Shown here one piece after another: positions 1 through 64,000 of a stretch of 64,000 nucleotides of DNA. The DNA is taken from assembly GCF_003432115.1 (NCBI RefSeq), contig NZ_QWDC01000002.1, forward strand, positions 310,001 to 374,000. The letters are read 5' to 3'. Origin of the DNA: Mucilaginibacter conchicola (GTDB lineage Bacteria; Bacteroidota; Bacteroidia; Sphingobacteriales; Sphingobacteriaceae). The notes beneath the pieces are model-generated. The model made no database searches and was not told the DNA's origin. It worked only from the letters and a program-made list of their open reading frames with translations. The position numbers and the translations under genes were made by a program. The first letter of the stretch is position 1. Every line of letters begins with the position of its first letter.

Positions 1-279
1 ATCAACAGAGACCGTTTTGAACAAGAGCTGATCTACTACATTGATAAGCTGGACATCACAGAAGAGAAAATAAGGCTTAAAAGCCACTGCGACTACTTCC
101 TGGAAACCCTTAAAGCCGCTGACGCAAATGGCAAGAAGCTTGGCTTTATATCACAGGAGATAGGCCGCGAGATAAATACCCTTGGCTCAAAAGCAAACGA
201 CGCCGATATCCAGAAACTGGTAGTAGGCATGAAAGAAGAGCTGGAGAAAATTAAAGAACAACTATTAAACGTGCTATAA
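1..279 (+). CDS. yicC: YicC family endoribonuclease, C-terminal part (cut by window edge)
   Basis: Frame 1 is open from the first base to the TAA at 277-279, giving the last 92 residues of a protein. The stretch GFISQEIGREINTLGSKAN is the family signature near the C-terminus of YicC/YloC proteins (DUF1732), followed by a Lys/Glu-rich helix that ends in LLNVL. YicC of Escherichia coli is reported to be an endoribonuclease. The gene directly precedes guanylate kinase on the same strand, a neighbourhood common for this family in many bacteria. The N-terminal two thirds lie outside the window, so the start is not visible. Confidence 0.88.
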   Translation: MNRDRFEQELIYYIDKLDITEEKIRLKSHCDYFLETLKAADANGKKLGFISQEIGREINTLGSKANDADIQKLVVGMKEELEKIKEQLLNVL

Positions 280-282
280 TCA

Positions 283-358
283 TTGAGTCACTGGGTCATT
301 AGGTCATTCTCTACAATACGAAAAAATGACTCAATGACTCAATGACCTAATGACCCAA
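283..358. repeat. Intergenic inverted repeat made of 7-bp units
   Basis: Two arms built from TGACCTAATGACCC and its complement flank a short centre; the right arm also holds ACTCAATG in tandem. The arms can form a long hairpin between the yicC stop and the gmk start. This kind of tandem 7-mer palindrome looks like a dispersed intergenic element rather than a classical terminator, as no T-run follows. Confidence 0.6.
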
Positions 359-363
359 TAAAA

Positions 364-927
364 ATGGAAGGAAAACTCATCATATTTTCGGCCCCGTCGG
401 GCGCAGGTAAAACAACCATAGTGCACCACCTGCTGCGCAAAATGCCCGAGCTGGAGTTTTCTATTTCGGCCACTACCCGCCCTGCTCGTGGCGAGGAAAA
501 AGATGGCAGCGATTATTACTTCATCAGCAAAGAAGAGTTTCTGCACCGTATTGCCAAAAAACAATTTGTTGAGTTTGAAGAGGTTTACAGCGGTACTTTC
601 TATGGCACCCTGCGTACCGAGATCGAGCGCATCTGGTCTACCGGTAAAACCGTAATATTTGATATCGATGTGGAAGGCGGCATGCACCTTAAACGCAAAT
701 ACATGGACCAAGCACTGGCCATATTTGTACAGCCACCATCGTTAGAAGTACTGATAGAACGCCTTACCGGCCGCGGTACCGATAGCGCCGAAAAGCTGCA
801 GGAACGCTTTGCAAAGGCAGAAAAAGAGCTGGGATACGCACCTCAATTTGATATTATCCTCAAAAATTACGATCTTCAGACAGCTTGTAAAGAAGCTGAG
901 GAACTGGTGAAAAATTTTATTAGTTAG
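364..927 (+). CDS. gmk: Guanylate kinase
   Basis: This 187-residue protein has the usual length for guanylate kinase, which phosphorylates GMP to GDP with ATP in purine nucleotide recycling. The P-loop is APSGAGKT at residues 10-17. The GMP-binding part is seen in SISATTRPARGEEKDGSDYYF (split here as SISATTRPAR then GEEKDGSDYYF), and VIFDIDVEGG is the family's conserved strand. The LID region follows with RLTGRGTDS. It sits between the yicC-family gene and nadD on the same strand; a repeat of about 80 bases separates it from the former. It is a cytoplasmic housekeeping enzyme and the call is firm. Confidence 0.97.
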   Translation: MEGKLIIFSAPSGAGKTTIVHHLLRKMPELEFSISATTRPARGEEKDGSDYYFISKEEFLHRIAKKQFVEFEEVYSGTFYGTLRTEIERIWSTGKTVIFDIDVEGGMHLKRKYMDQALAIFVQPPSLEVLIERLTGRGTDSAEKLQERFAKAEKELGYAPQFDIILKNYDLQTACKEAEELVKNFIS

Positions 928-935
928 CCCCTGCT

Positions 936-1010
936 TCCGCCAGTTGGCGGAGGAGCTTTAACGCTCGTTAAAGTTGGGGCCTCACAATTAAACATTCCCC
1001 CTTCAGGGGG
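936..1010. repeat. Three short intergenic hairpins
   Basis: The gmk-nadD gap holds three small palindromes: TCCGCC..GGCGGA at 936-951, TTTAACG..CGTTAAA at 957-972 and CCCCTTCAGGGG at 997-1008. The last type recurs at 8191-8210 and 9533-9552. They may act as weak transcription stops or be remnants of dispersed elements. Confidence 0.55.
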
Positions 1011-1024
1011 TTAGGGGGTACCTT

Positions 1025-1597
1025 ATGAAAGTCGGTCTATTATTCGGTTCGTTTAATCCTATACACATCGGGCATTTGATAATTGCCAACTACATGGCTA
1101 ACCATACCGCTTTAGATAAGGTTTGGCTGGTGGTATCGCCCCAAAACCCGTTAAAAAAGTACGGCGATCTTATTAACACCTACGACCGCCTGGAGATGGC
1201 CAAACTGGCTACCGAAAATGCTACCAACATTTCGGTAAGTGATGTGGAGCTGAAACTACCACAGCCATCTTATACAATAGATACCCTTACCCATCTTAAA
1301 GAAAAATATCCCGAGCACGAGTTTGCCCTTATCATGGGTTCAGATAACCTGGTAACGCTGCACAAGTGGAAGAACTATAACCTCATCCTACGCGATTACC
1401 AGATCTTTGTTTATCCCCGTCCCGGCTATGAAAATGCCGAATTTGCATCGCACCCATCCGTAACCATTACCATGACCCCGCTGATGGAACTTTCGGCGAC
1501 GTTCATCCGCAAATCCATCAAAGAGAAAAAGAATATACAGTACTTTGTGCCCGATCCGGTGCTGAAGTTTATTGAGAGTAAAAGTTTGTATAAGTAA
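1025..1597 (+). CDS. nadD: Nicotinate-nucleotide adenylyltransferase
   Basis: NadD joins nicotinate mononucleotide and ATP to make deamido-NAD in NAD synthesis. The 190-residue length is typical. The nucleotidyltransferase signature is GSFNPIHIGH at residues 8-17, with the HxGH motif at 14-17. The central MGSDNL motif that contacts the substrate and the C-terminal SATFIRKSI (the SxTxIR ATP-binding motif) are both present. ATG at 1025 starts the family's usual N-terminus directly. No Shine-Dalgarno site is visible, as is usual in this phylum. The next gene is not obviously related in function. Confidence 0.96.
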   Translation: MKVGLLFGSFNPIHIGHLIIANYMANHTALDKVWLVVSPQNPLKKYGDLINTYDRLEMAKLATENATNISVSDVELKLPQPSYTIDTLTHLKEKYPEHEFALIMGSDNLVTLHKWKNYNLILRDYQIFVYPRPGYENAEFASHPSVTITMTPLMELSATFIRKSIKEKKNIQYFVPDPVLKFIESKSLYK

Positions 1598-1614
1598 AAG
1601 CTGATCAGGACTAA

Positions 1615-1694
1615 CGTCATACTGAACTTGTTTCAGCACCCCGCACGCTAAGCCCAACCTGCTAATGAGATGCCGAAACAAGTTCGGCATGACG
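1615..1694. repeat. Dispersed palindromic repeat, two inverted units
   Basis: CGTCATACTGAACTTGTTTC with CAGCACCCC on the left and TGCCGAAACAAGTTCGGCAT with GACGG on the right form an imperfect inverted pair around a 28-base spacer. The same unit occurs at 20093-20124 and 34231-34259. It resembles bacterial REP-type elements: an imperfect stem with fixed ends GTCAT..ATGAC. Confidence 0.7.
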
Positions 1695-1729
1695 GTTCAA
1701 AAGTCTTTCACCTTTCCGCTCATAACCCC

Positions 1730-1737
1730 TATCTTTG
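1730..1737 (+). promoter_or_regulatory. TATCTTTG -7 box of the miaE-like gene
   Basis: TATCTTTG matches the Bacteroidota -7 consensus TAnnTTTG. It lies 5 bases before the GTG at 1743, so the transcript would start at or next to the start codon. This supports GTG 1743 over the ATG at 1665, which lies inside the repeat. Confidence 0.65.
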
Positions 1738-1742
1738 TTCAC

Positions 1743-2342
1743 GTGAACGAGAAAACCATTTTAAAGCTGCAGTTACCTACCGATCCGCTGTGGGTAAAAA
1801 ACGTTGTGGAAAGTAACATCGAAGAATTGCTTACCGACCATGCTTTTTGTGAGCAAAAGGCTGCCAGCAACGCTATCACCCTCATCGTGCAAAACCCTAA
1901 CCTGAGCGATCTGGTGCAGGAGATGTGCGATCTTGTGCAGGAAGAAATGGATCACTTTAAACGTGTTCACCAGATCATCATAGCGCGGGGTTATACATTG
2001 GGCCGCGAGCGTAAGGACGATTATGTGAACGAGCTGCGTAAGTTTATGATAGTAGGCGGCGGCCGCGAGGCGCAGTTGATAGACCGCCTGCTGTTATCAG
2101 CCATGATAGAGGCCCGCAGCTGCGAACGTTTCAAGGTGTTATCAGAGAATATCGGCGATAAAGAACTGTCCGACTTTTATTACGAGCTAATGGTAAGCGA
2201 GGCTACCCACTATGCTACCTTCATTCGCCTGGCTAAGAAATATGCTGTAGATGTTGACGTAGATAAACGCTGGACAGAGTTCCTGGCTTTTGAAGCTCAG
2301 GTGATACAAAACTACGGTAAAGCCGAAACCATCCACGGTTAA
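1743..2342 (+). CDS. miaE: tRNA-(ms2io6A)-hydroxylase-like diiron protein
   Basis: The protein is a four-helix, ferritin-like diiron enzyme of the MiaE family, which hydroxylates the isopentenyl group of ms2i6A37 in tRNA. From the GTG start it has 199 residues, the family's usual length. Diiron ligands are visible as FCEQKA, EEMDHF (ExxH), EARSCE and SEATHY (ExxH). An open frame continues upstream to ATG 1665 but those codons fall in a dispersed repeat and before the TATCTTTG box, so the GTG is preferred. MiaE-like proteins occur widely in Bacteroidota; the substrate in this species is inferred from family membership. It seems to be transcribed alone. Confidence 0.87.
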   Translation: MNEKTILKLQLPTDPLWVKNVVESNIEELLTDHAFCEQKAASNAITLIVQNPNLSDLVQEMCDLVQEEMDHFKRVHQIIIARGYTLGRERKDDYVNELRKFMIVGGGREAQLIDRLLLSAMIEARSCERFKVLSENIGDKELSDFYYELMVSEATHYATFIRLAKKYAVDVDVDKRWTEFLAFEAQVIQNYGKAETIHG

Positions 2343-2412
2343 TTCATCTACACATACTGCCCGCTTACCGATACTTTGCTTACTTTTAAGCTGATAAACA
2401 TTTCTTTTGGGG

Positions 2413-3639
2413 ATGCTACGCTTAAAAACCTTCTCGGTACTCATACATATAGCCTGCTGGCTGTTGTTCATGACCTTTCCCCTGCTGTTCCTTAATGGCC
2501 CAAGCGGAGATATCTCTATGGGTACTATTATCGCATCGCCTTATTACTGGGTGTTCTGCGCCACGTACATCATCTTGTTCTATCTTAATACAAACTTCCT
2601 TTTTCCCCGCTTTTTCCTCAGAAAGCGATATATCGATTTCGCCATTATATGTTTCTGCCTGTTAAGCGCCGTTTACGTACTGCGCCCTTACGACAGGTTG
2701 TTTCGTAGTATAAATGGCAAGGCTTTTTCACAAATGGCAGCCCAACAACCGGGGCCGCAGTTTGGCCCGCCAGGCAACGGTGCAGGCGGCCCGCCACCAA
2801 ACCTTCAGCCGGATAGCAACAGGCAACAACCGCCGCCAGCGCCACAGGGCATGCAGGCAGATAGTGCCGGCCATCAGCCGCAAATGGCGCCGGGCAATAT
2901 GCCACAGCCGCCACAGTTTGGTAACAGGCCGCAATTCAGAAGGCGCAAACATTTCGACTCGTCGAGCTTGTTTCTGTTCATCATGATAATGGCCTTGAGT
3001 ACGGCCACAAAAACGGTTCGCCAATGGCAAACCACCGAGCAGCGCGCCATCAGCGCCGAGGCAGAGAAAGCCAACGCTGAGCTATCATTTTTAAAAGCGC
3101 AGATCAACCCGCACTTCCTTTTCAATACACTAAATAACATCTATACATTGGCTATCACCAGTAGTGAGCATACGGCCGATAGCATCATGAAGCTATCCAA
3201 CATTATGCGCTACGTTACCGACGAGGTGGAAGAAGATTTTGTTGAGCTGCAGAACGAGGTGAACTGTATCTCCAACTATATCGACCTGCAGCGCTTGCGC
3301 CTTGGTTCAAAAACATCGGTAAGCTTTACTGTGCAAGGCGATCTGAGCGGCAAAAAGATAGCCCCCCTTTTGCTGATGACGTTTGTAGAGAATGTGTTTA
3401 AATACGGCATAAGCAAGCAGCACCAAAGCGATATCGACATCAATTTGCTGGTGAAACCAGATACCATTACCTTTCTGTGCGTGAACCCTATATTTGAGCG
3501 CAACGAGAAACTGGAGCGTACCGGCATTGGCCTTAATAATACCCGCCAGCGTTTAAAACACCTGTATCCGGGCAAACACTTCCTCAACATAAAAGATGAG
3601 AACAATCAGTTTATGGTAGTATTAACCTTACATAGTTAA
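2413..3639 (+). CDS. LytS-type sensor histidine kinase with Pro/Gln-rich loop
   Basis: A 408-residue membrane kinase of the His_kinase (LytS/YehU) family. Three membrane segments lie at about residues 6-26, 35-58 and 66-86, and a fourth at about 173-193. Between the third and fourth is an unusual loop of about 85 residues rich in Pro, Gln, Gly and Asn. By topology it would face the periplasm. A short coiled segment leads to the phosphoacceptor box INPHFLFNTLNN (His about 234). The ATP-binding domain shows MTFVENVFKYG and GIGLNNTRQRL. ATG 2413 is used; a TTG six bases upstream is possible. The stop overlaps the start of the LytTR regulator by one base, so the two form a two-component operon. 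Confidence 0.93.
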   Translation: MLRLKTFSVLIHIACWLLFMTFPLLFLNGPSGDISMGTIIASPYYWVFCATYIILFYLNTNFLFPRFFLRKRYIDFAIICFCLLSAVYVLRPYDRLFRSINGKAFSQMAAQQPGPQFGPPGNGAGGPPPNLQPDSNRQQPPPAPQGMQADSAGHQPQMAPGNMPQPPQFGNRPQFRRRKHFDSSSLFLFIMIMALSTATKTVRQWQTTEQRAISAEAEKANAELSFLKAQINPHFLFNTLNNIYTLAITSSEHTADSIMKLSNIMRYVTDEVEEDFVELQNEVNCISNYIDLQRLRLGSKTSVSFTVQGDLSGKKIAPLLLMTFVENVFKYGISKQHQSDIDINLLVKPDTITFLCVNPIFERNEKLERTGIGLNNTRQRLKHLYPGKHFLNIKDENNQFMVVLTLHS

Positions 3640-4346
3640 TGAGTATGCAATTGAAATGTGTTGCCATAGATGATGAGCCTTTAGCCTTGGAGCTGATCAA
3701 AAACTATGTATCAAGGTTTCCGTCGTTGACGCTGGTGCAAACCTTTGAGGATGCCATATCCGGCGCCGAATACCTGCGGAACAACCAGATTGACCTGCTG
3801 TTTGTAGACATCAACATGCCCGATATTACCGGGATAGATTTAGTAAGATCGCTGGAGAGTAAGCCTATGGTTATATTCACCACAGCTTATAAAAACTTTG
3901 CGTTTGAGGGCTTTGAATTAGAGGCGATAGATTACCTGCTAAAACCGATAGACATAAAACGTTTCGGCAAGGCGATTGAAAAAGCTGCGGACTACTATCG
4001 ATATAAGAACGCTACCAATGGTGATGGGGAAGGCGATAGCCTGTATGTGTACTCCGAATACAAGATGGTGAAGATAAACCTAAAGGACATTGAGTACATA
4101 GAGAGTATGGAAGATTACATCAAGATACACCTGCAATTTGATAAAACCATCCTTACCCTGATGCCATTAAAGAAGGTGCTGGAAAAGCTGCCCGGAGACC
4201 GTTTTCAGCGTATACATCGCAGTTATATTGTACCAGTCGGCAAGATCCTTTCTATCCAGAACCGTAAGCTTAAACTGCCTGCGGTTGAGCTGCCCATCAG
4301 CGACAGCTATGCCGATTTTGCCCGCCGCTGGATGAAATTGAGATGA
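3639..4346 (+). CDS. LytTR-family response regulator
   Basis: The 235-residue protein has an N-terminal receiver (acidic pair D11-D12, phosphoacceptor D57 in FVDINMPD, conserved Thr in FTTAYK and Lys in LLKPID) and a C-terminal LytTR DNA-binding domain (from about residue 130; EYIESMEDYIKIHL and FQRIHRSYIV are typical). It is the partner of the kinase ending at the same base. ATG 3639 gives the 1-base overlap; ATG 3645 is an alternative start. LytTR proteins bind two short direct repeats, but I cannot place the target. The product is a cytoplasmic transcription regulator; the signal it answers to is unknown. Confidence 0.95.
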   Translation: MSMQLKCVAIDDEPLALELIKNYVSRFPSLTLVQTFEDAISGAEYLRNNQIDLLFVDINMPDITGIDLVRSLESKPMVIFTTAYKNFAFEGFELEAIDYLLKPIDIKRFGKAIEKAADYYRYKNATNGDGEGDSLYVYSEYKMVKINLKDIEYIESMEDYIKIHLQFDKTILTLMPLKKVLEKLPGDRFQRIHRSYIVPVGKILSIQNRKLKLPAVELPISDSYADFARRWMKLR

Positions 4347-4468
4347 AAAAACATCGATAATCGACACAAAAACGGCATTTACCGACACCCGCTTCCCCGC
4401 CTGCCGCAAGTCTGATACTTTTACAGAAGTAAACTAAACGTTCAACCCCCTACTAAACTTCTGTAATT

Positions 4469-5200
4469 ATGGAACGCAAACATTTCTTAAGATCATTTGC
4501 AGTTGCCGCAGCGGCAGCCCCAATGTTGTTTGATGCCTGCAAAAAAGATTCTGCGTCAAGCTCGGTAACCAACCCAAGTGGCACTACAACATCGGCAGAA
4601 ACAAACTCTGGCAGCAGTGCCTGCCGTGTTACCCCTACCGAGGTGGAAGGCCCCTACCCATACCCCGGCGGCGAAATAAAAAATCCGCTCGACAGATCTG
4701 ACATTACCGGCGGGCAAACCGGCGTTCCGTTAGTGCTTAACCTGCTGGTGGTAAACGTAAATGATAACTGTAACGTAGTAACCAACGCCCGTGTTGATAT
4801 TTGGCATTGCAGTAAGGATGGCTACTACTCCGGCTATGGTAACCAAAACGGTAAAAGCTTTGTAGGCGAAACATTTTTACGCGGCTATCAAACTACTGAT
4901 GATAAAGGTGCAGTAACCTTCACTACTGTTTACCCTGGCTGGTACCAGGGCAGGGCAACACACATTCACTTTGAGGTTTTTGTGAATAATGTGCTGAAGA
5001 AAACCGCACAGTTTGCCTTCCCCGAGACCATTTCTGATGCCGTACATACGCATTACGGAGTGGGCGTAAACACTACCCGCAACGCGCAGGATGGTATCCT
5101 TGGTAACTCGGCTACCGACCTGGCTAACGAAACGCCATCCTTAACCGGAAGTATTGCGGCGGGCTATACCGGCACGTACACTTTCGGCATTCAATTATAA
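4469..5200 (+). CDS. Exported intradiol ring-cleavage dioxygenase-like protein
   Basis: This 243-residue protein carries the intradiol dioxygenase fold seen in protocatechuate 3,4-dioxygenases. Motifs are VEGPYPYPGG, DIWHCSKDGYYSGY and YPGWYQGRATHIHFEV; the Tyr of the second and the Tyr and two His of the third match the Fe(III) ligands. The N-terminus ERKHFLRSFAVAAAAAPMLF-DACKK looks like an export signal, with a Cys that could be lipid-modified and an RKHFLRSF stretch that recalls a weak Tat motif. A Ser/Thr-rich linker follows. It is thus likely envelope-bound rather than part of a cytoplasmic catechol pathway. No ring-cleavage pathway genes are nearby. Substrate unknown. Confidence 0.85.
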   Translation: MERKHFLRSFAVAAAAAPMLFDACKKDSASSSVTNPSGTTTSAETNSGSSACRVTPTEVEGPYPYPGGEIKNPLDRSDITGGQTGVPLVLNLLVVNVNDNCNVVTNARVDIWHCSKDGYYSGYGNQNGKSFVGETFLRGYQTTDDKGAVTFTTVYPGWYQGRATHIHFEVFVNNVLKKTAQFAFPETISDAVHTHYGVGVNTTRNAQDGILGNSATDLANETPSLTGSIAAGYTGTYTFGIQL

Positions 5201-5252
5201 ATATCACCGGGACAAAAAAGAACATCAGTCAATTAAATATAAACGTACCGTT

Positions 5253-5777
5253 ATGTCAAAAGCTATCATCAAACTTACCTGGAAACAAGTTATCGATTCA
5301 TCGGCTACTACAGATTTTGAACGCAATATACTATCGGCATCATACCGCGAGTTTCTGCTGAAATCGCAGACGTACAACCCGGGCAATGTGCTGAAAACCT
5401 TCAGCGAAATGAAGAATAACGACGGCCGCGCCAACTCGCTGCATTACAAGTTGAGTTTTGCGATAGGATACTTTATAGAATCGTTGAAGAATAAGATCCC
5501 GGTGCTTACTGATACACTTGGTAACGCCATCAATTTTGAGGTGCCACAGCTGGAACTGATAGAATCTGACATAACAGATATTGCCGCCCATAAAGTAGCC
5601 ATCAATTACATAACCGGCGAGCTATTACTGCTGAATACCATAGGAGAATACCTGGTGCTTTCTGCCAACCACGGCGAAACCACTTTCACTGTTAAAATGC
5701 AGGACCATTTAGCTATAAGCAGCTACCACGAAACGGGCAGCGCCGGCTTAAGCAAACAGAGCGTTTTGGCGGCATAA
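5253..5777 (+). CDS. Hypothetical protein, 174 aa
   Basis: I do not recognise a family. From ATG 5253 the protein is 174 residues with no signal peptide or membrane segment, so it is probably cytoplasmic. It contains mixed helix and strand patterns, a middle segment LHYKLSFAIGYFIESLKNK that looks like an amphipathic helix, and a repetitive hydrophobic part ELLLLNTIGEYLVLSAN. The open frame runs upstream into the end of the dioxygenase gene, but the earlier ATG at 5154 lies inside that gene and is unlikely. Base and codon use resemble the neighbours. It may be co-transcribed with the dioxygenase (gap 52 bases), and a hairpin terminator follows. Confidence 0.75.
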   Translation: MSKAIIKLTWKQVIDSSATTDFERNILSASYREFLLKSQTYNPGNVLKTFSEMKNNDGRANSLHYKLSFAIGYFIESLKNKIPVLTDTLGNAINFEVPQLELIESDITDIAAHKVAINYITGELLLLNTIGEYLVLSANHGETTFTVKMQDHLAISSYHETGSAGLSKQSVLAA

Positions 5778-5821
5778 AAATAATACCCCTGATTTTTTCA
5801 TAATAGTGTTTGGTTTAGTGT

Positions 5822-5853
5822 AAATGCCCTGGCAGCGATTGCCGGGGCATTTC
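5822..5853. terminator. Bidirectional hairpin terminator
   Basis: AAATGCCC(T)GGCA-GCGA-TTGCCGGGGCATTT forms a strong stem between the end of the plus-strand 174-aa gene and the end of the minus-strand monooxygenase gene. A/T-rich flanks on both sides allow use in both directions. Confidence 0.7.
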
Positions 5854-5855
5854 TG

Positions 5856-7454
5856 TTATGCTTTAAAGCCAACTATATTATGCAGGTAGTTATTCATCAT
5901 ACTGATATCGATCAGATCATTAAGATAGCCGATATGCATATCGGGCCTTACGATGACGGCCTTGCGTGTGCCTTCTGTTATCTGCAGTACATCAAATACT
6001 TTTTGATTGGCTGATGAGTACGGCAGGTGGAAAAAGTTGATAGCGCCCTTATATTCCTGTGTGAGCCATTTGGCAATGGTAAACAGAAAACTCTCCTGCA
6101 CATGCCCGAATGTGAGCAGTGTAAAGCCTGGTTTAACGCACCAGGTATGGATATCTGTCTGTGCTTTTTTCTTTTCGTCGTAGATCTCCAGGTAAGGTAG
6201 CCTGTCGCCGGCTTTGATATCTGTTGGGCGGCCAAGAGACAAGCTCAACTTGCTATCGCGATAGCTGATACCTGTTTGTGATGCGCGCTTAAAAAATTGT
6301 TCGCGGATACCATTATTCTCCCAGCCAAATTTGAGCACCTTGGGTACCACGTATCGCTTCAGCAAATTACCAAACCAGCTACGCGAGGTGACTACGTTAA
6401 AGATCCTGTCGGTAGTGTTCAGCAATTCTTTTGCTACGGGCATACGCTCTTCTGCGTAGCTGTTCAATACGTTTGGGACTATTTGTCCGTTAAGCACTGC
6501 AGCCAGTTTCCAGGCCAGGTTATAGGCATCCTGCAGGCCGGTATTCATGCCCTGCCCGCCAACCGGCGAGTGGATATGCGCTGCATCGCCAATAAGGAAA
6601 CAATTAGCCTCGCTAAAAGCCGTGGCCATGCGGTGATGCAATTTGTAGGTGGTGAACCAGTTAAGTTTCTCTACCTGCAGATCTTTTTTGGTGATATTAT
6701 TCAATGCCGGTAACACAGCGTCCATGGTTGGGTTCTCTTCCTGCTCCAATTCATCGGGCAGGCTGGCGACTATCCTGAAGGTATTTGCTTCGGGCAGCGG
6801 GAAAAATCCGGCAAAGCCGAGCTCATCTATATACAGACTAATCAACTGGTCATCCAGTGTGGCTTTCAGCTTTACATCCGCCAGGAAAAATTTATGGTTA
6901 TAAGTATCGCCCTTAAAGTGCATACCCATTTGTTTGCGCACTACGCTGTGGGCACCATCGGCACCAATTATATAATCGCAGGTAATGTTGTATGTGTTAT
7001 CGCCGGCTTGCAGCGTGGCTTCGCTTTTACTGCCTAATTGCTTTAAGCTGATAAGTGATGTTTGCCAGTAAACCGGGCAGGCAGCCTGTGTGAGATAATC
7101 TAACAATACGCGTTCGTTCTTGCTTTGGGGGTATAGCAGGATATACGGGAACAGGGTTTGGTTGTTCCCCACCTTGCTCAGATCCAGCCCCGCAAGGTAT
7201 TTACCATCTTTATGATAAGCCAATCCTTTTGCTTTCTTGCCTTCCTGCAACAGTTTATCAACCACACCCATCTGGCGGTAAATCTCCAGCGAGCGGGCCT
7301 GTACGGCTAATGCCTTCGACTGATCAGTAGGACCTGGCTTACTATCTACAATAACCGGCTGGATACCGTAGCGCAGCAACTGTGCAGCCATCATCAATCC
7401 GGATGGCCCTGCCCCTACAATAAGCACACTGGTATGTTGCGGCGGTGCTATCAT
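5856..7454 (-). CDS. FAD-dependent aromatic monooxygenase (PheA/TfdB type)
   Basis: The 532-residue protein is a group A flavin monooxygenase of the phenol 2-monooxygenase/PheA-TfdB family, which hydroxylates aromatic rings using NAD(P)H and O2. Visible motifs are the dinucleotide-binding GAGPSG at residues 14-19, the DG motif GADGAHSVVRKQ at about 164, and the FAD ribose-binding GD motif IGDAAHIHSPVGGQGMN near 290. The C-terminal 130 residues have the thioredoxin-like character of this subfamily. Its ATG overlaps the stop of the RsmI-like gene by one base, so it is the second gene of that operon. The physiological substrate cannot be read from the sequence. Confidence 0.92.
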   Translation of the reverse strand: MIAPPQHTSVLIVGAGPSGLMMAAQLLRYGIQPVIVDSKPGPTDQSKALAVQARSLEIYRQMGVVDKLLQEGKKAKGLAYHKDGKYLAGLDLSKVGNNQTLFPYILLYPQSKNERVLLDYLTQAACPVYWQTSLISLKQLGSKSEATLQAGDNTYNITCDYIIGADGAHSVVRKQMGMHFKGDTYNHKFFLADVKLKATLDDQLISLYIDELGFAGFFPLPEANTFRIVASLPDELEQEENPTMDAVLPALNNITKKDLQVEKLNWFTTYKLHHRMATAFSEANCFLIGDAAHIHSPVGGQGMNTGLQDAYNLAWKLAAVLNGQIVPNVLNSYAEERMPVAKELLNTTDRIFNVVTSRSWFGNLLKRYVVPKVLKFGWENNGIREQFFKRASQTGISYRDSKLSLSLGRPTDIKAGDRLPYLEIYDEKKKAQTDIHTWCVKPGFTLLTFGHVQESFLFTIAKWLTQEYKGAINFFHLPYSSANQKVFDVLQITEGTRKAVIVRPDMHIGYLNDLIDISMMNNYLHNIVGFKA

Positions 7455-8164
7455 CAGGCATGGAATAAAAGGAAAATAGCCGGGCGTTTACGCAGATCGG
7501 GCACTTGTTTTTGCCAGGCAGCTATAGTTTGTGTTTTAATAAACTCTGTTGGCGCGGTAATATCGCAGGCAATGCAGAGGCGTGTTGCAGGCTTACAGCT
7601 TTTCAAAACTTCCTGCAGCATGCTATCGTTACGGAAAGGCGTTTCGATAAACAACTGGGTTTGCTTGTTGCGCTCGGCCGCGGTCTCCAGTTCTTTGATG
7701 CGTTTACTACGTTCTATCTTATCAATAGGCAGGTAGCCGTGGAAAGTAAAGCTTTGCCCGTTAAAACCTGATGCCATTAGCGCCAGCAAAATAGAGCTTG
7801 GGCCAACCAATGGAACCACCGTTATGCCTTTGCGATGCGCCTCGGCTACAATATCAGCACCAGGATCGGCAATACCGGGGCAACCGGCCTCGCTCATCAG
7901 GCCAACATCGTTACCGGCCAATAATCCTTTAAAAAACTCTTTTAAACCAGTATCGCGGTTATGTTTGCCATAATCATGTATCACCAGTTCACTTTGCGGG
8001 GTTTTTAGTCCGGCTTGCTTCAGGAACTTGCGGGCAGTTTTCTCGTTCTCTACAATGTATTCTTTTATACTGTTGATGGTATCTGTGAGGTATGGCGTAA
8101 AAGACTTAGCCGCAGCTTCATCAGCAAGGGGTACGGGTATGAGGTAGAGGGTTCCGTTTGGCAT
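7454..8164 (-). CDS. RsmI-like SAM-dependent methyltransferase
   Basis: A tetrapyrrole-methylase-fold protein of 236 residues related to RsmI, the 16S rRNA 2'-O-methyltransferase for C1402. The N-terminus MPNGTLYLIPVPLAD, the SEAGCPGIADPGADIVAEAH block (motif around the SAM site) and the VPLVGPSSILLALMASGFNG block are typical. It is shorter than E. coli RsmI (about 286 residues) and diverges in the first block, as do the short paralogues common in Bacteroidota, so the exact target is uncertain. ATG 8164 is chosen because the seven codons upstream do not fit the family start. The stop codon overlaps the start of the monooxygenase gene by one base (TGATG), which suggests coupled translation. 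Confidence 0.88.
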   Translation of the reverse strand: MPNGTLYLIPVPLADEAAAKSFTPYLTDTINSIKEYIVENEKTARKFLKQAGLKTPQSELVIHDYGKHNRDTGLKEFFKGLLAGNDVGLMSEAGCPGIADPGADIVAEAHRKGITVVPLVGPSSILLALMASGFNGQSFTFHGYLPIDKIERSKRIKELETAAERNKQTQLFIETPFRNDSMLQEVLKSCKPATRLCIACDITAPTEFIKTQTIAAWQKQVPDLRKRPAIFLLFHA

Positions 8165-8190
8165 GGTACAAGTATTTAGCCCCACCCAAA

Positions 8191-8210
8191 CCCTCCCCTG
8201 AAGGGGAGGG
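8191..8210. repeat. CCCTCCCCTG palindrome
   Basis: A nearly perfect 20-base palindrome, CCCTCCCCTGAAGGGGAGGG, lies between the aminotransferase stop and the RsmI-like start. The same type of palindrome recurs at 9533-9552 and, in a CCCTCTCC form, at 52212-52230. Confidence 0.65.
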
Positions 8211-8231
8211 CTTTAAGAGGAGAATGTTTCT

Positions 8232-9488
8232 TTATTTCAATTTGGCCAATGCCTGGCGGATGCGTGGTATCATCTGCTGAATTTCTTCCAGCGCTGTTGC
8301 ACCAACTGATGCACGGAACCAGGTCACTTCTTCGCCGGTGCCGAATGCCGAGAATGGTACAAAGGCAACGCCTGCTTCTTTTATCAGGTAGAAATTCACA
8401 TCGGCACTGTTCTCTAACACTTTACCATCGGCTGTGGTTTTGCCGGTGTAGTCTAACTTAACGGTTAAGTAGATAGCACCCATCGGCTCAATTGAATCAA
8501 CTGCAAAGCCTTCTGCCTTCAGTTCCTGGAAACCTTCGTGCAGGGTGTTCAAGCTGGCTTGGATGTCACCTTTCAGTGTATCCAGATAGGTGTTTACAAA
8601 GCCGTCGTTTTTTAAATATTCGGCCATGGCAACTTGCTCTGCTTTGGGCGACCATGCACCCATGTGGCCAACAATGGCTTTCATGTTGTTGATGATAAAC
8701 GCAGGACCAAAGCCCCAGCCCACGCGCACGCCGGTAGCGGCAAAGCATTTTGAGCCACCATCAATAAACACGGTGTAATCCTTCAGCTCGGGGCGAAGTG
8801 TTACCGGGTCGTAATGTTTGTACTCGCCGAAGGTTAATTGTGAGTAGATCTGATCGTACAACAGGTATAATGGTTTTTCATCCGCACCACGGCTTTTGTT
8901 TTCGGCAATCACCAGGTCGCAAATTTCTTCCAGGTCTTTTTTACCGAACATGGTACCCGTAGGGTTTAACGGCGAACAAAGTGCCAGCATGGTTGCGCCT
9001 TTTAAATGCGGGCGAATCTCATCTGCCGTAGGCATAAAGTTATTTTCGGGGCGGGTTTCTACCAATACCGCTTCGGCGCCGGTAAGGTCGCAGTAGTGGT
9101 TATTGTTCCATGATGGTGTAGGGAAAACCACCTTATCGCCCGGATCTACCAGGGCAAGGTAAGTAGAGTATATCAAAGGGCGCGAACCGCCTGAGATCAA
9201 TATCTGGTTGGCAGCATAATCTAAACCCAAAGTACGGCTCAGGAATGAGGATACGCTCTCGCGCAGGCTCAGCATACCATCAGCCGGCGGGTAGTTAGTT
9301 TGATTATGGTTATAGGCGTCGATAATGCCGTCGCGCAGTTCTGCCGGGATAGGATAAATATCAGCGTCGAAATCGCCAATGGTTAAGTTGGCAATGTTTT
9401 GGCCTTGCTTTTTCAGTTCGTTTATCTCGCCGGCTATCTTGATAATTTCAGAGCCGTGAAGATTTTGTGCTAATACCGATATTTTCAT
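8232..9488 (-). CDS. PLP-dependent aminotransferase class I
   Basis: A fold-type I aminotransferase of 418 residues, in the aspartate/aromatic group. Visible features are NYPPADGMLSLRESV near the N-terminus, SGGSRPLIYSTYLAL, the LCSPLNPTGTMF block, LYDQIYSQL (cofactor Asp-x-x-Tyr) and DGGSKCFAATGVRVGWG, in which the Lys binds PLP and the Arg belongs to the carboxylate site region. Bacteroidota proteins of this kind are usually called aspartate or tyrosine aminotransferases; the preferred substrate cannot be fixed here. The ATG at 9488 follows a TATCTTTG promoter box at 9508-9515. The gene appears to stand alone, with repeats on both sides. Confidence 0.93.
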   Translation of the reverse strand: MKISVLAQNLHGSEIIKIAGEINELKKQGQNIANLTIGDFDADIYPIPAELRDGIIDAYNHNQTNYPPADGMLSLRESVSSFLSRTLGLDYAANQILISGGSRPLIYSTYLALVDPGDKVVFPTPSWNNNHYCDLTGAEAVLVETRPENNFMPTADEIRPHLKGATMLALCSPLNPTGTMFGKKDLEEICDLVIAENKSRGADEKPLYLLYDQIYSQLTFGEYKHYDPVTLRPELKDYTVFIDGGSKCFAATGVRVGWGFGPAFIINNMKAIVGHMGAWSPKAEQVAMAEYLKNDGFVNTYLDTLKGDIQASLNTLHEGFQELKAEGFAVDSIEPMGAIYLTVKLDYTGKTTADGKVLENSADVNFYLIKEAGVAFVPFSAFGTGEEVTWFRASVGATALEEIQQMIPRIRQALAKLK

Positions 9489-9507
9489 TGTAAGATATAT
9501 TGAGCGG

Positions 9508-9515
9508 CAAAGATA
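9508..9515 (-). promoter_or_regulatory. TATCTTTG -7 box of the aminotransferase gene
   Basis: On the minus strand TATCTTTG matches TAnnTTTG and lies 19 bases upstream of the ATG at 9488, giving a short leader. Confidence 0.6.
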
Positions 9516-9532
9516 GGAAAGCCCCCTCTAAA

Positions 9533-9552
9533 TCTCCCCCTGAAGGGGGAGA
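9533..9552. repeat. TCTCCCCCTG palindrome
   Basis: TCTCCCCCTGAAGGGGGAGA is a perfect 20-base palindrome upstream of the aminotransferase promoter; same class as 8191-8210. Confidence 0.6.
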
Positions 9553-9578
9553 CTTTTTGAATTACTTACGCCAATGTT

Positions 9579-9705
9579 GTCATTTCGAACGAGCGATAGC
9601 GAGAAGAAACCCTGTTAATGTGTAAGTCTCTTAAATATGCATGAAGTAACAAGATTTCTCGCCGCCGCCTTGCACAGGTCCTCTCTTCTGCTCGCTCGAA
9701 ATGAC
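9579..9705. repeat. Dispersed inverted repeat, GTCATTTCGAAC family, copy 1
   Basis: The element starts GTCATTTCGAACGAGCGATA and ends GCTCGCTCGAAATGAC, with AAGATTTCTCGCC near the right arm. Two better-matched copies lie at 24940-25039 and 38949-39048. Ends are inverted repeats of each other, so the whole can fold as one long imperfect hairpin. It fills the gap between the aminotransferase and desaturase genes. Confidence 0.75.
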
Positions 9706-9729
9706 AGGGTGAAGAACTCTAAAAATAAA

Positions 9730-9760
9730 AAAGGCGAAAAGTTTATCACCTTTCGCCTTT
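9730..9760. terminator. Bidirectional hairpin terminator
   Basis: AAAGGCGAAA..TTTCGCCTTT is a stem of ten pairs just beyond the desaturase stop on the minus strand, with A- and T-rich flanks. Confidence 0.75.
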
Positions 9761-9782
9761 TACCTTTAAGCTTTCACCTTAA

Positions 9783-10517
9783 TTAAGCGTATGCTTTCCT
9801 CAATTTTATTATCCTGGCCCAGTGCATCAGTTTCATGATGGGGTAAACCGGATCGATCTCGAACCATTTTGCACCAAAGTTGGCACTATTTGGCCTGCGG
9901 TGGTGATTGTTCTGGAACAGCTCGCCCAACATCAGAAAATCAAACGGGGTGGTGTTTTTTGATTTATCGTTGTTATCAAAGTTTGAATAACCGTATTTAT
10001 GACCGCACCAGTTAACAATGGCACCGTGTAGCGGCCCCATCAGGAAATGGATAGGCAGCAGCAGGAACATCCACCAGGCAGTAGCAAACTGAATGTAAAA
10101 TGCTACATACAGCAAACCAAATATTACGCGCGATATCATTGATGATGCTACAACATCCAGAAATTTCCACTCGGGGTAGTTGCCTTTAAAACGCTCTTCG
10201 GGTTCTTTTAAACGGCGCTCGTGCATTTTATAGGTTTGGGCGGTATACCACATCATCTGGAAAACATCCTTAAAAAAATGCGGCGAGTGCGGATCTTTTT
10301 CGGTATCGCTGTAAGCATGATGTTCGCGGTGCATAATGGCGTACGCACGTGGATTAAGATACGATGATCCCTGGAAAACATAGGTCATCACATAGAATAT
10401 GCGCTCAAATACTTTGTGCGTGGTAAACATTTTGTGCGATGCATACCTGTGCAAAAAGAAGGTTTGAAAGAACAATGACAAGAACCAATGAGCAAGAAAA
10501 AATATTAAGATGATCAC
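9783..10517 (-). CDS. Fatty-acid (acyl-CoA delta-9 type) desaturase
   Basis: A 244-residue membrane desaturase, which uses a diiron centre to place a double bond in an acyl chain. The three His boxes are HRYASH (about residues 23-28), HREHH (about 64-68) and the NNHHRRPNSANF block (about 205), as in stearoyl-CoA-type desaturases. Hydrophobic stretches at residues 2-20 and about 133-160 fit the expected membrane hairpins. The start used is GTG at 10517; no good ATG is closer. A TACCTTTG box on the minus strand at 10554-10561 gives a leader of about 30 bases. Likely a role in membrane fluidity. The call is firm at family level. Confidence 0.93.
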   Translation of the reverse strand: MIILIFFLAHWFLSLFFQTFFLHRYASHKMFTTHKVFERIFYVMTYVFQGSSYLNPRAYAIMHREHHAYSDTEKDPHSPHFFKDVFQMMWYTAQTYKMHERRLKEPEERFKGNYPEWKFLDVVASSMISRVIFGLLYVAFYIQFATAWWMFLLLPIHFLMGPLHGAIVNWCGHKYGYSNFDNNDKSKNTTPFDFLMLGELFQNNHHRRPNSANFGAKWFEIDPVYPIMKLMHWARIIKLRKAYA

Positions 10518-10553
10518 GGCAGATTATTTTTTTTCGGGGTTTATAAAAGACCA

Positions 10554-10561
10554 CAAAGGTA
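10554..10561 (-). promoter_or_regulatory. TACCTTTG -7 box of the desaturase gene
   Basis: TACCTTTG on the minus strand matches TAnnTTTG and lies 36 bases upstream of the GTG start. Confidence 0.6.
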
Positions 10562-10603
10562 CGGTTTAATGCCCTAACTACCTCGCAAAAAGGTAAAAAA
10601 CAA

Positions 10604-10630
10604 AGAGCCATCCGTTTTGCGGATGGCTCT
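10604..10630. terminator. Hairpin terminator after the DUF2383 gene
   Basis: AGAGCCATCCG-TTTTG-CGGATGGCTCT is an 11-bp perfect stem. On the minus strand it follows the DUF2383 gene stop at 10662 and runs into TTTG and TTTTTT. Confidence 0.85.
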
Positions 10631-10661
10631 TTTAGTTACATCAAAAATTACTGATCTTGAA

Positions 10662-11123
10662 TTATGCCTGGTGATCTCTCAGGAATTTAATTTTATCATG
10701 ACCATCTTCTATCAACTGTTGTTGTTTAGCGATCAACTCGGCCTGTTCGTGCGACAGGTTGCTATCCGGCGACAGGGCGCTTTTGTATGCTTTTTTGATA
10801 GCGTCTTCACCGCGTTCGCACTCCGCTAAAATAGCTTTACGATCGTGACCGGTAAAGGTGGCTTTTACATCCAGCCATGCACGGTGAATGGTGCCTGTTA
10901 CGGTATTGCCTGTTTCCAGTTCGCCGCCAGCCTGGCCTACTGCTGCGCTAAGCTCCTGCACGTTTTGGCGGCTATCGCTTGCATACTTGTCAAATATCGC
11001 TTTCAGGTCGGCATCACCTTCGCCAAGGTCTTTGGCGGCGCGGGTAAAACCGTCAATACGGTCGTTGTTAATTTCTATTAAGTCGTTTAGTACTTCAACT
11101 GATTTTTCTGTGGTAGTTTCCAT
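10662..11123 (-). CDS. DUF2383 / PA2169 family four-helix-bundle protein
   Basis: The 153-residue, all-helical protein starts METTTEKSVEVLNDLIEINN and has the pattern of the PA2169 family: LNDLIEINNDRIDGFTRAAKDL, a second helix ADLKAIFDKYASDSRQNVQEL, then the RAWLDVKATFTGHD block and a final helix EQAELIAKQQQLIEDGHDKI. It is a small, soluble, ferritin-like bundle; the biochemical role of the family is not established, although members are often seen in stress-related settings. It is monocistronic: a strong terminator follows and about 170 bases of AT-rich sequence separate it from the lipoprotein gene upstream. Confidence 0.88.
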   Translation of the reverse strand: METTTEKSVEVLNDLIEINNDRIDGFTRAAKDLGEGDADLKAIFDKYASDSRQNVQELSAAVGQAGGELETGNTVTGTIHRAWLDVKATFTGHDRKAILAECERGEDAIKKAYKSALSPDSNLSHEQAELIAKQQQLIEDGHDKIKFLRDHQA

Positions 11124-11238
11124 AATGGTAGTTTTACATTGTTTACGCTAACCCTTGCAACCACCATGCCATATTTAATTTCTAATTAAATAAATTATAA
11201 AAATGTTTATACTCAACTGTTTACATATACGTAAACAG

Positions 11239-11270
11239 AAACGGTTCCGAATGTGTACCCGGAACCGTTT
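11239..11270. terminator. Hairpin terminator after lipoprotein gene
   Basis: AAACGGTTCC..GGAACCGTTT forms a ten-pair stem 20 bases beyond the stop of the minus-strand lipoprotein gene at 11292. Confidence 0.75.
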
Positions 11271-11291
11271 GTATACTATTAAAGAGTTGAG

Positions 11292-12002
11292 TTACTTAAT
11301 AGAGTAATTTGTTAAGTAAGACTTGGTTTTTAAACCCATAAATTCAAAATCGGTTTGAATTAAGCCGATGCCTTTAGCCAGATAGTAATCATAAGTACCA
11401 AAATCTTCAAAACCATTGCCTATTCCAAAATCATATTGCACCGTCATACGGGTATGTATTACATTATTGTAGGTATTATTTAGTACCGTTTTAGTAATTC
11501 CTTTTTCAATAACCTTGCTTACGGTTTGCCCCGGTATACCATTTACCAAACCGTCAGGTGTCATTTTAGCTGTCCACTCGCCGCCAACAGCGAGGTTATT
11601 ATCCAATATAAAAAACTCCACCGTTACTTTTTCCTGCTCAGTGGTAGCTACAATTTTATACTTGTTATCTTTTACATAATAATATTGAAAAGTATTTTCT
11701 TTCCCTTTGGTATTACTTTTCAATTCGTAATAATTTTGGCCATTTATTGGTGTTATTACGCCGGTAATGTGCGCTTCTGCACTTTCGCCTGTAGCATCGC
11801 TTTTATAAGTCCATGAACTGCCTGTAGTAGTTGGTAAATAACTGCTGTTGGCGCTGCTGTTGCCATTTGAACCGGAATTGTTTCCGCCGGGGATAGTAGC
11901 TCCGTCTATAACAGTAAGGTTTGAGAGATCCGGAGTGTCTTTTTTACAAGAGCCAAAACAAAACACCAAAACCGGAAGCAGGGCGAGTAAATATTTTTTC
12001 AA
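11292..12002 (-). CDS. Lipoprotein of unknown function (paralogue of 13094-13747)
   Basis: The 236-residue product starts with a lipoprotein signal, MKKYLLALLPVLVFCFGSCKK, with the lipidated Cys at 19 followed by Lys-Lys-Asp, common for Bacteroidota outer-membrane lipoproteins. A Gly/Asn/Ser linker comes next, then a beta-rich domain with SSWTYKSD, ITGVITPINGQNYYELKS and a C-terminal DYYLAKGIGLIQTD. The same order of motifs (SNWTYETE, ITGVTKTFDGKKYYEVK, DTYVAKGVGVIAI) is found in the lipoprotein at 13094-13747, so the two are diverged paralogues on either side of the PKD lipoprotein. I know no function for them. Confidence 0.8.
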   Translation of the reverse strand: MKKYLLALLPVLVFCFGSCKKDTPDLSNLTVIDGATIPGGNNSGSNGNSSANSSYLPTTTGSSWTYKSDATGESAEAHITGVITPINGQNYYELKSNTKGKENTFQYYYVKDNKYKIVATTEQEKVTVEFFILDNNLAVGGEWTAKMTPDGLVNGIPGQTVSKVIEKGITKTVLNNTYNNVIHTRMTVQYDFGIGNGFEDFGTYDYYLAKGIGLIQTDFEFMGLKTKSYLTNYSIK

Positions 12003-12050
12003 GTGTGATAATTTAACAGGTTAAAACTCTTCATAAAGATAAATAAAAAA

Positions 12051-12076
12051 GCCTGCTTGCAAAATGCAAACAGGCT
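12051..12076. terminator. Hairpin terminator after PKD lipoprotein gene
   Basis: GCCTGCTTGCA-AAA-TGCAAACAGGC is a stem with one mismatch, followed on the minus strand by TTTTTTATTT; it lies 35 bases past the stop at 12112. Confidence 0.85.
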
Positions 12077-12111
12077 CATAACAAGTAATAATAGAAAACT
12101 GATCAATACGG

Positions 12112-12963
12112 TTAAGGATTGATCTTTATAGTGATAGTTTTAGGTGCAGATTGCTTAGTTCCCTTTTTTGCCACGAGAGTTACGGTGTAGCTGCCGGCTA
12201 CTGCAAACTTTACTTCGGGATGCTGCTCTGTAGATGCTGCAGGGCCATTTGCGCCAAACGTCCAGTCCCAGGCATCGGCATTTTTTGATGTGTTTACAAA
12301 CTGGATAGGCTCATTAATGGTGTAAGGGTACGGATGATAAGCTAAGCTGAAACCCGCCTGCGGATCTGTATTAACGTCAACCTCAACCTCATCGCTGTAG
12401 GTAGCTTGTACGTTGCCGTTAATAGCTGTAAGTTCAACAAGGTATTTACCGGGCTGGTTAAACGTGTGTGTAGGATTGGCCTCATTATAAGTTGTGCCAT
12501 TTATCTTCCACTTGTAAGTTTGCGCGTTTACCGATTGGTTCTTGAAAACCACGGTAGCCGGTGCAGTGCTCTTGTTGTCTTTAAACTCGAAGGTGAAGAA
12601 CGGCGCGGGGTTATTATCAGGCGCTATGTAGATAACCTGCTTGTAAAAAGCTTTGCGTGTGCCTTTTATAGCGGTAAGCAAGATCTCATAAGTTCCTTCG
12701 CCCGCGTATTTTATTTTATCGGGGTTGGCTTTGGTTGATATTTGCCCGTCGCCAAAGTCCCATTTGTAGCTGTCGGCGTACCTGGATTTGTTTACAAACT
12801 GTATTTCGCTGTTAATGCGTTGTGCGCCGTTCCAATCAAATTGGGCCACCGGCATGGTTGTATCGTTTTTATCCGGTTTTGCAGGATTACCCTTTTTGCA
12901 ACTAAGCAAAGCCAAAGGTATAGCCAGCAAAAGCATTAGCTTTTGTAAAAATTGTTTTTTCAT
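12112..12963 (-). CDS. PKD-domain lipoprotein
   Basis: A 283-residue lipoprotein. The signal ends in LALLSCKKGN (Cys about 22). Three PKD-type beta-sandwich repeats follow, each with the typical core: SYKWDFGDGQIS at about 64, TYKWKINGTTY at about 148 and AWDWTFGANGP at about 230, each ending in a strand of the type YEILLTAIKG, YLVELTAING and YTVTLVAKKG. PKD domains usually mediate protein or glycan contacts at the cell surface. It lies between two paralogous lipoproteins on the same strand, each with its own terminator, so the three are neighbours rather than one operon. Confidence 0.88.
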   Translation of the reverse strand: MKKQFLQKLMLLLAIPLALLSCKKGNPAKPDKNDTTMPVAQFDWNGAQRINSEIQFVNKSRYADSYKWDFGDGQISTKANPDKIKYAGEGTYEILLTAIKGTRKAFYKQVIYIAPDNNPAPFFTFEFKDNKSTAPATVVFKNQSVNAQTYKWKINGTTYNEANPTHTFNQPGKYLVELTAINGNVQATYSDEVEVDVNTDPQAGFSLAYHPYPYTINEPIQFVNTSKNADAWDWTFGANGPAASTEQHPEVKFAVAGSYTVTLVAKKGTKQSAPKTITIKINP

Positions 12964-13043
12964 AGTGTTGTAGCAGGGTCTTTTGCGTGAGGTGTGATGT
13001 GATATAAGATTTGCAGGCTATATCCAAAAAACGACCAGTTACC

Positions 13044-13072
13044 CCGGCGCAGGCCCCCTTGCACTGCGCCGG
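13044..13072. terminator. Probable hairpin terminator after lipoprotein gene
   Basis: CCGGCGCAG..CTGCGCCGG is a nine-pair GC-rich stem, 22 bases beyond the minus-strand stop at 13094. The T-run TTTTTT on the minus strand comes 13 bases later, so termination efficiency is uncertain. Confidence 0.55.
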
Positions 13073-13093
13073 ATACTGATCTTATAAGCGTGA

Positions 13094-13747
13094 TTATTTG
13101 ATCACGTAGGCTTTCAACTCAGATTTAAGTACGTTTTTGGTTGGCGTTTTAGCGTATATAGCAATTACACCTACACCTTTAGCAACGTAAGTATCTGTAG
13201 TGCTGGTAGTAGTAAAGTTAGCGGCACCTGTTTGCTTTGCCTGTGTTTCTGTTACAGTGTGTACAACATTAGTATAAGTTTTACCAAGGATAGCTTTGCT
13301 GATACCTTTTTCGGTGATGGTAGTTTTAAGCTGCAGCTGGAAACCTTCCTGGTTGGCAAGCGATGTGATAACTGATTCGTTAACCGATTTGTTATCAATA
13401 AAATACGGAAGCTCAAATGTATCTTCACCATCAATGGTAAGGGTAGTATACACATGGTTGTTGATACCAATGTATTGAGTTTCTTCATCGCCTTCTGATA
13501 CCACTTTAACTTCGTAGTATTTTTTACCATCAAAAGTTTTGGTTACACCGGTAATGGTGTTTGTTGCAGTTTCTTTATCTGTTGAGTTTTCGATACCGTA
13601 GTACTCGGTTTCGTAAGTCCAGTTTGAGCCTTTGGTTACCGGTTGGTAATCACCATTGGTATTACCACCGCCAGGGTTGTTGCTGTCTTTTTTGCAAGCC
13701 GAGAATATGCTGATAACTGCTATTAAGGTTAAGATATGTTTTTTCAT
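13094..13747 (-). CDS. Lipoprotein of unknown function (paralogue of 11292-12002)
   Basis: The 217-residue product has a lipoprotein signal, MKKHILTLIAVISIFSACKK, with the Cys at 18. After an Asn/Gly-rich linker the domain shows SNWTYETEYYG, ITGVTKTFDGKKYYEVKV, GFQLQLKTTITEKGI and DTYVAKGVGVIAI. These match in order the motifs in the 236-residue lipoprotein downstream, but the sequence identity looks low. Family unknown to me. It is first in the row of three minus-strand lipoprotein genes; the 279-base gap upstream holds the Ku terminator and an AT-rich stretch that probably contains its promoter. Confidence 0.8.
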   Translation of the reverse strand: MKKHILTLIAVISIFSACKKDSNNPGGGNTNGDYQPVTKGSNWTYETEYYGIENSTDKETATNTITGVTKTFDGKKYYEVKVVSEGDEETQYIGINNHVYTTLTIDGEDTFELPYFIDNKSVNESVITSLANQEGFQLQLKTTITEKGISKAILGKTYTNVVHTVTETQAKQTGAANFTTTSTTDTYVAKGVGVIAIYAKTPTKNVLKSELKAYVIK

Positions 13748-14026
13748 TTTTTAAAAGGTTTCGGTTTTAATACCGCTTAATATAATGTATGACTAAATTT
13801 TAGTCCGAAAACCAATATGGTACCTATACTATTTTCAGAACTTATAATACCCATGACGAGCTTTTTTGTGTAAGTGTTACACTACCCCAAAACTTTTTGT
13901 ATTTTTTGGGTGGGAAGGGTTTCTGAGCTTGCAAACAAACAGAAAAGGCCATTTTTAACGAACGGCCTTTTCTGTTTGGCGGTGAGGACACCGCCAATGG
14001 TGTATTAAGTAAATATAGTGTGGCTG
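13748..14026. other. Gap between lipoprotein and Ku genes
   Basis: Apart from the terminator at 13937-13977 I see an AT-rich stretch near 13748-13850 that should hold the promoter of the lipoprotein gene, but no clear TAnnTTTG box at a convincing distance, and no gene. Confidence 0.5.
13937..13977. terminator. Hairpin terminator after the ku gene
   Basis: AAACAGAAAAGGCC and its exact complement GGCCTTTTCTGTTT form a 14-pair stem with a 13-base loop, 50 bases past the minus-strand Ku stop, with built-in A and T runs. Confidence 0.85.
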
Positions 14027-14794
14027 TTACGCCCCTTTCTTTTGCAAACTCTGCATCAGCTGGTCGTACAGATCGTCGCTTTTTGTTTTATGCGGTTTTA
14101 GTTTCTTAATGGTTGCGCGTTTACCTTTTGATTTTTGTTTGATGATGTTGAGCAACTCATTGGTGTACTCATCCTTAAATTTAGATACATCAAATTTCTC
14201 TGCGTATTGCTTTATCAGCGCCAGGCCAACATCCAGTTCCTTTTTACTTACTTTAACGTTATCGGCCAGGTTCAGGTCTTCAGTATCCCTTATCTGCTGC
14301 CCGAAACGGATGCGGGTTACTACCAACACATTATCCTGTGGGTGCACAATACAAAGGCTCTCGGTGCTGCGTAGTACAAAACGCGCAAGTCCGGCCTTGC
14401 CCGATTGTTTGAGCGCCTGGATGAGCAGCGCGTATGCCTTGTTGTTTTTAGTATCGGGCTCTGTATAGTATGATGTTTCGTAGAACATCGGGTTTACATC
14501 CTTGATATCCACAAAGCTTTCTATCTCTATCACCTTGCTTTTTTCGGGTGCGGCGGCTTCAAAATCGGCATCGTCCATAATAACATAATTGTCGTTCAGC
14601 TTGTAGCCTTTTACAATTTTCTCGTAGGGTACTTCCTTGTGCGTTTTCTCGTTCACGCGCTGGTAGCGGATGCGCTCGTGATCGCGGCTATCCAGCATAT
14701 CAAAATCAAGCGAGCTTGTTTGCACCGCCGAATACAGCTTAACCGGTATGCTAACCAGCCCAAAGCCAAGCGAACCCTTCCAGATAGATCTCAT
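14027..14794 (-). CDS. ku: Ku protein for non-homologous end joining
   Basis: Bacterial Ku binds DNA ends as a homodimer and recruits LigD for non-homologous end joining. The start MRSIWKGSLGFGLVSIPVKLY is the family's typical N-terminus, which fixes the ATG at 14794 (12 upstream in-frame codons are not used). Other family blocks are RYQRVNEKTHKEVPYEKIVKGY, FVDIKDVNPMFYETSYYTEP and KDEYTNELLNIIKQK. The length of 255 residues fits the short bacterial form, with a Lys-rich tail (KSKGKRATIKKLKPHKTK). No ligD gene is in the window, so the partner must be elsewhere. The gene is isolated, with a terminator behind and a repeat in front. Confidence 0.95.
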   Translation of the reverse strand: MRSIWKGSLGFGLVSIPVKLYSAVQTSSLDFDMLDSRDHERIRYQRVNEKTHKEVPYEKIVKGYKLNDNYVIMDDADFEAAAPEKSKVIEIESFVDIKDVNPMFYETSYYTEPDTKNNKAYALLIQALKQSGKAGLARFVLRSTESLCIVHPQDNVLVVTRIRFGQQIRDTEDLNLADNVKVSKKELDVGLALIKQYAEKFDVSKFKDEYTNELLNIIKQKSKGKRATIKKLKPHKTKSDDLYDQLMQSLQKKGA

Positions 14795-14871
14795 AGCATT
14801 ACCATTAATGGTGGATCTATATAACCACACTGAGTGATAAAGAGTTTTAGGGAAAGTAAGTATCTAAAAAT

Positions 14872-14959
14872 GCGTTATTGCGAGGTACGAAGCAATCTCT
14901 ACGTAGGCAGATCGGCCCTGTATAGTTCGGAAATTGCTTCGTACCTCGCAATGACGCGT
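14872..14959. repeat. Dispersed inverted repeat, ATTGCGAGG family, copy 1
   Basis: ATTGCGAGGTACGAAGCAAT on the left and ATTGCTTCGTACCTCGCAAT on the right are exact inverted arms around a 40-base centre. Related elements lie at 39059-39147 and 58533-58626 with different inner bases but the same TGCGAnG..CGCAATGAC ends. Confidence 0.8.
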
Positions 14960-14990
14960 AAATAATGCCTTCAGTAATACTATAGCGGAT

Positions 14991-15725
14991 TTACACCAAT
15001 ACCCCACCGCCATCAACAATGAGGCTTTGGCCGGTGCCGTACTGCTGCTTCATGAGGTAAACATAGGTAAGGGCAATATCCTCAGCCTCGCCTGCGCGGC
15101 CAACCAATAGTGAGTTTGACATATTGGCGTATAAAGCTTCACGGTCAGCCTCGGGGATGCCGCCCCAAAGATTGGTTTTCACCACACCAGGCGTAACGCA
15201 GTTAACACGCACAGGCGCCAGCTCAACCGCCATGGCACGCATAAAACCTTCGGTACAGCCACAAATACTTGATGCTACGCCCCAGCCTGCGCTCGGCCTT
15301 GCACCGGCGTTGCCACTGGTTAATGTAATAGAACCGCCTGCATTAATATGTTTAGCACCGTATTTAACAGCTGCAAAGGCGCTCCAATAACGGATATTGA
15401 AAAATTGTTGTGCCTGCGCTATGTCAGTTTCTTCAATTACGTTCAGTTTCAGGTTTTCGCCGGCGGTGTACACGAGGTGGTCAAATTTGCCTATGCCGTC
15501 AAAAAAGTCGGCAATGTTTTGATGGATGCTCAGATCAACCGCGAAGCCGGTTGCGTTGGCCGGCAGCTGACTAAGCGCACTATCTATACGTTGCTGATTG
15601 CTTGATACGATAACAACTTCTGCGCCTTCCTGCGCTGCCAGTTGCGCGGTAGCGAAACCAATGCCGGTGCTGCCACCTAAAATTATTACTCTTTTACCAT
15701 TCAGGTTGTTTACTGTGTTTTCCAT
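14991..15725 (-). CDS. SDR-family oxidoreductase lacking the usual Tyr-x-x-x-Lys
   Basis: A 244-residue short-chain dehydrogenase/reductase. The cofactor motif GGSTGIG lies near residue 17 and the fold runs to the end LIVDGGGVLV. ATG 15725 is chosen because MENTVNNLNGKRVIILGG is the natural start; the 17 earlier codons are probably untranslated. The active-site region reads SGNAGARPSAGWGVASS, where YxxxK would be expected but Trp-x-x-x-Ser is found. The block AVELAPVRVNCVTPGVVKT is normal. A subgroup of SDR proteins shares this loss, so catalysis may differ or be absent. It is next to a minus-strand Crp/Fnr gene; co-transcription is possible (gap 83 bases). Confidence 0.88.
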   Translation of the reverse strand: MENTVNNLNGKRVIILGGSTGIGFATAQLAAQEGAEVVIVSSNQQRIDSALSQLPANATGFAVDLSIHQNIADFFDGIGKFDHLVYTAGENLKLNVIEETDIAQAQQFFNIRYWSAFAAVKYGAKHINAGGSITLTSGNAGARPSAGWGVASSICGCTEGFMRAMAVELAPVRVNCVTPGVVKTNLWGGIPEADREALYANMSNSLLVGRAGEAEDIALTYVYLMKQQYGTGQSLIVDGGGVLV

Positions 15726-15808
15726 TATTATAAATTTTATGGATACAAAGTTGCGCCCCGCCGATAGCGAAAGCACTTAACATATGGTAAAAACGAATGG
15801 TGGATTAT

Positions 15809-16381
15809 CTATTTCGCGCTTTTACGGATGCGGCTTAAGGATTGCGGCGTAATGCCCAGGTAACCGGCAATATCTTTAAGCGGTACGCGCCTTGCCACAT
15901 CTGGCTGTTGTTTCAAAAAGAGGTGGTATCGCGCTTCAGACTCCTCGCCCAGGTAAGCATTACGGATCTTTATTTTTTCCAGCAGTTTCTCCTGGGTGAT
16001 GCGGTCTATCAGTTCTTTTAAGCCGGGAACTTCCGTATAAAGTTCTGTTAGTTTAGTTTTATTGATCACCAGCACTTCGGTATCGCAGGCCGCCTGGATG
16101 CCTTCATCCGCAGGTATATCATTGTTAAAACTGTAGAGGATGGTACAGAACGAGCCCTCTTTTAAAAAGAAGTGCGTAAGCTCCACACCTTTCTGATTAG
16201 TTGCCATTATTCTGAGCACGCCATCGCAAATAAAGAATAACTCGCGGCAAATTTGGCCGGTGTTCAGGAGTTGGTCGCCTTCTTTATATCGCCTGCGCTC
16301 AAAAGCTGCGGCAATGGCGTCCTGTTCTTCTGCTGAGAAGAAACGGTGCTGTTGCAGAAAGCTGATCAGCGGGTTGCTCAT
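15809..16381 (-). CDS. Crp/Fnr-family transcription regulator
   Basis: The 190-residue protein has an N-terminal cyclic-nucleotide-binding-type beta roll (GDQLLNTGQICRELFFICDG, then THFFLKEGSFCTILYSF) and a C-terminal winged helix with the recognition part LKDIAGYLGITPQSLSRIRK. No conserved Cys cluster for an Fe-S centre is seen. Such short Crp-type regulators are abundant in Bacteroidota and usually control adjacent SDR or quinone-reductase-type genes, which fits its position just upstream of the SDR gene. A TATATTTG box lies 4 bases from the ATG, so the mRNA is probably leaderless. It is divergent from a second Crp/Fnr gene. Confidence 0.92.
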   Translation of the reverse strand: MSNPLISFLQQHRFFSAEEQDAIAAAFERRRYKEGDQLLNTGQICRELFFICDGVLRIMATNQKGVELTHFFLKEGSFCTILYSFNNDIPADEGIQAACDTEVLVINKTKLTELYTEVPGLKELIDRITQEKLLEKIKIRNAYLGEESEARYHLFLKQQPDVARRVPLKDIAGYLGITPQSLSRIRKSAK

Positions 16382-16385
16382 GAGG

Positions 16386-16393
16386 CAAATATA
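16386..16393 (-). promoter_or_regulatory. TATATTTG -7 box of the minus-strand Crp/Fnr gene
   Basis: On the minus strand TATATTTG is followed by four bases and ATG at 16381. It matches TAnnTTTG and leaves virtually no leader. Confidence 0.65.
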
Positions 16394-16456
16394 TCTAACT
16401 CAACATCAACCTACGGTAATAATTTAGCGCGCCAACATTTGAGCCGTCATTTTCGT

Positions 16457-16464
16457 TATGTTTG
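16457..16464 (+). promoter_or_regulatory. TATGTTTG -7 box of the plus-strand Crp/Fnr gene
   Basis: TATGTTTG is followed by four bases and ATG at 16469, the same layout as the divergent promoter at 16386-16393. Confidence 0.65.
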
Positions 16465-16468
16465 AATA

Positions 16469-17047
16469 ATGGCCTACGATTTCGATATCTACATTAAACA
16501 ACATATCAATCTGAGTGATGAGGATGTACAACTAATGCGCTCAATGTCGCTGGAGAAAACGGCACACCGCAAAGAGATACTCCTGAAGCCCGGCGATGTG
16601 TGCCGCTACAAAATGTTCATCATCAGCGGCATGGTGCGCCTGTACCGCACCCGCGAGGATGGCAGCGAACACATTATGCACTTTGCTACCGAGAACGAGT
16701 GGATGACCGAACCCGAAAGCCTTAATCATGGCACGCCTACTACCTACTATATCGAGGCTTTAGAAGACAGCCACCTGCTGCTTTGGACCAAGCGCGATTT
16801 TACACAGCTATGTGTTGCCATCCCTCAGCTTAAAACCTATAGCGAGGATATCATTGCCAAAAACCTGGCCATGACCCGCGAGCGTGTTTTTAATACCATG
16901 AGCGCAACAGCCGAAGAGCGCTACGATGACTTTATCCGCGATTACCCCGATGTTTTTAACCGCATACCGTTGCACATGGTAGCCTCGTACCTTGGCGTAT
17001 CACTTAAAACCCTTACCCGTGTAAGGCAGGCGCAGGTAAAACGGTAA
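16469..17047 (+). CDS. Crp/Fnr-family transcription regulator
   Basis: A 192-residue regulator with a cyclic-nucleotide-binding-type N-terminal domain (ILLKPGDVCRYKMFIISGMVRLYR and EHIMHFATENEWMTEPESL) and a C-terminal HTH seen in IPLHMVASYLGVSLKTLTRVRQ. It belongs to the same broad family as the divergent gene at 15809-16381 but the two are not close copies. A TATGTTTG box 4 bases ahead of the ATG points to a leaderless mRNA. The next gene downstream is an SDR-type epimerase (gap 89 bases), so each of the two regulators precedes an SDR gene, suggesting regulator-target pairs. Confidence 0.92.
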   Translation: MAYDFDIYIKQHINLSDEDVQLMRSMSLEKTAHRKEILLKPGDVCRYKMFIISGMVRLYRTREDGSEHIMHFATENEWMTEPESLNHGTPTTYYIEALEDSHLLLWTKRDFTQLCVAIPQLKTYSEDIIAKNLAMTRERVFNTMSATAEERYDDFIRDYPDVFNRIPLHMVASYLGVSLKTLTRVRQAQVKR

Positions 17048-17136
17048 ATGTAAAACGGGGACAAATGTCCTCTTTCAGGGCTTCTGTTTTGGAGAGATTT
17101 GTGTTATTGATTTATCTATTTAATAACACATTAATT

Positions 17137-18033
17137 ATGCGAGTATTTGTTACCGGCGCTTCGGGCTTTGTAGGCTCAGCCGTTGTTCAGGAGTTATTGA
17201 AGGCAGGCCATACAGTGCTTGGTTTTGCCCGTTCAGATGCATCAGCACAGGCTATTATTGATGCCGGTGCCGAAGTGCATAAAGGTTCGCTTGAGGACCT
17301 GGAAAGCGTTAAAGCCGGCGCTGCCGCCTGCGATGCCGTTATCCATTGCGGCTTTATCCACGATTTTTCGAATTTTAAAGCCAGCTGCGAGTTAGACCGT
17401 AAAGTTATCGAAGCAATTGCTTCGGTACTGGAAGGTTCAGATCGCCCATTCATCATTACATCAGGCACCGCCCTGCTATCAGGCAATGGTTTGGCTACTG
17501 AGGATAAAGAACCTGCATTTACATCAGACCAGTTCCCGCGCGTGGCTACCGAAGAAGCTGCCCGTGCCGCGGCTGCAAGGGGCATCAACGTATCAGTAGT
17601 GCGCCTATCACCATCCGTACACGGCGAGGGTGATCACCATGGTTTTGTGCCGATGCTGATCAGGCTGGCAAAAGAGAAAGGTGTATCTGCCTACGTTGGC
17701 GACGGCACTAATCGCTGGACAGGTGTCCACCGTTTAGATGCTGCCGTGCTTTATGTTTTGGCTTTAGAGAAAGCTGCTGCCAATGCTAACTACCATGCAT
17801 CATCAGAAGAAGGTGTTACACTGCGCGAGATAGCTGAGCTGATCGGTCGTCACTTAAATATCCCCATAGCATCAAAAACAAAAGAAGAAGCCGGCGAGCA
17901 CTTTGGCTGGATGCTGCACTTTGTTACCCTGGATAACCCAACATCGCACCAGATAACCAGCGATACTTTGGGCTGGGAGCCAAAAGGCCCAACGTTGTTA
18001 GAAGACCTGGAAACGGGCATCTACTTTAAATAA
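17137..18033 (+). CDS. NAD(P)-dependent extended-SDR epimerase/reductase
   Basis: The 298-residue protein starts MRVFVTGASGFVGSAVVQELL, with the extended-SDR nucleotide motif GASGFVG (residues 7-13). A central SGTALLSG (active-site Ser strand) follows. The usual YxxxK is not evident: the equivalent region reads RVATEEAARAAAARG, as in a known subgroup of NAD-dependent epimerase/dehydratases that also carries VVRLSPSVHGEGDHHGFVP. The C-terminal part ends DLETGIYFK. ATG 17137 replaces an earlier in-frame ATG at 17065, whose 24 extra codons do not fit the family. Substrate unknown. It follows the Crp/Fnr gene and may be its target. Confidence 0.88.
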   Translation: MRVFVTGASGFVGSAVVQELLKAGHTVLGFARSDASAQAIIDAGAEVHKGSLEDLESVKAGAAACDAVIHCGFIHDFSNFKASCELDRKVIEAIASVLEGSDRPFIITSGTALLSGNGLATEDKEPAFTSDQFPRVATEEAARAAAARGINVSVVRLSPSVHGEGDHHGFVPMLIRLAKEKGVSAYVGDGTNRWTGVHRLDAAVLYVLALEKAAANANYHASSEEGVTLREIAELIGRHLNIPIASKTKEEAGEHFGWMLHFVTLDNPTSHQITSDTLGWEPKGPTLLEDLETGIYFK

Positions 18034-18080
18034 AAGCACTGTTTAAATGCGGCGATGTTATTGTAATCGCCAGCAGAGTT

Positions 18081-18227
18081 GACTCACCCCGACATCTCCG
18101 CCTCCCGGCGGATCGTCACCCCTCTCTTCGCTGCGCGAAAAGAGGGGTTTGTTTTTTATATTTTCTTACCCTCTTTGCTGCTTGCAGCAGAGAGGGTCGA
18201 CAAGCGCAAGCGACGTCGGGGTGAGTC
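18081..18227. repeat. Composite repeat with CTCACCCCGAC ends, copy 1
   Basis: Bounded by GACTCACCCCGAC and its complement GTCGGGGTGAGTC, this 147-base unit holds two inner hairpins: CCCTCTCTTCGCTGCGCGAA with AAGAGGG, and CCCTCTTTGCTGCTTGCAGC with AGAGAGGG. Related copies lie at 37566-37702 and 59659-59787. It occupies most of the gap before the HAD-ACT gene. Confidence 0.8.
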
Positions 18228-18317
18228 CGCTCTGCGATTTACATGCAAAAAGCATCGCCGCTTTTGTTTTATCAAATTTCTATTAAAAAGGTAGACTAAA
18301 AATTGCATTTTTGCGCT

Positions 18318-19631
18318 ATGACGTCGCAGCCTGAAAAAACTGAGCAATACTTTATTATAGATTTCGACAGCACCTTTACCCAGGTAGAAGCACTGGACGA
18401 ACTGGCCCGCATATCCCTTAAAAACCATCCCGACCGTGAGGCGATCTACAAAAAGATAGATGACCTTACCAACGCATCGATGGAAGGCCGCCTGTCGTTT
18501 ACCGAAAGTTTGCAACAGCGCGTACAATTGCTTAACGCCACACGCGAGCATTTGAAAATGCTGATCAGTCATTTAAAGAAAAAGGTATCTACCTCTTTCT
18601 CCCGCAATACGGTTTTCTTCAAGAAACATCAGGATGAGGTATTGATCGTATCAGGCGGATTTAAAGAGTTCATTACACCGGTTGTTACCGAGTACCATAT
18701 CAAAAAAGAAAATATTTACGCCAACACTTTTGTGTTTGATGACGAGGGTAATATTATCGGTTACGATAAAGAAAACCCGCTATCGCAGGAAGGTGGCAAG
18801 GTTAAGTTGCTTAAAGAGCTAAACCTGCAGGGCGATATTTACGGCATTGGCGATGGTTATTCTGATTTTCAGCTGAAGGAATCGGGGATGATCAAAAAGT
18901 TCTTTGCCTTTACAGAGAACATCGAACGTAAATCAGTTGCCGAAAAAGCCGACCATATTACGCCGAGCTTTGACGAGTTCCTGTACATTAACAAACTGCC
19001 TCGTGCCATCTCCTACCCAAAAAACCGCATCAAATGTTTGGTAGTGGGCGATATTGATGAAGAGGCCCTGCTGCAAATGAAACGCGAGGGTTACAACATC
19101 CGCCATCAGGCCAGCATTGAGGATAAATACCTGGAAGAAGCAGGCGTGCTATTCTGCGATGAGCACCATCAGCCAACCATTGAGCAACTGGAGCATGCAG
19201 GCAGGTTAAAAGTTATTGGTTGTTTTGGTAAAGTAGCCAGCAAAAAACTCTCTGAAGCTGCCGGCGAAAAGGGCATCATCATTTTTGATGATTACAAGCA
19301 AAATCCGCGCAATTCAGACTTTATTCCCAAGCGTGTTATCGCTTTCATGAACGAGGGCAAAACCCACATGAGCTGCAACTTCCCCGATCTGCAGCCACCA
19401 CGTGTTAACAACGCCCACCGCCTCATCCACATCCACAAAAACGTGCCCGGTATACTGGCCCAAATAAACGAGGTATTTGCTAACCACAACATCAACATTG
19501 TGGGCGAGTTCCTGGTAACCAACCCGCAAATTGGCTATGTTATCACCGATGTGGATGCCGGTTATGATACCCAGGTACTAAACGAGCTGAAAGCTATTGA
19601 GCATACGATAAAGTTTAGGCTGCTGTATTAA
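18318..19631 (+). CDS. SerB-like HAD phosphatase fused to PGDH remnant and ACT domain
   Basis: A 437-residue fusion. Residues 1-220 are a HAD-IB phosphatase of the phosphoserine phosphatase type: catalytic IIDFDSTFTQVEALDEL (DxDST), SGGF (motif II), the Lys in EGGKVKLL and GDGYSDF (motif III). Residues about 236-330 match the first part of 3-phosphoglycerate dehydrogenase (IKCLVVGDIDEEALLQMK, then GRLKVIGCFGKVASKKLSEA). The NAD-binding domain with its GxGxxG is absent, and the chain jumps to the PGDH C-terminal ACT region (NNAHRLIHIHKNVPGILAQI to KAIEHTIKFRLLY). It probably dephosphorylates phosphoserine with a serine-binding control domain. No serA or serC is in the window. Confidence 0.88.
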   Translation: MTSQPEKTEQYFIIDFDSTFTQVEALDELARISLKNHPDREAIYKKIDDLTNASMEGRLSFTESLQQRVQLLNATREHLKMLISHLKKKVSTSFSRNTVFFKKHQDEVLIVSGGFKEFITPVVTEYHIKKENIYANTFVFDDEGNIIGYDKENPLSQEGGKVKLLKELNLQGDIYGIGDGYSDFQLKESGMIKKFFAFTENIERKSVAEKADHITPSFDEFLYINKLPRAISYPKNRIKCLVVGDIDEEALLQMKREGYNIRHQASIEDKYLEEAGVLFCDEHHQPTIEQLEHAGRLKVIGCFGKVASKKLSEAAGEKGIIIFDDYKQNPRNSDFIPKRVIAFMNEGKTHMSCNFPDLQPPRVNNAHRLIHIHKNVPGILAQINEVFANHNINIVGEFLVTNPQIGYVITDVDAGYDTQVLNELKAIEHTIKFRLLY

Positions 19632-19727
19632 TTCTCTCACACGGCATTGCAAGGAATATCAAATTATCAATCCGCAATTAGTATTTCATTAGGAATGATT
19701 GTAGCGATATGCATCGTCAGTGGATGT

Positions 19728-20087
19728 TACTTTCTTTTTTTCCGCTAAAAAGAAAGTAACCAAAGAAAAAACTCGCGGCTACGGTAACGCGCTACAATGA
19801 ATGTGCTGCTACAGTGCCTGTGCTACCCGCACGTTACGCTATGCCGCATTGTTCGGGGTCGTTGGGTTCACCACCATATTCTTCCGGATAATACTTGTCA
19901 TTCCTCGCTATCGCTCAGAATGACAACGATAAAAATGCGGGCAAAGGCCCGACAAAAAACCGGGCCAAGGTAGAGGCCTGCGGGCAGAAGGATTTTTTTG
20001 TCTTGAATTTTTGCTTCTTTTGTTTCAAGACAAAAGACGTAGCCCCTGCGGCAATGAGCAGACTAACACTAATTTTCAGCACAGACC
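19728..20087. repeat. Long mosaic intergenic repeat, copy 1
   Basis: It begins with a hairpin, TACTTTCTTTTTTTCCGC and its partner AAAAAGAAAGTAACC, continues with GGTAACGCGCTACA, GCCTGTGCTACCCGCACGTT and GCGGGCAAAGGCCCGAC, and ends with TTTTTTTGTCTTGA and GCGGCAATGAGCAGACTAAC. Blocks of it, in inverted order and orientation, recur at 34262-34715, and others at 61450-61960. Confidence 0.75.
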
Positions 20088-20092
20088 TAACG

Positions 20093-20124
20093 TGTGGGAT
20101 GCCGAAATAAATTCGGCATGACGT
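20093..20124. repeat. Dispersed GTCAT-type palindrome, single unit
   Basis: GGGATGCCGAAATAAATTCGGCATGACG is a unit of the same repeat family as 1615-1694 and 34231-34259. Confidence 0.6.
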
Positions 20125-20139
20125 GTATGTAACTTACCG

Positions 20140-20619
20140 CTACCCCTTCTCACCCAAAGGCACCACCATTACCGGTACTTTGGCATTACGAATAACCGTT
20201 TCGGCTACGCTGCCCATCAACAGGCGGTCGATGCCCGAGCGGCTGTGGGTACCTATCACAATAAGATCGGCATTGAACTCTTCGCTGCTATGGAGTATGC
20301 CGTCGGCTGTGGAGCCAAATTCGTTGAAATGAGTTATCTGCAGGCCCTCGCCATATTTTTCGATGGTGCGATTAAGGATGTTATCGGCGTGGTCTTTCTG
20401 TATCTCCAGCAATGAAGCTTCGTTGTAATCGGCAGTTGGCAGGGGCATACCCATAATGTTATCGGCACCATTGCCGGTATCGGGCGTAACGGCTGGTTCA
20501 ACAATATGTACCAGCCCTACATGGGCATTAAAAGTTTTAGCTAAGTCGAAACCATAGCAAGCGGCGTATTCGGCATATTTGCTGTCGTCTATCCCAATTA
20601 ATATACGGCTGATCTTCAT
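20140..20619 (-). CDS. Universal stress protein UspA family
   Basis: The 159-residue protein has one USP domain. It starts KISRILIGIDDSKYAEYA and ends with the nucleotide-binding signature: IGTHSRSGIDRLLMGSVAET, i.e. G-2x-G-9x-G-S with the Ser in the expected place, then VIRNAKVPVMVVPLG. That pattern is typical of ATP-binding USP proteins. It probably acts in the cytoplasm in stress adaptation; the exact role of such proteins is often unclear. It lies downstream of the CLC-F gene on the same strand, but 170 bases with a hairpin lie between, so joint transcription is uncertain. Confidence 0.93.
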   Translation of the reverse strand: MKISRILIGIDDSKYAEYAACYGFDLAKTFNAHVGLVHIVEPAVTPDTGNGADNIMGMPLPTADYNEASLLEIQKDHADNILNRTIEKYGEGLQITHFNEFGSTADGILHSSEEFNADLIVIGTHSRSGIDRLLMGSVAETVIRNAKVPVMVVPLGEKG

Positions 20620-20756
20620 GATGATAAAGGGTTCTGTGATTGTTCTTCCTATAAAACAAACAGCCGTTGATATGTTTTACCAAAGCGCTAAAACTTAAGT
20701 ACATGCAAATATAGTTTACGGGAGTTGGGCTGAAGTCCGTAAAAACTTGCCTGCTT

Positions 20757-20776
20757 CCGTCGGCTGAAGCCGGCGG
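20757..20776. repeat. GC-rich hairpin after the CLC-F gene
   Basis: CCGTCGGCTGAAGCCGGCGG is a near-perfect palindrome 14 bases past the minus-strand stop at 20790. A moderate T-run (TTTTT) on the minus strand follows 11 bases later, so it may be a weak terminator. Confidence 0.5.
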
Positions 20777-20789
20777 CAATGAAAAACAA

Positions 20790-22106
20790 CTAAGGCTTAT
20801 ACTTATTAAATAACCGGCTTGTGTACCCGTTTATCTTAGCAACTCCCGTACGCTGTGCAGAATAGATACCACCCTCGCCGCTAAAGAAATAAGCCGTAAA
20901 ACATGCAATGGCAAAGAACAGGGCATATTCGCCTCCGAAGAGTTCAATACCCATCAGCGTGCAGGCCAGCGGGGTATTGGTAGCACCTGCAAAAACGGCG
21001 ATAAAGCCAAGGGCAACAAAAAGGCTCACGGGGGCATTCAGCAGATCGGCAAGCGTATTACCCAAGGTCGCCCCAATATAGAACAGCGGCGTAACCTCGC
21101 CACCTTTAAAACCTGTACCTAAGGTTACAGATGTATAGATAAGTTTCCATAACCAGCTAAAGAAATCGGCACCGGTATGGTGGAAAGCTGAAACAATGGT
21201 AACCGCGCCGGGATACTCAGCATCTACCCCTAAACTCAGGTAATCGGGTTTACCGAGGATAAAAGTTAAAGCTATAATTATCAAACCGCCAGCTACAGGT
21301 ATGAGCCAGCTGATCTTAATAAGTTTTAATGAGACATTCTTCACCAGGTGCACAGCCTTTGCAAAAGCCATAGCCACCAACCCAAACAAAGCCGAGGCGA
21401 ACAAAACCTTAGCCAACAGCAGAAAACTGACCGGCAGATGCTTGCCATAAAATTCGCCGCCTACATCAACCACATCAATATGGTAAAGCGTATGGTGAAT
21501 GCCCCAGGCAGATACTGTAACATCGCCCACCAAACCGGCAATTAAACACGGTAGCAGGGCATTGTATTGGATACGGCCAATGGCGATCACTTCAAGCGCG
21601 AATATGGTTCCTGTAAGCGGCGTACCGAATACGGCACCGAAACCAGCGGCTACACCGGCAGTTAATATCAGTTTTTTATCAGCCTCATTAAGTTTAAACC
21701 AACTACCAAAAAGGTTTGCCAGGCTCCCTCCTATTTGTACTGCAGTCCCCTCGCGCCCTGCCGAGCCGCCAAATAAATGGGTGATAATAGTAGTGATGAG
21801 GATAAGCGGTGCCATGCGTTTAGGTACGCCTGCACCCGGCTCATGTATCTCATCAATAATAAGGTTATTGCCGCGCTCGGCGCTTTGCCCGTACCATTTG
21901 TAAAGCAGGTGGATGGCAGCACCAGCCAGCGGCAACAGGTATAGCAGCCAGGTATGCCCAAACCTGAAATGGATAGCCCAATTGAGCAGCCACAGGAAAA
22001 GTGCCACCGCACTGCCAATAGCAACAGCCACAGGAATGCTGATAATAGTCCAGCGAACTAAATAACCTAAAAGATTTAACTGTTTTGAGATGATATTTTT
22101 GAACAT
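20790..22106 (-). CDS. CLC-F-type fluoride/proton antiporter
   Basis: A CLC-family membrane transporter of 438 residues with about ten or more hydrophobic segments. In canonical chloride CLC proteins the anion path has GSGIP and GREGP; here the first region reads EPGAGVP (residues 89-95), with no serine, and the second reads GREGT (117-121). A Thr or Val after GREG and loss of the serine are marks reported for the fluoride-specific CLC-F branch. GAVFGTPLTGTIFALEV and GTGFKGGEVTPLFYIG are also present. A fluoride riboswitch directly upstream (22141-22190) strongly supports fluoride export as the function. ATG 22106 starts close after the riboswitch. Confidence 0.93.
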   Translation of the reverse strand: MFKNIISKQLNLLGYLVRWTIISIPVAVAIGSAVALFLWLLNWAIHFRFGHTWLLYLLPLAGAAIHLLYKWYGQSAERGNNLIIDEIHEPGAGVPKRMAPLILITTIITHLFGGSAGREGTAVQIGGSLANLFGSWFKLNEADKKLILTAGVAAGFGAVFGTPLTGTIFALEVIAIGRIQYNALLPCLIAGLVGDVTVSAWGIHHTLYHIDVVDVGGEFYGKHLPVSFLLLAKVLFASALFGLVAMAFAKAVHLVKNVSLKLIKISWLIPVAGGLIIIALTFILGKPDYLSLGVDAEYPGAVTIVSAFHHTGADFFSWLWKLIYTSVTLGTGFKGGEVTPLFYIGATLGNTLADLLNAPVSLFVALGFIAVFAGATNTPLACTLMGIELFGGEYALFFAIACFTAYFFSGEGGIYSAQRTGVAKINGYTSRLFNKYKP

Positions 22107-22107
22107 A

Positions 22108-22113
22108 GCCTAC
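22108..22113 (-). promoter_or_regulatory. Candidate switch partner of the fluoride riboswitch
   Basis: On the minus strand GTAGGC ends 1 base before the start codon of the CLC-F gene. It is exactly complementary to GCCTAC at the 3' end of the fluoride aptamer (22141-22146), so the two could pair and block translation when the aptamer is empty. This is my inference. Confidence 0.5.
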
Positions 22114-22140
22114 AAGCAAATAAATAAAAAATCCATTTGA

Positions 22141-22190
22141 GTAGGCGTCATCAGCTTTGCAGCGGTTCAAATAGGCAGAACACCATTGCC
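22141..22190 (-). promoter_or_regulatory. Fluoride riboswitch (crcB motif)
   Basis: Read on the minus strand: GGCA-ATGGTGTTC-TGCC forms P1 with its loop, then TATTTGAACC, then GCT-GCAA-AGC as P2, then TGATGACGCCTAC. The loop GGTGTT can pair with GACGCC (six pairs with G-U), the pseudoknot of the fluoride aptamer. The blocks ATGGTGTTC, AACC and CTGATGACGCCTAC are the conserved signature of this class. It sits 35 bases upstream of the CLC-F start codon, the classical arrangement. Confidence 0.93.
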
Positions 22191-22255
22191 TTTTGTGAAA
22201 GTCAAAATTAAAAATTAAAAATTCAAAACCAAATCCCTTACCACACTATCGCTCC

Positions 22256-22303
22256 CTTTTTGACTTTTGACTTCTAACTTTTGACTTAAGGCTTTAGACT
22301 TTC
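22256..22303. repeat. GACTTTTGACTT repeat, intergenic copy
   Basis: TGACTTTTGACTTCTAACTT followed by TTGACTTAAGGCTTTAGACT is a degenerate array of GACTT units. The same unit occurs twice inside ispG (42078-42147, 42689-42757) and in part near 62008-62030. Confidence 0.7.
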
Positions 22304-22304
22304 C

Positions 22305-22312
22305 TATCTTTG
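22305..22312 (+). promoter_or_regulatory. TATCTTTG -7 box of the tryptophan dioxygenase gene
   Basis: TATCTTTG is followed by five bases and ATG at 22318, so the message is close to leaderless. Confidence 0.65.
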
Positions 22313-22317
22313 CGGCT

Positions 22318-23271
22318 ATGAGTATCTCGCCCGAAATTGAAAAAAGATTAAACCTGCTGCAGGAAAAGTACGACGCTATGGGTCAGGACATGACCTCGTA
22401 CCTGGATGGCTTACTGCATGCCGACTTTTTAACCTACTGGGACTACATTCACCTGGATACGCTGCTAAGTCTGCAAAGCCCTAAAACGCAGTTTCCGGAC
22501 GAGGAGATATTTATCATGTATCACCAGATAACCGAGCTGTACTTTAAACTTTCGCTGCACGAGTGTAAGCAGATAGCCGAAGCTGAGAACCTTACTATCG
22601 ATTTCTTCACCGCCCGTGTGAAACGCATTAACCGCTATTTTGAAGCGCTTACTAATTCGTTCGAGATAATGGTGGATGGTATGGAGAAAGAGCAGTTCCT
22701 GCAATTCAGGATGTCGTTGCTGCCAGCCAGTGGTTTCCAGAGCGGGCAATACCGCATGATAGAGATCCACGCTACCGATTTTATCAACCTTGTTGCCCCC
22801 GGCCATCGTGATGAGTTACGCGATGCGTCGGTAGAAGAACAATTTGAGCAGATCTATTGGAAATACGGCGCTACCGAGCTATCAACCGGAAAGAAAACGC
22901 TTACGCTAAATCAGTTCGAGAAAAAATACGCCAAAACTTTTATTGAGCTGGGCAGATCGGTAGCGACTACCAACTTCAACAACCTGCTGCAACAATTTAA
23001 AACCAAAGGCGAGAGTACTAAAGCCCTCGAGGAGCAACTGCGCCAATTGGATATCAACGTAAATGTGAACTGGCCGCTTAGCCACTATAAATCTGCCGTG
23101 CGCTACCTGCACCGCGAGCCCGAAGAAATTAAAGCCACAGGCGGTACCAACTGGCAAAAATACCTGCCGCCGCGTTTCCAGAAACGCATTTTCTATCCGT
23201 CGCTTTGGAACGAACAGGAAATTGCCGAATGGGGTAAAGGCTGGGTTGATAAAGTGGTAAGCGAACTTTAG
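22318..23271 (+). CDS. kynA: Tryptophan 2,3-dioxygenase family protein
   Basis: The 317-residue, mainly helical haem protein would open the indole ring of L-tryptophan to give N-formylkynurenine. Family blocks visible are LTYWDYIHLDTLLSLQ near the N-terminus, EIFIMYHQITELYFKLSLHE, the substrate-site stretch MSLLPASGFQSGQYRMIEI and the C-terminal HYKSAVRYLHRE..GGTNWQKYLPP block, where one His should be the haem ligand. Its length is slightly above the E. coli-type enzyme. No kynureninase or formamidase gene is nearby. It seems to be a single-gene unit, as the next gene is on the opposite strand two bases from its stop. It may equally serve NAD synthesis or catabolism. Confidence 0.9.
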   Translation: MSISPEIEKRLNLLQEKYDAMGQDMTSYLDGLLHADFLTYWDYIHLDTLLSLQSPKTQFPDEEIFIMYHQITELYFKLSLHECKQIAEAENLTIDFFTARVKRINRYFEALTNSFEIMVDGMEKEQFLQFRMSLLPASGFQSGQYRMIEIHATDFINLVAPGHRDELRDASVEEQFEQIYWKYGATELSTGKKTLTLNQFEKKYAKTFIELGRSVATTNFNNLLQQFKTKGESTKALEEQLRQLDINVNVNWPLSHYKSAVRYLHREPEEIKATGGTNWQKYLPPRFQKRIFYPSLWNEQEIAEWGKGWVDKVVSEL

Positions 23272-23273
23272 CG

Positions 23274-23753
23274 TTAGTTCGCAGTATTTTGTTGTGCAGT
23301 CTCTGTGAGCATAGCTTTTACAGCGTCGAAGTCTTCAAAGCCACTATCAATAAATAACTTCTTTTTAAAGTCGTACCTGCTTTGCAGTGTTATGCCTTTG
23401 CTGTTTTCGTCAACTTTTACAATTTCTTTTAGAGATAACTTTTGCTCTATACCCGTTACTGATATGCTATGCTCTGTAACAGTAAGCGCTGACTCGTCAA
23501 TTTTCTTTGAATGCTTTTTAGAAAAAAACCAGTATCCATACCCAAGAAATGCAGGGAGCGCTAATATAAATCCAAACCTTACAAGTGGATCAAGCTGCTT
23601 ATATCCATTTATCAGTGAAAAGCTGAACACTAAGAAGCCTGCAAAATAATTTACCGCAATGCCTGTTTTAATTTTGCGCTTTTTGTCCGAAGCACTTTCC
23701 GGCGTCAATTTATATATTTTTTGCTGGTCAATTCTTTGTGTCTCTTCGGTCAT
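23274..23753 (-). CDS. Hypothetical membrane protein, 159 aa
   Basis: I do not recognise a family. The protein has a charged N-terminal part (TEETQRIDQQKIYKLTPESA), two adjacent membrane helices at about residues 33-50 and 57-76, joined by a very short loop, then a Lys-rich turn and a soluble C-terminal domain of about 75 residues. The C-terminal part (ALTVTEHSISVTGIEQKLSL, then ITLQSRYDFKKKLFIDSGFE) has alternating strands of the kind seen in PH-like or YcxB-like domains behind two membrane helices, so such a fold is possible. It ends two bases from the tail-to-tail dioxygenase stop. Confidence 0.72.
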   Translation of the reverse strand: MTEETQRIDQQKIYKLTPESASDKKRKIKTGIAVNYFAGFLVFSFSLINGYKQLDPLVRFGFILALPAFLGYGYWFFSKKHSKKIDESALTVTEHSISVTGIEQKLSLKEIVKVDENSKGITLQSRYDFKKKLFIDSGFEDFDAVKAMLTETAQQNTAN

Positions 23754-23859
23754 TTTGCCGTCAGTTTAGATGGCTGAAATATAGCTTACTATGCCTGCAA
23801 TCCCCAACATTTATTTGAAATTTCCTATCTTGGCATTTTCTGATAAAATTTCTATTGCC

Positions 23860-24924
23860 ATGACCGATACACTGGACATCAAAATAACTAAAACGGCACA
23901 CTCGCGCTTAGCGGAGACCGATTTTAACAACCTTCCGTTTGGTAAAGTTTTTTCTGACCACATGCTTGTTGCTGACTATGCCGACGGCGAATGGAAAAAC
24001 TTTGAAATAGTCCCTTACGGCCCGATTTCATTAAGTCCGGCTATTTCTGCACTGCACTACGGCCAGGCATTTTTTGAAGGTATTAAAGCCTACAAACATG
24101 AGGATGGCACGGTGTCAATCTTCCGTCCTGATAAGAACGCTATCCGTTTCAACAAATCGGCAGAGCGCCTTTGTATGCCAACTTTGCCTGAGGATGTTTT
24201 TGTACAAAGCATTGCAGCCCTGGTTGATCTTGACCGCGAGTGGATCCCGGCTAAAGAGAACCATGCTATGTATATCCGCCCGTTCATGTTCGCAACAGAT
24301 CCGTTTCTGGGTGTAACACCATCGGCTACTTATAAATTTATTGTGCTTTTAGGCCCTGTTGGCCCTTACTTCTCAAAACCGCTTCGTGTTAAAATTGAAA
24401 CGCATTACACCCGCGCTGCCGAAGGTGGTATGGGCTATGCTAAAGCTGCGGGTAACTACGGTTCATCAATGTTACCGGGCCGTAAAGCTGCCGAAGAAGG
24501 TTTTGACCAGCTGATATGGACTGATGCTAAAGAGCATAAATACGTTGAAGAAATGGGTGCCGCTAACGCGATGTTCCTTCTTGATGGCACTTTGGTAACC
24601 GCCGAAGCAAAAGACACTATCCTTGATGGTGTAACCCGCGATACGGTAATTACGCTGGCTAAAGACTGGGGTATCCCGGTTGAAGAGCGCAAGCTTTCTG
24701 TTGCCGAACTGGCAGAAGGCGCTAAAAATGGCAAATTAACCGACGCCTTTGGTGCCGGTACTGCTGCTACTATTGCACCGGTTGCTTCTTTTGTGGTAGA
24801 TGGCGAAGAATATTTCCTGAGCGACCCTGCAACACGCGAGTTCTCAAACAAAATATTCAGAACCATGGATGCTATTAAATATGGCCGCGCTGAAGACCCG
24901 CACGGTTGGAATTATATAGTGTAA
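23860..24924 (+). CDS. ilvE: Branched-chain amino acid aminotransferase
   Basis: A fold-type IV aminotransferase of 354 residues that interconverts branched-chain amino acids and their 2-oxo acids using PLP. Visible blocks are the N-terminal FGKVFSDHMLVADY, ALHYGQAFFEGIKAY, FRPDKNAIRFNKSAERLCMP, and YAKAAGNYGSSMLPGRKA, in which the Lys should carry PLP, followed by MGAANAMF and FGAGTAATIAPVAS. These fit the eukaryote-like BCAT type II group. ATG 23860 begins MTDTLDIKITKT; 23 upstream in-frame codons start with a less likely ATG at 23791 and cover a TATCTTGG sequence that looks like the promoter. The gene is a single transcription unit with a terminator behind. Confidence 0.94.
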   Translation: MTDTLDIKITKTAHSRLAETDFNNLPFGKVFSDHMLVADYADGEWKNFEIVPYGPISLSPAISALHYGQAFFEGIKAYKHEDGTVSIFRPDKNAIRFNKSAERLCMPTLPEDVFVQSIAALVDLDREWIPAKENHAMYIRPFMFATDPFLGVTPSATYKFIVLLGPVGPYFSKPLRVKIETHYTRAAEGGMGYAKAAGNYGSSMLPGRKAAEEGFDQLIWTDAKEHKYVEEMGAANAMFLLDGTLVTAEAKDTILDGVTRDTVITLAKDWGIPVEERKLSVAELAEGAKNGKLTDAFGAGTAATIAPVASFVVDGEEYFLSDPATREFSNKIFRTMDAIKYGRAEDPHGWNYIV

Positions 24925-24939
24925 GGACTTTTCAAAACA

Positions 24940-25039
24940 GTCATTTCGAACGATAGTGAGAAATCCTGTTATTAATGCTAAGCACTTCGCTGTTCAGGAA
25001 TAACAAGTTTTCTCCTCGCTGTCTCTCGTTCGAAATGAC
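24940..25039. repeat. Dispersed inverted repeat, GTCATTTCGAAC family, copy 2
   Basis: GTCATTTCGAACGATAGTGA at the left and CTCTCGTTCGAAATGAC at the right; the inner part AAATCCTGTTATT and AATAACAAGTTTTCTC also pairs. Nearly identical to the copy at 38949-39048. Confidence 0.85.
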
Positions 25040-25069
25040 ATAGTTCAACGTTTGGAGATAATACAAAAA

Positions 25070-25095
25070 AGCCCCGTATCGAATGATACGGGGCT
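25070..25095. terminator. Bidirectional hairpin terminator
   Basis: AGCCCCGTATC-GAAT-GATACGGGGCT, an 11-pair stem with A-runs and T-runs at the two sides, between the convergent ilvE and response regulator genes. Confidence 0.9.
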
Positions 25096-25117
25096 TTTCT
25101 TTTATAAATGCTTTTGC

Positions 25118-25480
25118 TTAGCTATTTATCAATCCGTTCACTTTCTCAACCAGTTCAGTCAAATCAAACGGTTTATTGATGATAGCATCGCAACCGTAGG
25201 CAAAAAGATCTGATGAGTGATTTACGTAGGCCGAGAATATGATAACCGGCACATCGCCAAATTTGGGATGGGCTTTTATAGCCTGGCATATCTCGCCGCC
25301 ATTGGCGCCTGCAACCCGGTAATCCAGTATAACCAGGTCGGGGTTAAATTCTTCTACCAGGGGCATCACTTCGTCTCCTTCGGTAATGCTTTTCACTTCA
25401 AAATTCTCGTAGGTGAGGGTTTCATGCACCACCTCAAGGATGTCATGATTATCATCCAATACTAAAATACGCTTTACCAT
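25118..25480 (-). CDS. Single-domain response regulator
   Basis: The 120-residue protein is only a receiver domain: acidic pair D9-D10, phosphoacceptor D53 in LVILDYRVAG, conserved Ser in FSAYVN and Lys in INKPFD. It has no output domain, so it would act through protein contacts, as part of a phosphorelay or by feeding a larger kinase. No histidine kinase gene lies beside it; the nearest is the hybrid kinase at 29924-32143. It seems to be a unit of its own, ending at a shared terminator. Confidence 0.94.
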   Translation of the reverse strand: MVKRILVLDDNHDILEVVHETLTYENFEVKSITEGDEVMPLVEEFNPDLVILDYRVAGANGGEICQAIKAHPKFGDVPVIIFSAYVNHSSDLFAYGCDAIINKPFDLTELVEKVNGLINS

Positions 25481-25863
25481 TGCAGGGGGAGTTTAATCAA
25501 TTGTTGTTTTCTTAGGTATTTGAGTATCTGTAAGCCTCTTAAAAACGTCAAAAAATGCTTAAAATTATTAGGGTATATAGCTAAAATGGCTCGTGCAAAT
25601 ATACTTATAATTAAACACATAACGGCCCTGCAAAAAATAATTGTAAAGCTGAAACCAGACTGGAATTTAAAATGGCATTGGTGTGAAAATAGCACGTGAT
25701 TTTACGTGGGTGTTATCATACATTCATAAATCATATCGTCATCCTGAATTTTATTCCGGGGATCCCATAATCATTTTTTTTAACCGGCATGGCGTTTCGC
25801 TATTTCCTACTAACAAAAAAGCCCCGCAATTGCGGGGCTTCCATATCGTTTTGTCCGATATAA
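25481..25863. other. Gap of 383 bases, AT-rich with one repeat fragment
   Basis: The stretch 25481-25690 is AT-rich and should hold the promoter of the response regulator. Around 25737-25775 a fragment of the GTCAT-type repeat (CGTCATCCTGAATTTTATTC) is seen. A terminator lies at 25819-25840. Short open frames here have no believable protein features. Confidence 0.6.
25819..25840. terminator. Hairpin terminator of the glycine-zipper gene
   Basis: AAGCCCCGCAATTGCGGGGCTT is a perfect 22-base palindrome followed on the minus strand by TTTTGTT, 24 bases past the stop at 25864. Confidence 0.9.
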
Positions 25864-26172
25864 TTAATATGGGTATGCTTTACCGGGGTGAGCTCTTTTC
25901 CATGCACGGCGGCGTTCAAGATAGGCTTCGCGTTTACGTTTTTCTTCGCGCTTGCGGGCTTCGTTACCTATAATGTAACCACCCCCTGCACCAATGGCAC
26001 CACCAATAACGGCGCCACCAACGCTTTTGCCGATTAGGGCACCAGCTACGGCACCACCGGCACCGCCTATAATAGCCCCTTTACCTTGTTTACTTATCTG
26101 CGCTTCTGCTTTAAAGTTGATGCCAACCAAAAAAGCCAGCATCAGTGAAAATAATATCGTTATCTTTTTCAT
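25864..26172 (-). CDS. Glycine-zipper protein (YMGG-like)
   Basis: A 102-residue exported protein. Residues 1-24 form a signal peptide (KKITILFSLMLAFLVGINF, then KAEAQ as the cleavage region). A glycine-zipper core follows: GAIIGGAGGAVAGALIGKSV then GGAVIGGAIGAGGGYIIGNE, rich in G-x3-G repeats, which form membrane-associated helices. The C-terminal 30 residues are strongly basic (RKREEKRKREAYLERRRAWK). Such small proteins are found in the envelope; their roles are mostly unknown. It has its own terminator. Confidence 0.88.
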   Translation of the reverse strand: MKKITILFSLMLAFLVGINFKAEAQISKQGKGAIIGGAGGAVAGALIGKSVGGAVIGGAIGAGGGYIIGNEARKREEKRKREAYLERRRAWKRAHPGKAYPY

Positions 26173-26236
26173 GGGTATGTGTAATTGTATTTGTACACAA
26201 ACTATACAAATTACACGCCAGTTTAAAAAGGTGGGG

Positions 26237-27031
26237 TTATTGCTTCAAAAAGCTGATAATAGCCTGTGCAAACTGTTCAGTATTACCTGCAGTATTGTGG
26301 TTACCGGGCACTTCGGTGTACTTTGAGCCGGGGATGAGTTTCTGCAGATCGTGCACATCTCCGTTGGTGGTATCCTCGCTGCCGTCTATCAGCAACACGG
26401 GTATTTTAAGCTTGCCCAATTCTGCTGCGCTGGTTGATGGCTGGTGCTTTTGCTGATACATCAATGCTTGGTTATCGAAATTATTCTTGTGGATCCACGC
26501 CATCATCTCATCCACATCATGATGAGTGGTATCCCCGGCAAGGGCTTTGTATGCATGCACACGGCGCGGCCAGTTAGGGTTGGTATAGTCGGCTCCCATA
26601 CCGCCCATTACGGCCTTTTGCACACGTTTATCCAGCACCATCACCCTTGAGGTAATGATAGAGCCGCGCGAGTAACCTACAATATCATACTGCTTTAGCT
26701 TTAAAGCCGAAGCCAAACCCATAATGTCTTTGGCTTCGGCATCATTGGCATAGGCGGCATCGGTATGCGGTTTATCTGATTGCCCATTACCCCGCTGATC
26801 AAGGATGATCACCTTATAGCCCTCTTTAAGCAATGCGGGATAAAGTGTACCCCGTTTCCAGCTTTGGGCATTATTGGTAAAGCCGTGCACCAGTATCACC
26901 GGCTGGCCCTCGCCTTTTACTTCGTAGTAGATCTTTGTACCATCAAACGACGTAAAGAAATCGCCATCCTCTGCTTTTGCTAAGCTACCGAATAGCATCG
27001 CCACGATAATTAAAAGCGTTTTGTGCATCAT
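26237..27031 (-). CDS. Secreted alpha/beta hydrolase
   Basis: A 264-residue protein with an N-terminal signal peptide (MHKTLLIIVAMLFGSLAKA) and an alpha/beta-hydrolase fold. The oxyanion region is VILVHGFTNNAQSW, a conserved strand is VIILDQRGNGQSDKP, and the nucleophile elbow is IVGYSRGSI with Ser about residue 118. The acid is probably in LIDGSEDTT and the base is the His in VPGNHNTAGN near 245. The substrate is unknown; the family includes esterases, lipases and haloperoxidase-like enzymes. It is the second gene behind the GntP permease with a 2-base gap, so the two are likely co-transcribed, although no shared pathway is evident. Confidence 0.9.
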   Translation of the reverse strand: MMHKTLLIIVAMLFGSLAKAEDGDFFTSFDGTKIYYEVKGEGQPVILVHGFTNNAQSWKRGTLYPALLKEGYKVIILDQRGNGQSDKPHTDAAYANDAEAKDIMGLASALKLKQYDIVGYSRGSIITSRVMVLDKRVQKAVMGGMGADYTNPNWPRRVHAYKALAGDTTHHDVDEMMAWIHKNNFDNQALMYQQKHQPSTSAAELGKLKIPVLLIDGSEDTTNGDVHDLQKLIPGSKYTEVPGNHNTAGNTEQFAQAIISFLKQ

Positions 27032-27033
27032 AT

Positions 27034-28344
27034 TTATTTGATAAATACGTTAATGATCAATACACCCACCAAGCCTATGAGTGATACCAGGCTCTCCATC
27101 ATCGACCATGATTTGAAGGTATCTTTCATACTGAGGTTAAAATACTCCTTAAATAACCAAAAGCCGGAATCGTTTACGTGAGAAAAAGCCAAACTACCTG
27201 CTCCTATAGATAGCACCATCAGGTTGGGGTCTACATGTTCTGATACCACTAATCCGCTTACAATACCCGCTGCCGTTAAACCAGCTACCGTTGCCGAGCC
27301 TAAACTTATACGGATAATAGCTGCGATTAACCAGCCCAAAACCAACGGCGGCATATTGAATGACCTTAAGCTATTGGCTATTTCTTTATCCACCCCACTC
27401 GCTACCAATACTTCTTTAAACGCACCCGAGCCGGCAATGATGAGCAGGATAAGCGCGATATCTTTAACCGCATCAGTAAAGTGTGTGGAGATAGTTGACA
27501 TACTCATGCCTTGCTTTACGCCAAGTGTATATGTGGCTACCAGCAGCGCTATCAGCATCACAATTGATGGATCGCCAAGAAAAGCCATCACTTTTAGGGC
27601 GTTCTCATTCTTAATGCCGAAGTATGGAAAAAATGCGGTTAGCATAAGCAATATCACGGGCAACAGTGCGGTAAAAAAGCTATTGAATGCACCCGGTAAT
27701 TTATCGGCAGGCATTTCCTCGGCACGGAAGGTGGCCAATGGTTCTGATGGGATACGTTTTAGAAATCTGGCAAACACCGGCCCTGCCAATATAATGGCTG
27801 GTATAGCGATGGATAATCCATACACAAACGTGGTAGCCATATTAGCATGGAACAGCACTACCAGCGCCGATGGCGACGGGTGCGGCGGCAAAAAGCCATG
27901 CGTTACCGACAGCGATGCTATCATAGGCAGGCCAATAAACACAGCAGGCAATTTGTATTTATATACTACCGAGAATATGAGCGGTACCATCAACACAAAA
28001 CCTATCCCATAAAAAAGCGGGATACCGATAATAAAACCCGCAGCCACCAAAGCCCACTGGATATATTTTTCGCCAACAAGCTTAACAAGTACACCAGCTA
28101 TTTGCTGCGCGGCGCCACTGGCAGCAACCAGTTTGCCCAGCATGGCGCCTAAACAAATAATAATCACCAACCCGCCTAAAATATCGCCTATACCTTTTTG
28201 TACAGATGCGGTAACCTTAGTAACAGGTATACCCAACATTAAACCTGCCGCTATAGATACCAGCAAAAAAGCCAGGAAGGGATTAACTTTTGCCCAACTC
28301 ACCAATAAAATAAGCAGTACAATACAAATAAATATAACCAGCAT
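27034..28344 (-). CDS. GntP-family gluconate:proton symporter
   Basis: A 436-residue membrane transporter of the gluconate permease family with about 12 hydrophobic segments. Visible are LAFLLVSIAAGLMLGIPV near the N-terminus, the PHPSPSALVVLFHANMATTF region, HGFLPPHPSPSAL, and the C-terminal VNDSGFWLFKEYFNLSMKDTFKSW, which is highly typical of the family. It would import gluconate or a related sugar acid such as D-glycerate into the cytoplasm. No gluconate kinase or dehydratase gene is in the window. The alpha/beta hydrolase gene follows by 2 bases. Confidence 0.94.
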   Translation of the reverse strand: MLVIFICIVLLILLVSWAKVNPFLAFLLVSIAAGLMLGIPVTKVTASVQKGIGDILGGLVIIICLGAMLGKLVAASGAAQQIAGVLVKLVGEKYIQWALVAAGFIIGIPLFYGIGFVLMVPLIFSVVYKYKLPAVFIGLPMIASLSVTHGFLPPHPSPSALVVLFHANMATTFVYGLSIAIPAIILAGPVFARFLKRIPSEPLATFRAEEMPADKLPGAFNSFFTALLPVILLMLTAFFPYFGIKNENALKVMAFLGDPSIVMLIALLVATYTLGVKQGMSMSTISTHFTDAVKDIALILLIIAGSGAFKEVLVASGVDKEIANSLRSFNMPPLVLGWLIAAIIRISLGSATVAGLTAAGIVSGLVVSEHVDPNLMVLSIGAGSLAFSHVNDSGFWLFKEYFNLSMKDTFKSWSMMESLVSLIGLVGVLIINVFIK

Positions 28345-28483
28345 AGGCGTACAAGAAAGGGTTTATATACCATCGGCGGGGTACCGATTGACTAATGTAG
28401 TAAATAAATTAAAATCACCTCATTGTATTATTTTACAATTGAACATCATAAGCTGTTATTAATACTTTCCTTTGCATAACAAC

Positions 28484-29707
28484 ATGACCAGCAAACGCTA
28501 TTTCACTTTAGTAATGGTATTGGGAGCGCTTACGGCGCTGGCCCCTTTTTCCATTGATATGTACCTGCCGGGTTTCCCGGACATTGCAAAATCGCTACAC
28601 ACCACAACCGAGAGGGTGGCGCTTTCGCTATCCAGTTTCTTTATTGGGATATCTGCAGGGCAGCTGCTTTACGGCCCCCTGCTTGATAAATATGGCCGTA
28701 AACGCCCGCTTTATTTTGGCTTGGCGCTGTACATTGTATCATCTCTGGCTTGTTATTACTCGGATAGTATTGAGATGCTGATTGCTACACGCTTTTTCCA
28801 GGCGCTGGGCAGTTGCGCTGCAACAGTGGCATCCATAGCCATGGTGCGCGACCTGTTCCCGGTGAAGGATAATGCCAAAGTGTTTGCGCTGCTCATCCTT
28901 ATACTTGGTGCATCACCCATGATAGCGCCTACCGTTGGGGGCTACATTACAACTAATTTTAGCTGGCATATCATTTTCCTGATACTGGCCGGGTTATCCG
29001 TATTAATAACACTTGCCGTGATATTTCTGCTGCCGGAGAGTTTCAGGCCCGATCCGCATTACTCGCTTAAGCCAAAGCCTATTATCAACGGCTTTTTAAC
29101 GGTGCTGAAAGAACCTCAATTTTACACTTACGCCATTGCAGGTGGCATAGCCTTCTCTGGTTTGTTTGCCTATGTATCGGCATCTCCGCTGGTGTTTATG
29201 GATGTGTTTAAGGTGAGCGGTAAAGTTTATGGTTGGATCTTCGCCTTGTTATCTGTAGGCTTCATCGGTTCCAGCCAGTTGAATAGTGCGCTTATCAAAC
29301 GCTTTGATAGCAGGCAGGTAGTAAATGCTGCTTTAATTATTATGGTAAGTGCTTCGGCTTTGTTTGTAGTGGCTGCCAGTCAGGATTGGTTAGGCTTAGC
29401 AGGTACTATTGCTATGACCTTCATTGTGCTTTGCTGTGTGGGTTTAATAAGCCCCAATACCTCTGCCTTATGCTTAGCCCCGTTTGAGAAAAATGCAGGT
29501 TCTGCATCGGCCCTTATGGGTGCATTTCAAATGAGTGTAGGTTCTTTGGTATCTATAGGTGTAAGTATGTTTACCGCACAATCTGCCGTGCCAATGGCTT
29601 TGCTGATGCTGGCCGCATCAGGGTTAGGACTCATCGTGCTGCTCATCGGCAAACGGAACATCAAAAAGCCGGTTAAAGCCGCTGATGCTGGCTTTGTTGC
29701 GCACTAA
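28484..29707 (+). CDS. Bcr/CflA-type drug-resistance MFS transporter
   Basis: A 407-residue major facilitator exporter with 12 predicted membrane helices. Motifs are LGALTALAPFSIDMYLPGFP at the N-terminus (hallmark of the DHA1 Bcr/CflA group), the loop 2-3 motif YGPLLDKYGRKRPLYFGL, and FFQALGSCAATVASIAMVRD with VKDNAK after it. Family members export bicyclomycin, sulfonamides, chloramphenicol or cysteine; the substrate here is unknown. ATG 28484 is chosen; four upstream in-frame codons begin with a TTG. The gene is divergent from the GntP operon and stands alone, as 216 bases follow before the hybrid kinase. Confidence 0.93.
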   Translation: MTSKRYFTLVMVLGALTALAPFSIDMYLPGFPDIAKSLHTTTERVALSLSSFFIGISAGQLLYGPLLDKYGRKRPLYFGLALYIVSSLACYYSDSIEMLIATRFFQALGSCAATVASIAMVRDLFPVKDNAKVFALLILILGASPMIAPTVGGYITTNFSWHIIFLILAGLSVLITLAVIFLLPESFRPDPHYSLKPKPIINGFLTVLKEPQFYTYAIAGGIAFSGLFAYVSASPLVFMDVFKVSGKVYGWIFALLSVGFIGSSQLNSALIKRFDSRQVVNAALIIMVSASALFVVAASQDWLGLAGTIAMTFIVLCCVGLISPNTSALCLAPFEKNAGSASALMGAFQMSVGSLVSIGVSMFTAQSAVPMALLMLAASGLGLIVLLIGKRNIKKPVKAADAGFVAH

Positions 29708-29923
29708 TAACGGGGTTAACCGTTTTATTGTTCAGAAAAAACTTAAAAGTGCCTACATTTTTAAACAGCACAGTACAGCATCGTTAGCGTTAACAGATTC
29801 ATTTTCAAATCAGCGCACACAAACGCATTCCTTATACGAATATTGCCGCACATGGCACTTGGCTTGTAAATACTTGGAAAATAACAGTTGCCCCCAATTG
29901 AATTTTAAAGTATTACTGCATAT

Positions 29924-32143
29924 ATGTTAGCCGATGTTAAAAAAATACCTATCCTACGTTACTTACTTATTGTAATGCTGATAGTGGTTTTATTTGGCGG
30001 TGCATTTTACCTGTACCTGCATTATAATAAAGCCGAAAAGTTGCGCACCAATTTCCAGAAAATGGTGGCTGCGAGGGAGAACTCAACCCTTATAGATAGC
30101 TGTATTGTTGAACTTTACAGCGCTGATAACAACAGCCGTATGTTTGCACTTACCGGCAAGCAGTACTATTCAAAAGAATTTTCTCGCCAGATAAAAAATG
30201 TTCGCGGCATCATCGCCAAAATGAACAATAACGACCGTGACAAAGCCGCGCTTGCAGCCGATGGTGCACTAAAAGAGCTCATCAGCGCTAAAACCGATAA
30301 TGCCCACAATTATGTACGATTGATGGCCTTGTCAGATAGTTTGATGAACTCGGCACGTACTATTAATGCCGCCTTGAAAGATCGCGACAGCAAAATGCTG
30401 AAACAGCCGGTGATAAGACGCATAAAAACACGGGTTAAGATCGATACTATCAAGACCGCTACAATAGCTAAGATCACCCCGCCGCAACAGCAACAGCCTG
30501 AGAAAAAGAAGAAATTCTTTGGCAGGTTATTCTCTGTTTTCAGCAAAAAGAAAAAAGAAGAGCCGGCCCCGGTAGTAGAAAAAAAAGCACCGGTACTGGT
30601 GGCCAAACGTACCGATACGGTGATAACCACCATGGTAGCCACCCCCAAAGTAGCCCAGGTTTACAGTAAATATTACAGTAGTATATCTGATGCTAATACT
30701 AAACTGCGGAATAATGAGCGCCAGATGCTGGAGATCAACAACCGCCTCATCAGCCAGATCATCGGTAGCTTAAAAAAGTATAAAACCGCCGAGAACCAAT
30801 ACATAGCCAGCAGCAAAAAAGAGATGAACTCAAACCTGGCTACGGTAATGTACGAGTTCAGAAAACTGACCGGCGCAATTTTCCTGCTGATGACCACCGT
30901 TGTGGTGATCATATTGTACAACATCTGGAAGATATTTCAGAACGAGGAGCAGATGGTGGTGAATACGCAACTGGCCGAGAAATATGCCTTGCAAAAAAGC
31001 CGCTTCCTGGCGGCCATGAGCCACGAGATCCGCACGCCGTTGAACTCGATCATCGGTTTCTCTGAACAATTAACCCAAAGCTCTTTAACCGATACGCAGG
31101 AAGAGCAAACCAACGCCATCCGCAGTTCATCAAAAATGTTACTCGAGGTGGTGAACGAGATACTGGATTTCTCTAAGTATGAAACGGGGAAAATGAATTT
31201 TGAGAAATCGCCATTCAGCCCGTATGATGCTATCTCTGAAATTGCTACCAGTATGCAGGTGCAAGCAAGCAAGAAAAACATCTTCCTGAAGAGCAATATT
31301 GATTTTGATGCTGATGTTTGCCTTGCCGGCGATTACTTTAGGCTTAAGCAGGTGATCATGAACTTAACCAGCAATGCCATTAAGTTTACGCCTGCAGGTG
31401 GGGTTACTATAAGTGCCTTTTTAACCGATGATAAACCCGGTCAAAAGGTTTTGAACATACAGGTGAAAGATACCGGTTTGGGCATTGATAAAGAGCATTT
31501 ACCATTAATATTTGAAGAGTTCTCACAGGTAACGTCGGCTCAAAAAACAGCCAACTATGGCGGTACGGGCTTAGGCCTTGCCATCTGCAAAAAGATCATC
31601 GAGCTACAGGGCGGTAGTATAAAAGTAACCAGCAAACCGGGCACAGGCTCTATCTTCAGTTTTAAATTGCCGATGGATATTGCGGCTAAAGAAGAGTGTA
31701 TAAAAGAAGAATCTTCACCAATTATTAAACTCGACCCACGCGAAGTGGTTGAGGGTAAACACGTATTAATTGCCGAGGATAACAAATTCAACGTTTTACT
31801 GGTAAGCACCATCCTAAAAAAATGGGGTGTTACCTTTGATGTTGCCGGCAACGGCCGCGAAGCCTTACAACTATTTGAAGATAACCGCTACCATGCCTTA
31901 TTAACAGATATTGAAATGCCGGAGATGGGCGGTATTGAGCTTACACAACTCATTCGTGCTAATATCAACCCACGCAAAGCTGCTATCCCTATCCTTGCCT
32001 TAACAGCCAATGTGCTTAAAGAAGACAGGGACAGATACCTTTCTGTAGGTATGACCGGTGTGGTACTTAAACCATTTACCGAGCAAAACCTGATAGACAA
32101 TGTAGCAGGGGCGCTTGAGGGTATTGAGGTTATGAGTAATTAA
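29924..32143 (+). CDS. Hybrid sensor histidine kinase/response regulator
   Basis: A 739-residue hybrid kinase. A membrane helix at about residues 11-30 and another at about 313-333 enclose a sensor segment of some 280 residues that would be periplasmic. That segment contains a PQQQQPEKKKKF stretch and a second Lys cluster KKKKEEP, unusual for a periplasmic region. The cytoplasmic part has the HisKA box FLAAMSHEIRTPLNS (His about 367), the ATPase domain (VIMNLTSNAIKFTP, DTGLGI, GTGLGLAI) and a C-terminal receiver with LIAEDNKFN and phosphoacceptor Asp about 662 in LLTDIEMPEMGG. No HPt or DNA-binding output is present. Partner unknown. Confidence 0.95.
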   Translation: MLADVKKIPILRYLLIVMLIVVLFGGAFYLYLHYNKAEKLRTNFQKMVAARENSTLIDSCIVELYSADNNSRMFALTGKQYYSKEFSRQIKNVRGIIAKMNNNDRDKAALAADGALKELISAKTDNAHNYVRLMALSDSLMNSARTINAALKDRDSKMLKQPVIRRIKTRVKIDTIKTATIAKITPPQQQQPEKKKKFFGRLFSVFSKKKKEEPAPVVEKKAPVLVAKRTDTVITTMVATPKVAQVYSKYYSSISDANTKLRNNERQMLEINNRLISQIIGSLKKYKTAENQYIASSKKEMNSNLATVMYEFRKLTGAIFLLMTTVVVIILYNIWKIFQNEEQMVVNTQLAEKYALQKSRFLAAMSHEIRTPLNSIIGFSEQLTQSSLTDTQEEQTNAIRSSSKMLLEVVNEILDFSKYETGKMNFEKSPFSPYDAISEIATSMQVQASKKNIFLKSNIDFDADVCLAGDYFRLKQVIMNLTSNAIKFTPAGGVTISAFLTDDKPGQKVLNIQVKDTGLGIDKEHLPLIFEEFSQVTSAQKTANYGGTGLGLAICKKIIELQGGSIKVTSKPGTGSIFSFKLPMDIAAKEECIKEESSPIIKLDPREVVEGKHVLIAEDNKFNVLLVSTILKKWGVTFDVAGNGREALQLFEDNRYHALLTDIEMPEMGGIELTQLIRANINPRKAAIPILALTANVLKEDRDRYLSVGMTGVVLKPFTEQNLIDNVAGALEGIEVMSN

Positions 32144-32165
32144 CCAAGCCGTGAGATATTGAAAA

Positions 32166-32191
32166 GGCCCGAACTTTTTCAGTCCGGGCCT
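32166..32191. terminator. Hairpin terminator after the hybrid kinase gene
   Basis: GGCCCGAACT..AGTCCGGGCC is a ten-pair stem with one mismatch, followed on the plus strand by TTTTTTAT, 23 bases after the stop at 32143. It could also serve the small minus-strand gene. Confidence 0.88.
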
Positions 32192-32194
32192 TTT

Positions 32195-32353
32195 TTATTT
32201 CTGTTTGTGAGCTTCCTTATTGGTTTGGTGCTCGGCTTTTTTTACTTCGTCTTTTTCGCTTAAAGGCATTTCTGTTTCCAATTTTTTATCGGCGCCTTTA
32301 GTTTTGTCTTCTTCCGCTTTTGTTCCTTCTTTCTTTTCTGTTGATGCTGCCAT
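32195..32353 (-). CDS. Small charged hypothetical protein, 52 aa
   Basis: From ATG 32353 the frame encodes 52 residues: MAASTEKKEGTKAEEDKTKG then a Lys/Glu-rich helix ending NKEAHKQK. About half of the residues are charged; no hydrophobic core is present, so it is probably intrinsically disordered. An upstream in-frame ATG at 32395 would add a 14-residue hydrophobic lead and is less likely. I know no family. Small Lys/Glu-rich proteins of this kind are common in the phylum but have no assigned role. Confidence 0.55.
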   Translation of the reverse strand: MAASTEKKEGTKAEEDKTKGADKKLETEMPLSEKDEVKKAEHQTNKEAHKQK

Positions 32354-32442
32354 AGTGTATTGTGTATTACTGTAAACAACTATCGCCATTAACAAAAAGT
32401 TTATGAAAGTTTAAAAATCAAAACGGTTTAAACATTTAATGT

Positions 32443-32931
32443 TTAACGTTTTAATTGCTGTATTTCGGTTTCCAGCTTTTGCAATTGCTTCTGCGCCTGC
32501 CTGTTCTCCAGGTAAAAGTAGATGGCAAATCCTAAGAATATCTTACCCAAAATAAACACTGCAGCAAATACCCATCTCCACGCTTTGTGAATGCGCATGT
32601 GGCTCGAAGCACCTTCTACCTCAATATAAGTTGGGCCGGTGCCGGGCGCTTCCTGTTGTTTTGGTTCGGGCTGTTTAAATTGCTGCAGCTCGCGCTTCTC
32701 GCGCAGCATGATCTCATCAATATCATCAGAGATCTTACCCCATGTACTTAAAGGAGGAGTAACAGCCATTTGTTGTGCCAAAAACTCCATGTCGGCTTCA
32801 AGCTCCTTTAAAGCAATATTCACCTCGGGATGCTCGGCCTTCATGCGTAACAACTCCTTCACCTCGCTTTCTGAGGCGCAGCCTGTTACATAGGCTTCTA
32901 AAATGCCGCTATTAATGTACTGCTGTATCAT
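32443..32931 (-). CDS. Membrane partner of the sigma-like protein (anti-sigma type)
   Basis: A 162-residue protein. The N-terminal soluble half begins IQQYINSGILEAYVTGCASE and SEVKELLRMKAEHPEVNIALKELEADMEFLAQQMA, the helical pattern of the anti-sigma-factor N-terminal domain in Bacteroidota; no zinc His-x3-Cys-x2-Cys motif is present. A Pro/Gln linker (FKQPEPKQQEAPGTG) leads to a single membrane helix at about 117-137, followed by a short coiled coil NRQAQKQLQKLETEIQQLKR that would lie in the periplasm. It overlaps the sigma-like gene upstream by four bases (ATGA). It probably holds that protein inactive at the membrane. Confidence 0.8.
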   Translation of the reverse strand: MIQQYINSGILEAYVTGCASESEVKELLRMKAEHPEVNIALKELEADMEFLAQQMAVTPPLSTWGKISDDIDEIMLREKRELQQFKQPEPKQQEAPGTGPTYIEVEGASSHMRIHKAWRWVFAAVFILGKIFLGFAIYFYLENRQAQKQLQKLETEIQQLKR

Positions 32932-33437
32932 TTACGGTTGCTCCTGATTATGTTGAATGATTGTTTTAGTATTTGTCTTATCTCGTCGCTGGTTTTGTTA
33001 AGCTCGTTAGCCAAACTGGAAACTGATTTGCCGTGGTAATGTACCCCGCAAAAAACAAGTTGTTGTTCGGCAGTCATCAGGTCTATCAATCGGTTGCCTC
33101 TTATTGTCACATTATCCGGCGAATCGGCACAATCATCAACAGTATTTACAAATGAGACAAGCTTGTTGCGTGTGTATTGTTGCAGGCGGCAGTAAGTGCT
33201 ACCATCTGGCGTGCCTGCAATATATTGGATATCGCCAACACTAAGGCCCGAAAATATATCTGCGAGGTAGCCTTCTGCTACGGGGCGGTCTTTCACCACT
33301 TCAATAATATAGCCAAGCAGCATTGCACCATAATTGGTGTAAAGTTCATGCGCGGCCTGTTTTATAGAAGGCAAAGCGGCTTCATTAAATGTCAGCTGTT
33401 CTCTCAAGTTCAACCAATGTTTAGTAAGGGCATCCAA
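32928..33437 (-). CDS. Divergent RNA polymerase sigma-70-like protein
   Basis: The 169-residue protein shows the two-domain pattern of a small sigma factor. The N-terminal part (AAHELYTNYGAMLLGYIIEV, with AEGYLADIFSGL) resembles region 2, and the C-terminal part (LMTAEQQLVFCGVHYHGKSV, SSLANELNKTSDEIRQILKQ) resembles region 4 with its HTH. Both are degenerate, so the call rests partly on the neighbour: an anti-sigma-like membrane protein overlapping by four bases. The start is awkward: TTG 33437 is in frame but overlaps a TATTTTTG box (33435-33442), so translation may begin at TTG codons 8 or 10 later. Confidence 0.78.
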   Translation of the reverse strand: MDALTKHWLNLREQLTFNEAALPSIKQAAHELYTNYGAMLLGYIIEVVKDRPVAEGYLADIFSGLSVGDIQYIAGTPDGSTYCRLQQYTRNKLVSFVNTVDDCADSPDNVTIRGNRLIDLMTAEQQLVFCGVHYHGKSVSSLANELNKTSDEIRQILKQSFNIIRSNRK

Positions 33438-33668
33438 AAATATCTAATATTTTTGATATCTGTATATAAAGATATTAGGAAAGAGGAGATTTAGGTTAAA
33501 ATATTTTCCTTAACAGACTTTTTATTAATCAAATAAGAACGCCATCCTATTTTAAGAAGATGTTAACTTTAGCTAAATATAAGCCCAAAACTCTAAAATT
33601 TCATCATTACCGGCATAAATTTTATTGCCCGAAAAATATGATGATAAAGTAATGAGGCTTCTTAATTC

Positions 33669-34142
33669 TTAAACTTTAGCCAACGAAACACCACTGCTCA
33701 TCTGGAAAGCATCCTGAAAAGCATCGGTTAATGGCGAGGTTACTTCGGGGAACCGGGCTGCATAATTCTTGAGATAAAAACCTGCTACCGAAGTAAGCAA
33801 TGCCGCAGCACCACCCAAAAGCATACCATGCAGAACATTCTGGCGGCTTTTCCGGAAGATGGTTGCACCGGCAACCGCGCCCGACATTACATGCACAGCC
33901 AACTGGTTCAAATCGGGACGGGTGGTTTTTAATACAGGTCTTCTCTCTTCTGCCAGTACGATTAGCTTGGTTGCTATACTATTAACCGGCGACTGTACAA
34001 ATCTGAAAACCGGGTATGGCAAAATGGGCGACACGCCATCATGATAATAACGACTGGCTAATGCCGGTGCAGCACTTGCACGCATGCCGGCCAATGCACC
34101 TAAACCAATGGTTTGCCAAACGGGTTTTCTGTAGTTACGCAT
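33669..34142 (-). CDS. DUF4126-like membrane protein
   Basis: The 157-residue protein from ATG 34142 begins MRNYRKPVWQTIGLGALAGM then RASAAPALASRYYHD, the typical start of DUF4126-family proteins. It has four hydrophobic segments, including AVHVMSGAVAGATIF and GMLLGGAAALLTSVAGFYL, so it is a small inner-membrane protein. The in-frame extension to 34235 runs into the GTCAT-type repeat and is unlikely to be translated. The biochemical function of the family is unknown. It stands alone and has no close partner; a repeat-filled gap of 690 bases lies upstream. Confidence 0.82.
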   Translation of the reverse strand: MRNYRKPVWQTIGLGALAGMRASAAPALASRYYHDGVSPILPYPVFRFVQSPVNSIATKLIVLAEERRPVLKTTRPDLNQLAVHVMSGAVAGATIFRKSRQNVLHGMLLGGAAALLTSVAGFYLKNYAARFPEVTSPLTDAFQDAFQMSSGVSLAKV

Positions 34143-34230
34143 GTATGTAGAACAGGCATAAGGGTGGATGGTTTTCTTTCCTTCTAAATATGTGATATTA
34201 ACGGTTGTGCGGCAATCCTCAACTTTACAC

Positions 34231-34259
34231 GTCATGCTGAACTTGTTTCAGCATCCCAA
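34231..34259. repeat. Dispersed GTCAT-type palindrome
   Basis: CGTCATGCTGAACTTGTTTC with AGCATCCC; matches the left unit at 1615-1642 with two differences. Confidence 0.65.
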
Positions 34260-34261
34260 AC

Positions 34262-34715
34262 GACATGTTTGTACTCTATTAACGTTAGTCTGCTCATTGC
34301 CGCAGAGGCTACTTCTTTTGTCTTGATACAAAAGAAGCAAAAGATCAAGTCAGCAACGAGGCTTCTTTACCCACAAAGCCTTTGCCCTGCAAGCAGCCAG
34401 AACCACGGGCTGCAAAATCTTGCCCCAACTGCGTTCGCTCAAATCCCACGTCTTCAGGCAAGTATTGCTATGCCCTCGCAGCCGCACCGCCCAACATCAT
34501 TCTGCCCACTTTCGCCCGAAGCTTTTTTGCTGACAAGAAATAATAAAGTAAAACAAATTGGAAAGAAAAGCACAGACATTACACAAACGAACAATGCGAC
34601 ATAGTGTAACGTGCGGGTAGCACAGGCATTGCTAAAGCAGAAACGATGTAGCGCGTTACCAAGTCGCGACTTTTCTTTGGTTACTTTCTTTTGAGAGAAA
34701 AGAAAGTTACATCCA
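34262..34715. repeat. Long mosaic intergenic repeat, copy 2 (inverted)
   Basis: Blocks shared with 19728-20087, in reverse: GTTAGTCTGCTCATTGCCGC, TTTTGTCTTGATACAAAAGA, AACGTGCGGGTAGCACAGGC, TGTAGCGCGTTACC, and the terminal hairpin GGTTACTTTCTTTTGAGAGA with AAAGAAAGTTAC. The inner block TCTGCCCACTTTCGCCCGAA with GCTTTTTTGCTGAC recurs in inverted form at 61681-61715. Confidence 0.75.
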
Positions 34716-34803
34716 CTAACGACTCATCTAACCCACAACCTTTCCTAACAAAGAACTACTTATGAGATTGCTGCGCTCATAACAAAATGGTTTATAAACA
34801 AAA

Positions 34804-34827
34804 AAGGCGATGATCACTCATCGCCTT
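34804..34827. terminator. Terminator of the mlaEFD operon
   Basis: AAGGCGATGA-TCAC-TCATCGCCTT is a ten-pair stem five bases past the MlaD stop on the minus strand, followed by TTTTTG. Confidence 0.88.
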
Positions 34828-34832
34828 ATATT

Positions 34833-35822
34833 TTACATTGCTTTTTTCAAGCTATCCTGTTTGGCTTTCTCTCGTTTTTTGAAGAAACCTTTCAGCAGGA
34901 AGTTATGCTGTACGGCCTCCAGATCATCGTTTAGTTTAACAGAGCTTTGCTGCAGGTAGTTCAACGTGGTTTGTACTTGTACGGCCATTTTAGGGTCGTT
35001 TAGTAATACACCTAAAGCATTATCTGTAGTATTCAGCTTATTGCTGGCTTTATTAAGATTATCGGTAAGGGTGCTGGCATTAGCTGCGGCTTCCTGCAGT
35101 TTGGTTACCGATGCACGGATACGATTAAACGTAATAGTATCTGTCATCACGTTATCGGCGAAGCCACCTTTGGTATTCATTTTCTGGCTAAAGTTATTCA
35201 GCTGCATAGCCATTTTTGATGCGCTGGTAGTTGCCATTGCCAGGTTACGCATGGTAAGTTTAAGCTGATTACCCATGGTGCTATCGGCCAGTAAAGCGCC
35301 TACTGTACCTTTACCTGCCAGGATTTCTTTGCTCAGGGTTTTAAAATCTGTAGTAATAGCCAGTATGTTCTGGTTGTTTTGTTGCAGCGTTTTCATGATA
35401 TCATCGGTTGACAACATCTTGTCTGATGCTAACACATCGCCGTCCTGCACAATTGGTGCCTGCGGGCTGCCGCCATCAATTACAATGATCTTGTTACCAA
35501 TAAAACCATCACTGCTGATGCGTACACCCGCATTGCGGTGAATGTAAGGTTGCGTAGCTGCATCAATACTCATCACCACATCAACCTGGTGCAGGCCGGT
35601 AAATTTTATCTCTTTGATGATACCCACCTTTACGCCCGAGAACCAAATGTTACCGCCTTTTTTTAAACCGGCAACATCATCAAACACCGAGCTGATGTGA
35701 ATGCTTTTCACAAAGGTTTTTTGTGAGCCGCCCAGTGTAAGTACACCCAGTACAAACACGGCTACGCCTAAAAACACAAATACACCTACAATAATTGATC
35801 TTCTATTTTCTGTTGCGTCCAT
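34833..35822 (-). CDS. mlaD: MlaD-type MCE protein
   Basis: The 329-residue protein has one N-terminal membrane helix (RSIIVGVFVFLGVAVFVLGV, about 8-27) and an MCE domain at about 37-115 (IHISSVFDDVAGLKKGGNIW, then FSGVKVGIIKEIKFTG and RISSDGFIGNKIIVI). A long helical tail follows with many Asn, Ser and Thr, typical for MCE proteins of Bacteroidota. It is the substrate-binding hexamer of an ABC lipid transporter that moves phospholipids between the two membranes. It is the last gene of mlaE-mlaF-mlaD. The periplasmic carrier MlaC and the STAS protein MlaB are not in the window. Confidence 0.93.
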   Translation of the reverse strand: MDATENRRSIIVGVFVFLGVAVFVLGVLTLGGSQKTFVKSIHISSVFDDVAGLKKGGNIWFSGVKVGIIKEIKFTGLHQVDVVMSIDAATQPYIHRNAGVRISSDGFIGNKIIVIDGGSPQAPIVQDGDVLASDKMLSTDDIMKTLQQNNQNILAITTDFKTLSKEILAGKGTVGALLADSTMGNQLKLTMRNLAMATTSASKMAMQLNNFSQKMNTKGGFADNVMTDTITFNRIRASVTKLQEAAANASTLTDNLNKASNKLNTTDNALGVLLNDPKMAVQVQTTLNYLQQSSVKLNDDLEAVQHNFLLKGFFKKREKAKQDSLKKAM

Positions 35823-35840
35823 AATTGGATACTTAATATC

Positions 35841-36614
35841 TTATTCTACAAAATTATAATCATAAAAAGGTTTCACGCGGGCATCGTCCGTTGCAAAAAC
35901 CTCATCGAAAGACCCCACACGCTGAAACTGCCCATCCAAAAGCATTGCCACACGGTCACCTACCATTTTAGCGCAGGTAAGGTCGTGGGTAATTACAATG
36001 GATGATGTGTTATAGCGTTGCTGCACTTCGTTTATCAGTTCGTTTATCTCTATACAAGTTATCGGGTCAAGGCCTGCTGTTGGTTCATCATACAGCATTA
36101 TTTCCGGGTTCAGGATCAGCGTACGGGCAATACCTATACGCTTACGCTGCCCGCCCGAAAGCTCTGAAGGCATCTGGTTAATGGTTTGCGACAGGCCAAC
36201 TGCATCCAATACGCTGTGCACATTGGTATCAATCTCCTTACGGGTAATGCCCTTGCGGTTACGCACCAGCGGGAACTCGAGGTTTTGGCGCACGGTCATA
36301 CTATCGTACAAAGCACTGTTCTGGAACGAGAAACCTATGCGGATACGCAGGGATTCCATTTCCCTCTCGGTGATGTGTGTTAGCTCGTTGCCCAATACGT
36401 TGATGGTACCGGCATCAGGATAAAGCATACCCGAGATGAGTTTGATCAAAACAGATTTACCCGTACCTGAACGGCCGAGCACCACAAGGTTTTCGCCCTG
36501 ATAAAGATCAAGATCGATACCGCGCAATACGTGGTAATCTCCAAACGATTTCTGCAGCCCGCGGATGCGGATCACCTCGTTATTCAGATCGATATTTGCC
36601 TTTTGTTTTTCCAT
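35841..36614 (-). CDS. mlaF: MlaF-type ABC transporter ATPase
   Basis: A 257-residue ABC ATPase of the MlaF group. Walker A is VLGRSGTGKSVLIK at about 45-58, the Q-loop is in SFQNSALYDSMTV, the signature is ELSGGQRKRIGIAR near 154-166, and Walker B is EIMLYDEPTAGLDPIT, followed by the H-loop IVITHD. It starts from ATG 36614, 6 bases after the permease gene, and lies 18 bases ahead of mlaD. It hydrolyses ATP on the cytoplasmic face to power lipid transport by the MlaEFD complex. Confidence 0.96.
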   Translation of the reverse strand: MEKQKANIDLNNEVIRIRGLQKSFGDYHVLRGIDLDLYQGENLVVLGRSGTGKSVLIKLISGMLYPDAGTINVLGNELTHITEREMESLRIRIGFSFQNSALYDSMTVRQNLEFPLVRNRKGITRKEIDTNVHSVLDAVGLSQTINQMPSELSGGQRKRIGIARTLILNPEIMLYDEPTAGLDPITCIEINELINEVQQRYNTSSIVITHDLTCAKMVGDRVAMLLDGQFQRVGSFDEVFATDDARVKPFYDYNFVE

Positions 36615-36620
36615 CTTTGA

Positions 36621-37430
36621 TTATCGGAACCAGCCGGCTATCTGTACAATTAAAACTTCTTCAATAAACACCAGGAACATGGCAGTTACCACCGCACCGT
36701 TGGCTGCTTTACCAACGCCCTCGGTACCTTTGGTTGAGTTATAACCCTGGTAACAACCTACTATACCAATTGTAAAGCCAAAAACTACTGCCTTAGCTAA
36801 TGATGCCCAGATATCTACGAAAGTGATAGGCTCAAAAGCCTGCTCAATAAACGTAGCATAGCTGGTACCCTCGTTTTGAGCGATGTTTAAATATCCGCCA
36901 AACAGGGCTATCAATGCTACATAAGTAGCCAGTAACGGTATAGTAAATGTGGTGGCGATAACGCGGGTACATACCAAAAATTTAAATGGTTTGGTACCCG
37001 ATACTTCCATGGCATCTATCTGCTCGGTAACGCGCATTGAGCCAAGCTCGGCACCTATACTTGAGCCTACTTTACCGGCAGCAATAAGCGCGGTAACCAG
37101 TGGGGCAAGCGCTTTCATGATGGCGATAGATACCAGTGATGGCAGCCATGATGTAGCACCAAAATCGGTAAGCGAGGGGCGGCTTTGCTTGGTAAATATC
37201 ACACCGATAATAAAACCGGTAAGGGTAATGAGCGTGAACGACTTAACGCCGGTCTCGTAACATTGCCTTACAACTTCTTTAAACTCATAAGGGGGCAAAA
37301 ATACTTCCTTAAAAAAGCGGAGTACAAAAGCATAGATGCGGTGCAGCATCAGGAAAAAGCCTGATATGGCGTCGCCTATCTTTTTTATGCGCGATGGTGC
37401 TGTGCGCGGTGTGGTTTCTGTGCCTTCCAT
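36621..37430 (-). CDS. mlaE: MlaE-type ABC transporter permease
   Basis: A 269-residue inner-membrane permease of the MlaE family with about five or six membrane segments (for example FTLITLTGFIIGVIFTKQSR and ALAPLVTALIAAGKVGSSIG). The GKVGSSIGAELGSMRVTEQIDAMEVSG block is the family signature. ATG 37430 (MEGTETTPRTAPSRIKKIGD) is preferred over the more distant in-frame ATG at 37565, because a TACCTTTG box lies 8 bases ahead at 37439-37446. It is the first gene of the mlaE-F-D operon for lipid traffic between the membranes. Confidence 0.94.
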   Translation of the reverse strand: MEGTETTPRTAPSRIKKIGDAISGFFLMLHRIYAFVLRFFKEVFLPPYEFKEVVRQCYETGVKSFTLITLTGFIIGVIFTKQSRPSLTDFGATSWLPSLVSIAIMKALAPLVTALIAAGKVGSSIGAELGSMRVTEQIDAMEVSGTKPFKFLVCTRVIATTFTIPLLATYVALIALFGGYLNIAQNEGTSYATFIEQAFEPITFVDIWASLAKAVVFGFTIGIVGCYQGYNSTKGTEGVGKAANGAVVTAMFLVFIEEVLIVQIAGWFR

Positions 37431-37438
37431 TAATTGGG

Positions 37439-37446
37439 CAAAGGTA
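37439..37446 (-). promoter_or_regulatory. TACCTTTG -7 box of the mlaEFD operon
   Basis: TACCTTTG on the minus strand matches TAnnTTTG and lies 8 bases before ATG 37430; it settles the choice of start. Confidence 0.7.
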
Positions 37447-37565
37447 TAATTTACGTAAGATATAGAAGCCCGTATTGACCAAATTGTTTGGAAAGTTAAA
37501 TCAGTTAATTGTAATAATTGCTTGTGCGAGATAAAGTAACGCATGGAAAAACGCTTGCATATCAA

Positions 37566-37702
37566 CTCACCCCGACATCGCTTACGCTCGTCGCCCCTCT
37601 CTTCGCTGCGCGAAAAGAGGGTGAGGAAAAAACTTTATCTTAACTTTCTAACCGTCTTTGCTGCTTGCAGCAGAGAGGGTGGTCCAGCGCAGACCGGGTG
37701 AG
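37566..37702. repeat. Composite repeat with CTCACCCCGAC ends, copy 2
   Basis: CTCACCCCGACATCGCTTAC on the left and GACCGGGTGAG on the right enclose CCCTCTCTTCGCTGCGCGAA with AAGAGGG and GTCTTTGCTGCTTGCAGCAG with AGAGGGTGG. The inner hairpins match those at 18081-18227. Confidence 0.8.
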
Positions 37703-37804
37703 TCAACTATAAAAGCGATGATGAGTTATCACCCAAACTTTCAGTTGCACCTGCAGTTTAACTTTTGTGAAAACCTTATCTTCGGGTTTTAAACTGATGT
37801 TTCA

Positions 37805-38935
37805 ATGAGTCGCTGCAGTAATTTTTTCTTTTTTATACTGATTCTGACTACTGTGTATAGCCTGCCGGCCCATGCCCAGTTGTTTAACCCCTGCGACCCA
37901 AAAGCGACCAATGAAACCAAACAACTTTTCTACAGTATGCAGCGCCTTAAAGGTGCGGGCACCATATTTGGCCATCATGATGATACGGCTTACGGTGTGG
38001 GCTGGTGCTTTGTGAACGATCAGTCGGATGTGAAAAGCGTTACCGGTGTTTACCCTGCTTTGTACGGCTGGGACCTGGCAAAAATAGAACACGACAGTGT
38101 ACGCGATATAAACGGCGTACCTTTTAAATACCAGAAACAACTGGTGCGAGAGGCTTATCAGCGCGGGAGCATTAACACTTTTTGCTGGCATATAGATAAC
38201 CCTGCCAACGGTAAAACTGCCTGGGATACCACCATGCGTACCGTGGCAACTATCCTGCCCGGCGGCCCAAATCACGAAACCTATAAACAATGGCTGGATA
38301 AAGCTGCTGCCTACATGGCCGACCTTAAAAGCGACGACGGCGAGCAGATCCCCATCCTTTTCCGCCCCTTTCATGAGCTTACGGGCAACTGGTTCTGGTG
38401 GTGCGCCAATACCTGCACGCCTGATGAATTTAAACAACTATGGCGCTTTACTATCGACTACCTGCGCCAAACCAAAAAGCTGCACAACCTGCTCATCGTT
38501 TTCTCTGAAGCTGATTTTAACAGCGAAGAAGAGTTTATGCAACGCTACCCCGGCAATGGCTATGTTGATTTCATTGGCTTTGATAACTACTGCTTTAAAA
38601 ACGTTGAGGATTACAAATACAACCTCGATACCCGCCTGGGCATCATAGGTGATATAGCCAAACGCAACAACAAACTCACCTGCCTGCCCGAGACTGGTTA
38701 CGAGCAAATACCCCAGGCCAACTGGTGGACCACCGTTTTGCAACCCATACTGGCCAAACATCAGCCATCGTACGCCATGGTATGGCGCAACGGCAGGCCC
38801 GATCATTATTATGCGCCCTACCCCGGCCAGATAAGCGAAGCAGATTTTAAACTATTTTTTGCCAGCCCGCAGGTGATATTTGAGAACAGGATAGCGCCGC
38901 TGGGAGTGTACGGGAAGTATGTGTTGAAGAAGTAG
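37805..38935 (+). CDS. Glycoside hydrolase family 26 beta-mannanase, exported
   Basis: A 376-residue enzyme with a signal peptide (residues 1-24, ending SLPAHAQ). The GH26 fold is clear: GHHDDTAYGVGW near residue 58, DLAKIEHDS, WHIDNPANGKTAW, the acid/base motif FRPFHELTGNWFWW (Glu about 191), FIGFDNYC and the nucleophile in TCLPETGYEQI (Glu about 296). It would cleave beta-1,4-mannan in the periplasm or at the surface. No SusC/SusD pair or other mannan genes are in the window, so it is not in a visible polysaccharide locus. A TATCTTCG sequence near 37777 may be the promoter. Confidence 0.95.
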   Translation: MSRCSNFFFFILILTTVYSLPAHAQLFNPCDPKATNETKQLFYSMQRLKGAGTIFGHHDDTAYGVGWCFVNDQSDVKSVTGVYPALYGWDLAKIEHDSVRDINGVPFKYQKQLVREAYQRGSINTFCWHIDNPANGKTAWDTTMRTVATILPGGPNHETYKQWLDKAAAYMADLKSDDGEQIPILFRPFHELTGNWFWWCANTCTPDEFKQLWRFTIDYLRQTKKLHNLLIVFSEADFNSEEEFMQRYPGNGYVDFIGFDNYCFKNVEDYKYNLDTRLGIIGDIAKRNNKLTCLPETGYEQIPQANWWTTVLQPILAKHQPSYAMVWRNGRPDHYYAPYPGQISEADFKLFFASPQVIFENRIAPLGVYGKYVLKK

Positions 38936-38948
38936 AAGCTCTCATTCT

Positions 38949-39048
38949 GTCATTTCGAACGATAGTGAGAAATCCTGTTATTATTGCTAAGCTTTCCACC
39001 ATTCAGGAATAACAAGATTTCTCCTCGCTGCCGCTCGTTCGAAATGAC
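38949..39048. repeat. Dispersed inverted repeat, GTCATTTCGAAC family, copy 3
   Basis: Starts GTCATTTCGAACGATAGTGA and ends GCTCGTTCGAAATGAC. Differs from 24940-25039 by only a few bases. Confidence 0.85.
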
Positions 39049-39058
39049 ATAAAATTTT

Positions 39059-39147
39059 TGTCATTCTGACCCGCCGGTTGGCGGAGAAGAATCTAACCGC
39101 GTTCTCTCTGCAAACGAAAAGATTGCTTCGTTCATCGCAATGACGCG
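39059..39147. repeat. Dispersed inverted repeat, ATTGCGAGG-related, copy 2
   Basis: TTGTCATTCTGACCCGCCGG with GGCGGAGAAGAATCT on the left and GATTGCTTCGTTCATCGCAA with TGACGCGCGG on the right; a mosaic of the families at 14872 and 1615. It directly abuts the previous repeat. Confidence 0.6.
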
Positions 39148-39160
39148 CGGTTAAAACAGT

Positions 39161-39886
39161 TCAATGCACACTCTCCGCCTTCAGCTTCTTCTGCACATCA
39201 AGCTTGTAATTTCTGCCAATGGGTAATTCGTGGCCGTTCACATCAACGCTGTAGGAATAAAATGAAGTGATCTTTGCCACAGCCACAATAAACGAGCGGT
39301 GTATCCGCACAAACTTCTGCTCGGGCAACATTTCCTCGAGCAAACTTATTTTTTGGCGGGTAATATACACATGGTCTTTCACTATCACTTTTACATAATC
39401 GCGCTGACTCTCTATCCACAGTACATCGTTAATGTTCACTTTAACGGTGCGGCGGTCAACCTTCAGGTACATGAAAGCTTCATGGTCACTCACGGGGGCT
39501 TCATAGCTGATAAGGGGTTTACCTTTGCCGTCGGGCAGGTTGTAAATTTTATCCACGGCGCGCAAGAACCTATCAAAGGGGATGGGTTTTAGCAGATAAT
39601 CAACCGCGTTCAGATCAAAGCCTTCCAGGGCGTACTCGCTGTAGGCAGTAGTGAAAATCACTTTGGGCGGGTTCTTCAGGCTCTTTAGCAGATCGGTACC
39701 TTTTATACCGGGCATCTGTATATCCAGAAACATGAGGTCAACCTGCTTTTGCTGCAATATTTTAAAAGCCTCAATGCCGTTGTTGCATTTGCCCACCAGT
39801 TCCATCTCTGTAAAAGCCGAGAGGTATTTCTCAATCACCTCTACCGCGTAAGGCTCGTCATCAACAATTAAAACCCTGATTTTCAT
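39161..39886 (-). CDS. LytTR-family response regulator
   Basis: A 241-residue regulator with a receiver domain (D9-D10, phosphoacceptor D55 in LMFLDIQMPG, Thr in FTTAYS, Lys in LLKPIP) and a C-terminal LytTR domain (WIESQRDYVKVIV and FVRIHRSFIVAVAKI). Its ATG overlaps the kinase stop by four bases, so it is the second gene of the pair. The domain layout matches the regulator at 3639-4346, but in this case the pair lies on the minus strand 35 kb away and differs in sequence. Target genes are unknown. Confidence 0.95.
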   Translation of the reverse strand: MKIRVLIVDDEPYAVEVIEKYLSAFTEMELVGKCNNGIEAFKILQQKQVDLMFLDIQMPGIKGTDLLKSLKNPPKVIFTTAYSEYALEGFDLNAVDYLLKPIPFDRFLRAVDKIYNLPDGKGKPLISYEAPVSDHEAFMYLKVDRRTVKVNINDVLWIESQRDYVKVIVKDHVYITRQKISLLEEMLPEQKFVRIHRSFIVAVAKITSFYSYSVDVNGHELPIGRNYKLDVQKKLKAESVH

Positions 39887-41037
39887 ACCGCGGATAGTTT
39901 AGGTTGATGCTGGGGCTGCACCTGTTGCTTCACGGCAGGCGCTATCATATTCAGTTCCAAATCAAGCACGGCCAAAAAGGTATCCTCATCATCCATCAAT
40001 TTAAGGTGTGATGCATCAGGATATAACAATTCCAGGCGTTTCTGCACATTCTTTAGCCCTATATGGCCTTGTTGTTCGGTAGTTGGGGCAACTTCTGCTT
40101 TGCTGTTGGCTACTTTCAGTTTAAAATGGTTGCCACGAATGGTGATGTTGATGTTTATCCATACATCGCCAGTTTTCTCACTTACGCCATGCTTAAAGGC
40201 ATTCTCAATAAAAGGCAATATCAATAGCGGCGCTATCAGTTTATCCTGCAGGTTTCCATCAATATTAAAAGTGATATCTATACGATCCTCATAGCGCAGT
40301 TTCTCTAAACGCACATATTGCTGCATCATAAATATTTCTTTCTCCAGCGGCACCTCGTCGGTATTACACTCGTAAAGCATGTAGCGCAATATGTCTGAGA
40401 GGCCCAATATCAACTGCGGTGATTTCGGCGACTGATCCAGGCTGAGCGCATATAAATTATTCAGCGTATTGAACAGAAAATGCGGGTGCACCTGTGCCTT
40501 TAATGCGCTTAGCTCGGCTTCAAGGGCGGCCTGCTTTCGCTCGTACCACATTTTAAAAAGTTTAATAGCCAGCGTAAAACCAATAATGAGGTTGGTGCCT
40601 TTAAAAGCATTTACCAGGTTTGACATATCCCATAGTTTGATCCAAAATGCTTGCTGATGATAAGTAACATATTCGGGATCGGTGATGGGAAGGTTCTCTA
40701 TCATGTAGGGGATAACCAGTGTTAAGCCTATGCTACGGCTAAGTACACCTGATAAAACCGCCGCAATACCCAACAGCACGGCAAAAGTAAAGTACCTGCC
40801 AACAAACAAAAAACGGGGTATAAGCCAGTAGGCTACTAAATAATAGTAAACTATTTGTACCGGCATATAAAAAAGGTTGTTCCGTAACGACATGGAGAAC
40901 GTTATCGGTAACGAATACATGCCCGTTAACAGCAGCGATACCACTATCCAGAACAAGATATGTTGCACCACCCGCGGTATTTTTACACCGGTTTGTACTA
41001 TGCTTACAAAATGTTTCACATACCAAAGGTATCTCAT
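39883..41037 (-). CDS. LytS-type sensor histidine kinase
   Basis: A 384-residue His_kinase family protein. Four hydrophobic segments are found at about residues 25-46, 56-76, 78-110 and 150-165. The phosphoacceptor box is AQVHPHFLFNTLNN (His about 186), and the ATP-binding domain shows LPFIENAFKHG and GHIGLKNVQKRL. There is no Pro-rich loop, in contrast to the kinase at 2413-3639. A Gln-rich tail (QQVQPQHQPKL) ends the protein. It overlaps the start of the LytTR regulator by four bases, a standard two-component operon. Its signal is unknown. Confidence 0.94.
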   Translation of the reverse strand: MRYLWYVKHFVSIVQTGVKIPRVVQHILFWIVVSLLLTGMYSLPITFSMSLRNNLFYMPVQIVYYYLVAYWLIPRFLFVGRYFTFAVLLGIAAVLSGVLSRSIGLTLVIPYMIENLPITDPEYVTYHQQAFWIKLWDMSNLVNAFKGTNLIIGFTLAIKLFKMWYERKQAALEAELSALKAQVHPHFLFNTLNNLYALSLDQSPKSPQLILGLSDILRYMLYECNTDEVPLEKEIFMMQQYVRLEKLRYEDRIDITFNIDGNLQDKLIAPLLILPFIENAFKHGVSEKTGDVWININITIRGNHFKLKVANSKAEVAPTTEQQGHIGLKNVQKRLELLYPDASHLKLMDDEDTFLAVLDLELNMIAPAVKQQVQPQHQPKLSAV

Positions 41038-41258
41038 TGTAACTACATCATTATAAATTACTTATCCAATCAAGACAAACAACCCAATTATACGACGAAC
41101 AACATAATTTGTACATCAAAAGGGTTGTTTAATTAAACAGACGTAGGTTATAGTGAGATAGTTACACTTTGGCGAAAGTAAATTGCTGTGTAACGCATGT
41201 AATTTATAATGGTACACGGGCGGGATAATTTAGCTCTCGAATTAAAATTTAAAACACC

Positions 41259-41573
41259 ATGAAAAAGTTACTTATCACAGCAATAATTACAGGAATAGCC
41301 ACCATACAGAGCATGGCACAAAGTATAAGAACCGATAACAACCGCGGCACGTGGGTTATTGAGTACAACTCAAAGTATCCTAAACTGCAAACCGTTAAAT
41401 TTTACAATGATTCGGCCCGGCTTATCTACCAGGAAACGGTTGATACTAAATTAAACATCAGCAATAAGCGCGTGCAAAACGCCTTGAATGAGATATGTGC
41501 AAATCTTTGCGAAAAGGATAAACTGCAAAACCTGCGTGCAGCAGTAGCTATTGAGCAGTTAGAAAAGCACTAA
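41259..41573 (+). CDS. Small exported hypothetical protein, 104 aa
   Basis: The 104-residue product starts with a signal peptide (MKKLLITAIITGIATIQSMA-QS). The mature part of some 83 residues holds GTWVIEYNSKYPKLQTVKFY, then NDSARLIYQETVDTKLNISN and a helix KRVQNALNEICANLCEKDKL. I know no family name; the pattern of strands followed by a helix with two Cys is common in small envelope proteins of the phylum. It is divergent from the kinase gene and ends at its own terminator. Confidence 0.8.
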   Translation: MKKLLITAIITGIATIQSMAQSIRTDNNRGTWVIEYNSKYPKLQTVKFYNDSARLIYQETVDTKLNISNKRVQNALNEICANLCEKDKLQNLRAAVAIEQLEKH

Positions 41574-41599
41574 AGAATTTTGTTTTAATCGTTAAGTGA

Positions 41600-41622
41600 G
41601 GGGGCGGCGCGAGGTTGCCCCC
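41600..41622. terminator. Hairpin terminator
   Basis: GGGGGC..GCCCCC forms a six-pair GC stem followed on the plus strand by TTTTATTTTA, 26 bases past the stop of the small secreted protein and just past the ispG stop on the other strand. Confidence 0.7.
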
Positions 41623-41629
41623 TTTTATT

Positions 41630-43663
41630 TTATTCAACCGGATCAATCCAGTTGCCGTCGTTTTTAATGATGCCGATGAGTTCATCAAGCGCTTTATCGG
41701 TATTCACGTTTTTCTTTACCACTTCTTTACCGCGGTACAAAGTAATTTTATCTGGCCCCGAGCCTACATAACCATAATCGGCATCGGCCATTTCGCCGGG
41801 ACCGTTCACTATGCAGCCCATAATGCCAATTTTCAATCCCTTGAGGTGACTGGTACGGCTGCGGATCATCTGGGTGGTCACCATCAGATCAAACAAAGTA
41901 CGCCCGCAGCTTGGGCACGAGATATATTCTGTTTTTGAGATACGCGAGCGTGTAGCCTGCAATATCCCGAACGCCGTAGAAGTAATTACATCGGCAGGCA
42001 ATTGTGGTGCATCTATCCAAATCCCATCGCCAAAACCATCAACTAATAAAGCGCCGAGGTCTGTTGAGGCGAAGAGTTGCAAGTCTGTAGTCTGAAGCTC
42101 TAAGTCTGAAGTCTCATTTTGACTTCTGACTTTTGACTTTTGACTTAAATCATAGCTTCTCTTCACAATAACCGGTACATCCAATTCCATCTCCAGCATT
42201 TTGAGGAAGAAAGAGCGCTGGTCGGCCATGCCGTGCAGTTGGGTTGTCTCTAACACAAACACCAGCGATGCATCCAGCGGGATAGCGCCAAAGGCATCGG
42301 TATCAAGGTCGGCATGAGTAATGCGCACCAGGTTAAGGGCCGATGAACGGTCGGTATCTGCTGCTATATATTCATCAAGCGTAAAAAGCGGGTGGCAAAG
42401 CGTTTTATTAGCAAGCGTTTGCCAGGTTTTGTAATTATACAACTGGCGCAAGTTGCCCGGCATATTAAACGACGGCAGACTATCGCCCAGGAAAACAAAA
42501 TCAACCGACTGCTCGCCCATGTTATATTTATCCAGCAGCGGCGAGTAGATATACCCGGCAGCGCCTAATACCGCCGGATCTTTAAGGTTAGCATGCTCCA
42601 GATCAACCACCACGCGCGGTACCATGTGCCCGCCTATAAATGCGTTGGCCTCGTAAGTTTCGCGCTTTTTGTATTCGTAGGGAGAATATAAGTCAGAAGT
42701 CTTTAGTCCGAAGTCCGCAGACGGATTTTGACTTTTGACTTTTGACTTTTGACTTCTCTCAGAGTAGCGGTTCACCAGCGCAATAGCCACCGGTGCTTCG
42801 GCTTCGGGTTCTTCGGTAAGGGATACACGGACGGTATCGCCGAGGCCATCCTCAAGCAAAGTACCTATACCTACGGCAGATTTGATACGGCCATCCTCGC
42901 CGTCGCCGGCTTCTGTTACGCCGAGGTGAAGCGGATAGTTCATACCTTCGGCAACCATGGTTTCTACCAGCAGGCGATAGGCTTGCACCATTACCTGCGG
43001 GTTACTGCTCTTCATAGATACTACCAGGTTGTAGTAGTTCAGTTGCTCGCACATGCGCATAAATTCCATGGCGCTCTCCACCATTCCTTGCGGGGTATCG
43101 CCATAACGGCTCATGATACGGTCGCTCAGCGAGCCGTGGTTGGTACCAATACGCATGGCGGTACCGTATTCTTTACAAACCGCTACCAGTGGGGCAAATT
43201 TTTGATAGATCCGGTCAAGCTCGTTCTGGTACTGGGCGTCGGTATAATCTATCTGGTCAAATTTCTTTTTATCGGCGTAGTTACCAGGGTTAACACGCAC
43301 TTTTTCTACTATACGTGCGGCCACTTCGGCAGCGTTTGGTGTGAAGTGGATATCAGCAACCAGTGGCACATTGCATCCGCGCATGCGGAGTTGTTTTTTT
43401 ATTTCGGCAAGGTTGTTGGCTTCCTTGATGCTGGGTGCGGTAATGCGCACATACTCGCAGCCTGCATTAACCATACGGATGGTTTGCTCTACGGTACCAA
43501 TGGTGTCCATGGTATCTGTAGTGGTCATGCTTTGGATACGTATAGGGTTGTTGCCACCCATAGGCACATCGCCAATAAATACCTCGCGGGTAACAAAGCG
43601 CGAATAATCTGTTAACGAGTTACAATATTTACCGGGCAGCACTTTATCGGCATCAGCATTCAT
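41630..43663 (-). CDS. ispG: 4-hydroxy-3-methylbut-2-enyl-diphosphate synthase, large type
   Basis: IspG (GcpE) catalyses the reductive ring opening of MEcPP to HMBPP in the MEP isoprenoid pathway with a [4Fe-4S] cluster. This 677-residue form has the extra middle domain of the plant and Bacteroidota type. The TIM barrel starts about residue 20 (TREVFIGDVPMGGNNPIRIQ) and holds MRIGTNHGSLSDR. The C-terminal cluster domain shows SCPSCGRTLFDL and IMGCIVNGPGE, which supply the three Cys and a Glu. Two stretches, residues about 303-325 and 506-528, are in-frame GACTT repeats (see repeats at 42689 and 42078). A TAAATTTG box lies at 43686-43693. Confidence 0.95.
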   Translation of the reverse strand: MNADADKVLPGKYCNSLTDYSRFVTREVFIGDVPMGGNNPIRIQSMTTTDTMDTIGTVEQTIRMVNAGCEYVRITAPSIKEANNLAEIKKQLRMRGCNVPLVADIHFTPNAAEVAARIVEKVRVNPGNYADKKKFDQIDYTDAQYQNELDRIYQKFAPLVAVCKEYGTAMRIGTNHGSLSDRIMSRYGDTPQGMVESAMEFMRMCEQLNYYNLVVSMKSSNPQVMVQAYRLLVETMVAEGMNYPLHLGVTEAGDGEDGRIKSAVGIGTLLEDGLGDTVRVSLTEEPEAEAPVAIALVNRYSERSQKSKVKSQNPSADFGLKTSDLYSPYEYKKRETYEANAFIGGHMVPRVVVDLEHANLKDPAVLGAAGYIYSPLLDKYNMGEQSVDFVFLGDSLPSFNMPGNLRQLYNYKTWQTLANKTLCHPLFTLDEYIAADTDRSSALNLVRITHADLDTDAFGAIPLDASLVFVLETTQLHGMADQRSFFLKMLEMELDVPVIVKRSYDLSQKSKVRSQNETSDLELQTTDLQLFASTDLGALLVDGFGDGIWIDAPQLPADVITSTAFGILQATRSRISKTEYISCPSCGRTLFDLMVTTQMIRSRTSHLKGLKIGIMGCIVNGPGEMADADYGYVGSGPDKITLYRGKEVVKKNVNTDKALDELIGIIKNDGNWIDPVE
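42078..42147. repeat. GACTTTTGACTT repeat inside ispG, copy 2
   Basis: On the minus strand it reads AAGTCAAAAGTCAAAAGTCA, then GAAGTCAAAATGAGACTTCA and further GACTT-type units. It encodes SQKSKVRSQNETSDLELQTT in frame within ispG. Confidence 0.75.
42689..42757. repeat. GACTTTTGACTT repeat inside ispG, copy 1
   Basis: TGACTTTTGACTTTTGACTT (plus strand) with flanking GACTT-type units; in ispG it encodes SQKSKVKSQNPSADFGLKTS. The frame is preserved. Confidence 0.75.
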
Positions 43664-43685
43664 GCAGGCGTGGAATTAATGAATA

Positions 43686-43693
43686 CAAATTTA
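43686..43693 (-). promoter_or_regulatory. TAAATTTG -7 box of ispG
   Basis: TAAATTTG on the minus strand matches TAnnTTTG and lies 22 bases ahead of ATG 43663. Confidence 0.6.
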
Positions 43694-43752
43694 CGAAAGA
43701 AGTTCAGAACTTAAACGTTATTAGGTAGTATGATATTCTAACAACATTTAGT

Positions 43753-43760
43753 TAAATTTG
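43753..43760 (+). promoter_or_regulatory. TAAATTTG -7 box of the first toxin-antitoxin pair
   Basis: TAAATTTG is followed by AAT and the ATG at 43764. The 19-base stretch TAAATTTGAATATGGCAAC is identical to that of the second pair at 48375-48393 (minus strand). The message must begin at or next to the ATG. Confidence 0.65.
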
Positions 43761-43763
43761 AAT

Positions 43764-43979
43764 ATGGCAACGCAATTTGTAACTGACGAAAAAGGAAAAA
43801 GAACTTCTGTTATTATTTCCATAGAGGATTATGAAAATCTTGTCCATCAACATCATCGTAACCTCGAGCTTACAGACGAATATAAAAAAATGATGGATGA
43901 CATGTTGTTAAAAGAAGAAGATGGCACAGCCACCTATGTTTCTGCGGAACACATCAAAAACAAGTTCATGCGTAAATGA
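43764..43979 (+). CDS. Antitoxin of a RelE/ParE-type pair
   Basis: A 71-residue protein: MATQFVTDEKGKRTSVIISI, EDYENLVHQHHRNLELTDEY, then a helical tail YVSAEHIKNKFMRK that would wrap the toxin. The start resembles Phd/YefM-like and related small antitoxins with an N-terminal strand for dimer formation. It overlaps the toxin gene by four bases (ATGA), the standard pattern. The ATG at 43764 is chosen because TAAATTTG comes directly in front; a TTG two codons earlier is inside that box. Such antitoxins usually repress their own promoter, which here overlaps the start codon. Confidence 0.82.
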   Translation: MATQFVTDEKGKRTSVIISIEDYENLVHQHHRNLELTDEYKKMMDDMLLKEEDGTATYVSAEHIKNKFMRK

Positions 43980-44254
43980 ACCATATCTTAAGATACAGTC
44001 CGGATGCAGAAACCGATTTAGATGAGATAGACGAATATTATACTGATATTTCTTCGTCAGTAGTCAAAAACTTTTTCAAGGAGTTCTTTGAAACAATAGC
44101 TTTTATAGAACAAGACCCAAAGCTATTCCAAGTCAGATATCGCGGAATTAGAATTGCGCCCATGTATCGCTATCCATACGGTATTCATTACATCCACAAC
44201 CAAAATTCTATAACTATATTAAGAGTATTGCATACTAAACGATACTTCAAATAA
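43976..44254 (+). CDS. RelE/ParE-superfamily toxin
   Basis: A 92-residue toxin with the RelE/ParE fold. It starts MNHILRYSPDAETDLDEIDE and shows FIEQDPKLFQVRYRGIRIAP and the C-terminal strand MYRYPYGIHYIHNQNSITIL with RVLHTKR, the typical basic end. Members of the group either cleave mRNA on the ribosome (RelE) or poison gyrase (ParE); the sequence is closer to the ParE/plasmid stabilisation type, but I cannot decide. It follows its antitoxin with a four-base overlap. Lower GC than the neighbours suggests it may have been acquired. Confidence 0.85.
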   Translation: MNHILRYSPDAETDLDEIDEYYTDISSSVVKNFFKEFFETIAFIEQDPKLFQVRYRGIRIAPMYRYPYGIHYIHNQNSITILRVLHTKRYFK

Positions 44255-44302
44255 CTGCCAATAACTTTGTCTACATAGCAAACCTTATCACGCAACCTTA
44301 TT

Positions 44303-45139
44303 ATGAAATACTTCATACTCCCGCTTTTAGCACTGGCCTTTTTAGCATCCTGCAAAAATAAAGCCCCTAAACAAGAACAACAACAAGATACAATATCAAC
44401 AAAGCCCTCAAGCAACACAACAGCCGACCTTATAGCCAAATTTAAACCCATTTTTACCGGCAATTGGGTTAAGATAAGTTACATAGATAAAGTAATCGCT
44501 ACAAAATCGCCGTTAGCGGCAATGGATAAAGTTAAAGGTATAACATGTATTTTGTTTGACAGGCATAAAGTTGAGGGTGACAGTTTGATGGTGCTGCTTG
44601 GCTGGGAAAATCATGATTCAAGTGAGTCTCCTTTAAGGTTCAAACGCGGCAAAAGAGAAAACTCTCTTCAATTAGGCGACAGTGAAATACAATATTCTGT
44701 AATTAAAGGCGACACCGTGTTAACATTATATTGGGTGGGCGAAAACCACAAAGTAACAACAACGGTTTATAAAAAATCACCGCTGGCAAATGATAATTTG
44801 GGCACTGGTTTAGAATATTTTATTAATAAAGGCCTTGTTGCAGGTAATTACATTATGACAGATAGCAATGCTGTTAAATCAAAAGTAAGCCTTAGTGCAA
44901 ACGGCATTATTAAAGGGTTTAGTCCGTTTAAAACCTACAACATCCATAACGACCTTAACGAAGAACCTATGGACAATTTAGACCGTATAGGTTTTAGTGA
45001 TGGTAAAACCGTTCCCTACACCTGGTTCACCTTCAAAATAACCGGCGATACACTCAAGCTCTTCTCAACAAAACCGAATGCCGATTCATCTTTGCTGGAG
45101 ATCGACAAACTGCGTTACACCCTCATACGCCAAAAGTAA
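44303..45139 (+). CDS. Lipoprotein of unknown function (tandem copy 1)
   Basis: The 278-residue lipoprotein has a signal MKYFILPLLALAFLASCKNK with the Cys at 17, then a Gln-rich linker (KQEQQQDTIS). The domain contains FKPIFTGNWVKISYIDKVIA, TKSPLAAMDKVKGITCILFD and a C-terminal ITGDTLKLFSTKPN. The next gene encodes a related protein (FKPLINGVWVKKDYIKKVKK, SKSPLAAVERGTGITVLHID), so the two arose by tandem duplication. I know no family name. Its GC content is lower than that of the second copy. Confidence 0.82.
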   Translation: MKYFILPLLALAFLASCKNKAPKQEQQQDTISTKPSSNTTADLIAKFKPIFTGNWVKISYIDKVIATKSPLAAMDKVKGITCILFDRHKVEGDSLMVLLGWENHDSSESPLRFKRGKRENSLQLGDSEIQYSVIKGDTVLTLYWVGENHKVTTTVYKKSPLANDNLGTGLEYFINKGLVAGNYIMTDSNAVKSKVSLSANGIIKGFSPFKTYNIHNDLNEEPMDNLDRIGFSDGKTVPYTWFTFKITGDTLKLFSTKPNADSSLLEIDKLRYTLIRQK

Positions 45140-45222
45140 AACCCTTAATTTTCACCATTTCCTGCATAATAGCACGTTTTTTGCTTATATAAAGTTATAT
45201 TAGGCATTATCAATACCCCGTT

Positions 45223-46023
45223 ATGAAGCAGATACTTTCTCTTATTTTTTGCGTTGGTATATTTTGCGCATGTAACGATCCGCAACAAGCCGATAAACCG
45301 CTTAACCAATCACCCGAGTTGATACAGCAGTTTAAACCGCTGATAAACGGTGTATGGGTAAAAAAGGACTATATCAAAAAAGTAAAGAAAAGTAAATCGC
45401 CGCTGGCGGCGGTTGAGCGGGGTACGGGCATAACCGTATTGCATATTGATACCACCAAAATGCGCGGCGACAGTATCAGCGTACCGACAGTATGGAACAA
45501 CCATGAGGCCAACCAGATCACCCTTAAATTTGAGCCTGGCCGCAATACTACTACAATTGTTTTGGGGAAGGATGAGTTAAGTTACAAGCTTAAAAATAAA
45601 GACACCACGCTCATTATTTACCATTATGACGAGGCTACCAAAGAAACCAGCACCGCGCAGTATGTAAAAGCAATGGCCAATCAGTCTGAAGAAGCGCCAG
45701 CTTACGCAATGAACTATATGATCAACCAGGCTATACTTTCAGGCAATTATGAAGGCACTAACGCTGTAGGCAAACCGGTTAAAGCAAAGTTTTCTGATGA
45801 CGGTAAGGTAACCGGCCTGCCGGGACTAAACCGCTATTTTGTACAGAATGACCTGGTGGCCGACCCTGACCGTAGCCATGACGAAATCATCTTCAACATC
45901 AACTCAAAAGAGCAGAAATCATACTCTTTCATTATCAACAAAAAAACGCTTAACCTGTACGATGATGCTGAACATATCCAATCCAACAAGCCATCGTACA
46001 CGTTAAAACGCAAACGCGATTAA
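45223..46023 (+). CDS. Lipoprotein of unknown function (tandem copy 2)
   Basis: The 266-residue product has a lipoprotein signal, MKQILSLIFCVGIFCACNDP, with the Cys at about 17, and the same domain as the preceding gene: FKPLINGVWVKKDYIKKV, SKSPLAAVERGTG, then KPVKAKFSDDGKVTGLPGLN and a final YSFIINKKTLNLYDDAEHIQ. Its stop codon overlaps that of the convergent dehydrogenase gene by three bases, so the two genes share their last bases on opposite strands. No terminator fits between them. Confidence 0.82.
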   Translation: MKQILSLIFCVGIFCACNDPQQADKPLNQSPELIQQFKPLINGVWVKKDYIKKVKKSKSPLAAVERGTGITVLHIDTTKMRGDSISVPTVWNNHEANQITLKFEPGRNTTTIVLGKDELSYKLKNKDTTLIIYHYDEATKETSTAQYVKAMANQSEEAPAYAMNYMINQAILSGNYEGTNAVGKPVKAKFSDDGKVTGLPGLNRYFVQNDLVADPDRSHDEIIFNINSKEQKSYSFIINKKTLNLYDDAEHIQSNKPSYTLKRKRD

Positions 46024-46880
46024 TTATCGCCATTTAAATATTTGTACACTGCTATCAGATCTTCATCGCCATGCTTTGCTGATGCAGCCTCAAACGTTGC
46101 CAGGGTCGTTTCTCCGAGGGGAGTAGTCAAGCCGATATCGCGCGATAACTTCAGGTCTTTCACAATATTCTTGAGGCTGAAGGCTGCTGTAAAATTATCA
46201 TTCACAATTGCATTCCCTTTTATTTTAGTGTATGGATTGGCAATAGCACCGTTGCCTAAAAGCTCCAATAAAATTTCAGGTTTGATACCGTTATTTTTAG
46301 CGAGGATAACCGCTTCTGCTAAACCCTGCGTGTAGAAACTCAACAGGGTATTAATAGCCAGTTTTGCTGCATTACCCGCGCCGGTATCGCCTACGTTGAG
46401 GGAGAGCTTACCCATGGTATCTAACACAGGTTTAACTTTTTCAAATACCGATGAATCTCCGCCGGCCATAATAACCAGTTGGGCGGTCTCGGCTTGTTTT
46501 ACACTGCCTGATACAGGCGCATCCAGATAACTCAAGCCATGCTCATTGCTGCGTTGTGCCATCTCTTTACTTATAGCCGGCGATACGGTACTCATATTGA
46601 TGATCACTTTATCATTTCCACTGGCAGCTAATAAACCGTCCTCTCCTTCAAAAACATCGCGGATGGCCTTGTCATCGGTCACCATGATGATCACCACATC
46701 CGTTTGCTGCAATAACTCTTTTGGGGTTGACGCCGTGTTTGCGCCCTGCTCTTTCAGCGCGGCTTCTTTATCCTTGTTGCGGTTATAAACAGTAAGCGGG
46801 TAGCCTGCCTTAAGCAATTGCTGCGACATGGGGTTGCCCATCAGTCCGAGGCCTATCCAGCCAATTTTCGTTGTATTCAT
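46020..46880 (-). CDS. NAD(P)-dependent beta-hydroxyacid dehydrogenase
   Basis: A 286-residue member of the 3-hydroxyisobutyrate dehydrogenase/GLYR family. The Rossmann motif is IGWIGLGLMGNPMSQQLLKA at residues 6-26, the substrate-site block is YLDAPVSGSVKQAETAQLVI near 122, and the catalytic Lys lies in NAAKLAINTLLSFYTQGLAE near 170. Substrates of the family include 3-hydroxyisobutyrate, tartronate semialdehyde and short aldehydes such as glyoxylate; which one applies here is unknown. It starts 4 bases after the kinase-like gene upstream and is thus likely its operon partner. Confidence 0.93.
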   Translation of the reverse strand: MNTTKIGWIGLGLMGNPMSQQLLKAGYPLTVYNRNKDKEAALKEQGANTASTPKELLQQTDVVIIMVTDDKAIRDVFEGEDGLLAASGNDKVIINMSTVSPAISKEMAQRSNEHGLSYLDAPVSGSVKQAETAQLVIMAGGDSSVFEKVKPVLDTMGKLSLNVGDTGAGNAAKLAINTLLSFYTQGLAEAVILAKNNGIKPEILLELLGNGAIANPYTKIKGNAIVNDNFTAAFSLKNIVKDLKLSRDIGLTTPLGETTLATFEAASAKHGDEDLIAVYKYLNGDN

Positions 46881-46884
46881 AGCG

Positions 46885-47871
46885 TTATGATATATATACG
46901 TGGTCGTCGAAATATTTCTTCACCAACACAGTAATAAACCGTTTTAAATAGGTTTCGTTTAAAAAAACGTTGGCCCAATTTTCAAATCTTTGTGATTGTA
47001 TGCCGAGGTAGAAATAATACATACTTACGCCCAGCATCGGCAGTAAGCGTTTCTCTTCTTCTGATATAATTGTTATGCTTTCATACCCTTCAAAAAAACT
47101 CTTCAACTTTTCATCGCGATAAGCTTCTACTTTTTCTGTACTGTAAACCTGCAGCACATAGTAGGCAATATCCAAGCAAAGCCAGCCATTGCCGCAGAAA
47201 TCAAAATCGAACAGGGTGACCTTACCATCAGCGGTAACATTGAGGTTATCGAACCAGATATCCATGTGTACAGCACCAGTACGCACTTTATCAGTATCAA
47301 CATTGTTCCACAGTCCAAGCAAGATCTTTTGGGTGGATAGCATCCATTGCATCTCTTCGGTATCGGCAGGCAGATACTTCTTTAGCTGTTGCAACGATTG
47401 TTGAAGCATTACATCGGCAGTATAAGTAACGCGTTGCAGTGTCAACCCTTCGGTAAGCTGATGCATCTGCGCCATTGTCCGTCCGATAGTATGGTGGACA
47501 TCTGCGGACAGGTTCAGCAGCTTCTCCCCCTCAGCAAAACTAAACAGCACACCGTAACGCATGCCTTCGGGTGCGTTTAACTCTTGTATGTGATTGCCAC
47601 ACGTATCATGTATAGCATACGATACCGGGATGCCATTATCTCTCAACAGGTTTAACAAACGTATCTCTTCCGCTATCTCTGTTTTGCTGCGCCAATCCAA
47701 GCTATAGATCCTGAATACGAATTTCTGCTCTCCGGCTTTGATAAGATAGCTGTGGTTGATACCGGTTTTAAGCAGTTTGCAGGTGTTTACTTCTAAATTG
47801 TAAGCTTCCGCAACAAACGGAGCCAAAGCATCGGCAGAAATAGTGGAACTGATAACAGGGAAAGTGTGCAT
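46885..47871 (-). CDS. APH-fold phosphotransferase (ThrB2-like)
   Basis: A 328-residue protein of the aminoglycoside phosphotransferase/choline kinase/homoserine kinase II superfamily. The nucleotide-binding part is GINHSYLIKAGEQKFVFRIY. The catalytic loop is AVHMDIWFDNLNV (H-x-D-x4-N, near residue 203), and the metal-binding DFDF follows in VTLFDFDFCGNGW. Family members phosphorylate small amines or alcohols; the substrate cannot be deduced. It lies just ahead of the dehydrogenase gene with a 4-base gap. A TTTCTTTG box 20 bases before the ATG is a possible promoter overlapping the YoeB terminator. Confidence 0.88.
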   Translation of the reverse strand: MHTFPVISSTISADALAPFVAEAYNLEVNTCKLLKTGINHSYLIKAGEQKFVFRIYSLDWRSKTEIAEEIRLLNLLRDNGIPVSYAIHDTCGNHIQELNAPEGMRYGVLFSFAEGEKLLNLSADVHHTIGRTMAQMHQLTEGLTLQRVTYTADVMLQQSLQQLKKYLPADTEEMQWMLSTQKILLGLWNNVDTDKVRTGAVHMDIWFDNLNVTADGKVTLFDFDFCGNGWLCLDIAYYVLQVYSTEKVEAYRDEKLKSFFEGYESITIISEEEKRLLPMLGVSMYYFYLGIQSQRFENWANVFLNETYLKRFITVLVKKYFDDHVYIS

Positions 47872-47905
47872 GGTTTTGGATTATTGGGCTGCAAAGAAAC
47901 AAAAA

Positions 47906-47929
47906 ACGCCACTGCAATTGCAATGGCGT
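47906..47929. terminator. Terminator of the YoeB pair
   Basis: ACGCCACTGCAATTGCAATG with GCGT is a 24-base near-perfect palindrome, seven bases past the YoeB stop on the minus strand, followed by TTTTTTG. It lies in the promoter region of the phosphotransferase gene. Confidence 0.88.
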
Positions 47930-47936
47930 CATGTTT

Positions 47937-48194
47937 TTAATAATGTCCTTTTAAGGAATATATACTGATGATATCGTTATCAAAGCTGTAAACTATTCGA
48001 TGTTCGTGGTTAATGCGCCTTGACCACTTACCTGTTAATTGATGTTTTAATGGTTCCGGTTTTCCGACACCTTCAAAAGGCGTTTCTTTTATGGATGCGA
48101 TCAATTCACTGATTTTCTTTTGAACACCTGCATTTCCGCTTTTCCTCCACTCTTGAAGATGAGCCAAAGCAGCAGAAGTAAATATTACTTCCAT
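47937..48194 (-). CDS. YoeB-family toxin (mRNA interferase)
   Basis: An 85-residue Txe/YoeB-type toxin that cleaves mRNA in the ribosomal A site. It begins MEVIFTSAALAHLQEWRKSG and has PFEGVGKPEPLKHQLTGKWS, RRINHEHRIVYSF and the C-terminal SIYSLKGHY. The Arg and His residues in this last half and the final His-Tyr are the usual catalytic and ribosome-contact positions. It overlaps the antitoxin gene upstream by ten bases. A strong terminator follows. Confidence 0.93.
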   Translation of the reverse strand: MEVIFTSAALAHLQEWRKSGNAGVQKKISELIASIKETPFEGVGKPEPLKHQLTGKWSRRINHEHRIVYSFDNDIISIYSLKGHY

Positions 48195-48382
48195 AGATCA
48201 TCAGTATCTACTTTTGTACCTTTCCCTGCTTTTATTTCTTCTTCGCCTTTTAAAACCATCTCCACAAAAGCAGGATCATATTCATCCTTTTCTTCCTCAA
48301 AAGATATCTTCAGAGCTTTCATAACTGCCTTTAATGCGTCAGATTGTTCTTCATTTTCGGGATGTACAATTAATGTTGCCAT
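48185..48382 (-). CDS. DUF2683-type antitoxin for YoeB
   Basis: A 65-residue protein: MATLIVHPENEEQSDALKAV, MKALKISFEEEKDEYDPAFV, then a tail of acidic and basic residues ending TDDLWK. It fits the DUF2683 group, small proteins with a strand for dimer formation and a helix, found upstream of RelE- or YoeB-type toxins in Bacteroidota. The ATG at 48382 is preceded by AAT and the TAAATTTG box, the same arrangement as in the pair at 43764. The gene overlaps the toxin gene by ten bases. Confidence 0.85.
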   Translation of the reverse strand: MATLIVHPENEEQSDALKAVMKALKISFEEEKDEYDPAFVEMVLKGEEEIKAGKGTKVDTDDLWK

Positions 48383-48385
48383 ATT

Positions 48386-48393
48386 CAAATTTA
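48386..48393 (-). promoter_or_regulatory. TAAATTTG -7 box of the YoeB pair
   Basis: TAAATTTG on the minus strand, three bases before ATG 48382, in a 19-base stretch identical to that at 43753-43771. Confidence 0.65.
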
Positions 48394-48430
48394 ATCATTT
48401 GAGATAATACACCGTGCTATAAAAGCAGAA

Positions 48431-48456
48431 AAGTTGCAGGTTTATGCCTGCAACTT
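48431..48456. terminator. Hairpin terminator
   Basis: AAGTTGCAGG-TTTATG-CCTGCAACTT is a ten-pair stem 37 bases past the stop of the minus-strand membrane protein gene at 48494; TTTCTGCTTTTATAG follows on that strand. Confidence 0.8.
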
Positions 48457-48493
48457 TCTATCTGGTATAATTTAGAAAATGGCAAAATCGCGT

Positions 48494-49093
48494 TTAGTTG
48501 TTTGACCACTTTGTTGCCTGCCTGGCCATGTATAACCCGTAACACGATGTAGTAACCGCAAGTCCTATGCCTAAAAAGGCCAGTATGTAGTTAGCCGGCA
48601 TCATTTTTCTCAAAGTAAAAACTATACTGCATAAGGCAAACAAGGTACTAAACGTAGCCAGGTAATAATCTACGCTGCGTTTAAATATCTTAGCCATTGG
48701 GTAAAAATGCAGGCCTACCACCAACGCCATTACAGGTAAAGTAAGCTCAGGGTACCCAAGGTTAACCACTAAGTTGATTCCGATAAAAATACCCAGGGCT
48801 TCTGCTCCAAAAGTAATTCCGAACCACTTGCCTATTCGCTTTTGCTCCGCTTTATCAGTTTCTGATGTAGACACGGGTATGCCTTTAGCCATCTTAAATA
48901 ACGCTATCCCTTTTACGAAGAAAACAATGCTCAATAAAGGAAATATAGCTAACAACCAGGCATAGCCAGTTTCGCGCAAACCACCAAAGGCAACTCCGGC
49001 CCATATCATGGTGAAAAAGCACATCATAAAAAGCCCTGTTGCCGTTCCTTTTACTGCTCCCTTTGGTGGTTTTGTGTTAGATCTTATTTCCAA
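48494..49093 (-). CDS. Hypothetical membrane protein, 199 aa
   Basis: A membrane protein with about six hydrophobic segments: GLFMMCFFTMIWAGVAFGGL (about 20-39), YAWLLAIFPLLSIVFFVKGI, FGITFGAEALGIFIGINLVV, LPVMALVVGLHFYPM, VDYYLATFSTLFALCSIVFT and YILAFLGIGLAVTTSCYGLY. The polar N-terminus and a short loop with SETDKAEQKRIGKW between segments 2 and 3 are cytoplasmic by charge. I know no family name, although the layout resembles small DUF7010-like or similar bacterial membrane proteins. It stands alone behind a gap of about 70 bases to TldE. Confidence 0.75.
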   Translation of the reverse strand: MEIRSNTKPPKGAVKGTATGLFMMCFFTMIWAGVAFGGLRETGYAWLLAIFPLLSIVFFVKGIALFKMAKGIPVSTSETDKAEQKRIGKWFGITFGAEALGIFIGINLVVNLGYPELTLPVMALVVGLHFYPMAKIFKRSVDYYLATFSTLFALCSIVFTLRKMMPANYILAFLGIGLAVTTSCYGLYMARQATKWSNN

Positions 49094-49162
49094 TTTTTGT
49101 CGAACATTTAATCTATTTCAACAGATAAGCCCTGCAAACTGCAAACTCAGAACTGCCAACTA

Positions 49163-50494
49163 CTAAACCGCGTCAGACAGCGAGCTAAACGTGAAGTCTC
49201 TTATCTTCATTGGCGGGATCAGGTAGCTGCGGTAGCTTTCAACGCTGATGCTGCGCTCGGTTTTACCAAGGGCTTCCAGGTTGTTCAGCATAATCACCGG
49301 GCTCTCGTTAAACCTGAAGTTTTTTACAGGATGAATGATCTTACCGTTCTCAATATAGAAAGTACCATCACGTGTAAGGCCCGTTAACAGTAACGATTGC
49401 GGATCAACCATGCGGATGTACCATAACCTTGATACCAGGATACCACGCTCGGTGCTTTTGATCAGCTCTTCTAAAGTAGCATCGCCACCTTCCATGATGA
49501 TATTGGCCGGGCCGGGAACAGGTTTTACACCTTTCTTTTGCGCCCAGTAGCGCGAGTATGAAAGATTCTTCACCACACCTTTATCTATCCATAAAGTCTT
49601 CTCACGTGGTAAGCCCTCGCCTGTCCAGGTTGATGAAGGCAGATCAGGGTTAAAAGGATCTGAGTAGATGGTTACTTTAGTGTCTACCAGTTGCTCGCCT
49701 AAACGGGTGCCACCACCTTTTTTGCTTAAAAAGCTGCGGCCTTCCTCGGCACTGCGTGCATCAAAACGGAACATATTCTCCATCATGTAAGTAGCCGCAA
49801 CAGGCTCTAATATCACGGTGTATTTACCCGGCTCTAAGGCCTTTGCATTGGTAGAAGCATTGGCTTTCATACAAGCTACGCGCGTTGCCGACGCAGTATC
49901 CAGTTTAGCCACATCGGTAAAGCCACGTGCTGCATAGCCCGATGTGGTACCGGCCTCGTTACGGGTGGTTACCGAGAAGGTAACATCGCTGCTTTTATCA
50001 TAGGCGAACAAGCCTTTAGAGTTCATTACCGCGTAAAAACCGCTTGAGTTTTCCAGGAAACCTGCAGCATTTAGCTTAGCTGCTTTGGTAACTTCTAAGC
50101 TTTTGCCCACCATTTCGGCACGGCTCTCCGGCGTCATAGCTGCGGTGTTGGCATTAAAGGTGATCGCCTCTTTAAATTCGCCTGGGCCAAGCATCGGCAT
50201 GTATTCGGGGTTCTCGGGAGCAAGCTGCGCCAGTTCTTCTGAACGGCGAACAACCCTTTCCAATGATGCATCATCAAACTGATCGATAGATGCCGAACCC
50301 GCTTTTTTGCCATAAACCGATGTTACGCTAAGGCCAACACTGCTGATATCGCCTGCGGTTGATACTGCATTAAGCGCATAACGTACGTTGCCGCCCTCGC
50401 TGCCGCTAAGGCTTAGCTCACACTCGTCGGCTTTTGAATAGCTAAGCACTTTCTTTAATAAAGCCTGTGCCTGTTCTTTAGTATATATTGGCAT
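49163..50494 (-). CDS. TldE/PmbA-type protease partner
   Basis: A 443-residue member of the TldD/TldE family. The TldE partner forms a heterodimer with TldD and lacks the HExxxH zinc motif; none is seen here. Typical stretches are ECELSLSGSEGGNVRYALNA near the start, LEPGKYTVILEPVAATYMME, GEGLPREKTLWIDKGVVKNL and the C-terminal FRFNESPVIMLNNLEALGKT. The complex degrades unfolded peptides and matures peptide toxins in E. coli. It begins 3 bases after the end of TldD, so they share a transcript. It has no signal peptide, whereas TldD appears to have one. Confidence 0.92.
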   Translation of the reverse strand: MPIYTKEQAQALLKKVLSYSKADECELSLSGSEGGNVRYALNAVSTAGDISSVGLSVTSVYGKKAGSASIDQFDDASLERVVRRSEELAQLAPENPEYMPMLGPGEFKEAITFNANTAAMTPESRAEMVGKSLEVTKAAKLNAAGFLENSSGFYAVMNSKGLFAYDKSSDVTFSVTTRNEAGTTSGYAARGFTDVAKLDTASATRVACMKANASTNAKALEPGKYTVILEPVAATYMMENMFRFDARSAEEGRSFLSKKGGGTRLGEQLVDTKVTIYSDPFNPDLPSSTWTGEGLPREKTLWIDKGVVKNLSYSRYWAQKKGVKPVPGPANIIMEGGDATLEELIKSTERGILVSRLWYIRMVDPQSLLLTGLTRDGTFYIENGKIIHPVKNFRFNESPVIMLNNLEALGKTERSISVESYRSYLIPPMKIRDFTFSSLSDAV

Positions 50495-50497
50495 ATC

Positions 50498-52135
50498 TTA
50501 TCCGATCTTTCTTTTTGTGTTAATCACATTAACACCGTTAAACCTTGCTGTTGATGAACCATGCGATACCGCGCTGCTTTGGCTTGGCTGGCCCTTACCG
50601 TCATTGAACGATCCGCCTAAACGGTAATCGTTCTGATCGCAGACTGCAGTACACGAGTTCCAGAACTCGCGGGTATTGGCCTGGTAAGCCACATCGTTAA
50701 GCATACCTGCTATTTTGCCATTCTTGATCTCGTAGAACAGTTGGCCGCCAAACTGAAAGTTATAGCGTTGCTGATCTATTGAGAAAGAGCCATCACCAAT
50801 AATGTAGATACCTTTCTCCACGTTCTTGATCATATCATTAACGGCCAGCGGCGTTTTGCCCGGCTGTAACGATACGTTTGGCATACGCTGGAACTGCACA
50901 TCCTGCCAGCTTTGAGCGTAACAGCAGCCCTGTGATTCTTTAAGGCCGATGATATGCGCCTGATCGCGGATGGCCTGGTAGTTCACCAGCACACCATCTT
51001 TAATAATATCCCATTTTTTGCAGGCAACGCCTTCATCATCGTAACCAACGGCACCAAGCGAACCTACCTGGGTTTTATCGCCAACAATGTTCACGTTCTT
51101 GCTGCCAAATGCAAAATTGCCCGATTTCCATTTATCCAAAGTAAGGAAGCTGGTACCTGCAAAGTTGGCCTCATAGCCCAGCACACGGTCAAGCTCGGTT
51201 GGGTGGCCTACCGATTCATGGATGGTTAACCAAAGGTGGCTTGGGTCTAAAACAAGGTCGTACTTGCCCGGCTCTACACTTTTGGCTTTTACCTTATCGG
51301 CAGCCTGTGTAGTGGCAAACTTTATATCCTCGAGCATATCATAACGCTGTTTATAAAGCGGCGTTATGGCAGAAATTTTCTGATCGGCCTGTGGTGTTAA
51401 ATATTCGTAGCCCATGCCTACCGGCGAGCTCAACGAACGGCGTGTTTCAAACGAGTTTGAAGCCGAGTCTATCTTGGTAACGGTAAAAGTAGGGTAAAGG
51501 CGGTGCACATCCTGGTCAATGTATGAGCCATCGGTTGATGCAAAGTATTTCTGCTCGTTAACGGCAAATATCATCGAGTTTACAAAGTTGGCCCCACCGC
51601 TCATGGCAGCAGCGTTTGCGCCCAAAAGCAGGTCTACCTTGTCTTTAATAGGTACCTCAAAGGCATTCTTCTCGATAGGCGTTTTCCAGCTTACCTCGCC
51701 GTAGCCTTTTTGTGGTGCCAATTGTACAGGTGCACTGCCCAGTTTAGCATTTGCTTTTGCAACGGCTACAGCACGTTGTGCAGCTTTGGCAATACCTTCT
51801 TTGGTTACCTCGTTGGTGGCGGCAAAGCCCCAGCAGCCGTTGGCAATAACGCGAATACCAACCCCGAACGATTCGGTATTGGCTACGTTGATTACGCGGT
51901 TCTCGCGGGTTATTACAAACTGGTTAAGGTAACGGCCAATGCGTACATCAGCATAACTTGCCCCTGCCGACTTTGCAGCGTTAAGCCCTGCATCGGCCAG
52001 TTGCTTTTTAAGGCGCACATCAATGCCCTCAAGTGCCTGCTGCAGGTCTATGCTCTTGCCAAAGCTATCAAGCGATGGCAATGCCATAGCACCGGCACCC
52101 AGACCTGTCAGATAAATAAAGTCTCTTCGTCTCAA
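50498..52135 (-). CDS. tldD: TldD-type metallopeptidase with Tat-like signal
   Basis: A 545-residue TldD-family zinc peptidase. The metal motif HESVGH occurs in LTIHESVGHPTELDRVLGYE about residue 305. Later conserved blocks are GSLGAVGYDDEGVACKKWDI, ALRESQGC-like GLKESQGCCYAQSW and FSIDQQRYNFQFGGQLFYEI. The N-terminus MRRRDFIYLTGLGAGAMALPSL resembles a Tat signal (RRRDFIYL then a hydrophobic stretch), although the first residue comes from a TTG at 52133-52135. A GGAGG Shine-Dalgarno sequence lies about 8 bases ahead, which is rare in this genome and supports the TTG. Its gene lies directly before TldE. Confidence 0.92.
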   Translation of the reverse strand: MRRRDFIYLTGLGAGAMALPSLDSFGKSIDLQQALEGIDVRLKKQLADAGLNAAKSAGASYADVRIGRYLNQFVITRENRVINVANTESFGVGIRVIANGCWGFAATNEVTKEGIAKAAQRAVAVAKANAKLGSAPVQLAPQKGYGEVSWKTPIEKNAFEVPIKDKVDLLLGANAAAMSGGANFVNSMIFAVNEQKYFASTDGSYIDQDVHRLYPTFTVTKIDSASNSFETRRSLSSPVGMGYEYLTPQADQKISAITPLYKQRYDMLEDIKFATTQAADKVKAKSVEPGKYDLVLDPSHLWLTIHESVGHPTELDRVLGYEANFAGTSFLTLDKWKSGNFAFGSKNVNIVGDKTQVGSLGAVGYDDEGVACKKWDIIKDGVLVNYQAIRDQAHIIGLKESQGCCYAQSWQDVQFQRMPNVSLQPGKTPLAVNDMIKNVEKGIYIIGDGSFSIDQQRYNFQFGGQLFYEIKNGKIAGMLNDVAYQANTREFWNSCTAVCDQNDYRLGGSFNDGKGQPSQSSAVSHGSSTARFNGVNVINTKRKIG

Positions 52136-52139
52136 AAGT

Positions 52140-52148
52140 TAATCCTCC
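52140..52148 (-). promoter_or_regulatory. GGAGG ribosome-binding site of TldD
   Basis: On the minus strand TTGGAGGATTAACTTTTG places a GGAGG about 8 bases before the TTG start. Such a clear Shine-Dalgarno site is unusual in this window. Confidence 0.6.
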
Positions 52149-52211
52149 AAAAATTAATTCCCAACCGGGGAAGACGGGTTAGTAAAAACACAGTGTAAAA
52201 GCCTCTCCCTG

Positions 52212-52270
52212 CCCTCTCCAAAGGAGAGGGTTCAATCCTCTTTCTTTTGAAGTCCTCTCCGCTGGAGAGG
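52212..52270. repeat. Two CCTCTCC palindromes
   Basis: CCCTCTCCAAAGGAGAGGG at 52212-52230 and CCTCTCCGCTGGAGAGG at 52254-52270 lie between the TldD start and the end of the 588-aa gene. They may work as a terminator for the operon that ends at 52273. Confidence 0.6.
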
Positions 52271-52272
52271 AT

Positions 52273-54039
52273 TTAGATTAGGCGCTTGGCCTCTATCCAA
52301 AGGAAAGTACAGGCTGCAAGCAGCAGCACATAAAAATAGATTTTCGGCACATCAATCCTAACATTTCTTTGTATCGAGTTTGTTACAATTGAGGTATTGG
52401 GATGAGAATTGGCATAAACCTTAGTAGCATTTATCTTTTCAGAAGATTGAATGGACTGCCATTGGTTAGCGGGATAAGCATACCAATTGGCAAAGCTCTC
52501 TCCGTTTTGCAGTGTTTGCCAGCCGTGGGTATTTGTTTGTCCGTCCGCAACCCAGGCGAACGGTACGGACAAGCTTTGCTCAGGGGCTACGGCTTCATTA
52601 TTTATTGATAGGGCATTTGCATCGCCACGCTCAATATTTAGGTTGATAGGCTCGCCCACTACAGGTAAAGAGGCAAACGAGATCTTCAATGGCGCATCAT
52701 CAGCCTTGCGCGCAGCTTTGCCGATCAATACCGACCAGAACGCGGCATAATCTTCTTTATCGCCGCCCAGCATCCAGCTGTATGTATTATTTAGTGTTGT
52801 GAAAACTACTTTCCCCATGCCCGTCTGAGCAGCAGCAGCGAGCGTTCTATTACCTGCGGATGCTAATTGTTGTGTACTGTTTTGATGGATGAGTTGCGCA
52901 TTGCCGGTAAGCAATTTACCTGAACGGCTTTTTTGGTTATCAATGCTAATGAAGGACGGCGCGGCTTCTTTCCCCGAGGGACTATCGACCAAGAAACCGT
53001 TCTGCAACCAGCTTTTTTTATCAGTACTATCGGCACGAACGATGATACCGAGACCGCCATCATCAACCTGTTTTTTCAGCACCGATGTTTCAGTCTGATT
53101 AAGTGATGTGAGGGCGGAAAGGTCGCCGATAACCACATCAAATTTATTGAGCATTGAGGCGGATAAACTGCTGATATTCGTCTGCGGCAGATTGATAAAC
53201 TCTGTATTGTATTTGTTTTTGCTGATGGCCGTGCGCATCGCAACGGCATAGCCGTTACTGCCCAACCAGTTCTTCAGAAACTTGGTCTCAAAACCCGGCG
53301 AAGCCGAAAGCATTAAAACCCGGAGTGGCTTGACAGGCTTTTCCTGCACTGGGATATCGCCTTTTAACGCGGTATCGGCATATAACTGATAAACCAACAG
53401 CCCCGTAGCTGCGGGCTTAGTTGACAAACTGAAACGGGTTTCTGATTTAGGCCCTACAGTAACTGAATCCAAACCGGTAGCCAGTCCTTTTAACACCAGT
53501 TTTACTTTTTGGGTGGATGTATTGTTGTAGACACCCTGTACCTGTAAAGCCTCGCCTGCTTTGAGTTGCGCCGCCCAGGTTGCGGATGTTACACCCGACG
53601 GCTTGCCTGATGGATGGAAAGCAACCGGCATGCTATCCAGTTGCGACAATTCATAAGTTTTTAAACCATCGCCATAGATGTGCAAGGTGTTGGCTTTTGC
53701 TTCAGTTAACTCATCTAATCCTCTCAGAAGCGTTGCTTTCGGATAAGCTTTCTTGATAGCTCCATCCAACGTATAAACAAGAGTGTTAGAATCGGCGGCA
53801 ACGCTGTCCGCATTAAAGCCTGCGGTTAGCAGCACCGTTTTCTTTTCGGTATTTAATGCCCGCTCGCTATCGTATTTCAAAGGCAAGGCGATGCAAGCAA
53901 GTGCTGCTACTGCAACCACAACCGCCACTAATCTCCACGCCAAAAGCGTCTTGTTCCGTCGCTTAATTTCGAGCACGGCAAACACCGTTGCGGCAATGGC
54001 GCAAACCGATATGATGATATATGGCGGCAGGCTTTGCAT
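52273..54039 (-). CDS. Membrane protein of the MoxR/BatA cluster, 588 aa
   Basis: A 588-residue protein. Two N-terminal membrane helices (IIISVCAIAATVFAVLEI and LVAVVVAVAALACIALPL) and one at the C-terminus (IYFYVLLLAACTFLWIEA) enclose a long domain of about 500 residues that would be periplasmic. The domain shows LRVLMLSASPGFETKFLKNW and FDVVIGDLSALTSLN, which resembles a glutamine-amidotransferase-like (GATase1-fold) region as found in BatA-linked membrane proteins of Bacteroidota, but I see no catalytic Cys triad. It overlaps the preceding 702-residue gene by one base (TAATG) and is the last gene of the operon. Confidence 0.83.
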   Translation of the reverse strand: MQSLPPYIIISVCAIAATVFAVLEIKRRNKTLLAWRLVAVVVAVAALACIALPLKYDSERALNTEKKTVLLTAGFNADSVAADSNTLVYTLDGAIKKAYPKATLLRGLDELTEAKANTLHIYGDGLKTYELSQLDSMPVAFHPSGKPSGVTSATWAAQLKAGEALQVQGVYNNTSTQKVKLVLKGLATGLDSVTVGPKSETRFSLSTKPAATGLLVYQLYADTALKGDIPVQEKPVKPLRVLMLSASPGFETKFLKNWLGSNGYAVAMRTAISKNKYNTEFINLPQTNISSLSASMLNKFDVVIGDLSALTSLNQTETSVLKKQVDDGGLGIIVRADSTDKKSWLQNGFLVDSPSGKEAAPSFISIDNQKSRSGKLLTGNAQLIHQNSTQQLASAGNRTLAAAAQTGMGKVVFTTLNNTYSWMLGGDKEDYAAFWSVLIGKAARKADDAPLKISFASLPVVGEPINLNIERGDANALSINNEAVAPEQSLSVPFAWVADGQTNTHGWQTLQNGESFANWYAYPANQWQSIQSSEKINATKVYANSHPNTSIVTNSIQRNVRIDVPKIYFYVLLLAACTFLWIEAKRLI

Positions 54040-56147
54040 TAACGGTTTAGGTTTTTATAGTATTGTTTGGAGAGGCCCATATCTGCCGCAACCGGCGCTG
54101 ATGATGGCGTTGTTTTTAATGGCGATAAACTCTTCTGAATGGCTTGTTCCACCAGTTCTATGTCCGTCCGTTTTGGGGCGGACAGGGAGAGGACACGCCG
54201 CATGGCATTCAGCGCAGGCAAGTAAACGCCCGGCTGCGCCGAAGCATTCTCGCTCAGCTTTTGATCGGCCAGTTGTAAAACGCGTTTGTCGGCAGGGGTA
54301 GCCGCTTTGCCAGCTTTTAAAGTTTGCAGCACGGCCACGGCATTTCGCAAAGCAAGCTGCTTATCTGCCGAAGGTTTTATTTCCTGCTTGTTGTTCGGAT
54401 CTATGACTTTATCCAATTCACCGCTCAGGCGTTTCTCGGGTTTTAGCGGTGGCGGGTTGTAGGCCGTTTTGGCTACGTAGGCACGCGATTTTTGTTGCAG
54501 ATCTTTCAGTAATCTTAAAGCCTTGTAAGCAAAGGGCAATGCCGATTGTGGCTTATACAAATGTAGTTGCAGCTCGGCTTTCCACATCTCGGTGAGGGTG
54601 GCTTTTAGCTGGGCCTTTATGGCAGGTTCAAACAGGCCTGCATCCTCGGCATTATCGTGGTCGTCAGTATATTCTTTCAGGATCTTTTTGGCATTGCTAA
54701 AATCTTCCGGACTTTCATCTTCTTTAGAGCCTGCACCTATCTCATCCTCGGCTTCTTCGCCAAGGAATTTGCCGTAACGCAGGCGTAATAATTTTTGATC
54801 GATAGCGAGATCATTACTTCGGGCGTTAAATTTCTCTACGCTGATGCTATCCTTATCTTTCAGTAATTGCTCGGCATCAATAATGATCTGCCGCTCGCTC
54901 CTGAAAAACTCCGGCTTCAGGCTCGAGCCGGCTACCATACCGTTCATGCTCAATAGTTCTGCGGTATCTTGTATGCTCACACGGAACACATCTGAGCGGC
55001 TCTGTTGCTTATAGGTATCCTGCGCCTGTACGTAGAAGTACAGTTCATCGCCCGGTTCCATTTTAAGGGCAGGCAGGTTAATGAGTTTCTGCAGGTTGTA
55101 TTTGGTCTTGCGTTCGGCAAAGGCATCCGCAAACGGAATTTTGTATTCAGTGAACTTTACGCCCTCACCGCGGCCTTTGGCTACGGTGGCGACGATCTGC
55201 GCGTTAGTCACGCCATAATCATCATCAATAGCGGTATTGATGTTTACCTGCTGTGCCTCGCCTGCATCGATATAAGTGTAAGGCTTAGGCGTTTTTACGT
55301 GGATAACGGGCGGGGCATCTTTCAGTACAATGATCTTATAGAGGTCGGACAGTTTGCCGTCTATCTTTACCTGGTAAAAGCCGGGCTTGCTCAGTTGCCT
55401 GCTGCCTGTCCACATCCTGCCATCTGCCGAAGGCTTCAGTTTCAATTCCTGCACATCATTAATCACCAGCGAGAGGCCTTTTACCCGAACATTGGTTTTC
55501 ACCTGCCAAAGCAGGTTTGCATTTTCGTTTACTGTAATATTGAATTTATCCCAGGTAAACGGCTCAGCACTGATATAGGCTGGCGGCGTAATAGTAATAT
55601 GCACGCCGCGCACCTGCGGCAGCAACACCTCGGGTTTCTCGGGCGCGCAGAAAGCCACATCACGGTCATGGGTGTACAAAATGCGTTCAACATGAAATAT
55701 CTTACCTAAAGCCCATATAAAACCCGTAGCCACCAACAGCGATATAAATGCCACCACCAAACTTTTAGCAAAAGGCTTATGCGACACTTTCAAGTTGCTC
55801 AGTACACCCTCTGCCTTTGCCGAGGCGAGGTTTTGTAGCATGTTTTTATCAATAGACGGGATAAGCAATAGTTGGGCGCTCTCTTCCAGTTCGGGGTATT
55901 CTTTGTTGAGGAAGGCGGCTATCTTTTCATCGGGGATTTGCCATGGTTTGCGCAGCAGTAATATCAGCAGCAACACTACGGGGAAGGCCAACATGCCCCA
56001 CAGCAGCGTTTGCGATACCAGGTAATACGCTATGGCGCCTATGTACAGGGCAGCGTATACCGAAAGCAAAATATCTTCCAGCACGTGGTATATCACCCAG
56101 CGCCTGCGCAGGCTTTGTATTTTGTATATACCGCCCTGCTCAGCCAT
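54039..56147 (-). CDS. Large membrane protein of the MoxR/BatA cluster, 702 aa
   Basis: A 702-residue protein with membrane helices at about residues 23-45, 48-68 and 130-152. A middle domain of strands follows (VHITITPPAYISAEPFTWDK, VTVNENANLLWQVKTN-like, YTYIDAGEAQQVNINTAIDD), reminiscent of DUF4175-type proteins, then a helical and charged C-terminal half (LTEMWKAELQLHLYKPQSAL and a Lys-rich tail). It overlaps the BatA-domain gene by 8 bases upstream and the 588-aa gene by one base downstream. Role unknown; the location suggests that it works with the MoxR ATPase and the BatA-type proteins at the inner membrane. Confidence 0.82.
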   Translation of the reverse strand: MAEQGGIYKIQSLRRRWVIYHVLEDILLSVYAALYIGAIAYYLVSQTLLWGMLAFPVVLLLILLLRKPWQIPDEKIAAFLNKEYPELEESAQLLLIPSIDKNMLQNLASAKAEGVLSNLKVSHKPFAKSLVVAFISLLVATGFIWALGKIFHVERILYTHDRDVAFCAPEKPEVLLPQVRGVHITITPPAYISAEPFTWDKFNITVNENANLLWQVKTNVRVKGLSLVINDVQELKLKPSADGRMWTGSRQLSKPGFYQVKIDGKLSDLYKIIVLKDAPPVIHVKTPKPYTYIDAGEAQQVNINTAIDDDYGVTNAQIVATVAKGRGEGVKFTEYKIPFADAFAERKTKYNLQKLINLPALKMEPGDELYFYVQAQDTYKQQSRSDVFRVSIQDTAELLSMNGMVAGSSLKPEFFRSERQIIIDAEQLLKDKDSISVEKFNARSNDLAIDQKLLRLRYGKFLGEEAEDEIGAGSKEDESPEDFSNAKKILKEYTDDHDNAEDAGLFEPAIKAQLKATLTEMWKAELQLHLYKPQSALPFAYKALRLLKDLQQKSRAYVAKTAYNPPPLKPEKRLSGELDKVIDPNNKQEIKPSADKQLALRNAVAVLQTLKAGKAATPADKRVLQLADQKLSENASAQPGVYLPALNAMRRVLSLSAPKRTDIELVEQAIQKSLSPLKTTPSSAPVAADMGLSKQYYKNLNR

Positions 56148-57606
56148 TTTCCCTTTGTTTAATATTGTAGTTCAAAACGCGTTCTGCTGCAAAAACCACC
56201 ATCAGCAGCAACCAGAAGTATCCGGAAACATCAGTTTGCCCGCTTTCGCGCAACGGGGATATCGGCATATTATAGTTAACAATGTCCGGCTGCAGCTGGT
56301 GGTTATTGATGATACGGCGGTCGCGCCCGTTTGGTTGGCTGGCCGGTTGCTGTTGCAGCAATTTTAATATCATGGCAGGAAAATCATCACTCCAAACCAG
56401 ATCGCTCCATGCAGGGTTGAAGTGGGTATACAGCCCCCCCCGCCCCCGCCAGCTGGCGGGGGAGCTATTGGAGTATGAAAGAATAGCATCGCCGAAGCCA
56501 TCCGTCCAGATAACCTGTGAATCATTCTCTTTTGACGAGATGCGCTTTTTTAAAGCGATATGCCCCGGCTCAATCCATGAGTTTACATCTACAGGTTTCC
56601 CATCCGCGTAAGCAAAAATGTGCTTTGACTGCGTAGATATATTCGATGGCACCGGCTTGTCTGATAACCAGAACAGCCATGTTTGGCCTAATGGAATTGC
56701 GGTATTGTTATATTGTTTGATGGTTGTTTTAGTGCCGCTAAAAGCAGTAGCAGCATCCAGCGCGGCTTTCAGATACTTTGCATCAAGCGGGTAATTATCT
56801 GTGTAGATGGCGATGCGTTGGGTGGTGGTATCAACTATAACAGGCGCATCCTTGCTGCCATTTAGGCTGATGCTTGTCCGTCCGTTTTGGGTACGGACGG
56901 TGTGGACAGCATCGCCATCGTTTTTCAAGATCTTGCTGCCGTAAGTTGTGCCTTGCGGTGTGCTTGTTCCGTCAGTTACTTTTATGCTGCCATCGTTTGT
57001 AAACGCTGCCGAGGCTATCCATTTGCTTACCGAATCTGCCTGGGTATAGGTTTGCCATTTCAGTTTTAAATGTACGGTTGGCTTGCTGCCTTTGAAATGC
57101 TTTTTGAAGTTCGGAGTGAAGATGTAGACCGGCCTGCCCTGCCCCGACCGCTCAAGCTGTTTTACCAGTCCCCAGTAGTTGGTGTTTGATGCGGTATCTG
57201 CTTGTTGCTTTGTGCTATCACGCTTTACAAATCCCTCATTAAAATAATGTAGTTCGTAGCCTTTGCCGGTAAGTGAATCAACCTGGGGTTTAAATTTGGT
57301 GTAGGTCTCGTTAAAATTTTCCTTCGGGATGAGTATCCAACCTTTTGTTTTGGATGGGGAAATCATTTTCTCCCAAACGGGCTTCGAGAGGAATATGGCT
57401 ATCAGCGCCAGCAACAAACAACGCAGTATCAACAGCAGGATATGCAGTAATTTAAAACTACTACTACTGGTTTTAGAAGCCTCTGTGATGAGCGATATGC
57501 TGCCTACCTTCAGGGTTTTGCCCGGCCGGATATTCCACAGGTGTATCAGCAGCGGGATTGTGAGCGCTGCCAATGCGAGGAACCATATAGGGGAAAGGAA
57601 CCCCAT
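56140..57606 (-). CDS. BatA-domain membrane protein
   Basis: A 488-residue protein with the BatA N-terminal domain: MGFLSPIWFLALAALTIPLL then IHLWNIRPGKTLKVGSI and a second helix LLHILLLILRCLLLALIAIF. These two N-terminal helices and the tail helix (VSGYFWLLLMVVFAAERVLN) enclose a large extracytoplasmic domain. The domain is longer than the usual BatA form and has no clear MIDAS motif, so it is not a full von Willebrand A domain. The start overlaps the DUF58 stop by one base (TAATG). BatA-type proteins work with MoxR ATPases in envelope stress or protein assembly. Confidence 0.9.
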   Translation of the reverse strand: MGFLSPIWFLALAALTIPLLIHLWNIRPGKTLKVGSISLITEASKTSSSSFKLLHILLLILRCLLLALIAIFLSKPVWEKMISPSKTKGWILIPKENFNETYTKFKPQVDSLTGKGYELHYFNEGFVKRDSTKQQADTASNTNYWGLVKQLERSGQGRPVYIFTPNFKKHFKGSKPTVHLKLKWQTYTQADSVSKWIASAAFTNDGSIKVTDGTSTPQGTTYGSKILKNDGDAVHTVRTQNGRTSISLNGSKDAPVIVDTTTQRIAIYTDNYPLDAKYLKAALDAATAFSGTKTTIKQYNNTAIPLGQTWLFWLSDKPVPSNISTQSKHIFAYADGKPVDVNSWIEPGHIALKKRISSKENDSQVIWTDGFGDAILSYSNSSPASWRGRGGLYTHFNPAWSDLVWSDDFPAMILKLLQQQPASQPNGRDRRIINNHQLQPDIVNYNMPISPLRESGQTDVSGYFWLLLMVVFAAERVLNYNIKQRENG

Positions 57607-58484
57607 TAAACCAGTCCCTTTTTACGTTGAATCAAAAATTCTCTCAGGGCTTCATCAAGCGGTTGCGATGTGCTGAGCACGCGGTAGGCAATGCGTTTGC
57701 CCAACAGCTGTGCTTTTATCGTATCGAGGTGTTGTTTCAATTTATCCTGATAAGTTGCTTTTGCGGATTGGGCATTGATCTGGATTGTCTCGCCCGTCTC
57801 CAGGTCCTCTAAAGTGGTGTATCCTTTGTAATCGAAATCCAGTTCGTTCTGCCCCATCAGGTGGAAAACGATGATCTCGTGCCTGAGGGCAGCAAGGGTA
57901 TTCAGCAAGGTAAATATTTCCCCATTGGCCTGATACATATCGGTGATAAAAACCAGTAATTCCTTGCGGCCATTGCCGGCGAACAACTCTTTATAATGGG
58001 TAGGTTTGGTAAACAGTCCCTCTGGTTTTACCTGCTCCAGGTGGTATAACAAGCGCTGCAGATGCTGCGGATCTGGCTTTGAAGGTAGCGAGAACAGTTT
58101 ACCATCCTGAAACACATTCAGTGCCACTGAATCGCCTTGCAGGTTAGTCAGCCAGGCCATTGAAGCCGCCAGCATTTTAGCATACTCTATCTTTAAAATC
58201 CCGTTATCATCATGTTTCATGGATGCGCTGGCATCCACCAGAAAACGTACCGAAATACTGGTTTCGGTCTCCGACTCGCGGATGTAATACCTGTCGCTGC
58301 GGGCAAACATGCGCCAGTCCAACCAGCGCAGGTCATCGCCCGGCTGGTAGCTGCGGTACTGGCTAAACTCCAGTCCCGGCCCTTTCAGCGTGCTCTTGTT
58401 AAAGCCATTCATAAAGCCATCAACAACCGTTTTCGCCAGTAATGGCAAATCTTTTATGGTGGTTAATGTTTTAGGATTGAGCAT
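57606..58484 (-). CDS. DUF58/vWA-domain protein
   Basis: A 292-residue DUF58 protein. The family hallmark is GPGLEFSQYRSYQPGDDLRW followed by LDWRMFARSDRYYIRESETE. A von Willebrand A fold with MIDAS residues follows: FLVDASASM (DxSxS) near residue 88, and the FITDM strand about residue 180. It is likely cytoplasmic or membrane-associated and acts with the MoxR ATPase. It overlaps the BatA-domain gene by one base. The gap to MoxR upstream is filled by a repeat of 94 bases. Confidence 0.94.
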   Translation of the reverse strand: MLNPKTLTTIKDLPLLAKTVVDGFMNGFNKSTLKGPGLEFSQYRSYQPGDDLRWLDWRMFARSDRYYIRESETETSISVRFLVDASASMKHDDNGILKIEYAKMLAASMAWLTNLQGDSVALNVFQDGKLFSLPSKPDPQHLQRLLYHLEQVKPEGLFTKPTHYKELFAGNGRKELLVFITDMYQANGEIFTLLNTLAALRHEIIVFHLMGQNELDFDYKGYTTLEDLETGETIQINAQSAKATYQDKLKQHLDTIKAQLLGKRIAYRVLSTSQPLDEALREFLIQRKKGLV

Positions 58485-58532
58485 TTTGGGTTAGAGATTG
58501 GTGATTAGTTGATTAGAGATTAGTTTTAAATG

Positions 58533-58626
58533 TGTCATTGCGAGGAGCGAGAGCGACGTGGCAATCTCATAGACAGGTCCTACATACTTGTCCTGTGAGA
58601 TTGCCACGCTATCGCTCGCAATGACA
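58533..58626. repeat. Dispersed inverted repeat, ATTGCGAGG family, copy 3
   Basis: TGTCATTGCGAGGAGCGAGA and its partner GCTATCGCTCGCAATGACA, with inner GTGGCAATCTCATAGACAGG and CTGTGAGATTGCCAC, form an imperfect long hairpin between MoxR and DUF58. Confidence 0.8.
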
Positions 58627-58631
58627 TATTT

Positions 58632-59627
58632 TTATAACGCCCCCTTCCTCTCCACCACTTTTATCAATTCCTCAGTTACTTTATCAGATGTTATCCCCTC
58701 AGCCTCGGCCCTGAAGTTCATCAGGATGCGGTGCCTTAGCACGGCCGGTGCCATAGCGTGAATGTCTTCCATCAATACTGTATAGCGGCCTTTAAGCAGT
58801 GCGCGCGCTTTGGCCGTTAGTATCAGCGCCTGGCCTGCGCGGGGGCCTGCCCCCCAGCGTACCCATTCTTTTACGTAGCTAACCGTAGTAGTATCGGGGC
58901 GGGTGGCACGGATCAGCTGACTAACGTAGCGCGTCAGATCCTCATTAATGGTTACCTGCCTTACCAGTGCCTGGGCTTGTATAATTTCTTCGGCAGATAT
59001 TACGGCTTGTATGTCGGCTTGCCTGGTGCCGGTGGTACGGTTCAGTATGTCAAACTCTTCCTGCTCGGTTGGGTAGCCAATTTTTACAAGGAGCAGAAAG
59101 CGGTCTAACTGTGCCTCGGGCAGCGGGTAGGTGCCGGCCTGCTCAATGGGGTTTTGGGTAGCCAGTATAAAGAAAGGTTTATCAAGCGGGTAAGTTTGCC
59201 CGCCATAAGTTACCTCAAACTCCTGCATGGCCTCTAACAATGCAGACTGTGTTTTGGGCGGCGTACGGTTAATCTCATCGGCCAGTATAATATTGGCAAA
59301 CAGCGGCCCTTTATTGAACTTGAAGAAACGCTTGCCGGTGGCATGATCTTCTTCCAATATCTCGGTGCCGATGATGTCAGTAGGCATCAGATCGGGCGTG
59401 AACTGGATGCGTCTAAAAGCCAGTTTCAGTGCCTGCGACATGGTTTTCACGATAAGCGTTTTGGCCAGCCCCGGTACGCCTTCCAACAGGCAATGGCCAC
59501 CTGCAAGGAAAGCTACAAGCAGCTCGTCCAGTATGGCATCCTGGCCTACAATTACCTTCTGTATCTCTGCCTTAAGCTGTGGCAGCTTGGCTAATAGTGC
59601 GTTGAGTTGTTTTTCAGTTAGTTGCAT
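58632..59627 (-). CDS. MoxR-family AAA ATPase
   Basis: A 331-residue AAA ATPase of the MoxR type. Walker A is LLEGVPGLAKTLIVK (GxPGxAKT), Walker B is IILADEINRTPPKTQ, and sensor 1 lies in FFILATQNPIEQAGTY. The lid domain ends LIKVVERKGAL. The ATG at 59627 (MQLTEKQLNALLAKLPQLKA) is chosen because the twelve codons of the possible GTG start at 59663 lie inside the dispersed repeat at 59659. The gene is first in the row MoxR - DUF58 - BatA-domain - 702 aa - 588 aa. MoxR proteins act as chaperones in assembly of metal or envelope complexes. Confidence 0.93.
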   Translation of the reverse strand: MQLTEKQLNALLAKLPQLKAEIQKVIVGQDAILDELLVAFLAGGHCLLEGVPGLAKTLIVKTMSQALKLAFRRIQFTPDLMPTDIIGTEILEEDHATGKRFFKFNKGPLFANIILADEINRTPPKTQSALLEAMQEFEVTYGGQTYPLDKPFFILATQNPIEQAGTYPLPEAQLDRFLLLVKIGYPTEQEEFDILNRTTGTRQADIQAVISAEEIIQAQALVRQVTINEDLTRYVSQLIRATRPDTTTVSYVKEWVRWGAGPRAGQALILTAKARALLKGRYTVLMEDIHAMAPAVLRHRILMNFRAEAEGITSDKVTEELIKVVERKGAL

Positions 59628-59658
59628 TTGTTGTAATAAGCTGTCAGCGCTTCGTTTA

Positions 59659-59787
59659 CTCACCCCGACTACGCTTCGCTGGTCGACCCTCTCTTCGCTG
59701 CGCGGAAAGAGGGTAAAAAAACTTTTTTGTTATCACAAAAAAGAGAAAGCCCCCCTCTCTGCTTCTCAGAGAGGGGTTGGGGGAGAG
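59659..59787. repeat. Composite repeat with CTCACCCCGAC ends, copy 3
   Basis: CTCACCCCGACTACGCTTCG then CCCTCTCTTCGCTGCGCGGA with AAGAGGG matches the left half of copies 1 and 2; the right half is replaced by CCCCCTCTCTGCTTCTCAGA with GAGGGGTTGGGGGAG. Confidence 0.75.
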
Positions 59788-59894
59788 GCCATCACAAGAT
59801 AGCTATTCACGCCATTTTTTTATAAGTATACCTACAAAGTATCCAAAACTTTACAGCACCGGCATGCCATCCATCGCCCCCGGGCAAAATATTT

Positions 59895-60539
59895 GTGTTA
59901 ATTTTAGCAGCTATGGCACAGGCGCAAAAATTCACCTTCACCCGGCTCAGTTACCACAGCGGCGACTGGGATACCGACCAGCGCATGCCATCAAACCTGC
60001 TCAACTCGTTACTGGAGTACACCACCGTAGCCATCAATCCGCAGGAAAAAGTTGTGCCTTTGAGCAGCGATGATATTTTCAATTACCCCTTCTGCTACCT
60101 CAGCGGGCATAAGCTGGTGCAGTTTGATGCTAAGGAGAAAGCCAACTTTAAGCAGTACGTACAAAACGGCGGCTTTGTGTTTGTTGACGATTGTAACCAC
60201 GATATCGACGGCCTTTTTGCCAAATCATTTGAGGCGCAAATGGCGGCGCTGTTTGGCCCGTCAGCATTAAAGAAGATCCCTAACAGCCATAAGCTATACA
60301 GCGCTTTCTTTAAATTTGAGAAAGGCCCGCCCACCACAACGTTTGAGCTGAACGGCTGGGGCGACGACCTCGTGCATGATTACCTTAAAGCCATTGAGAT
60401 AAACGGCCGCATTGGCGTTTTGTACAGCAGTAAAGATTACGGCTGCGAGTGGGATTATGATTTTAGAAATAAGCGATTTTTAGCCGAGGATAACACTAAA
60501 TTTGGCGTTAATATTATTATGTATGCCCTTAACTCTTAA
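59895..60539 (+). CDS. DUF4159 family protein
   Basis: A 214-residue protein from the GTG at 59895 (LILAAMAQAQKFTFTRLSYH). The leader before KFTFTRL resembles the end of a signal peptide (AAMAQAQ), but the start is short and 59913 (ATG) is an alternative, making the true start uncertain. The DUF4159 domain is clear: WDTDQRMPSNLLNSLLEYTT, NYPFCYLSGHKLVQFDAKEK, NGGFVFVDDCNHDIDGLFAK and CEWDYDFRNKRF. Members of this family often occur next to MoxR-BatA genes, which fits. Its gene runs away from the MoxR operon on the plus strand. Confidence 0.85.
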   Translation: MLILAAMAQAQKFTFTRLSYHSGDWDTDQRMPSNLLNSLLEYTTVAINPQEKVVPLSSDDIFNYPFCYLSGHKLVQFDAKEKANFKQYVQNGGFVFVDDCNHDIDGLFAKSFEAQMAALFGPSALKKIPNSHKLYSAFFKFEKGPPTTTFELNGWGDDLVHDYLKAIEINGRIGVLYSSKDYGCEWDYDFRNKRFLAEDNTKFGVNIIMYALNS

Positions 60540-60560
60540 CGGGCGCACAACAATTGTACA

Positions 60561-61190
60561 ATGGAAGATAATTACTACATAGCACGCGATAAAACCGAAG
60601 AAGGCCCATTTACGCTTGAGCAACTCATGCAGGCCGATATTGATGCCGATACGCTGATCCTGAGCCCCAACGCCGCCGACTGGCAGCGCGCATCTGACCT
60701 GCCCGAGCTGTTCCATTATTTTGAGGCACAGGGTTACTACTTCCCTACCGAAGATAACCTGGCAGGCTTTGGCTGGCGCCTGCTGGCTTACATTGCCGAT
60801 TCGTTCATCATGTCGTACCCGATATCGTTCTTCAGGCCTGAGAATTTTAAAGAGATCTATGAACGTGCACTGAATGGTGGCGCTACCGTTACCGACCTTA
60901 ATACCATGATGCAGTTTAACATCACTACCTTCCTGGTGATGGCCATGTACCATACCCTTTGCGAGTTTTCGCCGCTGCAGGGTAGCTTGGGTAAAAAACT
61001 CTTCAGGCTTACGGTGGTAGATAGTGATGGACGCAGGCTAAGCTTCTTTAGGGCGCTAATCCGCAACGTCGGCAAAATTGTATCGGGCACGGCCCTGTTC
61101 ATAGGCTACCTTTGGGTACTTTGGGACGATCGCAAACAAGCCTGGCACGACAAGTGGGCTAAAGCTTATGTTTTGATAAAGAATAGGTAG
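60561..61190 (+). CDS. GYF_2 plus RDD-domain membrane protein
   Basis: A 209-residue protein. Residues 1-50 form a GYF_2-type (DUF4339) domain: MEDNYYIARDKTEEGPFTLE with QLMQADIDADTLILSPNAAD and WQRASDLPEL. The RDD domain follows from about residue 67, with LAGFGWRLLAYIADSFIMSY (first helix, Arg and two Asp-type positions), a segment FNITTFLVMAMYHTLCEFS and the helix TALFIGYLWVLWDDRKQAWHDK. RDD proteins sit in the inner membrane; some take part in transport. It follows the DUF4159 gene by 21 bases and may be co-transcribed with it. Confidence 0.9.
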   Translation: MEDNYYIARDKTEEGPFTLEQLMQADIDADTLILSPNAADWQRASDLPELFHYFEAQGYYFPTEDNLAGFGWRLLAYIADSFIMSYPISFFRPENFKEIYERALNGGATVTDLNTMMQFNITTFLVMAMYHTLCEFSPLQGSLGKKLFRLTVVDSDGRRLSFFRALIRNVGKIVSGTALFIGYLWVLWDDRKQAWHDKWAKAYVLIKNR

Positions 61191-61280
61191 GGTTTTCTGA
61201 TGTGCAGATTTTAGATGTGCAAATTTCAAATATGCGGGCATGCAGATCTCAGATGAGACAAGGCGCGTGCTATATATTTC

Positions 61281-61364
61281 GGGCGTTCCGTACGGGCGTG
61301 CTATCCGTTCATACGCCTGCAGGCCTTACCCACAAGGGCCGGTATCCACTGCTATCACTAACGC
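61281..61364. repeat. Structured intergenic segment, possible RNA or repeat
   Basis: The segment runs GGGCGTTCCGTACGGGCGTG, CTATCCGTTCATACGCCTGC, AGGCCTTACCCACAAGGGCC and GGTATCCACTGCTATCACTA. It contains the palindrome GCCTGCAGGC and paired GGCC/GGGCC arms. From memory similar segments with the CTATCC and GGTATCC blocks recur in intergenic space of many Bacteroidota genomes; I cannot verify this here. Confidence 0.4.
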
Positions 61365-61449
61365 AACTGTCTGAATCAGAATTTAAGAATTAGTATAAAA
61401 AAGCCTCTTACTGTAAACGGCACACGCGGCACGCGTGCGCCAGCAACTA

Positions 61450-61960
61450 TATTAAAAAGCGGGCAAAGGCCCGACAAAAAACCGAGCCAGCGTAAAGGCT
61501 CGTGGGCAGAAGGATTTTTTTGTCTTGATCTTTGGTTACTTTGTATCAAGACAAAGTAACAGCCCTCCGCGGCAATTGAGCGGACTAACGTTGACTACAA
61601 CACAGACCTTTCCTAAAAATAAACGCAGAATAACAGATTCTTCGCTACGCTCAGAATGACAAGTTTTATTTTCTCGCCCCGTCAGCAAAAAAGCTTCGGG
61701 CGAAAGCGGGCAGAACAATGGTGGTTAGCGCGTTGGCAAGGGCATTGCGGAATCTATTACAGAAGCGAAGGCCTGAGCGGACAGGGTAAGAGATTTCCAG
61801 CCCGCGGTTCTGTACGATTTGCAGGGCAAAGGCCTCGTACGGCAAAGAAGCCTCTTTGCTGTATGATCTTTGGTTACTTTGTATCAAGACAAAGTCCATC
61901 CGCGGCAATTGAGCGGACTAACGTTGATAGGGCACAGACCTTTGCAAAAAACAAACGCGG
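61450..61960. repeat. Long mosaic intergenic repeat, copy 3 (two partial tandem units)
   Basis: Blocks shared with 19728-20087 are AAAGCGGGCAAAGGCCCGAC with AAAAAACC, GGGCAGAAGGATTTTTTTGT with CTTGA, and GCGGCAATTGAGCGGACTAA. The last block and the preceding TTGGTTACTTTGTATCAAGA with CAAAGT occur twice (61529-61590 and 61869-61925). GTCAGCAAAAAAGCTTCGGG at 61681 is shared with 34262-34715. Confidence 0.7.
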
Positions 61961-62161
61961 CCTAACAGATTCTTCGCTATCACTCAGAATGACAAGGCAT
62001 TTCTGACTTTTTAATTTTGACTTTTAACTTCCCTATCCCAACAATTTCTCTTCCCAATTGTCTATGTAAATGCTTAACGCATAGTTAATGTTATATTATA
62101 GCTTAACTTATTTACAATATTTATAATAGCCTTTACTTAACACCATCTAAAACAAATCACT

Positions 62162-62710
62162 ATGAAGAAAGTATTTTTAGTAGCCATGCTCTCAGCATCT
62201 GTTATGGTTTACTCGTGCAAATCAAAAACCGACAAAGCCGCAGGCGACAGCACCGCAACTGAACAAGCTGCCACACCAACTACTGATAAAGCAGCCCCTG
62301 CCGAAACACCAGGCAATGCACCAAAAACGTATACGGCAACCTTCTCGCCCGATACTGCCATACTGGGCAAACAGAAAGAAGCACTTGTAAAAGTGATCCC
62401 CGTTAGCGCTACTGATCTTAGCGACCCCGACGGTAAATCTGAAGGTATCGAGTTCACTTTTAAAGTGAGCGTTACCAATAAAAATAAAATGGGTGGCAAC
62501 AACGTAGGCCTAACCCCGTCTGAGTTTAGGTTGGCCCTTGATAACAACACCAACATTAGCCAAACCAACGGCGGCTATTTCTCGGCCCAGCCCGAAGCCA
62601 CTGCCGAATCTGAAAACATCACCTACCGCATACCGGCCGGTGCCAAACCAAAAGCCCTCAACCTCTTCTACGACGAAACCCGCGTAAGCGTACCCGTTGA
62701 ACTGAAGTAA
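62162..62710 (+). CDS. Lipoprotein of unknown function, 182 aa
   Basis: A 182-residue lipoprotein with the signal MKKVFLVAMLSASVMVYSCK and Cys at 19. A Thr/Ala/Pro-rich linker of about 35 residues follows (AAGDSTATEQAATPTTDKAA). The domain of some 120 residues is beta-rich with GIEFTFKVSVTNKNKMGGNN, VGLTPSEFRLALDNNTNISQ and a final FYDETRVSVPVELK, a fold like that of immunoglobulin-type or DUF4352-like domains; this is only a guess. It stands alone and has its own terminator. Confidence 0.82.
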   Translation: MKKVFLVAMLSASVMVYSCKSKTDKAAGDSTATEQAATPTTDKAAPAETPGNAPKTYTATFSPDTAILGKQKEALVKVIPVSATDLSDPDGKSEGIEFTFKVSVTNKNKMGGNNVGLTPSEFRLALDNNTNISQTNGGYFSAQPEATAESENITYRIPAGAKPKALNLFYDETRVSVPVELK

Positions 62711-62737
62711 CATTTGGGTTTAATAGAAATGAAAAAG

Positions 62738-62757
62738 GCCTTCACGCGAGTGAAGGC
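62738..62757 (+). terminator. Hairpin terminator after lipoprotein gene
   Basis: GCCTTCAC-GCGA-GTGAAGGC, an eight-pair stem followed by TTTTTTGG, 28 bases past the stop at 62710. Confidence 0.9.
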
Positions 62758-62867
62758 TTTTTTGGTTTAATCTTTAGTTAATTGAAAATCAGGTGTTTTT
62801 ACGGTGTTTTTATTTGAAATAATCTTTTTAAATTCACTTTTAATTGTATTAACCTAATTATCACAAC

Positions 62868-63728
62868 ATGGTCGACAAAATTTTACGACGCGCTTTTTTT
62901 ACTATCAACATCAAATTACGGAAAAATAATAATTCTCGGGATGCAACGCGATTGGAGTATATAGAATTGATAAATAAAGTATACACCCGTAAAATTCACA
63001 AACCGTCTTCAAATGGCAAGCATTGCATTATTAAGCATCTTTTAAGGAAAGAAGAAAACGGCGAGACAATCTACTTATTTGGGAAATTAGCACAATTCAC
63101 TTATTTTGAAAATAAAAGCTGGTTTGACATAGACACTTTAGATTTAGACTCACAGTTCCAATTAAGAGATGGGTTATTCCCCGACGCCGTAGAAACTGAT
63201 TTTATTTTTGACCCGCGAAATCATAAATTTTCTTTTATAACTAAATCTTCAATAGCAATTTCTCCCAATCCAGTTCGAGCATTTTGGGAAGAAGCCTTAA
63301 ATTCGGTTAAAGATGACAGTGAGTTTATTCATGTCGATGTAGTAAGTGGTCGGGATTTCAACTCAAAGCTATCCAATGCCCGATCCATTAGACGGATTGA
63401 AATAGATTTAAACTATTCAAATTCAGGAATAGGATCAATATCTAAAAAAGTTATAGATGAAGATTTAAAAAAAAGTAATGCAAAAAATGCTACTCTCGTC
63501 GTTGTTTCAAAAAGAAATGAAAGTATTAATATTCAAGAAAGTGATATAATTAAAGGAGCTCTCGAACTTTCTGAAGAAGACGGCGAGGCGAGAGCTAAGA
63601 TAGTTGATCAATCAGGAAACCTTGTAGACATAAGCACAAGCCAATTTCCGAAGAAAGATTTTTTTGAATCCAATATAATTCATCTCTTTGACAACTTTTT
63701 TGATAAAATCAGAAGTATTTGGCCTTAA
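62868..63728 (+). CDS. DUF4747-like protein
   Basis: A 286-residue protein with a strongly AT-rich gene, unlike the neighbours. It starts from ATG 62868 (MVDKILRRAFFTINIKLRKN). The block LFGKLAQFTYFENKSWFDID with TLDLDSQ, then DFIFDPRNHKFSFIT and ISPNPVRAFWEEALN, and the region SIRRIEIDLNYSNSG match what I recall of the DUF4747 family: a substrate-like beta-rich N-terminal part, an SPN..FF motif and an RRxEIxL strand. The family has no established function to my knowledge; members are often near phage-related or defence genes. It precedes a membrane protein gene by 10 bases, an apparent operon. Confidence 0.72.
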   Translation: MVDKILRRAFFTINIKLRKNNNSRDATRLEYIELINKVYTRKIHKPSSNGKHCIIKHLLRKEENGETIYLFGKLAQFTYFENKSWFDIDTLDLDSQFQLRDGLFPDAVETDFIFDPRNHKFSFITKSSIAISPNPVRAFWEEALNSVKDDSEFIHVDVVSGRDFNSKLSNARSIRRIEIDLNYSNSGIGSISKKVIDEDLKKSNAKNATLVVVSKRNESINIQESDIIKGALELSEEDGEARAKIVDQSGNLVDISTSQFPKKDFFESNIIHLFDNFFDKIRSIWP

Positions 63729-63738
63729 ATAATAAAAG

Positions 63739-64000
63739 ATGGATTTTGGTTGGAAACGTATATGGGGATTGTATGGCTGGAAAGAACTTCTAAGTAAAAG
63801 AAATAAACTGTTTTATTTCTCAGCGATATCTAATTTGATATTTATTATTATTCTCTTAATAAGTAATCATGATGCAAACTTGCCTTTTGAACTAATAAAT
63901 AAAGTTTTAAATATTGCTTTAGGAAGCTTGCCAACTTTATTAGGATTTAATCTAGGAGCATTCGCTTTGATAATAGGATTCTTGTCAAACGAAAATTTGG
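63739..64000 (+). CDS. Membrane protein, N-terminal part (cut by window edge)
   Basis: The frame from ATG 63739 is open to the window end, giving 87 residues: MDFGWKRIWGLYGWKELLSK, then hydrophobic segments at about 26-41 (YFSAISNLIFIIILLI) and 56-81 (VLNIALGSLPTLLGFNLGAF with ALIIGF). At least two membrane helices with a short loop are thus visible, and the rest of the protein is missing. AT-rich like the gene before it, 10 bases behind it, so probably one operon. The family is unknown to me; a small multi-helix membrane effector next to a soluble partner is a common pattern in anti-phage and toxin systems. Confidence 0.7.
   Translation, partial: MDFGWKRIWGLYGWKELLSKRNKLFYFSAISNLIFIIILLISNHDANLPFELINKVLNIALGSLPTLLGFNLGAFALIIGFLSNENL

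Follow-up and report, generated by a model that had tools for sequence, protein, structure and literature searches.

The leader of the CLC-F antiporter gene in the window (the whole 64-kb stretch of DNA analysed, from Mucilaginibacter, a soil bacterium) very probably acts as a translational riboswitch of the fluoride-ON type by closing off the start region of its gene, as predicted from sequence comparison and folding. The initial annotation had read the locus in this way and our analysis supports its interpretation, in which the fluoride response and the translational step are what we infer. Computation identifies the aptamer and the gene, shows that two pairings exclude each other and that the hairpin covaries, and finds neither a terminator nor a usable Shine-Dalgarno (SD) site in the leader.

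RESULTS

Fluoride aptamer and CLC-F gene

An Infernal-type search with the Rfam fluoride model RF01734, the check proposed with the initial annotation, gives a full-length match (model positions 1–64) at 22199–22135 on the minus strand, with 58 bits against a cutoff of 34 and an E-value of 1.7e-13 over 64 kb. It is the single copy in the whole 5.3-Mb genome and, judged by sequence, a true fluoride aptamer by class. Alignment to the model assigns P1 (GGCA/UGCC) and P2 (GCU/AGC); together with the pseudoknot between the loop and the 3′ end, read off the sequence, the aptamer is as complete as had been claimed. A match to NsiR8 in the same locus scores far below the NsiR8 cutoff and was rejected as chance.

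The aptamer lies upstream of a fluoride-detoxifying gene, as had been stated; 34 nt, and not 35, separate the aptamer core from the ATG. The assignment of the product to CLC-F agrees with its best solved relative, the CLC-type fluoride/proton antiporter 6d0j (E 3.5e-61), and the 438-aa protein contains GNNLI and GREGT, which presumably stand where chloride-type CLC proteins have other motifs. The nearest public genomes are those of Mucilaginibacter, with 92% protein identity. The features of the locus are as follows.

22230–22233, minus strand: TTTG, −33-like element of a Bacteroidota promoter, 19 nt upstream of the −7 box (sequence and general consensus)
22203–22210, minus strand: TAATTTTG, −7 box, TAnnTTTG (sequence; enrichment of the box ahead of relatives' aptamers)
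22135–22199, minus strand: fluoride riboswitch aptamer, RF01734 (Rfam match)
22179–22184, minus strand: pseudoknot 5′ strand GGUGUU in the P1 loop (sequence and Rfam model alignment)
22144–22149, minus strand: pseudoknot 3′ strand GACGCC (sequence and Rfam model alignment)
22141–22146, minus strand: outer helix 5′ arm GCCUAC, which has GCC in common with the pseudoknot and includes the U of the conserved CUAC (sequence, covariation, fold)
22131–22139, minus strand: inner helix 5′ arm CAAATGGAT / CAAAUGGAU (fold)
22117–22125, minus strand: inner helix 3′ arm ATTTATTTG / AUUUAUUUG (fold)
22108–22113, minus strand: outer helix 3′ arm GUAGGC, one base before the start codon (sequence, covariation, fold, tree simulation)
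20790–22106, minus strand: CLC-F fluoride/proton antiporter gene, 438 aa, ATG at 22106–22104 (CLC family match, structure relative)

Bacteroidota promoters follow the consensus TTTG-N19-TAnnTTTG, and the window has a TAnnTTTG box whose end lies 12 nt upstream of the first G of the aptamer. A copy of this box is present in the 34-nt stretch ahead of 73 of 144 aptamers, but in only 1.3% of control windows placed farther up, so transcription of the leader probably begins at or close to the aptamer's first base. CLC-F is followed in the same orientation by a gene for a universal stress protein (20140–20619); a TATATTTG box ahead of it at 20713–20706 suggests that it has its own promoter.

A predicted 15-bp hairpin overlaps the pseudoknot

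GCCTAC (22146–22141) is exactly complementary to GTAGGC (22113–22108), and a single T (22107) separates the latter from the ATG at 22106, so that the 3′ arm stops one base short of the start codon. Both points had been annotated correctly to the base. The platform had also been called minimal, a pairing of 6 bp; this has to be revised, as the fold gives a 15-bp hairpin of which these 6 bp are only the outer part. An internal loop of 1 and 3 bases follows and then 9 bp of inner helix absent from the initial annotation, CAAATGGAT (22139–22131) paired with ATTTATTTG (22125–22117). The whole hairpin has −15.5 kcal/mol (z −5.4), against −4.7 (sd 2.0) for shuffled sequences, none of 200 being as good.

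The outer helix and the pseudoknot both need GCC, so the two pairings are mutually exclusive, which answers the question of whether they could coexist. As bare duplexes, fluoride and magnesium being outside the calculation, the outer helix has −8.2 and the pseudoknot helix −6.1 kcal/mol. The outer helix also ties up the U of CUAC, which we take to pair with an A in the fluoride-riboswitch crystal structure. Only the AU-rich inner helix, with −4.1 kcal/mol alone, could persist in the bound state according to the model, and GUAGGCU-AUG would then be free. It counts against our reading that in an unconstrained fold of 150 nt other pairings replace P1 and P2 of the window.

UUUGAAC within the aptamer (22173–22165, minus strand) is complementary to GUUCAAA (22104–22098), which overlaps the start codon, and in the folded leader the AUG is enclosed between two helices; by eye, this pairing was seen only where the protein begins with MFK. 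It is stronger than permuted pairs, with kinship uncontrolled, and was not used as evidence.

The hairpin is conserved and covaries

Aptamers were searched for in 816 genomes of the genus, family, class and phylum, with 80 CLC-F loci in addition, and 146 distinct aptamers with downstream sequence entered the analysis of the arms. At least one match was found in 105 of 121 Mucilaginibacter genomes. Across the 146 distinct aptamers of Bacteroidota the type of arm tracks the end of the aptamer (CCTAC/GTAGG, CCTGC/GCAGG, CCTGA/TCAGG, TCTAC/GTAGA); exact reverse complements are TCAGG in all 9 CCTGA loci and GTAGA in 6 of 7 TCTAC loci. More distant loci pair CCTGTTCA with TGAACAGG (L130) and GTCTGTTTT with GAAAACAGAC (L250), and in L160 and L250 the pseudoknot strands co-vary with the arm.

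In 39 diverse relatives the outer helix is 92.3% paired, against 20–40% for controls with a slid partner, and changes on both sides are found at GC/AU (21/15) and CG/AU (28/7). Extended to 12 bp, the helix is 78.7% paired (29–41% when slid), and 8 pairs are changed on both sides. Kinship was controlled by a simulation for one pair position, in which the 3′ base evolved along the CLC-F tree without regard to the 5′ base: 68 of 79 observed pairs are Watson–Crick, 39±8 are simulated, and 0 of 2800 simulations came as high. This supersedes branch-by-branch parsimony, where double changes gave only weak significance (P 0.05 and 0.003); wobble intermediates, which break a double change into separate steps, and a handful of wrong anchors account for part of this weakness. 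MAFFT alignments of whole leaders to the ATG (A1, A2) were discarded because the distance from arm to start varies and the arms were misaligned; we used instead alignments with the invariant AGG as anchor (A3, A4), the constant spacer that joins the arm columns in A4 being an alignment device only.

Conservation in relatives had been named as a check of the proposal; we find the pairing retained in close relatives and covarying in distant ones. By these comparisons the hairpin is a family-wide or wider pattern, not peculiar to the window locus.

Position of the hairpin relative to the gene start

Within genus and family the hairpin is present in 124 of 133 distinct loci. With a permissive choice of start, a long reading frame can begin within a few bases of the arm in 87 of the 133; another 37 have the hairpin and no long frame starting at the arm, often with a short GTG-started frame before CLC-F, and these speak against our reading. 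The usual geometry is AGG-2-ATG, or AGGTG with GTG as the start, and one subgroup has its GTG start codon within the arm of the hairpin. Some FluC genes have the arm over the start codon or over the first codons, within the coding sequence; an example is L111 (Pfam CRCB), where AUGUACAGG/CCUGUACAU is CCTGTACAT paired with ATGTACAGG, start codon included. The switch built into the start codon, as first annotated, thus exists literally in relatives with GTG or FluC starts, while the arm of the window remains one base short.

A GTAGG-type arm was not recognisable in six distinct Pedobacter CLC-F aptamers (L113, L115, L140, L141, L143 and L144). This clade has good aptamers only about 23–25 nt before the ATG. 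The lack of the arm counts against our reading as a rule for all relatives and points to another platform in the family and different switching there.

In a Mucilaginibacter subgroup (L044, L054, L062, L065, L073, L078) the GTG of the arm opens a poorly conserved frame of 58–77 codons, either a leader peptide or a relic, and CLC-F starts about 220–270 nt after the aptamer.

Terminator and Shine-Dalgarno site

Most described fluoride riboswitches are of the terminator type, so the hairpin might be an intrinsic transcription terminator; for this locus we consider that very unlikely. The same exchange of pseudoknot for hairpin would serve it, and classes of the phylum other than Bacteroidia do have classical terminators, in which 7 of the 8 bases following the arm are T (L120, L122 and L127, in a small sample of 18 loci). 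However, the terminator search found no terminator-like site in the window leader, whose arm is followed by UAUGUUC and not by the poly-U of terminator-type fluoride riboswitches; at least 6 T after the arm were seen in only 1 of the 133 genus and family loci, and in relatives the arm overlaps the start codon. Alternatively, the effect could come indirectly through the level of mRNA, an untranslated leader being exposed to Rho or RNase with the translation block as trigger or secondary. Coupling of translation block and Rho is known for other riboswitches from work cited in PMC12121620; the arm, however, keeps its place relative to the start codon, and a switch acting through decay alone would have no need of that. 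We regard the indirect explanation as improbable. It is hardly credible that the complementarity is chance and the aptamer acts otherwise: some Pedobacter CLC-F aptamers do lack the arm, but the z-score of the hairpin, the compensatory changes in its arms and the tree-controlled simulation all speak against chance.

A usable SD site was not found in the window leader, so the locus does not match an SD-sequestering riboswitch either. Pairing of the upstream region to the anti-SD gives −2.4 kcal/mol (computed on the window-type leader L084, identical over these 20 nt), in agreement with the initial annotation, which saw no SD site to sequester; the AGG of this type is 2 nt from the ATG. Across 93 leaders the median is −3.1 kcal/mol, and 3 of 93 are at or below −7. 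In Flavobacterium the structure of the −20 to +20 region modulates initiation (Baez 2019, PMC6847099), and Bacteroidia initiate independently of SD and have lost SD recognition (PMC6847099; bS21 work, PMC9976891). Terminators at several of the few loci from other classes, against start-region hairpins in Bacteroidia, fit this loss.

DISCUSSION

In the fluoride-ON translational switch that we propose, transcription would start with the first aptamer base. In the absence of fluoride, GCCUAC would leave the pseudoknot and pair with GUAGGC, the 15-bp hairpin would close over about −40 to −2 of the leader, and a ribosome that does not use SD pairing would find the start region closed. Binding of fluoride, together with magnesium, would lock the pseudoknot and leave GUAGGC-U-AUG single-stranded; the open start stretch would then allow synthesis of the antiporter, and the pump would probably be made only with fluoride. 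Fluoride binding by the window RNA, the direction of switching and initiation as the controlled step are the parts that we infer.

The riboswitch class (crcB motif, RF01734; Weinberg 2010, PMC2864571), the gene and the pseudoknot-versus-hairpin principle are already known. Exchange of the pseudoknot for a hairpin is established for fluoride riboswitches by Hertz 2026 (PMC13273304), with a complete-riboswitch covariation model and covariation of pseudoknot and platform hairpin in terminator types. The window shares with these the aptamer, the pseudoknot, the expected ON logic, a hairpin that captures the pseudoknot 3′ strand and covariation of the aptamer 3′ end with the platform; unlike terminator types, it lacks poly-U, and its hairpin abuts the start codon, which in some relatives is covered. 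That study selected loci by intrinsic terminators and used start codons as positions only; its main text makes no mention of Bacteroidetes or SD sites, and its translational controls are the proteobacterial fluoride riboswitches of Pseudomonas syringae and Burkholderia pseudomallei. Compared with these two, the window likewise lacks a terminator and would be controlled after transcription, whereas its lineage ignores SD and its arm occupies −7 to −2, or in some relatives the start codon itself. Both proteobacterial switches are thought to mask the ribosome-binding site. SD-independent initiation in Bacteroidia (PMC6847099, PMC9976891) accounts for the importance of open structure from −20 to +20 and for the dispensability of SD; that is genome-wide tuning, while here a ligand-driven switch is proposed.

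What looks like a new variant is an SD-independent platform in the class Bacteroidia with a start-region hairpin. Our search of the open-access literature turned up no account of a Bacteroidota fluoride platform that works at the start codon. On balance we slightly favour a Bacteroidia-specific form of the riboswitch, in which the aptamer 3′ strand would serve as an ‘anti-start’ strand that pairs alongside the start codon, across it or with FluC codons 1–5, since the ribosomes ignore SD, platforms having moved from terminators to start-codon occlusion. Translational riboswitches are mostly described as hiding the SD site, and a lineage that ignores such sites must hide something else. These loci may offer a compact (∼95 nt), covariation-supported example where what is hidden is the start region, and suggest where the ‘missing’ expression platforms of other Bacteroidota riboswitches could be sought.

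A fluoride aptamer and the same hairpin precede membrane-protein genes starting at the GTG of the arm in L153 (742–1461, minus strand), L207, L163 and L164; the L153 product is a PAP2-superfamily phosphatase, which the L163 product, having no Pfam match, resembles by eye. Two fluoride aptamers (L225 and L226; genome G069, contig 146) lie 1 kb apart on the same strand. In the FluC genes L252 and L253, the GTAGG/GTGGG that complements the aptamer end codes for a conserved Val-Gly close to the N-terminus; part of the coding region may thus also act as the platform.
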